From positions 1-40,999 of IMG/VR virus record IMGVR_UViG_3300042731_011251: 40,999 bases of DNA; one strand, given 5' to 3'. The position numbers and the translations under genes are program-made. The stretch comes from a virus. This document shows, in pieces, positions 1-40,999 of this stretch; the stretch's first letter is position 1, and every line of letters starts with the position of its first letter. The notes beneath the pieces were generated by a model. It had not been told where the DNA came from. It worked only from the letters and a program-made list of their open reading frames with translations, and did no database searches.

Positions 1-19
1 GCCTCGCCCGCCCCCCGCC
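1..19. repeat. Terminal direct repeat, left copy
   Basis: The first 19 bases are identical to bases 40981-40999. They fall inside a longer repeat that is complete only when the two ends are joined. This suggests a circular or permuted molecule rather than true packaged ends. Confidence 0.7.
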
Positions 20-43
20 CCACCTCAAGACCAAGAGGGGGCA

Positions 44-349
44 CTACTCCGCCCCCTCCTCCTCGCCTTCCTCCATCTTCACGACCATCTGCAGCACGTC
101 AGCCTTCAAAACCCGCCCGTCCGCGCCGCTACCTTCCACCATCTTGAGATCGATCTCCATCGCCTCTGCCAGCGCCACCGCCGCAGGCGTCGCATTGATC
201 GTCTCCTGTCGCACCGTCAGAATCGGCGACCTGAGAACCTCATCCACCATCGCCTCATCCGGCACCGGCGTCTCGTCCTTAGTAAACTCCCGCCCCGCCA
301 CCTGCGCAGTCCGCCAGCGATAATCCTCTTTCACCTTCACGTAGTACAT
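44..349 (-). CDS. Small protein with E3-binding (PSBD-like) domain
   Basis: About 101 residues. The second half (PAAVALAEAMEIDLKMV, then GSGADGRVLKADV) matches the peripheral-subunit/E3-binding domain of 2-oxoacid dehydrogenase E2 proteins, a three-helix fold of about 35 residues. The N-terminus (YYVKVKEDYRW) is a short beta-rich piece. I start it at the second ATG, because AGGAGG lies between the two candidate start codons. It is the gene next to the window edge in the late operon, between the membrane-anchored fibre-like protein and, across the junction, a beta-rich virion protein. A virion or connector role is likely by position. Its partner is unknown. Confidence 0.75.
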   Translation of the reverse strand: MYYVKVKEDYRWRTAQVAGREFTKDETPVPDEAMVDEVLRSPILTVRQETINATPAAVALAEAMEIDLKMVEGSGADGRVLKADVLQMVVKMEEGEEEGAE

Positions 350-369
350 ACATCCTCCTCTCATACCTC

Positions 370-402
370 ACCCCGGCCCTCTCCACGCCCCGTGGGGAGG
401 GG
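370..402. repeat. CCTCTCCAC-type palindromic repeat (family C)
   Basis: CCGGCCCTCTCCACG followed by CGTGGGGAGGG forms an imperfect hairpin in the short spacer between two late genes. Better copies occur at 10612 and 11240. Confidence 0.6.
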
Positions 403-405
403 AGG

Positions 406-1068
406 TCACGAATCGTTACTCTCGCTTATCTCCACCCACTCCGAGTCCTGGTACACCAACATCAACACATCGTACTGATTTAGCACCTGCGCCGCCCCGT
501 CGTTGCTCCGCAGATTCGTGTCCGCCACCGTAATATCGTTGGCATCATCCCCGATCAGAATCAACAACTGCCCCTCGGTCGCGCTTGCCGCCAGCGTCAT
601 CGTCACCGCGCCCGCACTATCCAGCGCGTAAATGTTGTACGTAGGCGTCAGCGTCGAGCCATTCGTTACCGTCAGATTCGCGAACGATATCAGCGTCAAC
701 CCGCTCACCGTCGCCGATCCCGCCGTCAGATCCCCCGTCACCGACGCATCGTCCGTCACCGTCAGATCATCGCCCACCGTCACGTCGTCGCTCGCCGTCA
801 CATCCTCCACACTGATCGAATCGAAATTCGTCGCCCCAAAACTGATATTCCCCAGATCAACCGGGATATCTCCCCCTTCAGTCGCCGGAGCCATCACCAC
901 CACCGGTTCCGGGATCACAATCTCCGGCATTACGATCTCCGGGATCACGATCTCCGGCACCTCGATCGGCGCAGGCTCGATCACCCAACCCAACACCGCC
1001 AGCACCCCCAACACCGCGCTCAACAAGACGCTGAAAATCGCCTGCCATTGCTCCTTCGTCAACTTCAT
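406..1068 (-). CDS. Membrane-anchored, repeat-rich fibre-like protein
   Basis: 220 residues. A hydrophobic helix at about 10-30 is followed by a short repeat of PEIV(I/M) units (about 37-58). Next come Asp/Thr/Val repeats (DDVTVGDDLTVTDD, about 90-125), which look like beta-solenoid or trimeric fibre sequence, and a C-terminal beta-rich domain. AGGAGG stands eight bases before the ATG. It lies just downstream of the major head gene, so a decoration fibre or a membrane-tethered adhesin are both possible. No family is recognised. Confidence 0.75.
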   Translation of the reverse strand: MKLTKEQWQAIFSVLLSAVLGVLAVLGWVIEPAPIEVPEIVIPEIVMPEIVIPEPVVVMAPATEGGDIPVDLGNISFGATNFDSISVEDVTASDDVTVGDDLTVTDDASVTGDLTAGSATVSGLTLISFANLTVTNGSTLTPTYNIYALDSAGAVTMTLAASATEGQLLILIGDDANDITVADTNLRSNDGAAQVLNQYDVLMLVYQDSEWVEISESNDS

Positions 1069-1099
1069 CTATACACCCTCCTGTCTGAACATTCTCCCC

Positions 1100-1151
1100 G
1101 CAGAACAGCGACCATAGGAAGCTATTCTGCCCAAGGCCACCATCGGTGGCC
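1100..1151. repeat. Double-hairpin repeat (family B)
   Basis: A GCAGAA...TTCTGC hairpin is followed by CCAA and a second hairpin, GGCCACC-atc-GGTGGCC. It lies in a 257-bp gene-free stretch (1069-1325) between the fibre-like gene and the major head gene. I see no other gene there. Confidence 0.65.
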
Positions 1152-1269
1152 CGTGGTGAGGCCCGGGCCGCCACCCAGGCCCCACCGGAGAGAGGAGACA
1201 CCTGCCAGAGAACCGTCTCCGGTCCTCCCAGGCCCCAAACCAAAACGCCACCACACCCCGCCTGATTCC

Positions 1270-1334
1270 GCAGTTTTGACCCGAAGGGACAAAACTGCGA
1301 CAAAACACATAAGCGGCGCAGCCGCCTATGTGTT
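1270..1334. repeat. Double hairpin at the 3' end of the major head gene
   Basis: Hairpin one is GCAGTTTTG...CAAAACTGC around CCC-GAA-GGG. Hairpin two is AACACATA-GCGGC-GCA-GCCGC-TATGTGTT. The second includes the stop codon of the major head gene. It has the same two-hairpin plan as the other family B copies and probably acts as an mRNA 3'-end stabiliser or terminator. Confidence 0.65.
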
Positions 1335-2222
1335 CCCCATCATCGCCAGACGCCAGTCGCCGTAGTGCATCTCGTAGCGCGCATAGAACTTGAAGTAGTA
1401 CCGCCCGCCGTCCGGCTGCTTGGGATCGAACCACGCGCTCTGCAAACCCGGCGCTTCCCGCATCGCGATGATGATCGGCTTGACCTGCTCGTTCGACGCG
1501 ATCAGGAACCACGACGTGCTGTCCAGGTGCGGGCTGACCACGTACCCCAGCTTCCCCACGTACGGGTTCATCTCGCGATTCCCCGTGTGGTACGCCTCGA
1601 CGTTCTCCGCCAACTGCGCGGCACGGCGCTCATAGGCCGGAGGCACAGCCAGCAGATCGTACAGATACTGCGTGTGCTCCCCCTGATCATCGCGCAGTCC
1701 CTGCCCTGCAACGTTCACCGTCTCGAAGTTGTCCAGCGTCAGCTCCAGCGCGTACTCGTTGTCCTGCGCCGTCTGGTAGTGCGCCCCGGCGTCCACGTGC
1801 GTCGCACAGAAGAACTCCTGGCCGTCGTACCCCAGGCCGTAGGTGGAGCCGTCGCCGCCATTCAGCACCTCGAAGACCCGCTTGTTCTTGTGCTTCTCGA
1901 AGTTGTCGCCCGCAGCGCGCACCCGCCGCTCCAACGTGCTCGTCTGATCGTCCTTCAGCGCGTTATAACTGATAAACACCGTGATGTCCCAGTCCTCCAC
2001 GCCGATGGTCTTCGTCTTCTCGATCATATCCTGCACCGTCGGTCCACGCTTGCCGCTCGTCGGCATCGGCGCTGCGCCCAGATCCACCAGATCCAGACTC
2101 TTCGCCCCCATCGAAATCTCACTCGCCACCCGCGCATACGGATAAGCCCGCGCCCGCATCCCCGTCAGGAACCCCGTCCGCGCACCCACCACCAAATGCT
2201 TCGGAACATTTCCACTAATCAT
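1326..2222 (-). CDS. Major head protein, Mu gpT-like
   Basis: 298 residues. Its length and signature stretches, including FEVLNGGDG, YDGQEFFCATHVD and the aromatic C-terminus YFKFYARYEMHYGDWRLAM, match the Mu-like major head subunit family (gpT, PF10124-type). It forms the capsid shell. The gene follows the decoration-like protein and the protease/scaffold in the order normal for this capsid type. A Shine-Dalgarno-like AGGAGG stands upstream of the ATG. A palindromic double hairpin covers the stop codon. Confidence 0.88.
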   Translation of the reverse strand: MISGNVPKHLVVGARTGFLTGMRARAYPYARVASEISMGAKSLDLVDLGAAPMPTSGKRGPTVQDMIEKTKTIGVEDWDITVFISYNALKDDQTSTLERRVRAAGDNFEKHKNKRVFEVLNGGDGSTYGLGYDGQEFFCATHVDAGAHYQTAQDNEYALELTLDNFETVNVAGQGLRDDQGEHTQYLYDLLAVPPAYERRAAQLAENVEAYHTGNREMNPYVGKLGYVVSPHLDSTSWFLIASNEQVKPIIIAMREAPGLQSAWFDPKQPDGGRYYFKFYARYEMHYGDWRLAMMGNT

Positions 2223-2310
2223 CCCTATCCTCCTGTTTCCTTTTGCTCGTCATCCTGAGCGAGCGCAGCGAGTCGAAGGACCTCGACCCGCGATTCGCTG
2301 CAGCCCTCGA

Positions 2311-2766
2311 TTAAGCCCCGCTACAAATCTGCGGCGACACCAACTGCACGTACGCGTACCCGTCGTACACCCGGTGCAGCTTCCCGATCTGCGGATTATC
2401 CCCCGCCGTCGCGCTCAACGTCCCGCTGTCGGACATATACACCGTGTCGCCCACATCCGCGTCCGTGAACACGGCGCTCTTGAACCCGATGATGGTCGGC
2501 CAGGTGTACACCTCAATCTCGTTGTCCGTCTCGGTATCCGATGTCGCCACCGTCTTCCGCTCCGCCGCGATCCCGATGAAGATGTCCGTCGCCGCCACCA
2601 CCGTCGCATCCACGAACCCGCGCGGGTACACCGTATCCTCGCTGATGTCGAGAATCATCGGCTGCCCCTTGTAAATCTCCTGGGCCGCGCTGTTATCCAA
2701 CACCCACTTCTCACTGTGCGCCTCGCCCCAGAACCGGAGCGGCGCATCCCTCGTCAAATCTGCCAT
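2311..2766 (-). CDS. Head decoration-like protein
   Basis: 151 residues, mostly beta-strand, with the pattern of capsid decoration proteins lying between scaffold and major head genes (an early Gly-Gln-Pro-Met-Ile-Leu turn and many short Val/Thr strands). It is small, acidic and Cys-poor. It starts after GATAGGAGGATACG. Assignment rests on position and composition more than on a strong motif. Confidence 0.65.
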   Translation of the reverse strand: MADLTRDAPLRFWGEAHSEKWVLDNSAAQEIYKGQPMILDISEDTVYPRGFVDATVVAATDIFIGIAAERKTVATSDTETDNEIEVYTWPTIIGFKSAVFTDADVGDTVYMSDSGTLSATAGDNPQIGKLHRVYDGYAYVQLVSPQICSGA

Positions 2767-2810
2767 CGTATCCTCCTATCCTCTTCTTCGTCTCCCCCTG
2801 CTCCCTTTCT

Positions 2811-2841
2811 CCCCCCACCGGGGGGAGACCAAGAGGGGGGC
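2811..2841. repeat. CCCCCC-palindrome repeat (family A)
   Basis: CTCCCCCCACCGGGGGGAG hairpin with the tail ACCAAGAGGGGGG. It lies between the protease/scaffold gene and the decoration gene. Confidence 0.75.
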
Positions 2842-2848
2842 CTACCGT

Positions 2849-4018
2849 CTACTTCTCTTCGGCAAACTCCGCCAAATCGTACTGCGCAGCCTCGCCCAAC
2901 TCCTCCGCGTTCAGCGCGAAGAACTCCTCCACCGTCCCCTGACCCTCGTCCAGATACGTGCGCAACTGCTTCTGCACGAACCCGTTCAACGGAATCAGCT
3001 TGCCCTCGCCCTCACCCTTCCCGCTGGACCCGCGCTCCGTCAGATCCACCGTCTTCGACCGCAGCAGCGCCTTCGCCTTCTCCAACTGCTCGCCCTCCAA
3101 CCCGCTCAGGAACGCGATCACCTCCTCCGGCGACTCTGACAGCGCGTTCTCACCGCGGCACACCTCTTCGGCGAAAGCCACCAACTCCCCGTGGCGTGCG
3201 TACTCCGCCTCCAGGAGCGCCCGCTCCTCTGCTCGGATCTCCTCGCGCAGCTTGGTCTCGAGTTTCTTGTTCTCCGCCATCTCCGCTGCCAACTCCGCCC
3301 GGATCTCCGCCCGCAACCGCTTCCGCTGTTCTGCCTCATTCATTCCCACGTCCCCCTTTTCATCTTCTGCTTCTGAGTAATACACATACGGCTCAAAATA
3401 CGGAGCCTCCATCACCTTCTCCCCGACGTCGCCCAGATCTCCGGCGAACGCCTCCAACCCCGCGCCGATCGCGCCGCTCAGCTCCTTGCGTTCGTCCGGT
3501 GTCACGAACCCCGCCATCGCCATCGCATCGGCAACCCGTGTGAAATCCAGATGGATGCGCGCCTGGAAGTACGCACCCAGGCCGATCGTCCCCTTCTCCC
3601 ACGTGATCACACTCTCCGCCAACGCCACCGGCTTCAACCCCTTCACCGCCGGAGTGTTGACCAGACTGATCGTCTTGATAAACTGCCCCACCATATCGAT
3701 CGTGGCGCTCAAATACTGGTAAATCTTGTCGCCGATCAACTGCTCACCCAGACTGTTCCACTCTGGGATACCCAGCAGCGTCTCGCCCTCGCGCCACAAC
3801 TTCTTCAGCCAGCCCGCCGCCTCACGCTTCTCGTGCACGATGTCGAACGGAATCTCCTGCCCCGCTGCGCCCGCCTCGAAATTCGCCACGAACGCGTCCA
3901 GCATATCCTCCGTGATCGACACATCCCGCCCGTGCATATCCACGAACTCGCCCACCCGCAGAATCTCCACCGGCGACCCTTCACCCAACGCCACAAAACA
4001 AAAATCCCGTCTCAACAT
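2849..4018 (-). CDS. Prohead protease with C-terminal scaffold, Mu I-like
   Basis: 389 residues from the ATG preceded by GGAGGTGTGT. A longer open frame upstream runs through repeat sequence and is rejected. The N-terminal half has the Mu I-protein pattern: PFDIVHEKREAAGWLKKL with a probable catalytic His near residue 60, then a conserved NTPAVKGLKPV turn. Residues of about 225-290 are a charged coiled coil (EQRKRLRAEIRAELAAEMAE), expected of a scaffold cleaved during capsid maturation. An internal ATG at MNEAEQ could yield a separate scaffold, as gpZ does in Mu, but its ribosome-binding site is weak. Confidence 0.82.
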   Translation of the reverse strand: MLRRDFCFVALGEGSPVEILRVGEFVDMHGRDVSITEDMLDAFVANFEAGAAGQEIPFDIVHEKREAAGWLKKLWREGETLLGIPEWNSLGEQLIGDKIYQYLSATIDMVGQFIKTISLVNTPAVKGLKPVALAESVITWEKGTIGLGAYFQARIHLDFTRVADAMAMAGFVTPDERKELSGAIGAGLEAFAGDLGDVGEKVMEAPYFEPYVYYSEAEDEKGDVGMNEAEQRKRLRAEIRAELAAEMAENKKLETKLREEIRAEERALLEAEYARHGELVAFAEEVCRGENALSESPEEVIAFLSGLEGEQLEKAKALLRSKTVDLTERGSSGKGEGEGKLIPLNGFVQKQLRTYLDEGQGTVEEFFALNAEELGEAAQYDLAEFAEEK

Positions 4019-4040
4019 ACACACCTCCGTTTCCGTTCTC

Positions 4041-4076
4041 TCTCCCCCGCAATCGGGGGAGACCAAGAGGGGGCCT
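4041..4076. repeat. Family A repeat
   Basis: CTCCCCCGCAATCGGGGGAG hairpin with the tail ACCAAGAGGGGG. It is tandem with the next copy, between the gp10-like and protease genes. Confidence 0.7.
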
Positions 4077-4080
4077 CTCC

Positions 4081-4113
4081 CTTCCCCCCACGCGTGGGGG
4101 GACCGAGGGGGGT
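4081..4113. repeat. Family A repeat abutting a stop codon
   Basis: CCCCCCACGCGTGGGGGG plus ACCGAGGGGGGT. Its edge supplies the last base of the gp10-like gene's TGA stop (minus strand). Confidence 0.8.
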
Positions 4114-4553
4114 CACGCCCCCAACTTCTCCACGATCCGCACCCCCGCCTGTCCCAACACCTCACCCACCGCGGGCGCGCCATCTTCCTTCACCTGATCC
4201 GTCGTCCGCCAACGCCCGCGATGCCACGCCGCCTGCCGATCCGGATCCTGCACGTAAGGCCCGTAAGGCGCCCGGTTCCCCACACGCCCCACCAAATTGA
4301 TCCCACTCCCTTCCACCACCCGCGCCCCCGACGCCCACAGCCGCCCCAGCGTCCCCGTCCGTCGATACCGGCGACTCGGCGGCGCAGGCGGATAATCCGC
4401 CGCCTCACCCTGCAGCACCATCAGCGCCTTCTCCAGCGCAGGCTTCACCTCACCCCCCGCGATCTCCGGAAAATTCGCCAGATCCCGCTCCAACTGCCCA
4501 ATCGCCGCCTGAAACGCCGCCAGCGACGCCGGATCAACCTCTACAACCATCAT
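4113..4553 (-). CDS. Neck/tail-completion-like protein (gp10/gpG-like)
   Basis: 146 residues. The segment YRRTGTLGRLWASG, then GNRAPYGPYVQDPDRQAAWHRGRW, follows the pattern of HK97 gp10-like and virion-morphogenesis proteins: a strand, an RTG-L turn, then Y-x-x-YVQ and a His/Trp-rich end. The N-terminus is helical. Two adjacent ATG codons follow GGGGGAG, so the start may be three bases shorter. It is located directly after the portal-gpF fusion. Medium confidence in the exact family. Confidence 0.65.
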   Translation of the reverse strand: MMVVEVDPASLAAFQAAIGQLERDLANFPEIAGGEVKPALEKALMVLQGEAADYPPAPPSRRYRRTGTLGRLWASGARVVEGSGINLVGRVGNRAPYGPYVQDPDRQAAWHRGRWRTTDQVKEDGAPAVGEVLGQAGVRIVEKLGA

Positions 4554-4560
4554 CTCCCCC

Positions 4561-4615
4561 TATGGCGCGCGGGCGTCCCGCCCGCATCTCCCCGCGTAAG
4601 GGCGAGGCGATACCT
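4561..4615. repeat. GCGGGCGTCCCGCCCGC repeat (family D), double hairpin
   Basis: GCGGGCGTCCCGCCCGC is followed by GGGCGAGGCGATACCTCGCCC. The same two-part unit is found at 40930-40999. Confidence 0.75.
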
Positions 4616-4628
4616 CGCCCCTCCCCGT

Positions 4629-6689
4629 CTACCGTCTACCGTCTACTTCCCCAATCGCCTTCCCCACCGTCCCATCCGGCCCACCGACGACGATCCCGTG
4701 CATCCCGCCGCACCCCGCCACCTCACCCCACGGCATACTCAACGGCTGCGTGCACACCCGCTCGTCCCGCACCGTATTCCACACGATGTACCAGCGCCCA
4801 TTCCTGAACACCGGCCTCGTGTAACACCGGCATCGTGGATGCGCCGGACTCTTCGCCTCAGCCGCAGGCAACCCCACCCGCTGCCGTACCAAATCATTGG
4901 CCTCATCGAACGCCCGCGTCACCTCCGTCGTCGCGATCAGCTCCGCACGCCCCGACCCAAACGTCGGACCCAACAAATCGATCAAATCGTCCAACGTCCC
5001 GCCCGTCTCGATCCAGCCGCCCACCGCCTCGCGCACCGCGTCTCGCGTCGTATCCGTAATCCCCCCGATAAGGTCGTAGCTATACTCCCGCGCCCACTTC
5101 AACGCATCCGCGTTCACCAACGTCCAATCCGCGCCGCCAGAAAAATCCTCCTCCACCGCCTGCACCGCCATCTGCGCCAGGTCCAGCACACTCTTCAGCA
5201 GATCCTGCAGCAGACTCTCCCGCATCGCCTCCTGCTCCGAGGCCCAGAACTCCGCCTCATCGCCCGGATTTACCCCCACCGACGCCGCGTCCAGCACCCG
5301 CTGCCGCTGCTCGTCGAAAAACGCCCCCACATCCCTCGCGATCCCGTCCTCCAACTTCCGCCGCTCATCCTCCCGCTCGTAATCCGCCTCCGCGAGAAAT
5401 GCTTCCCCCCACGGGTGGGGGGACCGAGGGGGGTCCGAAGCCCCAACCGGCCCCCTTTCATCCGGATACGCCCACGCCCCGCCGCCCTTCCCCCCACCCG
5501 TGGGGGGACCGAGGGGGGTACCGCTCGCCTTCGGCATCCCCACCTGCTGCCGCACCCAATCCCCATCGCTCTCGTAAAGCGGAATATACCGCGCGATCTG
5601 CTGCACAAACGCGCCCAGCTCCCCCAACTTGAACTTCCGCACGTCACTGTGCACGATCTTCGGGTACTTCTTCAACCCCGCCCACTCCGTGTACCCCATC
5701 AACCGGCTCACACCATGCCGGTTCCACACCGCCGCGATCCGGTCCAGATACCCGTTCACCGCCATCAAAAAGAGCTGACTCTTATCGCTCCCCAGCGACC
5801 AAGACCCAGCCCCCTCCGCGCCCAACCAGATGAAATCCGCCAACACCATCTGCGTCATCATCACCCGGTACATCCGGATCGTGTCCAGCAAACTCTCCGC
5901 GTTCGTATTCTTCACCGTCTCCAGGCGGAACCCCACCCCCGGCGGCAAACTCACGTGCTGCGTCGATCCCACCTGCAAACCTTTGGCCACATTCTCCACC
6001 GTCGTCTTATCGCTCTCCGACGGATTCTCCTTGAACTCGAACACCGGCAGCCCCACAAACGCCCGCTGCCACCCAATCCCGCTGATAATTTGCAGGTTCT
6101 TCACAAAGTACCACGGCTCGTACGCGCTCTCCAGCAGGCTCAACCCCTCCGGATTCGTCCCGTCCCGCTCCGCCACAAAGTGCAGCAGCCGCGAAATAGG
6201 AAGAAAAACCTCTTGATAATCAGGAGCCGCCCGCTGGTACCACCCCTGCAACCCGCCCGCCGCGTCGAAATCCCACCGGCTCAGCGAACTCTGCCTGCGC
6301 GGCGCCAACTTCCGCCACCCGATCCGCCCATCCTCCCGCCGCTTGAACACCACCTCGGCGGACGCCCACCCAAAGGGCAGCATCGTCATCGAATCATCGA
6401 CGAAATCCCCTACCGTGTGACTCATATCCTCCAGGCACGAGGAGAGGAACGCCGCCGCCTTCTCGTCCGCGTCCGTCTTCCCGCCCGGCTCCACATCCCA
6501 CGACGCCTGCCTGCCCAACAGCCGCACCGCATTAAAAATACTCCGCAGCGTCGGATCCCGCCGCCGCATCTCGTCGTAAATCGGATACACCCCCGGCCAC
6601 TGCAACTTGGAAAGGTACGTCTCACTCACCGCACCATTCCACTGCTGCAGCCCCTCGGAACCCTCCTCATTCAACGGAATCTTGACCAC
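4629..6689 (-). CDS. Portal (DUF935-like) fused to gpF-like head morphogenesis domain
   Basis: 686 residues. Residues 1 to about 390 resemble the DUF935/Mu gp29 portal family (MRRRDPTLRSIFNAVRLLG; MTMLPFGWASAEVV; ISGIGWQRAFVGLPVFEF). About 440-686 resemble the SPP1 gp7/Mu gpF minor head family, with ELIATTEVTRAFDEAN near 581 and HPRCRC near 616. Between them lie two in-frame copies of the family A repeat (about 390-400 and 419-429), which act as a Pro/Gly linker. The normal C-terminal motif order is altered: HPRCRC precedes WNTVRDERVC instead of following it. A fusion of portal and minor head protein would keep them in fixed stoichiometry unless cleaved. Confidence 0.82.
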   Translation of the reverse strand: MVKIPLNEEGSEGLQQWNGAVSETYLSKLQWPGVYPIYDEMRRRDPTLRSIFNAVRLLGRQASWDVEPGGKTDADEKAAAFLSSCLEDMSHTVGDFVDDSMTMLPFGWASAEVVFKRREDGRIGWRKLAPRRQSSLSRWDFDAAGGLQGWYQRAAPDYQEVFLPISRLLHFVAERDGTNPEGLSLLESAYEPWYFVKNLQIISGIGWQRAFVGLPVFEFKENPSESDKTTVENVAKGLQVGSTQHVSLPPGVGFRLETVKNTNAESLLDTIRMYRVMMTQMVLADFIWLGAEGAGSWSLGSDKSQLFLMAVNGYLDRIAAVWNRHGVSRLMGYTEWAGLKKYPKIVHSDVRKFKLGELGAFVQQIARYIPLYESDGDWVRQQVGMPKASGTPLGPPTGGGKGGGAWAYPDERGPVGASDPPRSPHPWGEAFLAEADYEREDERRKLEDGIARDVGAFFDEQRQRVLDAASVGVNPGDEAEFWASEQEAMRESLLQDLLKSVLDLAQMAVQAVEEDFSGGADWTLVNADALKWAREYSYDLIGGITDTTRDAVREAVGGWIETGGTLDDLIDLLGPTFGSGRAELIATTEVTRAFDEANDLVRQRVGLPAAEAKSPAHPRCRCYTRPVFRNGRWYIVWNTVRDERVCTQPLSMPWGEVAGCGGMHGIVVGGPDGTVGKAIGEVDGRR
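5400..5432. repeat. Family A repeat inside the portal fusion gene
   Basis: CCCCCCACGGGTGGGGGG plus ACCGAGGGGGGT, read in frame as a Pro-rich insert (DPPRSPHPWGE). Confidence 0.85.
5488..5520. repeat. Family A repeat inside the portal fusion gene
   Basis: CCCCCCACCCGTGGGGGG plus ACCGAGGGGGGT, read in frame as TPLGPPTGGGKGGG. It lies 55 bases from the neighbouring copy. Confidence 0.85.
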
Positions 6690-6706
6690 ACATCCCCCCT
6701 CAACTA

Positions 6707-6737
6707 GCAGAATGACGCCCGCAGGAAGTCATTCTGC
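6707..6737. repeat. Single hairpin of family B
   Basis: GCAGAATGAC...GTCATTCTGC followed by TCAAGGCG. The second hairpin is degenerate here. It lies in the 75-bp gap between terminase and portal. Confidence 0.6.
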
Positions 6738-6764
6738 TCAAGGCGTCCCCGAAACAGCCACCGA

Positions 6765-8438
6765 CTACAGTCCGCCACCTATTGACCAAGGCTCTAATTG
6801 CTCCATACCTAGTGGGACGCCCCCCAACTCATCCCACATCGACGTCCCCGTCGTATCCTGCGGCACATCGTCCATACTCCCCATCCAGCCGCCCAACATC
6901 TGCACCGCGCCGCTCACACCGTCCACCTGATCGTCGTACGACCCCGTCGGGAACGCGATACACTCATCGATAAACCCCTCCACGTCCCAACTACCATCGT
7001 CCACCACATAAATAAGACCATCTTGAATCCTGGAGGCCCACACCTGCGCCCGGACCTCCTTGTTGCCCACCTCGCGCGGATTTACCGGCTCGATCGCCCG
7101 CAGCGCCAGCCGCGGATCTCGCTTGAACTCCTGGTAGTACCCGCCCTGCTGCCCCGCCACCTCGATCCCCTGCGTCACACTCGCCGGATCCGCCAACATC
7201 CGCGATCTCATCCGCCCCTTCGCGTCCGCCCACGGCCCCGGCATCCGCGCCACGTGCCGGATGTACACCCGCCCGTCCGCCGCCTTGCCCAACCGCGCCC
7301 CCGCGATATAGTCCGCCCGCGCGCTCCCGCTCACCGCCAGATCCCAATACCGCACCTCGCGCAACCCCGAGGGCACCTGATCCGGCCCCACACGCACCAT
7401 CTTGTACGCATCGATCATCGCCCCTTCGATCCGCTGGGGCCGCTGCTGGTACAACGCCGCCCACTCGTACCCCCCCACATTCACCCGGATCGACCGCAGC
7501 ACATCCACACCGTACTTCTCCGGCCACAGCGCCTCGCCCGGCTTCCTCCCCAGCGCATCAGGCACCCGCCACCACCCGTTCCGCGCCGCCTTCAACCCCG
7601 CCTCCCCCATCCCCATCCCCCCGTCATCGGGGGGACCGAGGGGGGCATCGGGGGGACCGAGGGGGGCCTCCCCCGCCCAACTCTCCGCTATCGCCGGAAG
7701 GCTCAAAATCACCCATTGATCCGCACCCGGGTCCGTCACCATCTTCTTGATCAACCGCCCCGCCAGATCGTCACTGTGCCACCGCTGGTGCATCAGCACA
7801 ATCGCCGCGTTATCCTCCAGCCGCGAGTACAACGTCGACCGGTACCACGTATCCACCTCATCCCGCCGCGCCTTACTCTCCGCCTCTTTCCGGCTCTTGA
7901 ACGGATCGTCGATAATCGCCAGATCCGCCCCGCGCCCGATGATGCTGCCGCCCACACCCGCCGCCAGCAGCCCGCCGCGATGCCGCTCCAACTCCCACGC
8001 CCCCGCCGCCCGGCTCTCCTGGCTCACCTGCACCCAATCCCGCTGCGCTTCATCGCTGCCCTCGCCCCACAACCGCTGGAACGCCTGACCGCGAATAATG
8101 TCGCGCACCTGCCTGCTGAACCCCGTCGCCAAATCGCCCGTACACCCGGAGAGAATCACCCGCGCGTCCGGATTCCGCCCCAAAAACCACGCCGGAAGCC
8201 TGACGGATACCAGCTCGCTCTTCCCCACGCGCGGCGGCATAAACACCATCAGCCGCCCGATCCCCTCTTCGCCCCCCGTCGCGATGTACCGCTCCACCTG
8301 CTCCAGCATCCGCGCCAGCAGATAATGCACCGCCCCAGGCCGGTACCCGTGAAACGTGTACCACGCAAACGCCACCAACTCCCGCCGCGCCAACTCCCGC
8401 CGCGCCCGTTCCCGTTCGGCCTCCTGCGGACTAACCAT
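6765..8438 (-). CDS. terL: Terminase large subunit
   Basis: 557 residues. The ATPase half has Walker A PPRVGKSE (about 66-73) and Walker B LAIIDDPF (about 171-178), then a coupling motif region (LMHQRWHSDDLAGRL). The nuclease half has RYWDLAVSG (about 360) and GSYDDQVDG (about 497-505), whose acidic residues fit the RNase-H-like metal site. It pumps DNA into the prohead through the portal encoded next. Residues of about 258-274 (EAPLGPPDAPLGPPDDGG) come from two tandem family A repeat copies in frame, in the linker between the domains. The start overlaps the small terminase stop by eight bases. Confidence 0.92.
   Translation of the reverse strand: MVSPQEAERERARRELARRELVAFAWYTFHGYRPGAVHYLLARMLEQVERYIATGGEEGIGRLMVFMPPRVGKSELVSVRLPAWFLGRNPDARVILSGCTGDLATGFSRQVRDIIRGQAFQRLWGEGSDEAQRDWVQVSQESRAAGAWELERHRGGLLAAGVGGSIIGRGADLAIIDDPFKSRKEAESKARRDEVDTWYRSTLYSRLEDNAAIVLMHQRWHSDDLAGRLIKKMVTDPGADQWVILSLPAIAESWAGEAPLGPPDAPLGPPDDGGMGMGEAGLKAARNGWWRVPDALGRKPGEALWPEKYGVDVLRSIRVNVGGYEWAALYQQRPQRIEGAMIDAYKMVRVGPDQVPSGLREVRYWDLAVSGSARADYIAGARLGKAADGRVYIRHVARMPGPWADAKGRMRSRMLADPASVTQGIEVAGQQGGYYQEFKRDPRLALRAIEPVNPREVGNKEVRAQVWASRIQDGLIYVVDDGSWDVEGFIDECIAFPTGSYDDQVDGVSGAVQMLGGWMGSMDDVPQDTTGTSMWDELGGVPLGMEQLEPWSIGGGL
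7615..7664. repeat. Two tandem family A repeat copies inside terL
   Basis: CCCCCCGTCATCGGGGGG with ACCGAGGGGGG, then a second truncated copy. Both are translated in the ATPase-nuclease linker. Confidence 0.85.
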
Positions 8439-9075
8439 CCATCCCCCCGTCGTCGGGGGGACCGAGGGGGGCTTCCCCCTCTCCGCCTCCCCCCACGCCA
8501 GTGGGGGGATTGAGGGGGGTAATCGGGAGCGCCGCTATAGCCCGCAAATCCTCCGTGGACATCTCCTCCGCCTCGCCCTGCCCCTCCGCGCCAAACACCA
8601 ACTTCTGCTTCTCCACGTAATCGCCCATCATCACGAGCGCCATCTTGCGATCCTGGTGATTCTTGTAATTCCCCTTACTCGCACTCTCCACCAGCGCGTC
8701 AAAAATATCCGCCCGCGCCCGCATCAGCGGCGACGCCTGCAACACCTTGATCTTGCCCGTCAGCGCCGGATCCTTCGCCTTCCACTCCCGGATCACCCGG
8801 TCACTCGTCAACCCCAAAATCTCCGTCGCCAACTCCCACTGCGTCGCCGGATGCCGCTTCTTCGTCGGTTGCGAAGCCCAGAGGATGAACACCGCCTTGC
8901 GCCACGGCCACCCCTCCGCCATCAGATCGAAATACTCATCCATCCACGGCCCCACATCCTGCCGCGCCTCAAACACCCGCCGCGCCGCCTCACTCCGCAG
9001 CTGCGCCTCACTCAGCGGATCCAGCGTCGCCCCCTCCATTCCCGGCAGTGTCAAAACCTCCACCGTCTCCCCCAT
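8431..9075 (-). CDS. Probable terminase small subunit
   Basis: 214 residues from the ATG behind GGTGGAGAGGG. The core is helical with a helix-turn-helix-like stretch (TQWELATEILGLTSDRVIREW) suited to DNA recognition, and a later helical region (MRARADIFDALVESASKGNYKNHQDRK) seen in phage small terminase-like proteins. The gene directly precedes terL and overlaps it. The last 28 or so residues (TPLNPPTGVGGGG...APLGPPDDGG) are encoded entirely by two family A repeats, so the natural C-terminus appears to have been replaced or extended by repeat sequence. Confidence 0.7.
   Translation of the reverse strand: MGETVEVLTLPGMEGATLDPLSEAQLRSEAARRVFEARQDVGPWMDEYFDLMAEGWPWRKAVFILWASQPTKKRHPATQWELATEILGLTSDRVIREWKAKDPALTGKIKVLQASPLMRARADIFDALVESASKGNYKNHQDRKMALVMMGDYVEKQKLVFGAEGQGEAEEMSTEDLRAIAALPITPLNPPTGVGGGGEGEAPLGPPDDGGMDG
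8443..8519. repeat. Two family A repeats forming the end of the small terminase gene
   Basis: Copies at about 8443-8471 and 8487-8519, separated by a short spacer. The terL start codon lies at the edge of the first. Confidence 0.85.
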
Positions 9076-9106
9076 CCCTCTCCACCTTCCCCCTCTCCCT
9101 CTCCGC

Positions 9107-9139
9107 CTCCCCCCACGCGTGGGGGGACCGAGGGGGGTA
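9107..9139. repeat. Family A repeat
   Basis: CCCCCCACGCGTGGGGGG plus ACCGAGGGGGGT in the leader upstream of the small terminase gene, just past the terminator. Confidence 0.8.
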
Positions 9140-9140
9140 T

Positions 9141-9182
9141 AAAAAAAACGCGCCGCCAGCATCTCTCGATGCCAGCGGCGCG
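9141..9182 (-). terminator. Rho-independent terminator
   Basis: On the minus strand a 14-base stem (CGCGCCGC and GCAT segments with a two-base mismatch) closes a six-base loop and is followed by eight T. It ends the 65-residue unit and separates it from the late operon. Confidence 0.88.
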
Positions 9183-9213
9183 CTGTCTGCGCTAACCGCA
9201 TCATACCATTAGG

Positions 9214-9411
9214 TTAACCTGCTCTTATGATTTCCTTTGAATACAAATCAGCGATCAACCTTTTTTCGCCCGCAAAATTAAACGCTAAACTTCCCTTTAC
9301 AATCTGCCCGACCGTCACCTGATTCGTCACCAGATACCGGATCATCTCCGCCACCCGCTCCGACCGCACCGACTGCCGCCTCTCCCCATCCACCACCACC
9401 ACACCCGCCAT
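9214..9411 (-). CDS. Small unknown protein, independently transcribed
   Basis: 65 residues from the ATG behind GGGAGGGGTTG. Sequence begins MAGVVVVDGERRQSVRSERV, followed by a helical stretch (VAEMIRYLVTNQVTVGQIVKG) and a charged end. No family recognised. It has its own promoter-like sequence upstream and a strong terminator downstream, and it interrupts the spacing between the early genes and terminase. That arrangement is typical of a moron gene expressed from a prophage. AT-content is higher than in its neighbours. Confidence 0.65.
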   Translation of the reverse strand: MAGVVVVDGERRQSVRSERVAEMIRYLVTNQVTVGQIVKGSLAFNFAGEKRLIADLYSKEIIRAG

Positions 9412-9444
9412 CAACCCCTCCCTCGTCGAACTTTAGTCCTTACT

Positions 9445-9474
9445 ACTATACCACGACCACCCCCCAAAGAACAA
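9445..9474 (-). promoter_or_regulatory. Promoter-like sequence for the 65-residue gene
   Basis: Minus strand: TTGTTC, 18 bases, TATAGT, with an extended -10 (TGGTATAGT). Confidence 0.55.
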
Positions 9475-9481
9475 ACCCACC

Positions 9482-9509
9482 GTACGGGCGACCCTCGTGG
9501 TCGCCCCCC
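9482..9509. repeat. GGGCGACC hairpin (family D-like)
   Basis: GGGCGACC-CTCGT-GGTCGCCC hairpin followed by a C run. A related arm occurs at 15660. Confidence 0.6.
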
Positions 9510-9513
9510 CCAA

Positions 9514-9549
9514 CAAAAAAGGCGGCGGATCCTTCACAGATCCGCCGCC
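9514..9549 (-). terminator. Rho-independent terminator after the first RNA-led small gene
   Basis: Minus strand: perfect 11-bp stem GGCGGCGGATC/GATCCGCCGCC with a seven-base loop, followed by six T. It closes the transcription unit starting near 10041. Confidence 0.9.
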
Positions 9550-9558
9550 CGGGCAAGC

Positions 9559-9613
9559 TATGGACCGCGGGCGTCCCGCCCGCATCCCCGTCTCAAGGCG
9601 ACCGCAGGTCGCC
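9559..9613. repeat. Family D hairpin plus GGCGACC-GCA-GGTCGCC hairpin
   Basis: GCGGGCGTCCCGCCCGC is followed by CTCAAGGCGACCGCAGGTCGCC. The unit mixes a family D first hairpin with the linker and second hairpin of family B. Confidence 0.65.
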
Positions 9614-9619
9614 CCCCGT

Positions 9620-9865
9620 CTACCCTCTCAACACCTCCTCATCCGGCACCCGCAGCACCAACTGCCGCGCCACATCCGGCGTCAAATTGAACTGACACCA
9701 CCCAAACGCCGCCAGCACCTCGAACGCCGGAACCAGCGCCCCCAACTGCCGCGTCGCGCACTCCTCGCGCGGCGTATACGCCCGCAGCGCCCGCGCGATC
9801 AGCGCACACTCCTGCCAATCCAAACGCACCTCAAACGTATTCAAATGCTCCTGCTTCGCTTCCAT
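9620..9865 (-). CDS. Small protein A behind the structured leader RNA
   Basis: 81 residues. I place the start at the ATG following GAAAGGG and GTCTGGCAAAG, because the paralogue at 31537-31779 begins at the same point. The conserved core is LDWQECALIARALRAYTP, then RQLGALVPAFEVLAAF, then NLTPD. It is largely helical, with no membrane segment and no recognised family. Both copies sit between a promoter plus structured RNA upstream and a terminator downstream. Function unknown. Translation is probably controlled by the leader, since its ribosome-binding site can be paired by an internal strand of that RNA. Confidence 0.8.
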   Translation of the reverse strand: MEAKQEHLNTFEVRLDWQECALIARALRAYTPREECATRQLGALVPAFEVLAAFGWCQFNLTPDVARQLVLRVPDEEVLRG

Positions 9866-10041
9866 CTTTGCCAGACCCTTTCGGCGCCGTAACACACAAG
9901 CCCCCAGCAAAGCGCGCCTTCCCCGGGTCTGGCAACCTGAGATAAACGACGATTCGCTGGGGGCCTGTATCCACAACGCCATTATGCTTGTGAAAGCACA
10001 AGAGGCGCTCCGCCTATTTATCTGTTTAGGTTGCCAGACCT
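9866..10041 (-). ncRNA. Structured leader RNA, copy 1 (candidate cis-regulatory switch)
   Basis: Predicted transcript starts near 10041. Helix 1: GGTCTGGCAACCT (10040-10028) with 9926-9938. It continues after an internal loop as AGATAAA (10023-10017) with 9940-9946, then GGCGG with TCGTC. Inside the closed loop are a conserved TTTCACAA and GGCGTTGTGG, and GCCCCCAGC (9964-9956), which pairs with GCTGGGGGC (9908-9900) outside helix 1. This gives a pseudoknot. A third copy of the helix 1 strand, GGGTCTGGCAA, lies at the ribosome-binding site (9868-9878) and can pair for 11 bp with the same middle strand. All pairings recur, with compensating base changes, in the copy at 31780-31963. No known class recognised. 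Confidence 0.8.
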
Positions 10042-10583
10042 ACTTCCATTATATCACAACCTGTCAACCTCCCGACCGCCCGCGCAGGCACTTCGATATC
10101 AGGCAACGTCTGCATCATTGACAGCAAACGCCGCAACACCGCCAAATCCAACTGACCCTCTTCTCCATTCGCGGGACGGCCCAAATCGTGCTTCTGGACA
10201 AACGCAGAGAATAAGATCTCTACCTCGTCTTTGAATGCCGCTGCGTACAAATCAAACATCTCCCTTATACGCGAAGCCTCTTCTTCAGATAGCTCGAATT
10301 CAATAATCCTTTTTCCGCGATATTGGTAATACGTTCCACCCCAACGCCCCGTTACCGCACCCTTGATTTGTAGCAACAATCGCTTTTCGTATTTAGTGCG
10401 ATATGAAAACGCGACCAATCCCATTTCTACCTGCTCTTGCAGATCGTCCAGCGTCAACCCATTTATAGATAGCAGACGATCTAGCATTCGAGCCGCTGCT
10501 ACCTTTTCTCCATCGTCTCCTCGTTCGGCCAAGGCCTGAACCTTCAATATCTTTTCGCGCAAGCCAACATCGATATTAGTCAT
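10026..10583 (-). CDS. DUF2786 domain protein
   Basis: 185 residues from the ATG five bases after GGAGG. Residues 6-50 (REKILKVQALAERGDDGEKVA, then MLDRLLSINGLTLDDL) match the DUF2786 domain found in many phage proteins. The middle has a basic strand region (FSYRTKYEKRLLLQI; YYQYRGKRIIEFEL) followed by helices. Function of the family is unknown. The last codons overlap the promoter and first helix strand of the downstream structured RNA, so the two are physically tied. It is more AT-rich than adjacent genes. Confidence 0.78.
   Translation of the reverse strand: MTNIDVGLREKILKVQALAERGDDGEKVAAARMLDRLLSINGLTLDDLQEQVEMGLVAFSYRTKYEKRLLLQIKGAVTGRWGGTYYQYRGKRIIEFELSEEEASRIREMFDLYAAAFKDEVEILFSAFVQKHDLGRPANGEEGQLDLAVLRRLLSMMQTLPDIEVPARAVGRLTGCDIMEVGLAT
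10048..10067 (-). promoter_or_regulatory. Promoter-like sequence of leader RNA copy 1
   Basis: Minus strand: TTGACA, only 8 bases, then TATAAT with an extended -10 (TGATATAAT). The same TTGACA-8-TACAAT layout is kept at 31970-31989, so the short spacing is probably meaningful. TTGACA may be an activator or sigma-variant site, not a normal -35. Confidence 0.6.
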
Positions 10584-10604
10584 CCCCACCTCCCCGTCTA
10601 CCGC

Positions 10605-10826
10605 CTACCGTCCCCCTCCCTCTCCACCCGTGGAGAGGGCCGGGGTGAGGTCTCCCACCACCTCACACAAATCCTGCCGCCACCACAAACGCGTCCCATC
10701 GGCGCGTTCGATACAAAATACTGGTGTGCTGTATGCCCCAATGATCGTACCCTCCGCGTAAAAGTCACCTTGCGATGTCTTTACCACAGCCTCGCGCCCA
10801 ACAAACTCACCGCCCTGCTGCATCAT
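10605..10826 (-). CDS. Small SH3-like hypothetical protein
   Basis: 73 residues from the ATG behind GGGGGAGGTGG. Beta-rich core (FVGREAVVKTSQGDFYAEGTI, VFCIERADGTRLWWRQDL) resembling small barrel domains, but no family is assigned. The last 14 residues (DLTPALSTGGEGGG) are encoded by a family C repeat that supplies the stop region. The start overlaps the stop of the upstream gene, so translation is coupled. Confidence 0.6.
   Translation of the reverse strand: MMQQGGEFVGREAVVKTSQGDFYAEGTIIGAYSTPVFCIERADGTRLWWRQDLCEVVGDLTPALSTGGEGGGR
10612..10652. repeat. Family C repeat at a gene end
   Basis: CCCTCTCCACCCGTGGAGAGGG followed by CCGGGGTGAGG, encoding the end of the 73-residue protein. Confidence 0.8.
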
Positions 10827-11194
10827 CCACCTCCCCCGTCTACCGTCTCCCCGCCTGACCATAGCGAACTTTGCAACCACTGCAAACCAACATCATCCAG
10901 CCAATCCTTCACATCGTCATACTGATCGAAATTGGGCGGAATGTTTCTCTTCAAATCCTCAACATTTAAAATCGGAGTGTAAATCTGGGCACTCCCCCAC
11001 TCGTCTGGCTCAAACACCCCCGTTGGCTCAAACATATAGTCAGACGCCCTCTCACGCGAGAACATATACAAGTTCACACTTAGGCCCGTGTGACAATACT
11101 CACATCCGGGATACAACTCAACAACGAGCACATACTCTCCGACGCTCAAAACGTGTTTTACAATCTGAATCTCATTACATCCACACGCTCCCAT
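10823..11194 (-). CDS. Hypothetical acidic protein with CxxC-type cysteines
   Basis: 123 residues from the ATG behind GGGAGGAGAA. The longer open frame upstream is repeat and shadow sequence. Features: ACGC near the start, a CEYCHTG motif near residue 33-39 that could hold a metal, and an acidic C-terminal half (NFDQYDDVKDWLDDVG). No family recognised. It is in a cluster of small early genes with tight start/stop overlaps. Lower GC than the flanking genes. Confidence 0.65.
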   Translation of the reverse strand: MGACGCNEIQIVKHVLSVGEYVLVVELYPGCEYCHTGLSVNLYMFSRERASDYMFEPTGVFEPDEWGSAQIYTPILNVEDLKRNIPPNFDQYDDVKDWLDDVGLQWLQSSLWSGGETVDGGGG

Positions 11195-11222
11195 TTCTCC
11201 TCCCATTCTCAACTCGCAACTC

Positions 11223-11471
11223 CTAACTCTTCCCCCGCCCCTCCCTCTCCACCCGTGGAGAGGGCCGGGGTGAGGTCTCCCACCGCCACAACAACCACAA
11301 CCCCACCCCCACCGCCACCACCGCGCCCACCGCCGCCGCCCAGCCCCACACATTGCCATACGGAAAACCCACAAACCGCCCCACCTCCACCGCACTCGTC
11401 CCCGGCGCCGCCACCGGCGAAACAAACGGCGTCGGCGTCGGAATATAATGCTTCCACAACAACTCACCCAT
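11223..11471 (-). CDS. Small single-pass membrane protein
   Basis: 82 residues behind AGGAGGTGTCTG. A proline-rich N-terminus (YIPTPTPFVSPVA) is followed by one membrane segment at about 44-65 (AAAVGAVVAVGVGLWLLW). The C-terminus is made of family C repeat sequence (PRPSPRVEREG). It is one of several short membrane proteins grouped around the FtsK-like ATPase, which suggests a shared membrane-linked job, but no direct evidence is visible. Confidence 0.65.
   Translation of the reverse strand: MGELLWKHYIPTPTPFVSPVAAPGTSAVEVGRFVGFPYGNVWGWAAAVGAVVAVGVGLWLLWRWETSPRPSPRVEREGRGKS
11240..11280. repeat. Family C repeat at a gene end
   Basis: Almost identical to the copy at 10612, and translated in a different frame. 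Confidence 0.8.
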
Positions 11472-11482
11472 CAGACACCTCC

Positions 11483-11540
11483 TAACTCTTAACCCTTAAC
11501 TCCCAACCTTTAACCTTCAACCTTCAACCTTCAACCCGCA
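11483..11540. repeat. Degenerate heptamer tandem repeat
   Basis: Minus strand shows GGTTGAA units in tandem, grading into GGTTAAA and GAGTTA variants, between two small genes. Related short runs are at 19922-19945. Confidence 0.6.
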
Positions 11541-11910
11541 ACCCCAACTCCCCCGCCACACTCCACACCAACACCTCCACCCCCGCCCGCTCCTCATCCA
11601 ACAACCCCGACCGCTCCCCCAGCACCATCACCGTCCGCTGCGCTCCACTGCGCGCCATCTCCAACGTCAAATCGAACAACCACTGCCACGCCGCACTCCA
11701 CCGCTCCCCCGTCCCATCGATCCGCAGCCGCCGCGGCTTCAACACATCCCGCCGCTGCACCGGACGTCCCCCGTTCACATTCGGGCGCACATACTCATAC
11801 ACCCGCTCCACCACCAACTCCCGCGTGCCATAATCATCTTCTAGCTGCTCTCCCCGCACCACCACCTGCGCCACCGCCGTACTGCGCCTGCTCGTCCGCC
11901 CCTCACTCAT
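11524..11910 (-). CDS. Hypothetical protein next to the FtsK-like ATPase
   Basis: 128 residues from the ATG behind GGGGAGGAGGTCTG. The start overlaps the stop of the 49-residue gene by one base. It has a basic middle (PVQRRDVLKPRRLRID), a Trp-rich helix (RWSAAWQWLFDLTLEMA) and an acidic C-terminal part. The first part looks like a beta strand pair around VVERVYEYVRP. No family recognised. Likely in the same operon and complex as the neighbouring ATPase by position only. Confidence 0.6.
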   Translation of the reverse strand: MSEGRTSRRSTAVAQVVVRGEQLEDDYGTRELVVERVYEYVRPNVNGGRPVQRRDVLKPRRLRIDGTGERWSAAWQWLFDLTLEMARSGAQRTVMVLGERSGLLDEERAGVEVLVWSVAGELGLRVEG

Positions 11911-12059
11911 CAGACCTCCTCCCCAACCCGCCGCACCACCTCCGCCAACAACGCATCCGTACTCTTTTCCGGCGGCGGCGGCGCGGGCAACTGCGTCCCC
12001 ACAATCGCACTCAACACCATCAGCAAAAACAGCACCAAGCCACCCCACTCGTCGTCCAT
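11910..12059 (-). CDS. Tiny membrane protein (49 residues)
   Basis: A short gene with an excellent ribosome-binding site (TTAAGGAGGCTGT before ATG). Residues 6-22 (GGLVLFLLMVLSAIVG) form one membrane helix, followed by a polyproline run and an amphipathic helix (TDALLAEVVRRVGEEV). The stop overlaps the next start. Probably real, given its start signal and tight coupling. Function unknown. Confidence 0.65.
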   Translation of the reverse strand: MDDEWGGLVLFLLMVLSAIVGTQLPAPPPPEKSTDALLAEVVRRVGEEV

Positions 12060-12104
12060 ACAGCCTCCTTAAGCGTAAGCAGCATAGTAGTAGCACTACT
12101 ACTA

Positions 12105-13592
12105 CTACACCCCGCCCAGCACCGCATCCACAAACGCCGTCGCCGCGCCGCCCGTGTACCCCCGCACCCGCATCTCGATCTGCCGCTTACTCGCCCCCTG
12201 CTTGTAGAGCAACCGCACCCGCTCATCGTCCGGCAACCCCTCATCGTCCACCATCGCCGCGGCCTGCGAACCCTCGTCCCGCAACTGCAACATCTCACTC
12301 CCGATGTACGGCGCCTGCGCCTCCACCAGCGGACGCCCCGGGATCCACGCCTGCATCCGCCCGCGCACATCGAACCCCGCCGCGTCCCCGTTCTCCATCA
12401 ACACCCGCGCCTGGCTCGCGCTCATCGTCTTAAACTGGAACCGCGCCCCCAACTGATTGCGGATCGCCGTATCCAGGCTGGACGCCTTCCAATCCTGCCC
12501 GGCCAGAATCAGCCACACCCCGTACTTCCGCGCGCGCAGCACCACATCCCGCAACAACCCCTCCACCGACCTATTCGCCAGCAGCGCCGTCGCCTCATCG
12601 ATCATAATTACAAACGGCGCCAGAATCTCCGCCGCCAGCGCGTTGTACTTCGACAAACTATCCACCCCGGGATACCGCGAAAACAACCCCTTGCGCCGCT
12701 CGATCTCCCCCTCCGCACCCCGCAACACATCCAACGCCGTCTCCACACTATCCGCCAGCGGAAAACGCAACCGCTCCGACTGCGCGAAAGGACTCAACGT
12801 CACCCCCTCCAAATCGATCAACGCCATATCCGGGCGCTCCAGCGCGTTCACACACTGCCACGCCACCCCCCGCAGAAAAACCGACTTCCCCCAGCCGCTC
12901 GTCCCCCCCACCGCGGAATGCACCATCTGCGCCAAGTCGCCCGTAATAACCTCCTGCTCCCCGCGCGCGTTGATCGCCACCCCGAGCACCAGATTATGCA
13001 GCGACGGCGGCCCGTCCAACAACCCCCGCAGCGGCACCCGCGTCGGCAACTCCATCTCGTACGGACTCGGCAGCGCCGCGGGTTCTGACAGCGAATCCGC
13101 AGGACTCCCCGCAACCTTAACCGACAACCGCGACCCCTCCCGCGCCAACGCCTGCGCCCGCTGCACATCCAGCGCCTTCACCGTGATCAACGGATGCGCG
13201 CCCGGATTATCCCGGTTCGGATCGTAAAACACCCCCCGCGCCACCTCGATCAACGCAAACAACCCGTCCCGCGCGTAAACCACCCGGCTCTTCCGCTCCA
13301 ACCACCCCAACCCGATCCACGCCGCCCGCAGCACCCCCATCGTCGCCGCCACCACCAACAACACCCCCGCCCCGCGCGACACCTGCCCCGCCAGCACCTT
13401 CCACGGGAACAACGCCTCCTGCCGCGCCAAATACAACGCCCGCTGCTCCGGATCCAACTGCCGGACCGCCAGCCGCGCGCCTCCGGCCAGCACCGCACCC
13501 ACCACCATACCCAGCACCAGAATTCCCACCAGCACCGCGCTCATCGCCTGCGCCGTCCCTCTCCCTCGCTCGTAAAACCGTCCTCTCTCCAT
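12105..13592 (-). CDS. FtsK/SpoIIIE-like DNA translocase ATPase
   Basis: 495 residues. Two membrane segments (about 15-40 and 75-95) precede a cytoplasmic motor with Walker A GGTSGWGKS (about 227-235) and Walker B FVIMIDEA (about 325-332), in a context typical of FtsK/TraB-type motors (LILAGQDW; GARFQFKTMSASQARVLM). The end carries a short winged-helix-like stretch (LYKQGASKRQIEMRVRG). Such enzymes move double-stranded DNA at a membrane. In a phage that also has ParA, a role in plasmid-like segregation, or in transfer, is plausible. The neighbouring genes are mostly short membrane proteins. Confidence 0.85.
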   Translation of the reverse strand: MERGRFYERGRGTAQAMSAVLVGILVLGMVVGAVLAGGARLAVRQLDPEQRALYLARQEALFPWKVLAGQVSRGAGVLLVVAATMGVLRAAWIGLGWLERKSRVVYARDGLFALIEVARGVFYDPNRDNPGAHPLITVKALDVQRAQALAREGSRLSVKVAGSPADSLSEPAALPSPYEMELPTRVPLRGLLDGPPSLHNLVLGVAINARGEQEVITGDLAQMVHSAVGGTSGWGKSVFLRGVAWQCVNALERPDMALIDLEGVTLSPFAQSERLRFPLADSVETALDVLRGAEGEIERRKGLFSRYPGVDSLSKYNALAAEILAPFVIMIDEATALLANRSVEGLLRDVVLRARKYGVWLILAGQDWKASSLDTAIRNQLGARFQFKTMSASQARVLMENGDAAGFDVRGRMQAWIPGRPLVEAQAPYIGSEMLQLRDEGSQAAAMVDDEGLPDDERVRLLYKQGASKRQIEMRVRGYTGGAATAFVDAVLGGV

Positions 13593-13619
13593 AACATACC
13601 TCCATACACAACAACAGCA

Positions 13620-13823
13620 CTAGCGGATGCTGCCGTCTTGCAATCCTCCATCCTCGTCCGCCATCCCCCCCACCGCCACCGCACACAACACCACAAACGT
13701 CACGCAGAACGCCACCACAAACACCGCCAGCGCCAACCCCAGCGGCGCACACGCCAGCAACGCCATCGCCATCCACAACCACCCCGATCCCACCGACCCC
13801 ACCACATACAACCCCCGCATCAT
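13620..13823 (-). CDS. Small two-helix membrane protein
   Basis: 67 residues starting with two adjacent ATG codons that overlap the previous gene's stop (ATGATG), behind GGGAGGGG. Residues of about 14-55 are hydrophobic and form two membrane helices with a short turn (WLWMAMALLACAPLGL; VFVVAFCVTFVVLCAV). The tail is charged. It lies just upstream of the FtsK-like ATPase. No family recognised. Confidence 0.6.
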   Translation of the reverse strand: MMRGLYVVGSVGSGWLWMAMALLACAPLGLALAVFVVAFCVTFVVLCAVAVGGMADEDGGLQDGSIR

Positions 13824-14119
13824 TCCCCTCCCCGGCGCGCGGGCGTCTCGCCCGCCCCTCCCGATGGATCCAGCGGTAACCCCGCCTGGAATGCCCCGTT
13901 CACCAACTCCAACAGACGCGCGTCCACCGCACGCTCCAGATCCAGCGCCTTGTACAACCGCACCCGCGTCCGCGCGTGATGATACGCCTTCTGCGCATCC
14001 CGCATCTCGGCCACCAACCGCACAAACGCCTGCCACACCTCTCCCCCGCCATCGGGGACGCCCTCTCCGTGCCGCCCAGTCCCCTTTCCGGCGATTTTCG
14101 CCCCTGCTACATCTCCCAT
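13820..14119 (-). CDS. Helical hypothetical protein
   Basis: 99 residues from the ATG six bases after AGGAGG. The upstream extension of this frame runs through a 12-bp repeat array and is rejected. Residues of about 25-75 form a long charged helix (AFVRLVAEMRDAQKAYHHAR, then YKALDLERAVDARLLELV). The last residues (GAGETPARRGGE) are encoded by a family D repeat. No family. Operonic with the membrane protein and ATPase that follow. Confidence 0.6.
   Translation of the reverse strand: MGDVAGAKIAGKGTGRHGEGVPDGGGEVWQAFVRLVAEMRDAQKAYHHARTRVRLYKALDLERAVDARLLELVNGAFQAGLPLDPSGGAGETPARRGGE
13834..13857. repeat. Family D repeat at a gene end
   Basis: GCGCGCGGGCGTCTCGCCCGC, translated as the C-terminus of the 99-residue protein. 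Confidence 0.7.
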
Positions 14120-14169
14120 CCATATCCTCCTAAAAATCGCTCTCCGTCGCCCCTGCTTCGTCAATGCCA

Positions 14170-14249
14170 GCATAAATACCCGCATAAATACCGGCATTAA
14201 TCCCCGCACTGCCACCGGATGCCAGCATTAATGCCGCCATCGATGCTGG
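14170..14249. repeat. 12-bp tandem array, candidate partition site
   Basis: Plus strand: GCATAAATACCC, GCATAAATACCG, GCATTAATCCCC and a degenerate GCACTGCCACCG lie exactly end to end. After a 7-bp gap come GCATTAATGCCG and CCATCGATGCTGG. It sits in a non-coding gap downstream of the ParA and ribbon-helix-helix-like genes. Short phased repeats next to such genes are typical of par centromeres or operators. Confidence 0.6.
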
Positions 14250-14404
14250 CCTAATCCCCTGTTTCGCCTGATTCGTCGCATTCCTGCCCCGACTCCGTTT
14301 GGTCGTCTGAGGATTTCGTCACCATCAGCCAGCAAGCAAGCCAGATTCACAGTCTTCAATACTGCACTCAGCAACATCAGCCCCACTACCTTTCCCTCTT
14401 CCAT
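14228..14404 (-). CDS. Possible small membrane protein (58 residues)
   Basis: ATG six bases after GGAGG. Sequence begins MEEGKVVGLMLLSAVLKTV with a probable membrane helix (7-26) and ends in a basic tail (RRIRRNRGLGQHRWRH). The tail overlaps the first units of the 12-bp array, which weakens the call. No family recognised. Confidence 0.45.
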   Translation of the reverse strand: MEEGKVVGLMLLSAVLKTVNLACLLADGDEILRRPNGVGAGMRRIRRNRGLGQHRWRH

Positions 14405-14406
14405 TT

Positions 14407-14441
14407 CATACCTCCGTCTACCGTCTACCGTCTACCGTCTC
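14407..14441. repeat. GGTAGAC heptamer tandem repeat
   Basis: Minus strand GGTAGAC repeated about four times, ending in the ribosome-binding site of the 58-residue gene. Shorter runs of the same heptamer lie at 2836, 4625, 9614, 10590, 10832 and 16756, mostly in gene spacers. Confidence 0.7.
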
Positions 14442-14762
14442 CACCCTCACATCGAAACTATGCTTCAAACTCCGCGACGCCCGCTTCGGCACCACCACAC
14501 CCTTCTCCCGCACCCGCGCCAACCCCTGCACCAACAACCACACCACCAGCGACGAAATCCCCACGTGCTCCTGCTCCGCCATCCCGTACAACCGCCGCAC
14601 CAACCCCGGTTGCTTGCTGAAATCAATCGTCACCTTCGTCCGCTCTTTGTCCCGCGCCTTCTGATTCCGCTTCCACTTCGGCAGCCCGCGATCCTCCACC
14701 TGCTGCTCCCGCTCCCCCAGAATCGCCTCCACATCCGCGGTCACCCCATCCCAACCACTCAT
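14418..14762 (-). CDS. Ribbon-helix-helix-like DNA-binding protein, possible ParA partner
   Basis: 114 residues. The centre (KVTIDFSKQPGLVRRLYGMA, then HVGISSLVVWLLVQGL) has the strand-helix-helix pattern of ribbon-helix-helix proteins. The N-terminus is acidic and the middle basic. ParA proteins of this size often work with a small RHH protein that binds repeated sites, and a 12-bp array lies about 170 bases downstream. The DUF5131 gene lies between it and ParA. The C-terminus (VETVDGRR) is made of heptamer repeat sequence. Role inferred from pattern and context. Confidence 0.55.
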   Translation of the reverse strand: MSGWDGVTADVEAILGEREQQVEDRGLPKWKRNQKARDKERTKVTIDFSKQPGLVRRLYGMAEQEHVGISSLVVWLLVQGLARVREKGVVVPKRASRSLKHSFDVRVETVDGRR

Positions 14763-14778
14763 CCCGCACACTCCTCTC
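14755..14778. repeat. 24-bp direct repeat, left copy
   Basis: Identical to 15627-15650. Each copy contains the ribosome-binding site and start codon of the following gene, and together they bracket the DUF5131 gene. Confidence 0.85.
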
Positions 14779-15634
14779 CGGGAAATTGCCTCCATACCTT
14801 CCCGTCGATCTTCCATCCTGTCCACTTCTTCCCCACCCGGAACATCAAGTCACCATTGCTGTATGTGCTCACGCCTCGCTCGAACTTCTCCACGACCCTC
14901 CTCTTCAGCATCCGCACCTCACCCCATTCTCCCCACGACTTGAAGAAGAACGGGACACCGGCGTCTACACATTGATCGCGCAGCCCCCGCACCCAACCCG
15001 GACGCATCGGCCGTGCCCCATTCCCCGTCTCCCCACCGCAGATCACCCAGTCAACACCGTCGCCATAATCAAAATCGTAATCGCTCAATTGAATCTCTGT
15101 TCCTATGTAACCGTCAAGATCAATCTCCCCCAACATCGGCTCCACACTCACAAACCGCAGCGCCGCCGGAGTCTGCAACAACATCGGAATCCGCGTGTCT
15201 GCCTGCTCCTGATTCTCCGCCGTCACCCCCACCCATACATTAGCCAACGGGCCAGAGCCAATTGACCACTCCGCCAGAACAGACTGCATCCGAAACGGGC
15301 GCTTTGTCAATATCTGAAACGTGTGTTGTGGGCAGTCCCGCATAGTTTCCAATAACATCAAAATGACCTCCGTGGGTAGATGCTCGTGAAACAAATCACT
15401 CATCGAACACACAAACACCCTACGTGGCTTCTTCCAACGCTTCGGCGTGTCGAATTTATCAAAATGCGCCGTCACATCGAAATGATGCGGCGCCTCCGGG
15501 TACCCGCACCGCCGCGCCAACCGCCGCGCCATCCGCTCCGCGTAACAATGCGCGCACCCCGGAGAAACCTTCGTACACCCCGTCACCGGATTCCACGTCA
15601 CATCCGTCCACTCGATTCGACTCTTCCCACTCAT
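14759..15634 (-). CDS. DUF5131 / phage Gp37-Gp68 family protein
   Basis: 291 residues from MSGKSRIEWTD, a start highly typical of this family. Conserved segments: WNPVTGCTKVSPGCAHCYAE (6-27, with two Cys in GCxxCYA), FVCSMSDLFHE, FQILTKRP, NVWVGVTAENQ, RFVSVEPMLG, WVICGGETGNGARPM and VPFFFKSWGEW. Full length. The Cys arrangement and barrel-like repeats recall radical-SAM-type folds, but no activity is established. It is flanked by 24-bp direct repeats, so it looks like an insertable cassette. Its last codons (EECAG) are part of the repeat that starts the next gene. Confidence 0.88.
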   Translation of the reverse strand: MSGKSRIEWTDVTWNPVTGCTKVSPGCAHCYAERMARRLARRCGYPEAPHHFDVTAHFDKFDTPKRWKKPRRVFVCSMSDLFHEHLPTEVILMLLETMRDCPQHTFQILTKRPFRMQSVLAEWSIGSGPLANVWVGVTAENQEQADTRIPMLLQTPAALRFVSVEPMLGEIDLDGYIGTEIQLSDYDFDYGDGVDWVICGGETGNGARPMRPGWVRGLRDQCVDAGVPFFFKSWGEWGEVRMLKRRVVEKFERGVSTYSNGDLMFRVGKKWTGWKIDGKVWRQFPGEECAG

Positions 15635-15650
15635 CCCGCACACTCCTCTC
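15627..15650. repeat. 24-bp direct repeat, right copy
   Basis: Perfect match to 14755-14778, 872 bases away. Confidence 0.85.
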
Positions 15651-15657
15651 TCTCCCG

Positions 15658-15682
15658 TGTACGGGCGACGCGTGCGTCGCCC
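15658..15682. repeat. GGGCGACGC hairpin (family D second arm)
   Basis: GTACGGGCGACGCGTGCGTCGCCCC, a perfect palindrome between DUF5131 and the next gene. Confidence 0.65.
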
Positions 15683-15683
15683 C

Positions 15684-15938
15684 TCACCCTTCTACGTCTC
15701 CCACTCTCAAATACCGCCCGTGCACCGACTTCTGCCACACCAGCGCCCCGCGCACCACCAGCCGCTCCACCTCGTCACTCACCTCGCGCCACCGCAACCC
15801 AAACGCCGCCCCAACATCGAACTCATCCTGATACTTATGCTCCCGCACAAACCCCACAATCGCCCGCTGCCGCTCCGTCAGCTCCTTCTCCCCCCCTTGG
15901 GGGGAGATCGAGAGGGGGGTCTCCGAGAGCGGGGTCAC
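15684..15938 (-). CDS. Small winged-helix protein
   Basis: 84 residues from a GTG that overlaps the ParA stop (GTGA), behind GAGGTGGGG. Residues 20-80 (ELTERQRAIVGFVREHKYQD, FGLRWREVSDEVERLVVRGA, HGRYLRVGD) have a winged helix-turn-helix pattern. The first 18 residues (PLSETPLSISPQGGEKE) are encoded by a family A-like repeat, so the true ancestral start may be a later codon. It may regulate the par operon. Confidence 0.65.
   Translation of the reverse strand: MTPLSETPLSISPQGGEKELTERQRAIVGFVREHKYQDEFDVGAAFGLRWREVSDEVERLVVRGALVWQKSVHGRYLRVGDVEG
15891..15924. repeat. Family A-like repeat at the start of the winged-helix gene
   Basis: CTCCCCCCCTTGGGGGGAG plus ATCGAGAGGGGGGT, translated as the N-terminus. 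Confidence 0.75.
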
Positions 15939-16756
15939 AACCCCACCTCATCCACCACCCGCGTCACCACCTTCTCGTAGCCTCCCACCCTCCTCCCCCC
16001 ACGTGTGGGGGGATTGAGGGGGGTCCCACGCAGCGCCCGGCATCCTGGCGCGTACTCCCACAACGTCTTGCCGTGCCCCGGCGCCTCCCGTGCCTTCACA
16101 TCGATCGGAATTGGCGGATACACCATCTTCCCAAACGCCTCCGCGATCCCCCGCAACTGCGCGTGCCCCTCCTTCGTCGTCCGCTCCCACATCGTCGGCA
16201 GAATACCCAAAAACTGCCCCTGGAACGCCCCCACCCGCTTCAACGAGGCCACCGTCCCCAACATATCCCGCGCCCCCACCGTCGCCAGGTGCGCCAAACT
16301 CACCGGAATAATGAAATGCGACGCCGCCACCAGCGCATTGATCTGCAACACATCCGCCCCCGGCGCACTGTCCAGCACCACAATGTCATACGCCCCGTGC
16401 AGCGCATCCAACGCACCCCGTAGAACCCGCTCCGAAAAACTCTCCCCGTTGATAATCTTCTTCGCCTTCACCGTCGTCTTATCCGACGCCACCAAGTCAA
16501 ACCCCTCCCGCACCGTCCGCGCCACGCCCTCCCCCTTCCCCCCACGCGTGGGGGGACCGAGGGGGGTCCCCAGCGCCAGCCAGGCATACACCCCGTTCCA
16601 CTTCTTGATCCCCAACGCATCCGCGCAATTCCCTTGCGCGTCCAAGTCCACCAACAACACCCGCAGCCCCCGCAGCGCCAACCCGTGCGCCACCGTCACC
16701 GCCGTCGTCGTCTTCCCCACCCCACCCTTCTGATTCACAATCGCCAACACCTTCAT
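15935..16756 (-). CDS. parA: ParA-type partition ATPase
   Basis: 273 residues. Deviant Walker A NQKGGVGKTT (8-17), DLDAQGN (38-44), and the Walker B region YDIVVLDSAPGAD (about 121-133). No N-terminal DNA-binding extension, so it is the short type that pairs with a small DNA-binding partner. It would separate plasmid or phage-plasmid copies along the nucleoid. Two family A repeats are translated in frame (about 63-73, TPLGPPTRGGKG; about 244-254, TPLNPPTRGG). The first lies in a surface loop after the second Walker motif, apparently without breaking the fold. Confidence 0.88.
   Translation of the reverse strand: MKVLAIVNQKGGVGKTTTAVTVAHGLALRGLRVLLVDLDAQGNCADALGIKKWNGVYAWLALGTPLGPPTRGGKGEGVARTVREGFDLVASDKTTVKAKKIINGESFSERVLRGALDALHGAYDIVVLDSAPGADVLQINALVAASHFIIPVSLAHLATVGARDMLGTVASLKRVGAFQGQFLGILPTMWERTTKEGHAQLRGIAEAFGKMVYPPIPIDVKAREAPGHGKTLWEYAPGCRALRGTPLNPPTRGGRRVGGYEKVVTRVVDEVGL
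15993..16025. repeat. Family A repeat inside parA (3' part)
   Basis: CCCCCCACGTGTGGGGGG plus ATTGAGGGGGGT, in frame. Confidence 0.85.
16537..16568. repeat. Family A repeat inside parA (5' part)
   Basis: CCCCCCACGCGTGGGGGG plus ACCGAGGGGGGT, in frame. Confidence 0.85.
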
Positions 16757-16759
16757 CGT

Positions 16760-17593
16760 CTACCGACCTCCTCCCGTAAGCTCCTGAAATAACGGATGCC
16801 GTGCAGACTCAATCTGCGGCGACATCCACAAAACCTCCGTAGCCTGCCTTGCTGATCGTGTGCGCGTCTGCACGTGCATACAATTCCAATCCGCATACAA
16901 CTCCTCGTACAGCGCATTTGGATAACTGCTCAAAATCACACCTCCCTGAAGATTGCGTAGGACCTCCGCCAACTCCACGTGACCATCAGTGTCCATTTCG
17001 TGCGCATACTCCACAAAATGCGATGTACTCCGTGTTTCAACTAGGTAGGGAGGGTCCACGTAAAAAACAGTCGTCGGCGCGTCGAACCGCTTGATAACGG
17101 CAACCGCATCGTCACACTCAAGCTGCAGTTCCTTCAAGCGTTCGACAATATCCCACAAGTGGTACGTTTCATTCCAATTACTCACAAATGACTTCCCTCT
17201 GGACGCAGTTACCTCATACCGCCACCCACTTCTCCACCTGGCTATCCCGCCTCGCGATTGCCACGCTCGCACATAAAACCGTCGCGCCTTCTCTAACGGA
17301 TCATCACAATCTTCGAATGCCAACGCAAGCTCACTTCTTGACACCGGCGTCAACTGGATAACTCGAATCAAATCATTCGGACGATCACGTAACATTTGAA
17401 AAAATCCCACCACACTCTTATCCAAATCATTCCACACATCCACGAATGCAGGCGGCTTTTGCAGAACAACCGCACCAGATCCCCCAAATGGCTCCACGTA
17501 ACATTCGTGCGGCGGCAGAAGATCAAGAATCGCTGACGCCATTCGCCACTTGGATCCGTAATAACTGAAAGCCGGTCTTGCTATATGAGTCAT
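16760..17593 (-). CDS. DNA adenine N6-methyltransferase, D12 class
   Basis: 277 residues from MTHIARPAF. Motif X-like SYYGSKWRMA (10-19), the SAM-binding motif I EPFGGSGAVV (34-43) and the catalytic DPPY (about 180) identify a Dam/D12-class enzyme that methylates adenine in duplex DNA. No restriction partner is adjacent. An orphan methylase of this kind usually protects phage DNA or marks regulatory sites. Moderately AT-richer than its neighbours. Ends four bases before the parA start region. Confidence 0.88.
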   Translation of the reverse strand: MTHIARPAFSYYGSKWRMASAILDLLPPHECYVEPFGGSGAVVLQKPPAFVDVWNDLDKSVVGFFQMLRDRPNDLIRVIQLTPVSRSELALAFEDCDDPLEKARRFYVRAWQSRGGIARWRSGWRYEVTASRGKSFVSNWNETYHLWDIVERLKELQLECDDAVAVIKRFDAPTTVFYVDPPYLVETRSTSHFVEYAHEMDTDGHVELAEVLRNLQGGVILSSYPNALYEELYADWNCMHVQTRTRSARQATEVLWMSPQIESARHPLFQELTGGGR

Positions 17594-17809
17594 TTCCTCT
17601 CCCAATCCCAAAATCTAAAATCAAAAAATCCACGCGCCGGGGGAGGGGATCCCCCGAGGAGCCTTCAGCAGTGGTCGCAGCTCCAGACGCTTACCCGGCG
17701 GATGCCCAATCCGCCACCACTTTCGTCGCCGCACACCCTCGGCTTGCGCGTGGTCGATCACGACCCAGCAGAACCGCAGGTTCTGCCAAGGCGACCGCAG
17801 GTCGCCCCA
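17594..17809. other. Gene-free spacer with hairpins
   Basis: No convincing gene on either strand. It contains a GGCGGAT...ATCCGCC hairpin near 17698 and the family B repeat next to the tRNA. Confidence 0.5.
17768..17806. repeat. Double-hairpin repeat (family B), downstream of tRNA-Thr
   Basis: GCAGAACC-GCA-GGTTCTGC, linker CAAG, then GGCGACC-GCA-GGTCGCC. It directly follows the tRNA 3' end on the minus strand, so it could act in 3' processing or termination. Confidence 0.8.
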
Positions 17810-17881
17810 AGCCAGAGGCGGGACTCGAACCCGCAACCTGACGCTTACGATGCGCCCGCGCTACCATTGCGCCACTCCGGC
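17810..17881 (-). tRNA. tRNA-Thr (anticodon CGU)
   Basis: A full cloverleaf reads on the minus strand. Acceptor GCCGGAG/CTCTGGC with one G-T pair; D stem GCGC/GCGC; anticodon arm GGCGC-ATCGTAA-GCGTC with CGT; variable loop of five; T arm GCGGG-TTCGAGT-CCCGC; discriminator T. CCA is not encoded. It decodes ACG. A complete tRNA, unlike the 3' half near 26.8 kb. Confidence 0.92.
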
Positions 17882-17887
17882 GTCTTT

Positions 17888-17918
17888 GATGATGTGCCGT
17901 CTAAAACGGCACATCATC
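17888..17918. terminator. Perfect 13-bp hairpin at a stop codon
   Basis: GATGATGTGCCGT and ACGGCACATCATC close a five-base loop that holds the TAG stop of the upstream gene. It separates that gene from the tRNA. No T run follows, so it may be an RNase site rather than a terminator. Confidence 0.6.
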
Positions 17919-18299
17919 CTCCACAACATCATCCGGCGCAGGCAGCGAATTCACCGCCGTCAATCGTCCCTCCAAGACGGATAATCGATGCTGCAATGCC
18001 TGATTCTCCCGCCGCGCCAGTCGCAACGCTTCCTCGTACTGCGCTCGCGGAACGATCGCCTCATCGTAAATCCCGATCTCCCGTTCCGGCAGCGCATACG
18101 CCCGCGCGATCTCCTCACTTACCACCTTGATACTGAAAATCGCCTTCTCACCGTAATACTCCGTACGATACCCCTCACCTACCGGCACATCGACACGGAC
18201 CAGGCCGCCCAGATCAGACGCCCGAATAATCCCCGCCGTCCGACCGTGCCCCATCACCTCTACAACTGCCCACATCTCCAATTCAGCTTGCTTCTCCAT
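17901..18299 (-). CDS. Phage protein with SSB-like acidic C-terminal tip
   Basis: 132 residues. The first half (MWAVVEVMGHGRTAGIIRAS, YRTEYYGEKAIFSIKVVSEE) belongs to a hypothetical family common in phages and integrative elements. About 85-118 is a coiled coil. The protein ends in VEDDVPF, very like the conserved DDDIPF tip by which bacterial SSB recruits replication and repair proteins. A replication role fits the location beside the candidate origin. The core does not look like an OB fold, so this may be a mimic rather than an SSB. Confidence 0.65.
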   Translation of the reverse strand: MEKQAELEMWAVVEVMGHGRTAGIIRASDLGGLVRVDVPVGEGYRTEYYGEKAIFSIKVVSEEIARAYALPEREIGIYDEAIVPRAQYEEALRLARRENQALQHRLSVLEGRLTAVNSLPAPDDVVEDDVPF

Positions 18300-18319
18300 T
18301 TGACTCCTTTCTTAACGAT

Positions 18320-18835
18320 TCACGCTTGACCTGCGCATCCACTGCCCTGCAAAATCGCAGATTTTGCCAAGGCGTCGTCCGCGACGCCCCCAAACTCCCC
18401 CGCCTCCATCTCCACATCCAGCGCCCAACCCTCCAGCACCGGATCGTGCGCCTTCTCCGCGTACTCCTCCAACCGCCGGGCCAACACCTCGATCGCCGTC
18501 AACAGCACCCGCATCTCCATCAACCGCACCGTCTCCTCGTCTATCCCCTTCCCCCCACGTGTGGGGGGACCCAGGGGGGTCTCCCTTTCCTGCATCTCAG
18601 CCTCCTCTCTCAACATCTCCTCACTCATATCCACCACCACGCCGTGCGCGAAAACAAACGTCCCCGGCGCAAACACCCACGGCTCCCCCTCTCCCGCCAC
18701 AAACGGAGGACGCCCCATATCCGCCACCACCGACCCAATCCACCGCCGGTTATCCTTGAACACATCCCACAACCCCACCCCGCTGAACGTCGTCTCCGCC
18801 GCCCCTCGCGCCATCAACTCCCGCACATTCACCAT
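18320..18835 (-). CDS. Hypothetical early protein
   Basis: 171 residues starting after GGAGGGTGAG. Contains an N-terminal segment (FKDNRRWIGSVVADMGRPPF) and a helical C-terminal region (RLMEMRVLLTAIEVLARRLEEY). Residues of about 86-97 (TPLGPPTRGGKG) are a translated family A repeat, and the last 15 or so residues are encoded by a family B double hairpin. No family recognised. It lies directly beside the iteron region. Confidence 0.6.
   Translation of the reverse strand: MVNVRELMARGAAETTFSGVGLWDVFKDNRRWIGSVVADMGRPPFVAGEGEPWVFAPGTFVFAHGVVVDMSEEMLREEAEMQERETPLGPPTRGGKGIDEETVRLMEMRVLLTAIEVLARRLEEYAEKAHDPVLEGWALDVEMEAGEFGGVADDALAKSAILQGSGCAGQA
18349..18388. repeat. Double-hairpin repeat (family B) at a gene end
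   Basis: GCAAAATC-GCA-GATTTTGC, CAAG, GGCGTCG-tccg-CGACGCC. Translated as the C-terminus of the 171-residue protein. Confidence 0.8.
18549..18582. repeat. Family A repeat inside the 171-residue gene
   Basis: CCCCCCACGTGTGGGGGG plus ACCCAGGGGGGT, in frame. Confidence 0.85.
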
Positions 18836-18848
18836 CTCACCCTCCCCT

Positions 18849-18897
18849 GCAAAACCGAAGGTTTTTGCCCAAGATGCGCGCGCATTCTGCGCGCATC
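18849..18897. repeat. Double-hairpin repeat (family B)
   Basis: GCAAAACC-GAA-GGTTTTTGC, CCAA, then GATGCGCGC...GCGCGCATC. It borders the iteron region on the left. Confidence 0.8.
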
Positions 18898-19256
18898 CTT
18901 GAACTTCTGAACGTTCTGAACTTTGCCCCCCTGAACATTGAATAAACCAAACCCCTATCTTCTATTCCTGAGCAGTAGAAAAAATCTCCCCGCCCTTCGA
19001 CCTCATATATAAAGTTCATAAAGTTCATAAGTTCAGTAAAATCGCCCATTTTCGCAAATAAAACCAACAGAGATTCACAACGAAGCCTTGCCGAACTAGC
19101 AAAACCGCAGGTTTTGCCAAGGCGCGCCCCGCGCCACTGAACTTCTGAACTTTATGAACTTTGTGGGGGCACATACCCGGATAAAATTTAATTTAAATAC
19201 ATTTAAACCCTGCTTATACCCTCCACAAAGTTCAGAACGTTCATAAGTTCAGTAAA
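18898..19256. other. Iteron-bearing non-coding region, candidate replication origin
   Basis: Four 26-bp blocks, each made of three TGAAC units (form TGAACTTmTGAACkTTmTGAAC), lie at 18900-18925 (forward), 19012-19037 (reverse), 19137-19163 (forward) and 19225-19251 (reverse). An A/T-only stretch at 19182-19205 (ATAAAATTTAATTTAAATAC) lies between the last two and could be the melting site. There is no credible gene. The primase-helicase and the SSB-tip protein are encoded on either side. Confidence 0.65.
19099..19135. repeat. Double-hairpin repeat (family B) inside the iteron region
   Basis: GCAAAACC-GCA-GGTTTTGC, CAAG, GGCGCG-CCCC-GCGCC. Confidence 0.8.
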
Positions 19257-19904
19257 TCATCCCTCCGCCTTCTGAAACACCACCACCCAAACCCACGGAT
19301 TCACGTCCCAACCGTATCCGCGCTTGGAGTTGATCGAGTCCCACAATACGCTGAAGTTTGCAACGTAGGGATTCAATGTTCCACGAAGAAACAAGTTCGG
19401 ATCTCTATCGGGTCCCCAATGCCACCTATTGCTAACCCCCTCCGCTTTCGCGTCGTTGCGTGTAATAGATTGCACACGCTCCACCCGCACATCCGTGACC
19501 TCCAACGTAATCCGCGATGCCCATCGCGGCATAAAAATCGAACGGCGCCATTTTCCAACGTATTTTTCGATATAGTCAGAATATAGGAAGCTCGTCTTTG
19601 TCCACACAACAGGCCATCGACCCGCATCCCCCATCGGAATATCCGAGGGCTTCAAATGATCGTATGTTTTTACCGTTCTCCACGTCTCCCGCACCCACAA
19701 CCGGGCCCCAGGCTCGCCATAGGGACAGGATTGATCCCCGCTTCCAACTTTGTGATTCTTTTTGGTAGACGCTAGATATGGGCCACCCCACACCCCCGTC
19801 CTTAACTCTGGCTGCGGCTTAATCACCCTCCGCGTCTGCGTCTTCCGCCCCGCCAAGATCGCCCGCACCATCTCCCCACTGAACAAAATCGGTCGCTCTT
19901 TCAT
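19257..19904 (-). CDS. ASCH/PUA-like phage protein
   Basis: 215 residues from MKERPILFSGEMVRAILAGR, the typical opening of this phage family. Further signatures are KTQTRRVIKPQP (25-36), CPYGEPGARLWVRETW, FMPRWASRITLEVTDVRVER and the end LWDSINSK...NPWVWVV. The family is probably an RNA/nucleic-acid-binding ASCH-type domain, and its exact role in phages is unknown. The start lies behind GAGAGGAGACATCG. It lies between the iteron region and the primase-helicase. Confidence 0.78.
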   Translation of the reverse strand: MKERPILFSGEMVRAILAGRKTQTRRVIKPQPELRTGVWGGPYLASTKKNHKVGSGDQSCPYGEPGARLWVRETWRTVKTYDHLKPSDIPMGDAGRWPVVWTKTSFLYSDYIEKYVGKWRRSIFMPRWASRITLEVTDVRVERVQSITRNDAKAEGVSNRWHWGPDRDPNLFLRGTLNPYVANFSVLWDSINSKRGYGWDVNPWVWVVVFQKAEG

Positions 19905-19941
19905 CGATGTCTCCTCTCTCCCAACCTTCAACCTTCAACCT

Positions 19942-22656
19942 TCACCGTCCGCCGAAGGCGGACTGCGCCCGCTGCGACGCCTCCACCCTCCGCTCCAACT
20001 CCCGCCGCTCCATATCGATAATCTCCGCACACACATTCCCCAACCGTTCATCATCCACCCCGTACCGCGCCCGCAGCGCATTCACCCGCACCTCGTCCCA
20101 CACCACCGCGTACCGGCCATTCGCCCCGCTCCGCCCCGTTTGCAACTGCAACTGACTGCGCGCCAGCGTCCCCGCCTTCTTCGGCGTCACCCGCCGGTTA
20201 CTGTCAGAAACCTCGTCCTCCTCCAGATTCTCAAAATCCATAATCTGATTCATCCGCTTCGCAATCGACTTGAGACTCAAATCCGTCGCGTCCATATCGT
20301 GCTGCGCGCAGATCGCCTCCAGGCACCGCGCCGTCAACGTCATCCCCCGCTCCGCGATCAACTGCTTGTTGTAATCCCGCATAAACCCGCGCAGATCGTC
20401 CCGCAGATCCGCATCGTCCACGATACTCACCAAACTCAACATCACCTGGTTCAACCGCGGCTCCACCGTCTTATCCAACTGATCGTAATCCAACTCCCGT
20501 TCCGGCTGCCAGTGCTCCAGACGATACCGCAACAACATCCCCTGTAACGTCGGGACCTCCTCCCGCCAGAAATCACGCGGAAGCTCGATCGGAATGTCCG
20601 TCCGCACCGTCGGGCCGCCCATCTCCTTCGTCAGACATCGTGACTCGACCGCCCAGTCCTCGAACCGCTTCCGCCCCGCCAGGATCTTCGGCCCGTAAAC
20701 GATAAACACCTCCGGGTCGAAGTTGTTCTCCTTCGCCCCCGCCCGCAGCACGATCCCCTGCGCCCGCTGGTACCCCGTGTTCAAAATCTTCACGATGTCC
20801 GCTGCCTCGTCGCTCTTGCCGAAGTCCGCCTCATCCAGCACCAACGTCCCCCGGTACCGGTCCAGCAGACGGAACACCGGCGAGACCGTGGCCGCCCCAC
20901 TAACCAAAATCGGGCGGTAACACAACGAACCCACCACCTGGAGGAACCGGCTCTTCCCCGTCCCCGCGTCCCCGATCATCCGCAAGTACGGCAGCGTGTT
21001 GAACGCATCGTACATCCACGTAAACAACACATAATACGCCGCCAGCGTCTCGTAGAACACATCCACGTCCACATACTTTTTGATCGTCGACTGGATCAGC
21101 CGCACCAACTCCCGCGTCGACAGCAGATCCCCCGGCCCGGGCGCAAACCGCACCACACCCTCCATCAGAATCTGGCTCTCCGGCGGCACCGGCACGAACC
21201 CGATCCCGTCCACCTCCAACCCCTTCACCGTCCGCACCTCACCCTCCGGCGTACGCACCGCCAGCGCCGTCTCGCCCCCACTCTGATTCACCGCCCCGGC
21301 GCTCCCCTTCGGCGGCACGTACACCAACTCCACCAAATTCTCCCCGATCATCCCCCCCACCGTCTGCACCGTGATCAGCGGACCGTCCTCCTCTCCCCCC
21401 GCACCCCCCTCTCCCTCCTCTGGCTGCGCAGCCTTCAGTAGCCGGTCGAACTCTCGTACCCCGATCCCCGCCGCCTTCGCCAACCGCGTCCGCATCTCCG
21501 CCCGCTCGAAATCATCCAGACGACGCACCATCTTCATCAACGTCTTCAACCCGTCCACGCGCCGCGAATTCACCAGATCCCCCACCGAGGACGCAAACAC
21601 CTCGATGAACGTGGGCGCGCGCCCCAACAACGCCGTAGCAGCAGCGGACGTCGCGACCTTCGGATCGTTCCGTAACCAGTCGTTCACGTCGTGATCCGGC
21701 CATCGCACCACGTGAATCGTCGGCCCCAGCGACTCCGCCAGCGCCCTCGCCCCCATCGCGCCCGCGTCGTCGCTATCCAGGCCCACGAATACCCGGTTGC
21801 TCGTGCCCAACGCCTTCAGCAACGTGCGCCCCGGCTCCGTGTCCCCCGCCTTCACCCCGGCCAGCGCCACCGCCGGGATCCCCCACTGCCCCAGGGTCAC
21901 ACAGTCCGCCTGCCCCTCCACCACCACCACATCACCCCGGCCCGGAATCGCCACGTGATTCCACATCGGCAGACGCTCCCCCACCAAATCGCGCGGAGGA
22001 TTCCAGTGCCGCTTCGCACCCACTCCCCGCGCGCTCACGTACCGCACCCGCCCAAAAATCACGTGCGGATACACCAACATCCCCGCAGGCATCCCCAACA
22101 GCGCCCTCGCCACCTTATCCCCGCCTCCCCCCACGCCAGTGGGGGGACCGAGGGGGGTAATCCCGTGCATCGAAAACGCCGCGCGCAACGCCTCCTGATC
22201 CCCATCCCAATACCCCAGCCCCGCATCACGGATAGTCCCATCCTCCCAACCCCGCGCGTGACAGTAGTCCAGCGCCGCCTCGCACCTCCGCAGCGCCAGC
22301 ACATAATGCCGCGCCGCCACCGTAAACGCATCGATCCGCGCTTGCGCCGCCAACCGCGTCGCCGCCCCCTCTTTCGACCACGACGGCGGCTCCATCCCCG
22401 CCAACTCCGCGAGATGCCCCACCGCCGCCTTGAAATCCATCCCCCGGTGATCCTGCAGCCACTGAATCACATCGCCCCACTCCCCGCGACTATTCCAGTG
22501 ATACGTCCCCTTCTGCACATCGATCACCAGCGAGTCGTGCTGCAACCCTCGAATAAACTGTCCCCGCCGGTGACCCAGATCCTCATCCTCACCCACCACA
22601 TCCTCAATCCGCACCGCCTCCTTCAGATCGTTGATATACCCCTCGAAGTTGTCCAC
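19942..22656 (-). CDS. Primase-helicase (Toprim plus P-loop ATPase)
   Basis: 904 residues from a GTG behind TTAGGAGTGTGGC. Residues 1-95 align in pattern with a CHC2 primase zinc domain (WGDVIQWLQDHRGMDF), but the usual Cys/His zinc ligands are absent. Toprim: VVVVEGQADCV (about 243-253) and VGLDSDDAGA (about 289-298). Helicase/AAA-like part: Walker A GDAGTGKS (about 559-566), Walker B LVLDEAD (about 602-608). It probably unwinds the phage origin and may prime. One family A repeat is read in frame at about 166-176 (TPLGPPTGVGGGG). The C-terminal end (RRELERRVEASQRAQSAFGG) is charged and helical. Confidence 0.85.
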   Translation of the reverse strand: MDNFEGYINDLKEAVRIEDVVGEDEDLGHRRGQFIRGLQHDSLVIDVQKGTYHWNSRGEWGDVIQWLQDHRGMDFKAAVGHLAELAGMEPPSWSKEGAATRLAAQARIDAFTVAARHYVLALRRCEAALDYCHARGWEDGTIRDAGLGYWDGDQEALRAAFSMHGITPLGPPTGVGGGGDKVARALLGMPAGMLVYPHVIFGRVRYVSARGVGAKRHWNPPRDLVGERLPMWNHVAIPGRGDVVVVEGQADCVTLGQWGIPAVALAGVKAGDTEPGRTLLKALGTSNRVFVGLDSDDAGAMGARALAESLGPTIHVVRWPDHDVNDWLRNDPKVATSAAATALLGRAPTFIEVFASSVGDLVNSRRVDGLKTLMKMVRRLDDFERAEMRTRLAKAAGIGVREFDRLLKAAQPEEGEGGAGGEEDGPLITVQTVGGMIGENLVELVYVPPKGSAGAVNQSGGETALAVRTPEGEVRTVKGLEVDGIGFVPVPPESQILMEGVVRFAPGPGDLLSTRELVRLIQSTIKKYVDVDVFYETLAAYYVLFTWMYDAFNTLPYLRMIGDAGTGKSRFLQVVGSLCYRPILVSGAATVSPVFRLLDRYRGTLVLDEADFGKSDEAADIVKILNTGYQRAQGIVLRAGAKENNFDPEVFIVYGPKILAGRKRFEDWAVESRCLTKEMGGPTVRTDIPIELPRDFWREEVPTLQGMLLRYRLEHWQPERELDYDQLDKTVEPRLNQVMLSLVSIVDDADLRDDLRGFMRDYNKQLIAERGMTLTARCLEAICAQHDMDATDLSLKSIAKRMNQIMDFENLEEDEVSDSNRRVTPKKAGTLARSQLQLQTGRSGANGRYAVVWDEVRVNALRARYGVDDERLGNVCAEIIDMERRELERRVEASQRAQSAFGGR
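22125..22159. repeat. Family A repeat inside the primase-helicase gene
   Basis: CCCCCCACGCCAGTGGGGGG plus ACCGAGGGGGGT, in frame. Confidence 0.85.
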
Positions 22657-22781
22657 GCCACACTCCTAACCCGTTTCTCTCAACTGGTAAGCAAAATTCC
22701 TGCAATGACTGCAAGGGCCAAAAAATCGCCAAAACCAATGACGTAGGGGGTCCTCACCACGTCGCAATTTCCGCCAAAAAC

Positions 22782-22812
22782 GACTTGTGATAATGAATGA
22801 TTATTTCAAGTC
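22782..22812. other. Recombinase-site-like inverted repeat (site A)
   Basis: GACTTGTGATAA, 7 bp (TGAATGA), TTATTTCAAGTC. The arms match the two sites at 26953-27019. It covers the stop codon of recombinase 1. The layout resembles a tyrosine-recombinase core site. Confidence 0.65.
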
Positions 22813-23839
22813 ACGCCTGCCCCGTCCCCACCCGCCCATCGTTTTCCAGGGCCACGCCCCCGCGGGCGCTACACACACCCAATACCGGAAGTTTCGCGGT
22901 TCCTTCGCTGCTGTTTTCAACTCGTTCCACTGCCGCCCACAACGCCTGCCACTGCGTGTTTCCGACTGCGCCAAGCTGGTCGATGTAGATGCGCGTGGTA
23001 TCCAGGCTGTTGTGCCCCAGGGCATATCTGACATCCCCGAGGTTAGCGCCAGACTCATAGGCGATGCTGGCGTAGGTGTGACGCAGCATGTGGAACGTGA
23101 CTCGCTGGGCGATGCCTGCGGCTTCCGCATAGGAGGAGACCATCTCGACGAGGTACTGGGACGACAGTGTTTGGCGCGGAAAGCGCACCGAGGTAAATAC
23201 CGGATCCTTGTCCACCGGATCGAGTTTACCGCTCGCGCGCTGATAACTGACAATAGCAGCCCAGACAGGCGCCGGAAGTTCATCCGTGCGCTCCTTCGCC
23301 CGCTTGCCGCGCCAGTGGTAACGCCGCCCACCCTGGATGTCACGCCAGCGCAGGTTGCGGATCTCGCTGTTGCGTCGACCGGTGAGGAAGGCCATGAGGA
23401 TAATGGCGTAATCGCGCGCGCCGGTCTCGGTAGTGCGATCTGGCTGGGCCAGCAAGGCACGCATCTCGTCGACGGTGAGGGATCGCACGGTGCCGTACTT
23501 CTGCACGGCGTCACGCTTGACGCGAGTGGTGGGGTTGTAGGTCGTCAGACCCTGCTCCCGACCATCCACGACGACGGTGTGGATGTGGATGCAGTACCGA
23601 TAGAACGAGGAGACTGCCGCCAGGTACGTATTGACGGTGTTGGCGCTCAGGTCGCTATCGTGTAGATCATCGACCCAGGCGCGCACATCCGCACCACCGA
23701 CGTCCGCCAGCGGCTTGTCGACGAAGGCTTTGAAGCGTTTCATCGCGCGCTCGTAGCTGCGTGCCGTGTGTACGCTGCGATGCTGTGCCTCCGCAATCCA
23801 GGCAGTTTCCGCCTCTTGCCACTCACTTCGTTCTGGCAT
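22811..23839 (-). CDS. Tyrosine recombinase 1 (integrase)
   Basis: 342 residues from MPERSEW, behind GGAGAGGAGCGAAAG. N-terminal SAM-like core-binding domain (HTARSYERAMKRFKAFVDKP). The catalytic domain has the first Arg in TGRRNSEIRNL (about 153-162), HMLRHTYAS (about 248-256), and LGHNSLDTTRIYI with the His and the nucleophilic Tyr (about 271-283). Full length. It likely catalyses integration or excision, or resolution at site A, which overlaps its 3' end. It shares only family-level similarity with recombinase 2. Confidence 0.9.
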   Translation of the reverse strand: MPERSEWQEAETAWIAEAQHRSVHTARSYERAMKRFKAFVDKPLADVGGADVRAWVDDLHDSDLSANTVNTYLAAVSSFYRYCIHIHTVVVDGREQGLTTYNPTTRVKRDAVQKYGTVRSLTVDEMRALLAQPDRTTETGARDYAIILMAFLTGRRNSEIRNLRWRDIQGGRRYHWRGKRAKERTDELPAPVWAAIVSYQRASGKLDPVDKDPVFTSVRFPRQTLSSQYLVEMVSSYAEAAGIAQRVTFHMLRHTYASIAYESGANLGDVRYALGHNSLDTTRIYIDQLGAVGNTQWQALWAAVERVENSSEGTAKLPVLGVCSARGGVALENDGRVGTGQA

Positions 23840-24056
23840 CTTTCGCTCCTCTCCCGATCTCACGCAGGACGCGGGCGGCGTCCTGCACCTCGCTCAACTC
23901 CAACCCGGCGATGGATAGGTAGTGCAGGGCCATCGGGTTACGGCTTCCGACGGCGTTGACCGCCGCCTTCAGCGCATCCCGCATCCCGCAGGTCGCCCGT
24001 TCGACACGGGTCAAACTCTGGTTGTACTTCGTCGCACCGACCTTGGCCTTGGTCAT
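23823..24056 (-). CDS. Small helical protein
   Basis: 77 residues. Starts with a basic N-terminus (MTKAKVGATKYNQSLTRVERA), then two helices (MRDALKAAVNAVG; LELSEVQDAARVLREIGR). Its end overlaps the start of recombinase 1 by 17 bases, and its start overlaps the upstream stop by four. It could be an excisionase-like or recombination accessory factor by position, but no motif shows this. Confidence 0.6.
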   Translation of the reverse strand: MTKAKVGATKYNQSLTRVERATCGMRDALKAAVNAVGSRNPMALHYLSIAGLELSEVQDAARVLREIGRGAKDARTK

Positions 24057-24388
24057 TCGACCCGCTCCCGCGCGTCGTAGGCCAGGGCCTCCGCGTCCGC
24101 ATCGCGCTCACGCATATAGCGGGCGATGCTCCCGACGACCATCGGGATTCCACTGGCCAGGAAGGCCACGATCAGCGTCAGCACGGCCTTGAAGCCGATG
24201 ATGGGCCACGAGGCCAACACGGTGACGGCGACGCCGATGACGACGAGGAACGCCGTGTAGCCGTGGTGCCCGAGCGGACGCCGTTCCAGCCATTCCACAA
24301 ACGCATTGAATCCGATCCCGAACATCATCAAACCCAGCGCCAGTGCGATTAAACGATCAACGTCCAACGTCAAAGTCAATTCCATCAT
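24053..24388 (-). CDS. Membrane protein, about three to four helices
   Basis: 111 residues from MMELTLTLDVDRL. Hydrophobic segments at about 13-30, 43-60 and 62-85 (GYTAFLVVIGVAVTVLASWP; FKAVLTLIVAFLASGIPMVV). The end is charged and faces the cytoplasm (RYMRERDADAEALA). Superinfection exclusion is a possible role for such a gene in the immunity region, but there is no direct evidence. Confidence 0.6.
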   Translation of the reverse strand: MMELTLTLDVDRLIALALGLMMFGIGFNAFVEWLERRPLGHHGYTAFLVVIGVAVTVLASWPIIGFKAVLTLIVAFLASGIPMVVGSIARYMRERDADAEALAYDARERVE

Positions 24389-24445
24389 CTTGCCCCCGTT
24401 TACGTCCCGTTTGCGTCCCGTTCTCGTACCTGCGACCACGGCCTT

Positions 24446-24796
24446 CTATAATGAAGGCGAATGACCAAACACAGCCCGATGGGCCTCGCCCGCATAGAGC
24501 CGCACGCGACGCTCGACCACCGCGTGCCCGCGCGACATCATCACGCGCTCCGCCGCCTGGCGCGCCAGGTCGACGCGCGTCGCGGCATCCTTGGGCCACC
24601 GCTTTTCCTGCAAACGCGCCCGGTAGAGACCGATGACAGCATCACGGAGCACGGGCAGCGGAATGGCCTCCATTACCAGGAAGAAGCCGCACGCGCTGCA
24701 CGCCGAAATCCAACAACGCCTCGCCTCGCAGTAGTAGACACGGGCGTCTGCTTCCGACCGCTCCTCGACTGCCCGGGCGCACGTCGCGCACAACAT
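24446..24796 (-). CDS. Putative zinc-ribbon protein
   Basis: 116 residues. Cysteine pairs CATC (3-6), C at about 23 and 28 (YCEARRC), and CSAC (about 33-36) suggest one or two bound zinc ions. A membrane-like stretch follows (GFFLVMEAIPLPVL), then a basic helical tail. Lies right after the strong leftward early promoter gene. No family recognised. Confidence 0.6.
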   Translation of the reverse strand: MLCATCARAVEERSEADARVYYCEARRCWISACSACGFFLVMEAIPLPVLRDAVIGLYRARLQEKRWPKDAATRVDLARQAAERVMMSRGHAVVERRVRLYAGEAHRAVFGHSPSL

Positions 24797-24799
24797 CGC

Positions 24800-25012
24800 C
24801 TATCCCTCTTCGCCAATGGTGACGGGTTCCTGCGGGACGACGTTCACCCGCAAGCCGCCGTACTGCTGGCGCAACTCACGCCACTGGTTGACGATGACGC
24901 GCAGGGCCGCCGATGTGCTCAGCCCCATCGACCGCGCGTACCGGTCAACGATGTCCCACTGCGTATCGTACATACTCACGTTCTTTGCTTCGACCTTCAT
25001 CTGTTTTTCCAT
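24800..25012 (-). CDS. Small DNA-binding-like early protein
   Basis: 70 residues behind a clear site (GGGGGAGATATGG). Strand MKVEAKNVSMYDTQWDIV, then helices DRYARSMGLSTSAALRVIV and NQWRELRQQY fit a ribbon-helix-helix-like repressor. First gene after the leftward promoter and operators, the place of a Cro-like regulator. Function inferred from position and pattern. Confidence 0.6.
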   Translation of the reverse strand: MEKQMKVEAKNVSMYDTQWDIVDRYARSMGLSTSAALRVIVNQWRELRQQYGGLRVNVVPQEPVTIGEEG

Positions 25013-25158
25013 ATCTCCCCCTTCACTAAAATGAAGCCACCGGCCCGCCGCCTACCGCATCTCTTGTGTTTCCGTTAGGCTCGTACGCACTCGGACCTCC
25101 CAGGCAGTGGGTTAGCCCTTTTCTGGCGGATTGACAGCGCACGGGCCAGTGACTTATC

Positions 25159-25192
25159 TACCGATAGGTTACTTGTTGCTACCTATAGGTAA
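25159..25192. promoter_or_regulatory. Paired operators of the immunity switch
   Basis: TACCGATAGGTTA (25159-25171) and TACCTATAGGTAA (25180-25192) are near-identical palindromes with centres 21 bp apart, two helical turns. They lie at the start point of the leftward promoter, where a repressor would block it. Confidence 0.75.
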
Positions 25193-25221
25193 TTATAGCA
25201 TAAAATAGCATAATTTGTCAA
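25192..25221 (-). promoter_or_regulatory. Strong leftward early promoter
   Basis: Minus strand: consensus TTGACA (25221-25216), 18 bases, consensus TATAAT (25197-25192). It drives the minus-strand early genes. Confidence 0.85.
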
Positions 25222-25274
25222 GAGGGAAATTTACCCTACCCACTGGTAGTGCCTATTGGAGTAAAATTTTGACT

Positions 25275-25652
25275 ATGGGTAACATTGTAGAGTTCGTAAA
25301 ATGGTTACGAGACGAAATGGATAAGCGAGGGATTCGATCTGCTGATATCGCGGAAGTCGAAGGTATTACATCTGCAACAATAAGTCGCATTCTCAGTATG
25401 GAGCGAAGAGCTGGTCCAGAATCTTGCGTGGCAATCGCACACGCTTTGCAGCTTCCTGCGGAAGTTGTCTTTAGAAAAGCTGGATTGCTCCCCAAAGAGC
25501 AGGAACCAACTCCTGGTATTCAGGAACTAAACTTCCTTTACAGCCAACTTTCAGAAGACGATCGAGAGAACGTCCTGATTCAAATACGCGCTTTGGTCCG
25601 CGAAAAAGCACCCCCCTATGGGCAAAATAAAATACTACCTTCAAACGCTTGA
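25275..25652 (+). CDS. XRE-type repressor
   Basis: 125 residues from the ATG after TTTTGACT. Residues 5-60 form a helix-turn-helix of the XRE/Cro-CI type (WLRDEMDKRGIRSADIAEVE, ITSATISRILS, VAIAHALQLPAEVVFRKAG). The C-terminal part (NFLYSQLSEDDRENVLIQIRALV) is a helical dimerisation stretch. It lacks the self-cleaving domain of lambda CI, so induction must work differently. Divergent to the early genes and beside two operators. Lower GC than the rest of the phage. Confidence 0.82.
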   Translation: MGNIVEFVKWLRDEMDKRGIRSADIAEVEGITSATISRILSMERRAGPESCVAIAHALQLPAEVVFRKAGLLPKEQEPTPGIQELNFLYSQLSEDDRENVLIQIRALVREKAPPYGQNKILPSNA

Positions 25653-25767
25653 ATTCGACGCTTTGATGCTCATTCTCCAATCAGAAGAACGCGAACGGGT
25701 AAAAGAAATCATCAAAACGCAACGTCCGCCTCGTCGCTGGTGGTTTTTCTACGGAGCTATGACATAA
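25618..25767 (+). CDS. Small basic protein overlapping the repressor end
   Basis: 49 residues (MGKIKYYLQTLEFDALMLIL, then ERVKEIIKTQRPPRRWWFFY). It overlaps the repressor by 35 bases and ends just before a terminator. Ribosome-binding site is weak, so expression by coupling is likely. No family recognised. Confidence 0.5.
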   Translation: MGKIKYYLQTLEFDALMLILQSEERERVKEIIKTQRPPRRWWFFYGAMT

Positions 25768-25772
25768 AACAA

Positions 25773-25800
25773 CCCCACCGCTCGGGTGGGATACTTTTAG
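25773..25800 (+). terminator. Terminator after the repressor operon
   Basis: CCCCACC-gctc-GGGTGGG stem on the plus strand, then ATACTTTTAG. The T run is short. Confidence 0.65.
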
Positions 25801-25854
25801 GTTCCCGAATTCAGAAAAGCAAGCGATAACCGCAATATTTAACAAGGCACAAAG

Positions 25855-26571
25855 ATGACCAAACGCCGCGCCTCAACATTTTCAAAGCACGGATGTCTAT
25901 ACAGCATATTCGCTGTCATCGCCATCGTCAAATGGCTACATAATGCCCAGTTCACAGTTCCTGTTAAAGAGAAACGAATTCGCGTCAGCATTCTCGGACT
26001 TATCTTCATCGTGATCACCGGATGTTTTGTTCTCTTCTGGGGCTACATCATTGGCGACATCACGCTACGCGAGATCGGCATCCTTCCCACGTACACACCC
26101 ACGGCGACAGCAACACCCACGGTAACACCAACAGCGACCGCAACGCCAACTGCCACAGCCACTCCAACAGCGACACCCACCAAAACCTCAACGCCTACAC
26201 CGACCAGTACTCCGACACCGACTACAACCCCAACGCCAACGGCGACACCCACACCCACCATCACACCGGGGCCATCACCTACACCCACACCCACCAACAC
26301 GCCACGGCCAACGCGGACGCCAGTCCCGACGCCGATCCCAACACAGCCACCCACGCCTACACCAGAACCTAACTACATCGCTCCTGGTGTATGGCGTTGC
26401 CCGGAATCGACATCCGGCGCTGCATATGTCGGAAGTGCTAGATCAGATAAGTTTCACTCTCTTGTATGCCGTCACGTGAGCTCCATCGCGGACCACAACA
26501 GGCTTTGCTTCGGGAGTCGTGATGCTGCTGTAGCCTATGGGTATGTCCCGTGCGGAGGATGCAAACCGTAA
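25855..26571 (+). CDS. Membrane-anchored protein with Thr-Pro stalk and Ada-like cysteine domain
   Basis: 238 residues. A membrane helix at about 45-67 ([19 protein letters not shown]), a long stalk of TPT repeats (about 80-185), and a C-terminal domain of about 50 residues ([20 protein letters not shown], then [10 protein letters not shown]). That domain has the YVGS...FH...C...C..C pattern of Ada-like metal-binding or nuclease-associated modules, with probable Cys/His zinc binding. Expressed with the lysogeny genes, so a lysogenic conversion or superinfection role is plausible. Stalks of this type are common in Chloroflexota surface proteins. Confidence 0.72.
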
Positions 26572-26779
26572 TACTCGCGACCACACCCCACAAGCCGTGA
26601 GGACCGCGCCGGGCACGCAATCCTCACGCACCAAACTAACACAAACGAAACGTACACAACCGTCCTAGCACACGTCAACAAAGGGGGAACTGTAGTCCTT
26701 CGGGTCCGCGAGAATCGGGGTTAACTGGAGGGCGAAACTTCTTGACGAAAACCGGGCCGTAAGGCCCAGAGTAAAGGGG

Positions 26780-26836
26780 GGGCGGGAAACACGGTTCACA
26801 TCCGTGAGGTCCCGAGTTCGAGTCTCGGCTCGCCCA
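26780..26836 (+). other. attP candidate: 3' half of tRNA-Val (anticodon CAC)
   Basis: Perfect anticodon arm CACGG-TTCACAT-CCGTG, variable AGGTC, T arm CCGAG-TTCGAGT-CTCGG, acceptor CTCGCCC and A73. Upstream GGGCGGG could pair with the acceptor, but only three bases separate it from the anticodon arm, so there is no D arm. This is the usual form of a phage attachment core copied from the 3' part of a host tRNA gene, 215 bases before recombinase 2. Confidence 0.78.
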
Positions 26837-26952
26837 CTCCAGTCCTAACGGCCTGGTCTCCCTGGGGACCGTATGGCCCCCAGTTACGTCGTTGGCGGTT
26901 TGAGAGTCAAACCGCAGTCCTTACAGTTCTTACCCCAGAAAATCGAATATCT

Positions 26953-27019
26953 GACTTGTGATAAATCGCCCATTTATCACTACTCCGACCCGTGATAATT
27001 GCCTCAATTATCACAAGTC
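26953..27019. other. Two recombinase-site-like inverted repeats (sites B and C)
   Basis: Site B: GACTTGTGATAA, 9 bp, TTATCACTACTC (26953-26985). Site C: GACCCGTGATAA, 9 bp, TTATCACAAGTC (26987-27019). The outer arms are a perfect 12-bp inverted repeat. Directly upstream of recombinase 2. Confidence 0.7.
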
Positions 27020-27051
27020 GATTCGTGCTGGATGAACTGGAGTCCATAAGG

Positions 27052-28029
27052 ATGAGCAAAAAACGACTATTGACCCTCTCGAACGCCGCCGTGGGCTTGC
27101 TTTTGCAAATGGAAGGCAGCGGCTACAGCGAGTACACCGTCCGCAACTACCGCCTCGTCTTCACGCGCCTGGTCGACTACCTCGGCGCAGACACGCCCAT
27201 CGCCACCATTGGAGCGGACGACATCACGCAGTTTATGGCGCACCTGGCGACATTGCGCCAGGCGCCCGCGGGCATCGCCTCACGACCCTCACGACGCTTC
27301 AGCAACAAGACCCTGCGCAACCATCACACCGCCGTGAGCGCCCTCTGGACCTGGGCCGTCGAACAGGGCTACGCGGACGATCACATCGTGCGCCGCGTCA
27401 AACCGCCCCGCCCCACCAAACCCACCATCGTCCCCTTCACCACCGACGACATCCACGCAATGCTGTCCGCGACCGCACGCAACCGCAAATACGTCCAGGT
27501 ACACTCCAAGACACTGGCCGCCAACAAACGCCCCACGGCCCTGCGCGACAAGGCCATCCTGCTCTTGCTGCTCGACACCGGCCTGCGCGCTCAGGAACTG
27601 TGCGACGTCACCACCGACAACCTGGACCTCACCAACCGCACTATCCGCGTGTGGGGCAAGGGCGCCAAGGAACGCGTCGTGCCGTTCGACGCCAAGGTCG
27701 GGCGCGCTATCTGGGAGTACCAGACCCAGGAACGCCCCAGCGTCCGCGACAAACACGTCTTCCTGAACAACAAGGGCCACCCGATGGACCCCAACATCCT
27801 CTATAAACTCATCCACCGCATCGGCGACCGTGCAGGCGTGAGCCGCGCCTACCCACACCGCTTCCGTCATACATTCGCCATAATGTACCTGCGCAACAAC
27901 GGCGACATCTTCACCCTCAAGCGCGTGCTAGGTCACGAAACCTTCGAGATGGTCAACCGTTACCTGGAGATCGCTCGGGCCGATATCGAAATCGCCCACG
28001 CCACGGCCTCACCCGTCGCCCACCTCTAA
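27052..28029 (+). CDS. Tyrosine recombinase 2 (XerD-like integrase)
   Basis: 325 residues from ATGAGCAAAAAACG; a GTG further upstream lies inside site C and is rejected. N-terminal SAM-like domain (YSEYTVRNYRLVFTRLVDYL). Catalytic residues: Arg in TGLRAQEL (about 175-182), Lys in GKGAKERVVPF, HRFRHTFAI (about 269-277), and GHETFEMVNRYL with His and the nucleophilic Tyr (about 293-304). Full length and plus strand, adjacent to the tRNA-Val attP-like core. The best candidate for the chromosomal integrase. Its 3' end overlaps the next gene on the other strand by 21 bases. Confidence 0.9.
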   Translation: MSKKRLLTLSNAAVGLLLQMEGSGYSEYTVRNYRLVFTRLVDYLGADTPIATIGADDITQFMAHLATLRQAPAGIASRPSRRFSNKTLRNHHTAVSALWTWAVEQGYADDHIVRRVKPPRPTKPTIVPFTTDDIHAMLSATARNRKYVQVHSKTLAANKRPTALRDKAILLLLLDTGLRAQELCDVTTDNLDLTNRTIRVWGKGAKERVVPFDAKVGRAIWEYQTQERPSVRDKHVFLNNKGHPMDPNILYKLIHRIGDRAGVSRAYPHRFRHTFAIMYLRNNGDIFTLKRVLGHETFEMVNRYLEIARADIEIAHATASPVAHL

Positions 28030-28287
28030 CGCCTCCGCAGGAGGCGCCGCCTCCGCGCCTTCTCGCTCAACCTCTAGCAAGGCCCGCAGGTGCGCGACTT
28101 CACTGTGCGCCTTGACGAGCTGCCGCTCCAGGCGCCGCGAGATCACCCGCTGCGCCAGGCTCAACGCCGCGATCACATCCCGCGCCGATTCATCACCGCT
28201 CAGGACGTTGACCGCAGGCATTCCCTGCTTATCCCACCGCACCGTCAAAATCAACGGCGCTTGCACTCCCTGTTTCTCCTCACTCAT
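28009..28287 (-). CDS. Hypothetical protein at the end of the late operon
   Basis: 92 residues behind GGGGAGGAGACGCTA. Beta strand start (PLILTVRWDKQGMPAVNVLS), then a long helix (LERQLVKAHSEVAHLRALLE). It converges with recombinase 2 and is separated from the tail-tip gene by a double hairpin. No family recognised. Confidence 0.6.
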   Translation of the reverse strand: MSEEKQGVQAPLILTVRWDKQGMPAVNVLSGDESARDVIAALSLAQRVISRRLERQLVKAHSEVAHLRALLEVEREGAEAAPPAEALEVGDG

Positions 28288-28311
28288 TAGCGTCTCCTCC
28301 CCTCAAAACTA

Positions 28312-28351
28312 GCAGAACCGCAGGTTCTGCTCAAGATGACCGAAGGTCATC
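28312..28351. repeat. Double-hairpin repeat (family B) at the tail-tip stop codon
   Basis: GCAGAACC-GCA-GGTTCTGC, TCAAG, GATGACC-GAA-GGTCATC. The second hairpin includes the last codons and TGA. Confidence 0.8.
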
Positions 28352-31300
28352 CGGCCAACGCCCGCTCAACCCGCTCTACCCGCGCCCCCAACTGCCGCAG
28401 CGTACCCACCAGCAGCATCGACAACTTCGTCGTATTCAGCATCGCGTGCCCCGGGTTCTCCCGGTCGAAATGCACGATCCCCGCATCCTCCAGCGCCGCG
28501 TGATTGTACCGCAGGAACTCCACGAACCCCGCCTTCACCGGGTCCTGCTGCGCCAGCATCGCCCGCTCCAGGTCCGTGACCAGGGCCAGGTCGTCGTAAT
28601 CGTCGAACGCCACCCACTCCACGTCCGCGTGCGCAGATCCTTCCGCGTCGAAAATAAATCGCGTGGTGCCATAGTTGCGAATACAGACGATATTCCCATC
28701 TGCGCCTATCGCTGTCGACCCGGTCCCCGACTTCACCGCCCCACCGAGCGTAACCACACCGACCGCACTCGTCGTCTTTGCAGTATCTGCGGCCTCGCCC
28801 AATTTTCCGGAGATATAAACTGCAAATCCTGCTACTCCATCAGGATCTTTAAGACCAACCAAAGCCAAGCCACCGCTAGAACCTTCGACCTTTCTCAAAT
28901 AACCGTACGTGTCGGTTTCTGCATCATCCGTCATCCCGTGCGCGACGTCACTGCTCTTCAGCGCCAGCGCCTCGTCGTCGTTGGCCCCCTGGTTGATCGT
29001 GAGGCCAATCGTCATCTCCGCATTCGCATCGTCCTCGATGAACACCTTAGTGCCCGAAGAGCCGCCGCCGTAGAAACGTGCGTAGTTTTCCGGCGCAGCG
29101 TCGTCTGCCACTAACTCCAGAACCACGTACTCATCGTCCGCGATAGCACTCACATACGAACTGGCAAGCTGCCCGGACGGCGCCGCCGATGACAACCCCA
29201 CCAGCCCGTCGTCTCCGGCAGGCGCGGTTGAATACACCCGGATCTCGTTGCTGCCGCTCCCGTTGCGGGCATCCACGCCGCCAACGTAGGACCCCGACAG
29301 TGTGAACCCGTACGCGTGGTCGTTCATAAAACTGGTCTGGATGACGATAAACACGCCATCCTCCGTCACCGTAAAGTCACCGCCCACCCCCACGAGCGCC
29401 CCATCACTCGTGCGAATTCCCGCCTGGAAATCGTCATCGTTGAACCCGCCGATGTACGACGCGTAGATCCGGAACCCCGTGAAATCCACGCCCACCGTCC
29501 CGGTGCCCACGCGGATCTCGCCCGCGGTCAGCGTACCCATATCCGCCGCGATCGCGCTCAACTGCGTCACGTCGATCTTGTCCGCCGTCACTGCATCTGC
29601 CGCCAGCTCGTCCGTATCGATCGCGCCCGCCGCGATCTCCGCTGCCGTGATCGTGTTGGCCGCGATGTGGTTGGCCGTGATCGCATTGGCCGCGATGTGA
29701 TCGCTCCCCACCTGATCCAGCTCCGCGCTCGTCTGCGTGGCCCACGTCCCGCTATTGTCGGACGTATCCACCGCCCGCACGCGATACCAGAACGTATCGT
29801 TCGCGGAGATCTCCGGATCCGTGAAGTCCTGATCGATGTAGTAATTCAGCCGCGCCAGCGCGATCGTCGCCCACGTCCCCGGCGAGCCGGTCACGTCAGG
29901 CGCCCGCTGGATCTCGTAATGCTTCAGGTCCGCCTCGCTGTTGGCCGTCCACGAAAGACCGATCAGCGTCCGGCTCCCGCCCGCGCTCAACCCTGTCACC
30001 TGCGCAGGTGCCGCCGTATCCCGCGCCGTCGTAAAACTGTAAGGCGTGCCGCCGCCGTAATCCCACGCGGACTGATTCCCCACCCAGTCTACCGCGCGCA
30101 CGCGCACGTAGTACGTCGTGTTGCCCAGCACCCCGTCGAACCGCTCCTCGCGATCTCCGCCCGCCGGATGGATCCGCGTCGCCAGCCGCGCGGAGAAGTC
30201 CGCCGCCGTCGCGATCTGCACCTCGTAATGATCCAGGTCCGCGTCACCCACCGCGCTCCACGTCAGCGTGAAGTAGACGATCTGGTGCCCGTCCGCGTCC
30301 AGATCGACCCCCGTCGTCACGTTCCCGGCCCCCAGCGCGTTCGGCGCCGCCGGGGCATCCGTATCGAAGACCGTGTCGACCACGGTCGTCAACTCCGTCT
30401 CCACCGTCGCCCATTGCAGCATCGACTGCCGCTTCGCGCGCGCCATATCCGCGAACCAGTCCCCCAGCGTCAGATAGTACCGCCGCCGGTCGCCCGTCTT
30501 ATCCACGCAGACCATCTTGATCTTGCGGATGTACAACGTCAGCGCCGAAATGCCCCAGATCTCGTTCGTCACCTCAATGGACATCCCCGCCGTCAGCCCC
30601 TCCCGCTCCACATACAGCTCGTACGTGCTGCGCGGCTGGTCGTAGCGCCCCAGGATCGCGTCACCCCTGTCCGTCACCCCCTGCGCCGTCGTGATGCGCT
30701 GGTCCCGGCTGACGGCCTCCCGGTCGCCGTAGGTCGCCACGCTGGCCGCATCCACCACCCAGCCCGCCACCTCTTTCCCCTGGACGTAGACACGGTTCGC
30801 CAGCTTCGACGCGCGCCCCTGCCGCCTGAACCCGCCATAGCCGAAGAGCGTCACCCCGTTGGGACTCGTGCTCAGGTTCCACGCCGCCGCATTACTCTCC
30901 GTGCTGAACCAGTGCAGATACTTGTCCGCGTCCACGTAGTAGCGCGCGCCCGTGCGCCGCGCCAGATCGTCCAGGCACTCCCGCAGCGTCATCGCCGTAA
31001 ACGTCACGGCTTCCATCGACGCATCCAGCGTGCTCACGTGCGTCGTTGCATCGATCCCCTCGTGACCGTGAACCAGATCCGCGACGATGTCGCTATCCGT
31101 TTCACCGGCATCGTAACTCTCGCTCGTCACCACCCCCTCATCCAGCAGCACATTATTATCCTGGCAGACCACCGACCAGTCCTTCGTCAACCCGTGCTGC
31201 CCCTCGTCGACGTCCGCCACCTCCCCCGCGAACAACGTCGTCGCCCCATCCACGATCGTGATCGCATCCTTCTCCTCGATATCGATCGTCCCGCTGTGAT

Positions 31301-31418
31301 CCCACGCCCGGAACCGGCACGTCGCAATCATCGAATCCGCCACCGTCTCAATCACGATGGACCCCACGTCCACATACGCCGTGATGTCCACACTATCGAC
31401 CGTAATCGTCATTGCCAT
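28347..31418 (-). CDS. Tail-tip / fibre protein with fibronectin type III domains
   Basis: 1023 residues. About 1-330 is a beta-rich tail hub-like region (MTLRECLDDLARRTGARYYV; LYIRKIKMVCVDKTGDRRRY). Two fibronectin type III domains follow at about 356-465 and 468-570. Next is an alanine/isoleucine repeat (ITANHIAANTITAAEIAAGA) like tail-fibre shafts, a C-terminal beta-rich receptor-binding part, and a helical end (about 975-1023). It lies downstream of the tape measure, as expected for host-contact proteins. Cell binding is probable, receptor unknown. Confidence 0.82.
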   Translation of the reverse strand: MAMTITVDSVDITAYVDVGSIVIETVADSMIATCRFRAWDHSGTIDIEEKDAITIVDGATTLFAGEVADVDEGQHGLTKDWSVVCQDNNVLLDEGVVTSESYDAGETDSDIVADLVHGHEGIDATTHVSTLDASMEAVTFTAMTLRECLDDLARRTGARYYVDADKYLHWFSTESNAAAWNLSTSPNGVTLFGYGGFRRQGRASKLANRVYVQGKEVAGWVVDAASVATYGDREAVSRDQRITTAQGVTDRGDAILGRYDQPRSTYELYVEREGLTAGMSIEVTNEIWGISALTLYIRKIKMVCVDKTGDRRRYYLTLGDWFADMARAKRQSMLQWATVETELTTVVDTVFDTDAPAAPNALGAGNVTTGVDLDADGHQIVYFTLTWSAVGDADLDHYEVQIATAADFSARLATRIHPAGGDREERFDGVLGNTTYYVRVRAVDWVGNQSAWDYGGGTPYSFTTARDTAAPAQVTGLSAGGSRTLIGLSWTANSEADLKHYEIQRAPDVTGSPGTWATIALARLNYYIDQDFTDPEISANDTFWYRVRAVDTSDNSGTWATQTSAELDQVGSDHIAANAITANHIAANTITAAEIAAGAIDTDELAADAVTADKIDVTQLSAIAADMGTLTAGEIRVGTGTVGVDFTGFRIYASYIGGFNDDDFQAGIRTSDGALVGVGGDFTVTEDGVFIVIQTSFMNDHAYGFTLSGSYVGGVDARNGSGSNEIRVYSTAPAGDDGLVGLSSAAPSGQLASSYVSAIADDEYVVLELVADDAAPENYARFYGGGSSGTKVFIEDDANAEMTIGLTINQGANDDEALALKSSDVAHGMTDDAETDTYGYLRKVEGSSGGLALVGLKDPDGVAGFAVYISGKLGEAADTAKTTSAVGVVTLGGAVKSGTGSTAIGADGNIVCIRNYGTTRFIFDAEGSAHADVEWVAFDDYDDLALVTDLERAMLAQQDPVKAGFVEFLRYNHAALEDAGIVHFDRENPGHAMLNTTKLSMLLVGTLRQLGARVERVERALAG

Positions 31419-31448
31419 TTATCAATCTCCCTCTCCCCCTGCTCCCCA

Positions 31449-31481
31449 TCCCCCCACACGTGGGGGGACCGAGGGGGGTAC
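31449..31481. repeat. Family A repeat
   Basis: CCCCCCACACGTGGGGGG plus ACCGAGGGGGGT, between the tail-tip gene start and a terminator. Confidence 0.8.
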
Positions 31482-31485
31482 AACG

Positions 31486-31516
31486 AAAACAGGCCCGCGC
31501 ATACACACGCGAGCCT
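31486..31516 (-). terminator. Terminator after the second RNA-led small gene
   Basis: Minus strand: stem AGGCTCGCG/CGCGGGCCT with one G-T-like mismatch, eight-base loop, then GTTTT. It closes the unit begun near 31963. Confidence 0.75.
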
Positions 31517-31536
31517 GCTTTTGGGTAAAGCCTTCT

Positions 31537-31779
31537 CTAAAGCACCAACGCCTCCGGCACACCGAACGCCACCAGCGCCTCGCGCGCATCCGGCGGCAAA
31601 TTCCACCGCTCGAACGCCAACGTCGCCAGCGCCTCGAACGCCGGGACCATCGACCCGAGCTGCCGGTCCGCGCGCTCGCTCGGCGGCGTAAACGCCCGCA
31701 GCGCCCGCGCCACCAACGCGCACTCCTGCCAATCCAACGACACCTTCACCACACCCGTACCAACCCCTACCACTTCCAT
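31537..31779 (-). CDS. Small protein B behind the structured leader RNA (paralogue of protein A)
   Basis: 80 residues starting at the ATG after GAAGGGG and GTCGACAAG. Shares with the 9620-9865 protein the blocks LDWQECALVARALRAFTP, RQLGSMVPAFEALA and NLPPD; roughly half the residues agree. No signal peptide or membrane helix, no cysteine cluster apart from one conserved Cys in QECAL, no family recognised. It interrupts the tail operon between tape measure and tail tip but has its own promoter, leader RNA and terminator, so it is transcribed separately. Confidence 0.8.
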   Translation of the reverse strand: MEVVGVGTGVVKVSLDWQECALVARALRAFTPPSERADRQLGSMVPAFEALATLAFERWNLPPDAREALVAFGVPEALVL

Positions 31780-31963
31780 CTTGTCGACCCCTTCCTGGCG
31801 CTAAAACGCACAGTCCCCCAGCGGGCGCGCTTTCTTCCTCCGGGGTCGACAAACCTAAGAGAATTACGGCAGACCGCTGGGGGACTCTACCCACAACGCC
31901 AATGTTTGTGAAAGAACGCAAAAAAGCGCCCTGCCTTATTTCTCTGTTTCGGTTTGTCGACCT
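31780..31963 (-). ncRNA. Structured leader RNA, copy 2 (candidate cis-regulatory switch)
   Basis: Starts near 31963. Helix 1: GGTCGACAAACC (31962-31951) with 31844-31855, extended by AGAGAA/TTCTCT and GGCAG/CTGCC. Pseudoknot: AGTCCCCCAGCG (31886-31875) with CGCTGGGGGACT (31823-31812), 12 bp. A further pairing GGCGCT/AGCGCC links the loop to the region just before the ribosome-binding site. The third strand GGGGTCGACAA (31781-31791) contains the ribosome-binding site and can pair for 11 bp with the helix 1 middle strand. TTTCACAA and GGCGTTGTGG are kept unchanged from copy 1. Confidence 0.8.
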
Positions 31964-31969
31964 ACATCT

Positions 31970-31989
31970 ATTGTACCACACCTTGTCAA
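31970..31989 (-). promoter_or_regulatory. Promoter-like sequence of leader RNA copy 2
   Basis: Minus strand TTGACA, 8 bases, TACAAT, with an extended TG. Same geometry as at 10048-10067. Confidence 0.6.
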
Positions 31990-32010
31990 CCCTTGCTATC
32001 CCCGCCGCTC

Positions 32011-32045
32011 CCCATCCCCCCACACGTGGGGGGACCGAGGGGGGT
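32011..32045. repeat. Family A repeat abutting the tape-measure stop codon
   Basis: CCCCCCACACGTGGGGGG plus ACCGAGGGGGGT. Confidence 0.8.
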
Positions 32046-33952
32046 TACTGAATCTCCCACGTCCGCGCCCCGTGCAACTCAAACATCTCCTGCTGCTTGC
32101 GGCTGATAAACTCGATATCCTCATACGAGCGCACACTATCCCGCTCGAAGTGATTGTGGATAATCACCGTCATCCCGCCCGCGCCGCCGCCCAGTCGCAT
32201 CCCGCCAGCGCCCACACCCGGCCCCCACACCGCGTACCGGTGACCCGCGCCCGTCTGCCCCGTCAGCATCCCCAGCGCCTCCTGCATCGAGTGCAGCGCC
32301 ATCCACGAGGTATCGTCCAGCCCCAGGCTGAACCCCTGCATCGCGTAGGCCCCCATCTCCGCGAACACCTTCGACGGCGACTTGATCCCCAGCAACGCCT
32401 TCGCCGCCGCGATCGCGTCCGCCACCACACCCTTCGCCGCATCCACCACACCGGCTGCCGCGCTCATAATCCCCGCCTTCAGCCCGTTGATTAACTGCGC
32501 ACCCGCAGACCGCAGGCTGAACCCGCTGATCGCGCTCTTGACGTTCCCTAAGAACGTCCGCACGTCGCCCACAATCGCGTCCGCCTTCGCCTTGATCGTC
32601 CCCTTAATCTGCTCCCATTGCGTCGCCGCGATCTGCTTCGCCATCTGCCAGTTACTCGACCACGTACCCTTAAACGTCTCCAGATTCGTCCCGATCGCGT
32701 TGAGCACGCCCTCCATAAACTGCGTCACAATCGTCTGGATTGCCTGCCATATCGTCGCCACCAAATCCTTTACCGTCGTCCAGTACCCTTCCCAATCGCC
32801 CGTGATCACCTGCATCGTCGCCGTGATAGCCGATAAAATCCACGTCATCGCCGTGCTGACCACCGTCTTGATGATCGCCCACACATTATCCAGCGTGGGC
32901 GCCACGTGATTCTGGAAGAAATCCGCCAGCGCCTGCCCCGTGGCAATAATCAGCGGCAAATTCGCCTGGAACCACGCCACCGCCTGCCCTGTAAGTTGCA
33001 GAATAAAGCCCCACACCTCCGAGAAGATCGGCTGCATCAGGGCCAGCGCCGCGCCCACCTTCGCGGACATCCCTTCGACGTTCGTCTCCACGGACATAAA
33101 CCACGCGACCGCTTCCTTGATCACCGGAATCAGCGAGACAAACCACTGCACCAGCATCGGCCCGTATTGCATCGCCAGCTCCCCCAGGGGCACCAGCAAC
33201 TCCATCAGCACCGGGATCAAGGCCACACCCACCTCGTCCTTCACATTCTGGAACATCGTCCGCAGTTGCGCCATCTTCGTCGCCGCGTTCTCCGTCACGT
33301 CTGGCAGGCCCGCCGTATTCTGCTCCAGCTTCTCCAGCACCACCGACATCATCCCGGCCTGGATCTGCGCCTTGCTCAGCGCATCCGCCTCCAGCCCGTA
33401 CATCTCCGCAGCCCGCGCCGTAGCACTTGCCAGATCGACTTGAATCCCCAGGTTGTCGAGGATCATCGGACTCAGCCGCCCCACACCCGTCGTCAGACTA
33501 TCGAGCAAGTACCCCATATCCTTGCCTGTGGACGCGCTCACCTTACTCAGATACTGCATCGCGTCCGGGAGATCGTCCGCGAAACTCTTCCCTACCAACT
33601 GCACGGCGCTGTTGTACTGTAGCATCAGATTCGCGTCGCTCACCATCCCTTGCGCACCAGCGCGTAGCATATTCAGCGTCGCATCCGCATCCGTCGCCAC
33701 CGACCGGAACGCCGCGCCGATCCCCTCGATCGGCGCGGCTTGCTGCACCATTCCCAGCAGCGCGCCACCGGCCTGCACCGCGCCCTTAGCCAGCCCCACC
33801 ACCGCCTTGCCAGCCAGCATTACGCCGCCGGTGGCCAACCCCGCCACCGCGCCCTGCAGCACGCCAAAACTCTTCGACGCCTGCCCGACCGTCCTCGACG
33901 CCTCGTCCCGCGCCCGGAGAATAATCTCCAACGCCGCCTTACTCGTGAACAT
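32045..33952 (-). CDS. Tape-measure protein
   Basis: 635 residues from MFTSKAALEIILRARDEASR, behind TGGAGGTGTGT. Long helical and hydrophobic regions (about 225-290 with LLVPLGELAMQYGPMLVQWF), Trp-rich repeats, and the C-terminal IKSPSKVFAEMGAYAMQGFSLGL block seen in many tail tape-measure proteins. It sets tail length and may help DNA pass the host envelope. Short for a tape measure, which suggests a tail near 95 nm if one residue spans about 0.15 nm. It follows the frameshifted chaperone gene. Confidence 0.9.
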   Translation of the reverse strand: MFTSKAALEIILRARDEASRTVGQASKSFGVLQGAVAGLATGGVMLAGKAVVGLAKGAVQAGGALLGMVQQAAPIEGIGAAFRSVATDADATLNMLRAGAQGMVSDANLMLQYNSAVQLVGKSFADDLPDAMQYLSKVSASTGKDMGYLLDSLTTGVGRLSPMILDNLGIQVDLASATARAAEMYGLEADALSKAQIQAGMMSVVLEKLEQNTAGLPDVTENAATKMAQLRTMFQNVKDEVGVALIPVLMELLVPLGELAMQYGPMLVQWFVSLIPVIKEAVAWFMSVETNVEGMSAKVGAALALMQPIFSEVWGFILQLTGQAVAWFQANLPLIIATGQALADFFQNHVAPTLDNVWAIIKTVVSTAMTWILSAITATMQVITGDWEGYWTTVKDLVATIWQAIQTIVTQFMEGVLNAIGTNLETFKGTWSSNWQMAKQIAATQWEQIKGTIKAKADAIVGDVRTFLGNVKSAISGFSLRSAGAQLINGLKAGIMSAAAGVVDAAKGVVADAIAAAKALLGIKSPSKVFAEMGAYAMQGFSLGLDDTSWMALHSMQEALGMLTGQTGAGHRYAVWGPGVGAGGMRLGGGAGGMTVIIHNHFERDSVRSYEDIEFISRKQQEMFELHGARTWEIQ

Positions 33953-33968
33953 ACACACCTCCAATTAT

Positions 33969-34021
33969 GCAGAATGGGAATCCAGCGGATTCCCATTCTG
34001 CCAAGATGTCCGCAGGACATC
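33969..34021. repeat. Double-hairpin repeat (family B)
   Basis: GCAGAATGGGAATCC-AGC-GGATTCCCATTCTGC (15-bp perfect stem), CAA, GATGTCC-GCA-GGACATC. It lies in the leader of the tape-measure gene. Confidence 0.85.
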
Positions 34022-34040
34022 CACGCGCGCCCCCCTCTCA

Positions 34041-34077
34041 GTCTCCCCCCACGCCAGTGGGGGGACTAAGGGGGGTC
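34041..34077. repeat. Family A repeat
   Basis: CCCCCCACGCCAGTGGGGGG plus ACTAAGGGGGGT, after the tail chaperone genes. Confidence 0.8.
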
Positions 34078-34099
34078 TGAAATCAATTCTAAGAAAAAA

Positions 34100-34315
34100 C
34101 TATCGCCGTTTCCCCGCCCTTTCCGCCGCTTCCGCACGCTCCTTCGTGATCAGGGCGCGCTTATTGATCAAAATCCGCATCTTTTCCACCTCATCCGGCG
34201 GCGTCTCCATCAACTGCTGCCAACTCCACCCCGTCTCCAGCATCAGCACCGTATCCGTCAGTTCACCCGGCAGCGGACTCCCCATCCGGATCGCCGTCTC
34301 GATCGCCGCCTCGAA
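34100..34315 (-). CDS. Tail assembly chaperone, frameshift extension (gpT-like part)
   Basis: 72 codons in the frame shifted by one base relative to the gpG-like gene, beginning at TTC (34315-34313), starting FEAAIETAIRMGSPLPGELT and ending ERAEAAERAGKRR. No good start codon with a ribosome-binding site is found in this frame. Read through a +1 shift at TTT-CGA it gives a fusion of about 193 residues. The order (chaperone G, GT extension, tape measure) is universal in long-tailed phages, which supports the call. Confidence 0.72.
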   Translation of the reverse strand, partial: FEAAIETAIRMGSPLPGELTDTVLMLETGWSWQQLMETPPDEVEKMRILINKRALITKERAEAAERAGKRR

Positions 34316-34682
34316 ACGTCTCCTGCTCGTCCTCCGTCCGCTTCGTGCCCGGATTGAAGCCGTTGATCGCCTCGAGGATAAAATCCGCATCCTCCTCCGT
34401 CAGCCGCTCGATCCAGTACCGGCTCACCGGGCACTTCTTCTTCGGATTCTCAGGATGCGTGAACGTCCACGAGTGGATACCCACCTGCAGCAGCACCAGA
34501 TTCGCCGCCCCCAACTCCGCCTCCCTGAACTCCCCATCGCTCCCGGCCTTGAGCTTCACCGCCTGCTTCGCGATCTTCTGCCGGTCCCCATACGTCAACT
34601 TCTTGATCGTGACCGTCTCGTCCTCGCCCCACCACGCCGCGCGGATCGTCTTCACATCCGTATCACTCACAAACCTCGACAT
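34263..34682 (-). CDS. Tail assembly chaperone (gpG-like)
   Basis: 139 residues behind GAGAGGAGGAGAGCG. Features: VTIKKLTYGDRQKIAKQAV, an acidic stretch, and ERLTEEDADFILEAINGFNPG before the frameshift site. Lies between the tail tube and tape-measure genes. It guides tail tube assembly on the tape measure. The unshifted product ends in a Gly/Asp-rich tail (FRGGDRDGDPDGESAAG). Confidence 0.78.
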   Translation of the reverse strand: MSRFVSDTDVKTIRAAWWGEDETVTIKKLTYGDRQKIAKQAVKLKAGSDGEFREAELGAANLVLLQVGIHSWTFTHPENPKKKCPVSRYWIERLTEEDADFILEAINGFNPGTKRTEDEQETFRGGDRDGDPDGESAAG

Positions 34683-34725
34683 CGCTCTCCTCCTCTCTCT
34701 TAACTCGCAACACTCCCCGTTCCCA

Positions 34726-34760
34726 ATCTCCCCCCACGCGTGGGGGGATTAAGGGGGGTC
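34726..34760. repeat. Family A repeat abutting the tail tube stop codon
   Basis: CCCCCCACGCGTGGGGGG plus ATTAAGGGGGGT. Confidence 0.8.
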
Positions 34761-35790
34761 ACGGGTACGCATCCAGCGCCGTCTTCACCGCCGCCTCGAA
34801 CATCGCCGATCCCGTACTATCGTACACCCCCTCCGCCTTCGCCTCGATGGTGGTCCGCCCGTTCTCGTCGCCCCACCGCGGCCACTCGAAATACCGGCAC
34901 GCCGTATCCAGATGCAGGTACGGCGGATTGCTCTCGCCGCCGTCCAACTCCGTCGTCCCCAGAATCTCCCAGCGGATGAACCGCGTGGTACGGTTCTCCC
35001 ACGCCGTCTCCTCCGTCAGCGCATCGCTGTTGCGCTTCAACACCAGCGTGATCTCCGGCGCCTTGCGGTCCTCATCCAGACTCGTGAAGTACAGATTCCC
35101 GTCCGGGCCGTAGCTGGCCGTGAACATCGTATCCAGCGCCCACGTAATGCCCTTCACCATCCCCGTCACCTGCGTGGTGCCCAGGTTGGCCCACGAGGTA
35201 TCGATGTACACCTTGCTCAGATTGAACGGCGCCTTCTGCACGCTCTGCGCCGTCAACGCCGCCGTGAACGTGATCCCGCTCGTCACCTGCCGCCCCGTGA
35301 TCTCCACGCTCACCTTCACCACCTCGTTGGGCGCGCCGCTGATCTCGATCCGCGTCCCAAACGCGAATTCCACCTCGTACGCACGGCTGGCGTCCCCGCA
35401 CTCGATCGTGAACGTATCGATCCCGTCCGTCTGGTCCGGCGTATTCCCGTCCGCCGTCAGCGCAGGCGTGAACGTCCACAGATACGCGTTCGGCTCGTAC
35501 ATCGCATCCGGCTGCGTCGGCGTGATATTGCCGCAGATCGACATCGCCAGCGCCCAGCAGATGTGCCGGAAATTGAGATCGAACGCCCACGTCAGGTGCG
35601 CCTCCCGCCCGGCGATCACATCGTCCGCCATATTCGCCGCCAGGTTGTTGCGATCCTCCTCCGGCCGGTGGATCGTCACCCCGTCATCGTACAAAATCGT
35701 CCCCGGCAGCACCTCCACCGCCGCTTCCGCCGTCCCCGGCGTCCCCTCCACATTACTGATCTGTGCTCGCCTAAACGCCTTCAAACTCAT
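34759..35790 (-). CDS. Tail tube (major tail) protein
   Basis: 343 residues behind AAGGAGGATGAGGG. Almost all beta structure, with a typical tube-protein opening (AQISNVEGTPGTAEAAVEVL) and mid-section (YEVEFAFGTRIEISGAPNEVV, VKVSVEITGRQV) followed by a further beta domain. Position before the chaperone pair and after the connector genes fits the major tail protein of siphoviruses. Longer than usual, so the C-terminal part may be an extra surface domain. Confidence 0.82.
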   Translation of the reverse strand: MSLKAFRRAQISNVEGTPGTAEAAVEVLPGTILYDDGVTIHRPEEDRNNLAANMADDVIAGREAHLTWAFDLNFRHICWALAMSICGNITPTQPDAMYEPNAYLWTFTPALTADGNTPDQTDGIDTFTIECGDASRAYEVEFAFGTRIEISGAPNEVVKVSVEITGRQVTSGITFTAALTAQSVQKAPFNLSKVYIDTSWANLGTTQVTGMVKGITWALDTMFTASYGPDGNLYFTSLDEDRKAPEITLVLKRNSDALTEETAWENRTTRFIRWEILGTTELDGGESNPPYLHLDTACRYFEWPRWGDENGRTTIEAKAEGVYDSTGSAMFEAAVKTALDAYP

Positions 35791-35814
35791 CCCTCATCCT
35801 CCTTCCATTCTCCA

Positions 35815-35849
35815 ATCTCCCCCCACGAGTGGGGGGACCAAGGGGGGTC
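35815..35849. repeat. Family A repeat abutting a stop codon
   Basis: CCCCCCACGAGTGGGGGG plus ACCAAGGGGGGT. Confidence 0.8.
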
Positions 35850-36298
35850 TACGTGAATTCCCCCTCCCCCGCCACCGAATAATCCTCCACCGTCGTCACC
35901 GCAATCCTGAACCCCACGTGCGTCGGCTTCGCGTTCATCCCCGAACCCTCGGGAAACAACCACTGCGGCTCGCTCGACTCCACACCCTCCACCGTCACCC
36001 CGCTCTCCCCGTCCAACGTCGGGTACGCGTCCAGCCTCTCGATCACCGCGTCACGGTCCGCTACAATGTCACTCACATCGTCACCCGAGAACTGACGCCA
36101 CAGGTGCAGATAGTGCCCCCACGTCCGCTCCGTCTGCGCCCAGTCGCCCGCCCGCCGGTCGCGCAACGCGCCCGGCATAATCACACACCGCGCCCCCACC
36201 AAACGCCGGAAATCCCCCAGCGTCACATTCGCATCCGTGTACCGGTCCAACCCCCGAATCAACGTCTGCAGCGCCGCCTGAATCGTCGCATCACTCAT
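35849..36298 (-). CDS. Tail terminator / minor tail-like protein
   Basis: 149 residues from MSDATIQAALQTLI, behind GGAGATGGT. Mixed alpha/beta with FRRLVGARCVIMPGALRD and a C-terminal strand region (THVGFRIAVTTVEDYSV). By order (connector, this gene, tail tube) it matches the tail terminator or head-tail joining protein. No clear sequence motif. Confidence 0.6.
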   Translation of the reverse strand: MSDATIQAALQTLIRGLDRYTDANVTLGDFRRLVGARCVIMPGALRDRRAGDWAQTERTWGHYLHLWRQFSGDDVSDIVADRDAVIERLDAYPTLDGESGVTVEGVESSEPQWLFPEGSGMNAKPTHVGFRIAVTTVEDYSVAGEGEFT

Positions 36299-36308
36299 AC
36301 CATCTCCA

Positions 36309-36343
36309 GTCTCCCCCCACACGTGGGGGGACTAAGGGGGGTC
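36309..36343. repeat. Family A repeat abutting a stop codon
   Basis: CCCCCCACACGTGGGGGG plus ACTAAGGGGGGT. Its G run is also part of the ribosome-binding region of the next gene. Confidence 0.8.
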
Positions 36344-36807
36344 TACCCACTCCAATCGAAGCTAAACGGCGGATCCACACTCGCCGCATCCAACCCGTTC
36401 GTCAGCGTCCGCGTCCGTGCCGCGCCCAGCAACTCGAACCCCTGCGCGTGCGCCTCGATAAACGCCTCCGCGTCCTTCAGGATAATCCGGTTCGGACTCT
36501 CCGCCCGCTGGTACATCCCCGACGGGATAAACGGCCCCGCCCCGTTGGCATACGCCACCAGCCCCGCCGCCTCCTGCGCCACGAACCCGTCCAGCGCCAA
36601 CTTCGCGTCCGCCTGGCTCACCGGGATCGTGAACCCCGCCTCCGCCAGCAGCACATTCACCGCGCCGCTCACCTGGTCGATAAACTTCTCCACCTGCGCC
36701 AGCGTGGGCAGCGTCTCCGTGTCGAACGTCCCGTTCCCCGTCGCGTACAGCGGAGAAAGCGCCGCCACCTCCGCCACACTCCCGTAACTATTCGCCCCAA
36801 TCGCCAC
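36343..36807 (-). CDS. Head-tail connector-like protein
   Basis: 154 residues, most likely from a GTG eight bases after AGGGGG. An upstream ATG lies inside a repeat. Helical, with TLAQVEKFIDQVSGAVNVLL and a C-terminal helix, resembling gp6/gp15-type connector adaptors. First of the connector-to-tail genes. Function by order and helix pattern. Confidence 0.62.
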   Translation of the reverse strand: MAIGANSYGSVAEVAALSPLYATGNGTFDTETLPTLAQVEKFIDQVSGAVNVLLAEAGFTIPVSQADAKLALDGFVAQEAAGLVAYANGAGPFIPSGMYQRAESPNRIILKDAEAFIEAHAQGFELLGAARTRTLTNGLDAASVDPPFSFDWSG

Positions 36808-36817
36808 TACGCACCCC

Positions 36818-36843
36818 CTGGCGTGCGGGCGTCCCGCCCGCAT
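36818..36843. repeat. Family D repeat
   Basis: GTGCGGGCGTCCCGCCCGC, just upstream of the connector gene. Confidence 0.7.
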
Positions 36844-36852
36844 CTCCTCAGA

Positions 36853-37077
36853 CTACCTCGACAGAAACCCCGCCACCGACGACGCCACCACACTAAACAC
36901 CCCCTGCGCCGCGGCCAAAATCCCCTGCCGCTGCTGGATGACCACCGTCTTCGTCTCCAGCGACCGCAGCCGCTCCTCGTGGTCCCCGTGGATCTTATCG
37001 CTCGCCTCGAAATGCCGTTCCAGCAGCCCGCTGACGTTCTCCAGCCGCTCCAGAATCACCTCGTTACTGACTGCCAT
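36853..37077 (-). CDS. XhlA-like holin accessory protein
   Basis: 74 residues: an amphipathic coiled coil (ILERLENVSGLLERHFEASD; HEERLRSLETKTVVI) and a C-terminal membrane helix (AAAQGVFSVVASSVAGFLS). This is the plan of the haemolysin XhlA family, which works with a holin at the host membrane during lysis. Its start overlaps the stop of the upstream gene by 14 bases. Confidence 0.72.
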   Translation of the reverse strand: MAVSNEVILERLENVSGLLERHFEASDKIHGDHEERLRSLETKTVVIQQRQGILAAAQGVFSVVASSVAGFLSR

Positions 37078-37450
37078 CGGTCAACCCATCCAACGTCCGT
37101 CGAATCTCACCCAGCACATCCTCATCCCCCTTTTTTGCAACGCTCGAATACCGTAGTAACAACTCCCCGTGAACCGTGTCGACGAAGAGGAACAACAACC
37201 CCGAGATCATCAACGGAAGCCAAAGCGTATCCACATCCCCTATCCACGTCACCAAATGCGCGTACCCCAGGTTTTTCACCAGCGCCGTCACGCGCCGCAC
37301 CGACATCAAGAAAAAGGCACCCGCTCCGAAACTCCACGCCCTCCGCCACGCCCGCTTCCCCCACTTCGACCTGGCGATCTGGCACAGCCGCAGCGCACAA
37401 TATAACTGGATGCAGATCTGCGCGCAGAGAAACACCGCCCTCAACGACAT
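37064..37450 (-). CDS. Membrane protein, candidate holin
   Basis: 128 residues from the ATG behind GGAGGAGAGTG. Hydrophobic segments near the N-terminus, at about 44-62 and at about 78-98 (TLWLPLMISGLLFLFVDTVH). Basic loop between (SKWGKRAWRRAW) and a charged cytoplasmic tail. Next to the XhlA-like gene and the glycosidase, so it fits a lysis cassette. Holin identity is inferred from context. Confidence 0.62.
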   Translation of the reverse strand: MSLRAVFLCAQICIQLYCALRLCQIARSKWGKRAWRRAWSFGAGAFFLMSVRRVTALVKNLGYAHLVTWIGDVDTLWLPLMISGLLFLFVDTVHGELLLRYSSVAKKGDEDVLGEIRRTLDGLTDGSQ

Positions 37451-37503
37451 CACTCTCCTCCCATCTCGCGCATTGTATACGTTCTCAGCTCAAGCTCCAT
37501 CGT

Positions 37504-38559
37504 TCACCGCCAAACCTCACTGATGGGCAGCAACTCCCCGCCCGGATACCGCTCCATAAAACTGCACCACCACGCCGCACGCTCGCTCTGACTGCCGGAG
37601 AACGGCAAAAAGTTGTGGATGCGCTCATAGCCCGGATTGTCCGGACCTTTGAACCAATCGAGCACCGGCTTTGCAAAGCGATTCCGCGCATCGATGTACG
37701 CCTGCGGATCATCGAACTCATAATCACCGCAAAACGGCGCAAAGCCCGTCTCGGTGATATAAATCGGCTTGTCGCCCAGCCCCAGACCCACGTGGTGCTC
37801 AGCGTACCAATCCTCGAACATCGCGGTCAAATCGTCGACACACCAATCGTCGCACGGCACGGACCAGCGCGGATACCCGTGGACGTGCACCGCGTCGACC
37901 GCGTCCAACTCGCCCCGCCGCGCCAACTCACCGACGAACCGCACCCACCAGTCCTGCGCCTGGCGCACGCCCGGCCTCGCGACCCCGCCCGCCACGAACC
38001 GCGCGCTCGGATCGGCTTCCAGGATCAACTCGCGAATCAGCAAAAATCGCGCCGCCGCCCACTCCGGTGAATCAGAGACTTGCGGCGCAGTATTGCGCGG
38101 GTCGCGCGGCAATCCCGTGATCGGATAGTTCCCGCACTGCCATTCTGAGGGCAAGTCCGGCTCATTGAACATCAGCCACTCACGTCCGATCACGCCGCTC
38201 TCGAAGTCAACGCGCGCCACAGCCAACGCCGGGCCAAGCAACACGCCCAGATGATAGTCCGATCCACACCAGAACATCCGACTCTGGTTCTCCGGTGCGT
38301 TTGGCCTGCCCACCGTCCAGTTATAGAACGGCGCGTCAGGCAGATTACGATAGCTCCCCGCGTATCCCACCACGCGAGAAGGTCGCTGCTTGAGCACCAG
38401 CGGAAAATAGGCCTGCGGTTCCAGAATCACCACGCTTTGCGCCGCAGGCGTCGCCACCGCAGACAGCGTCGGTGACGGCGTAGGTAGCGGCGATACTGTC
38501 GGAGTGTCAACGCACCCCGCCAGGATTGCCGCCAGCAAAAGCAAAAGCAGTTTACGCAC
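37504..38559 (-). CDS. Lipoprotein glycoside hydrolase-like protein, candidate lysin
   Basis: 351 residues. Lipoprotein signal MRKLLLLLLAAILAGC with cleavage before Cys16, then a Thr/Pro stalk. The body resembles a clan GH-A barrel: FNEPDLP (about 129-135) offers the acid/base Glu and YITETGF (about 265-271) the nucleophile Glu, with many Trp/Tyr and paired Cys. It would cut a surface or cell-wall glycan from outside the membrane. No other endolysin is visible, and it lies beside holin-like genes. A host-surface modification role is the alternative. Confidence 0.68.
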   Translation of the reverse strand: MRKLLLLLLAAILAGCVDTPTVSPLPTPSPTLSAVATPAAQSVVILEPQAYFPLVLKQRPSRVVGYAGSYRNLPDAPFYNWTVGRPNAPENQSRMFWCGSDYHLGVLLGPALAVARVDFESGVIGREWLMFNEPDLPSEWQCGNYPITGLPRDPRNTAPQVSDSPEWAAARFLLIRELILEADPSARFVAGGVARPGVRQAQDWWVRFVGELARRGELDAVDAVHVHGYPRWSVPCDDWCVDDLTAMFEDWYAEHHVGLGLGDKPIYITETGFAPFCGDYEFDDPQAYIDARNRFAKPVLDWFKGPDNPGYERIHNFLPFSGSQSERAAWWCSFMERYPGGELLPISEVWR

Positions 38560-39163
38560 TCGTCGGTCTTAACGCCATCTCTGTCTGATTCGCACGCGAT
38601 GACAGCGGCCCCGCGAATAATTGCACGAGACGCCTGCCACGGTCCACCTCATCGGGCAAATCCATACCCAGCACATTTAGAATGCGCGCTTCCCACGTGG
38701 CCCGCTCGCCAGCTGTCCACGGCGTATTGTCCAGCGCGCCGATGACTGTTTGCCCGCCCTGCTCCGATACCGCAGCCTCGCACGCAATCAGACAATTCGG
38801 ATCAGCTACAATCGCCGCCGCGTCCGCGTCACTGCCGATCCAGAACAGCAAGAACCAGTCAGGGGATAAGTTGCCGTTGCCATCCAGCGGTAGTGTGTGA
38901 TCGTGCTCTGGCACACTATCCGGGCGAGTCAATTGCACCCACGCGCCGGTGATGTCTGTAACGATGTGGATGTGAAACACGGCGATCTGGTCGCTAGGTA
39001 GTGCAATGCCACCAACTAGCAAGTGTGTGTGCTCTTGCCCGCCGGGGCCACCCGTGAGCCGCGTGATGTCCAACGGATTCGTAATCGCCCCGCCCACACG
39101 ATCCGGCATATCGGGATTGCCGCTGCCGTCGTTCCTAACAAAAATCCAGCCTGCTTTTGTCAT
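38552..39163 (-). CDS. Hypothetical virion-associated protein
   Basis: 203 residues. N-terminal part with paired His motifs (GGQEHTHLLVGG; FHIHIV; PEHDHTLPLDGNG) typical of host-binding or metal-trimerised fibre regions. The C-terminal half is helical with TPWTAGERATWEARILNVLG. Overlaps both neighbours by a few bases, so translation is coupled. No family recognised. A fibre-associated role is plausible. Confidence 0.6.
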   Translation of the reverse strand: MTKAGWIFVRNDGSGNPDMPDRVGGAITNPLDITRLTGGPGGQEHTHLLVGGIALPSDQIAVFHIHIVTDITGAWVQLTRPDSVPEHDHTLPLDGNGNLSPDWFLLFWIGSDADAAAIVADPNCLIACEAAVSEQGGQTVIGALDNTPWTAGERATWEARILNVLGMDLPDEVDRGRRLVQLFAGPLSSRANQTEMALRPTSA

Positions 39164-40263
39164 TGTGTATATTTCTCCACTTGTGAAAGCGCCGCACCTG
39201 ATAGCACGCGCGGGTATGCGACAATATCCGAGACTGCGCCGCCCGTCCCCTCTGTCTCTAACTCGCCATCCGTTTCGGTCTTGAAATTTGCCGCACTGCC
39301 GTATGTAATCCGGCGTGTGTTTGCCTCAAACACTGAAATATCTTCGTCGTCCGCTATAATCACGACGCGCTCACCACCTGCAACGTGCCCGGCATCCGTT
39401 CCGCGCTGCGTCGGACTGCCGGCCACCACCTCATCGAGATCAAGGTTGCCGCTGCTATCCACCGTTACTTGCCAGTAATTCGAGGCGTCTTGGATTCTGA
39501 ACCGCATTTCGATCTGCCCCGCCGATGGTAGCGTCGCCACTGTAAACTCGATAAGGCAATCAGCTTCGTGGGTGAACGTGTCGCCAGGGCTGCGTGCCCC
39601 GGCTAGGCGCTGCGTGGCTATACCGTAATCACTTGTCCACGCCCCTTTTAACTGCGCGGCGCGCACATAGTCCGCAGTCAATTCACGCGAGTATATGCTC
39701 AAATTCGGGTAATTCGTGGCTACATTTTCTGAGTCTTCTACATACAGAACAAGCCACTCCTCGCTCCCTGCCGGTTGCAGCAGATAGAAAAGCCCGGTCT
39801 CACGAAGGACAATACCGTAAATATTCGCCGTTCCATTCGCAACCGCCCCAACGATGCAGCTAGAATTACTGGTTACAGTTATATTACCGGCAGAAAAACG
39901 GATGCGCTGGTCGGGAAAACCAGCCTGGTCGCCATCCATCGCGATAAACGCTGTCCCGCTCCCGGATGTCAGCGTCACCTTTGTAAACATCGCCACGCCA
40001 GCCGCCCTAGCGATGCCGTCCAGCCAGAATCCAGGATCACCCGCAGTGCTATTGGCGTTTTCCAAAGTTACTATACCACTACCCACCGAAACGCCGTCCC
40101 CGTCCGTGTCTGTGACTGCGCGTGTCCCCGGCCCCGGCGTGGCAGGCGTGCCATCCACGCTCCCCGCCGCGCGCGCGTCGGAAAACTCGTCGCGGATGAG
40201 GTACGTCCCCCCGCCGCCCAGCGCCGCCGTCAAATAAATCGCCTTACGCAAAGCAAATGTCAT
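39160..40263 (-). CDS. LamG/concanavalin-like tail or fibre protein
   Basis: 367 residues from the ATG behind GAGGTGGGTT. Mostly beta structure with jelly-roll patterns (SGIVTLENANSTAGDPGFWL; IEMRFRIQDASNYWQVTVDS; GNLDLDEVVAG), like laminin-G or carbohydrate-binding lectin folds. C-terminal helix SGAALSQVEKY. Probable receptor-binding or glycan-binding virion protein. Lies between small Ig-like proteins and the His-rich protein. Confidence 0.68.
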   Translation of the reverse strand: MTFALRKAIYLTAALGGGGTYLIRDEFSDARAAGSVDGTPATPGPGTRAVTDTDGDGVSVGSGIVTLENANSTAGDPGFWLDGIARAAGVAMFTKVTLTSGSGTAFIAMDGDQAGFPDQRIRFSAGNITVTSNSSCIVGAVANGTANIYGIVLRETGLFYLLQPAGSEEWLVLYVEDSENVATNYPNLSIYSRELTADYVRAAQLKGAWTSDYGIATQRLAGARSPGDTFTHEADCLIEFTVATLPSAGQIEMRFRIQDASNYWQVTVDSSGNLDLDEVVAGSPTQRGTDAGHVAGGERVVIIADDEDISVFEANTRRITYGSAANFKTETDGELETEGTGGAVSDIVAYPRVLSGAALSQVEKYTQ

Positions 40264-40271
40264 AACCCACC

Positions 40272-40586
40272 TCAAAACGGGCTCGATTCAACCCTGAAAA
40301 AATACTCGTCCACGTCATCCGGCGTCGTCGTCGCCGCCCGTACGTACCACACCCCCGCAGCATCCGGCGTGATCTCCAGGGAGTAGTCCCCCACGTCCGA
40401 CCGCAGAAACGCCGCATCGACGCCATACGTGTACGCCGTCTCTTCCCCGTCCGGGTCCTGCACCGTGATCACAAACGTATCCGGATCCACCGCCGTCACG
40501 CCATCATCCGGATCCACGACGCTACTCGTGAATTTGACCACGTCGCCCGGATAAATCTTCGACATACTCAGCACCTGCTCCGCCAT
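40272..40586 (-). CDS. Small Ig-like virion protein
   Basis: 104 residues. One immunoglobulin-like beta sandwich: GDVVKFTSSVVDPDDG, TFVITVQDPDGEETAYTY, GDYSLEITPDAAGVWYVRA. Such single-domain proteins decorate phage capsids or tails and bind glycans. Coupled to the gene upstream by a four-base spacing. Function inferred. Confidence 0.7.
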   Translation of the reverse strand: MAEQVLSMSKIYPGDVVKFTSSVVDPDDGVTAVDPDTFVITVQDPDGEETAYTYGVDAAFLRSDVGDYSLEITPDAAGVWYVRAATTTPDDVDEYFFRVESSPF

Positions 40587-40590
40587 CGTG

Positions 40591-40917
40591 CTACCCCGCC
40601 GTGTACGTGACCCAGTCGTTCCCTGTCCCGTTCACGTACAGATCCGACAGATCCTTCACTAGCACCACCGCCGTCTCCCCCGCCTCAATCACCAACCCGT
40701 TCCCCGTCCCGTCCACCGTATTCGTCACACCCGAGCCACCCACCGCCACCGCTGCCGCGTTCCCGCTGTTGGCCGTCACCAGCACCGTCCCCCCCGGCAG
40801 GTGCGTCGCCGTCGCCGTGAACTGCACCGCCGTCCCCGTCACCGCCACCGCCACCTGCCCCACCAACGGCGCCCCGCTGGGCACCTTTATCTCATTGATA
40901 CTGACCTCTCCCGTCAT
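40591..40917 (-). CDS. Small beta-rich virion protein
   Basis: 108 residues from MTGEVSINEIKV, six bases after GGGAGG. Short Val/Thr strands (VAVAVTGTAVQFTATATHLP; GTVLVTANSGNAAAVAVGG; GNGLVIEAGETAVVLV) like fibre or tube components. An upstream ATG lies in the family D repeat. If the ends join, it follows the E3-binding-domain gene in the same operon. Confidence 0.68.
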   Translation of the reverse strand: MTGEVSINEIKVPSGAPLVGQVAVAVTGTAVQFTATATHLPGGTVLVTANSGNAAAVAVGGSGVTNTVDGTGNGLVIEAGETAVVLVKDLSDLYVNGTGNDWVTYTAG

Positions 40918-40929
40918 CCTCATCCTCCC

Positions 40930-40999
40930 TATGGCGCGCGGGCGTCCCGCCCGCATCTCCCCGCAGTACGGGCGAGGCGTGCCTCGCCCGCCCCCCGCC
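40930..40999. repeat. Family D double hairpin spanning the window end
   Basis: GCGGGCGTCCCGCCCGC, then GGGCGAGGCGTGCCTCGCCC. The second hairpin runs into the 19 bases repeated at the window start. Confidence 0.75.
40981..40999. repeat. Terminal direct repeat, right copy
   Basis: Same 19 bases as 1-19. Confidence 0.7.

Follow-up and report, generated by a model that had tools for sequence, protein, structure and literature searches.

The two structured RNAs analysed here belong to a family of phage leader RNAs in which a single antisense strand (a') is complementary both to an upstream strand (a) and to a downstream repeat of that strand (a'') positioned on the ribosome-binding site of a small gene. 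Comparison of family members shows that a' has two mutually exclusive potential partners, one of which covers the ribosome-binding site. We regard it as probable that these leaders are self-antisense translational switches on moron-like cassettes, built like the CI RNA of phage P4 (seqA/seqB/seqC) and the c4 RNA of phage P1.

The window, that is, the whole stretch of DNA that was analysed, comprises 40,999 bases of a virus record and encodes terminase, portal, protease, tape-measure, and tail genes. It also contains two dissimilar tyrosine-recombinase genes on opposite strands (22811-23863 and 26992-28029). This gene set, together with the two recombinase genes, identifies the virus as a temperate tailed phage.

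Layout of the two leaders in the window

An earlier note on this DNA had described structured RNA copies at 9866-10041 and 31780-31963. Both are found there, both on the minus strand, and both are leaders that run as far as a small gene's start codon. Their parts, each followed by the kind of evidence on which the assignment rests, are as follows.

10048-10053, minus strand: copy 1, -10 element TATAAT, within TGTGATATAAT (sequence)
10028-10040, minus strand: copy 1, strand a, GGTCTGGCAACCT, predicted transcript 5' end (pairing, covariation)
10010-10023, minus strand: copy 1, P2 5' strand, AGATAAA plus GGCGG (P2 pairing, swap test)
9971-9992, minus strand: copy 1, CACAA..TTGTG hairpin, the conserved motif of the earlier note (alignments)
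9953-9970, minus strand: copy 1, pseudoknot strand b, ATACAGGCCCCCAGCGAA (b:b' pairing)
9940-9952, minus strand: copy 1, P2 3' strand, TCGTC plus TTTATCT (swap test)
9926-9938, minus strand: copy 1, antisense strand a', AGGTTGCCAGACC, partner of a or a'' (pairing, covariation)
9894-9911, minus strand: copy 1, pseudoknot strand b', TTTGCTGGGGGCTTGTGT (b:b' pairing)
9868-9878, minus strand: copy 1, strand a'', GGGTCTGGCAA, over the ribosome-binding site, 11 bp with a' (covariation)
9620-9865, minus strand: copy 1, small gene, 81 aa, MEAKQEHL..., family I (protein comparison)
9520-9550, minus strand: copy 1, end of cassette, terminator-like hairpin and T run (hairpin scan)
31970-31975, minus strand: copy 2, -10 element TACAAT, within TGTGGTACAAT (sequence)
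31951-31962, minus strand: copy 2, strand a, GGTCGACAAACC (pairing, covariation)
31874-31886, minus strand: copy 2, pseudoknot strand b, AGTCCCCCAGCGG (b:b' pairing)
31844-31855, minus strand: copy 2, antisense strand a', GGTTTGTCGACC, followed by CC (pairing, covariation)
31812-31824, minus strand: copy 2, pseudoknot strand b', CCGCTGGGGGACT (b:b' pairing)
31781-31791, minus strand: copy 2, strand a'', GGGGTCGACAA, over the ribosome-binding site, 11 bp with a' (covariation)
31537-31779, minus strand: copy 2, small gene, 80 aa, MEVVGVGT..., family I (protein comparison)

Helix 1 (a:a') forms as the earlier note had it, from GGTCTGGCAACCT/AGGTTGCCAGACC in copy 1 (10040-10028 with 9938-9926) and from GGTCGACAAACC/GGTTTGTCGACC in copy 2 (31962-31951 with 31855-31844); the ends of strand a of copy 1 could additionally form a GGT..ACC mini-hairpin. 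The inner extension of helix 1 (P2) and the H-type pseudoknot (b:b') also pair as described. The stretch from b to b' is a hairpin of 77 nt in copy 1, with a' close to its tip, and of 75 nt in copy 2; across the family it measures 70-79 nt in 15/15 copies and is predicted to be far more stable than shuffled sequences. The elements TTTCACAA and GGCGTTGTGG, which had been reported as unchanged, are identical in the two window copies and in these only; their counterpart in relatives is a variable hairpin (CACAA..ATA..TTGTG), which some members form only weakly. The earlier note took the two elements for a binding site, but nothing shows them to bind a ligand.

The earlier note did not mention strand a'' at the ribosome-binding site, nor the genes that follow the leaders, nor that transcription is predicted to start at helix 1. 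Strand a'' is a repeat of the 5' strand of helix 1 and spans the ribosome-binding site right before the start codon, the junctions being GGGTCTGGCAA-AG-ATG in copy 1 and GGGGTCGACAA-G-ATG in copy 2. Because a recurs as a'', a' can pair with either, and a' plus its trailing C residues forms 11 bp with a'' in both window copies. The last two C residues of this stretch form C-G pairs at the Shine-Dalgarno GG that are invariant in 14/14 copies; the a'' sequence was not found at other start codons of the same contigs. Judged from these complementarities, the defining feature of the RNA is the set of alternative a/a'/a'' pairings, which would put the ribosome-binding site under the antisense strand.

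In the window copies, a TGTGRTAYAAT box is followed after approximately 7 nt by the predicted transcript start at the first base of helix 1. Nearly all family members have a TGTGRTAYAMT-like box 6-8 nt 5' of strand a, a position from which a should be the exact 5' end of the transcript. The small proteins encoded downstream of copies 1 and 2 are 52% identical.

Relatives and covariation of the pairings

Seven viral contigs were retrieved by their TerL proteins (approximately 60% identical), and four loci on three of them (L009-L012) have the same leader followed by a related small gene. Additional leaders were sought by a sequence-independent geometry search for a k-mer immediately ahead of a start codon that recurs farther upstream, with its reverse complement lying between the two occurrences. 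Applied to 956 kb of TerL-alignment loci, this search yielded three new leaders with new codes (i.e. new sequences of the matching a, a', and a'' strands); a matching promoter box and a related small protein accompany each of them. A protein search contributed one further leader (G020), and the geometry search over whole contigs contributed four (G016b, G021, G022, and G024). When the promoter box was required, the last geometry run returned 18 rows, among them duplicates of one site and a few that are non-members by eye, versus none in reversed sequence. A covariance model, trained on five copies only, matches copies in other phages at E-values of 6e-9 to 0.015 and added the leader G020b, in which helix 1 has a mismatch and a'' matches a. 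The family thus totals 15 leaders in 10 phage contigs, 13 of them beyond the window copies.

Full Rfam scans of the window and its relatives, at gathering and at relaxed thresholds, produced chance matches only, in agreement with the earlier note's failure to recognize an Rfam class. No family members were found among isolate phages or plasmids. With the small protein as query, viral, bacterial, isolate-phage, and plasmid collections returned already-known viral contigs or nothing; the search of bacterial genomes with the small protein and TerL was empty, using strict peptide patterns that distant relatives could escape. Searching viral contigs with the RNA written as DNA patterns returned nothing, or the known contigs plus L019, a chance terminator match.

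Whether each strand fits its own partner better than those of other copies was assessed by strand exchange among 13 distinct copies (20000 permutations). Pairing energies for own versus non-self partners were -24.9 versus -8.7 kcal/mol for a:a', -20.0 versus -8.6 kcal/mol for a':a'', -46.1 versus -31.0 kcal/mol for b:b', and -16.1 versus -12.2 kcal/mol for P2, with 0/20000 swaps as good in every case. Strand a' favours its own a'' over that of every other copy in 13/13. Relatedness was left uncorrected in swaps and shuffles, but the conclusion does not hinge on it because the codes differ so widely.

Pair counts were made over 14 copies, in an alignment consisting of the helix strands only, joined by fixed spacers. 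Helix 1 has 98.6% standard pairs, with both sides changed in 9/10 pairs and a covariation score of 0.905 versus 0.184 when shuffled (0/500). For a':a'', 91.1% of pairs are standard, 11/12 columns are nearly complete, both sides have changed in 8/12 pairs, and the score is 0.757 versus 0.172 (0/500). Both scores are far above those of slid alignments. The pseudoknot helix b:b' is 100% paired over 13 bp, with 75 cells changed on both sides (at most 48 in shuffles); in full it is 13-20 bp long, and it varies freely. The pairing described in the earlier note is far beyond chance, and the concerted change of the helices, which the earlier note had read from two copies, extends to the relatives.

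The two ends of strand a are mutually complementary in 14/14 copies, which use five end types, and in 9/108 cases when ends are exchanged between copies; a and a' can therefore show their variable core in a small loop. Two other candidate helices were rejected: an inner stem flanking a' failed the swap test (1987/20000), as did a fourth helix between the stretch preceding the Shine-Dalgarno sequence and the P2 3' strand (9236/20000), which looks good by eye in three copies.

Cassettes, downstream genes, and copy-specific codes

The leader RNA heads at least four kinds of unrelated small (~80-aa) genes. A single family of ~80-aa proteins (DVxLTxxEC...) follows 10/15 leaders, a second family follows G020b and G024 (E = 2e-5 to each other), and the proteins downstream of G016b, G021, and G022 are unrelated to both (G021 versus G022, E = 0.07). 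The small proteins tested had no Pfam match above the cut-off and no convincing PHROG or PADLOC match, and the fold predicted for the small protein with fair confidence (pLDDT 83) had no significant match in PDB or viral libraries. A type III toxin-antitoxin system (ToxIN-like), in which tandem RNA repeats precede a ToxN-family endoribonuclease, was considered and rejected, the leader being a single RNA unit and the small proteins tested having no match in Pfam or PADLOC.

The cassettes occupy many sites along a shared gene order, on either strand: the gap between portal and TerL genes (on the opposite strand), the gaps between an MTP-like gene and TMP and between TMP and tail J, and positions near TerS, near the integrase, and before the primase. 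In phages that have no cassette between portal and TerL, the gap there is only about 15-75 bp. From the scattered places, both orientations, and unrelated genes, it follows that the RNA is a module. Most cassette genes have a hairpin on their 3' side; in G020, G021, G022, and G024, no dedicated terminator is obvious. Units of promoter, gene, and terminator thus stand between conserved phage genes and vary among relatives, and the cassettes fit the description of morons in which the RNA leader is the constant part. A 39-bp direct repeat (ACCCCCCTCGGTCCCCCCACGTGTGGGGGGATGGGGAGC) flanks the second cassette of the window (31441-31479 and 32007-32045), and its 27-nt core occurs in the window in these two copies only; it is possibly a footprint of cassette movement. 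No direct repeats of at least 15 nt flank the other cassettes.

Variation is concentrated in the codes, which are hypervariable. In four near-identical leaders (G003, G005, G006a, and G006b), the cores of a, a', and a'' are variable at 9/18 positions versus 9/137 elsewhere; counting a alone, 3/6 positions vary (P = 0.008). The two codes of a two-copy phage are unlike each other in 5/5 such phages, and orthologous cassettes have a common code in one pair (G003 and G006b) and unlike codes in another (G005 and G006a). Diversification of this kind is what would be expected of immunity-type specificity.

Several other features of these genomes were recorded. At 18900-19256, the window has four clusters of 8-9-bp repeats (TGAACTT, spaced by approximately 9 bp) on both strands, and a ParA-like gene (15935-16756) lies in the same half. 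Relatives have comparable clusters with other units: ATGAACGT in L112 (19510-19817), GGAACTTTG in L006 (~900-1180), and TGTAACTT in L125 (~16735-16855). All of these resemble operators specific to each phage, iterons, or a partition site. A 24-bp unit, ACCTGTGGTGAGCCTGTCGAACCA, is repeated six times in tandem in L012 (~760-900), where the array is inserted within the portal gene of phage G006, and it is missing at the corresponding position of L011; a related unit, GAGCCTGTCGAAGGATGG, recurs in spacers of L009 and L010. Accessory genes in the replication half of the window (14759-15643, 16760-17611, and 12105-13592) encode a DUF5131 protein (Pfam E 1.6e-93), a D12-class adenine methyltransferase, and an FtsK/SpoIIIE-like protein.

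Proposed switch, rival explanations, and known systems

In the mechanism that we propose, transcription would begin at strand a, and as long as a (with P2) holds a', the ribosome-binding site would be free and the gene ON. Were a lost or outcompeted, a' would cover a'' and the gene would be OFF; an a' strand from a different transcript that shares the code would have the same effect. The b-a'-b' hairpin would be the likely mature antisense RNA, and the variable core of a' would set its specificity, allowing copy-specific feedback or superinfection immunity. We infer that a newly made message would be ON, since a:a' and P2 are the first pairings to form and the stronger ones. As a:a' in cis (-24.9 kcal/mol) also beats a':a'' (-20.0 kcal/mol), repression would require 5' processing, a ligand or protein, or an RNA acting in trans. 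In a nested-model calculation, deleting a had no uniform effect across copies, and it lowered the predicted accessibility of the ribosome-binding site in G005, G006a, G003, and G006b. From the pairings, switching in cis appears very probable. Action in trans is a real possibility that we place somewhat below even. We offer only tentatively, and would sooner doubt than assert, that each cassette has a selected private antisense code, such that transcripts with a common code would silence one another in trans and those with different codes would not interfere in the same cell.

Other readings accommodate part of these data. Much as a' would here, the 3' strand of P1 in translational riboswitches either completes P1 or pairs with a partner located at the ribosome-binding site. 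Such a switching helix, with a variable P1, is also the design of classical riboswitches. The leader might thus sense a ligand or protein without any action in trans, P2-P4 and the pseudoknot forming the aptamer and ligand binding stabilizing P1 (a:a') and freeing the ribosome-binding site. A U-rich loop, the CACAA..ATA hairpin, and GGGCTTGTG are partly conserved, as an aptamer would be, but conservation of the inner part is only partial outside subgroups (A8 mean column identity 55%), b:b' varies freely, the downstream genes are unrelated, and a shared ligand does not explain why near-identical copies have unlike codes. The leaders also match no Rfam riboswitch and have copy-specific codes within one genome; we consider this reading unlikely. 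Somewhat less likely still would be a timer acting purely in cis, in which the intact mRNA is ON and 5' decay of a frees a' to shut off the ageing message, the codes reflecting drift and template switching between repeats and not selection for specificity. The location of a at the predicted 5' end and the drop in predicted accessibility without a in the four leaders named above suit such a timer, and template switching between inverted repeats can homogenize repeated strands. That effect is not uniform, however; drift does not readily yield unlike codes in all five two-copy phages; and the complementary ends of a are maintained as they would be for loop-loop recognition.

Autoregulation, with the small protein binding its own leader as ribosomal proteins do, could be entertained since ten leaders head one protein family, yet the same RNA precedes unrelated proteins (G016b, G020b/G024, G021, and G022) and the predicted fold resembles nothing significant in the libraries searched, which makes it very improbable. 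A role at the DNA level only, as repressor operators or transposition repeats, is the least credible explanation and seems to us extremely improbable. The dyad-like ends of a (GAG-N7-CTC), the many insertion sites, and the 39-bp repeat around the second cassette would agree with it. A reader of GAG-N7-CTC, however, would not need an identical N7 core in three places and in fixed orientation, the CTC half is missing from a'', b:b' and P2 covary in the manner of helices, and the other cassettes have no such flanking repeats.

The self-antisense switch, in turn, has precedents among phage immunity RNAs. The P4 CI RNA is approximately 70 nt long, P4 CI and P1 c4 RNAs being roughly 70-80 nt, and c4 RNA covers a ribosome-binding site with a specificity that differs between P1 and P7. 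The predicted b-a'-b' hairpin is close to both in size; as in P4, one antisense segment has upstream and downstream targets (a:a' and a':a''), and as with c4, it is complementary to a downstream ribosome-binding site in the same transcript (a':a'', 14 copies). The antisense segment of CI RNA pairs with seqA upstream and seqC downstream in the phage leader, and the a/a'/a'' order matches this seqA-CI-seqC order (PMC4825925). P4 acts by transcription termination, and a pattern scan of the two window copies, together with reading of the other leaders, showed no conserved terminator inside them. The leaders differ from P4 in that their downstream target is the ribosome-binding site itself, in their long b:b' pseudoknot, in having several scattered cassettes per phage with unrelated small genes, and in their lack of an Rfam match. 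In P1, a C4 antisense RNA of the same operon blocks the downstream immI genes (PMC8198154); the corresponding model for P1/P7 c4 (RF01695) has no match in the window at E<=10. Both systems control lysogeny genes, whereas the cassettes described here are scattered.

Two prophage RNAs are also comparable. The leader structure of IsrK of the Salmonella prophage Gifsy-1 controls translation of a downstream open reading frame and has been likened to P4 SeqA RNA; the excerpted source describes no a/a'/a'' arrangement for IsrK (PMC4825925), and the leaders reported here match no Rfam family. The antisense RNA STnc6030 of prophage BTP1 relies on complementarity to exclude superinfecting phage (PMC7067206), but its target is a late gene and it is not a self-complementary leader.

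The leaders constitute a family of structured RNAs that Rfam lacks. Their three-way covariation is unusually clear and makes both alternative states of the switch readable from sequence alone. Their copy-specific matching codes suggest that each copy is a private on/off lock made of RNA, comparable to the P1 and P4 immunity RNAs. Because each natural copy is a separate matched set, the family would supply orthogonal RNA switches. If action in trans is true, immunity-type antisense control would not be limited to single lysogeny operons such as those of P1 and P4 and would extend to a mobile module with diversified codes, by which unrelated accessory genes are kept under private control. If the codes do act as private locks, these phages would possess a modular RNA immunity or incompatibility system that is independent of the gene it controls.
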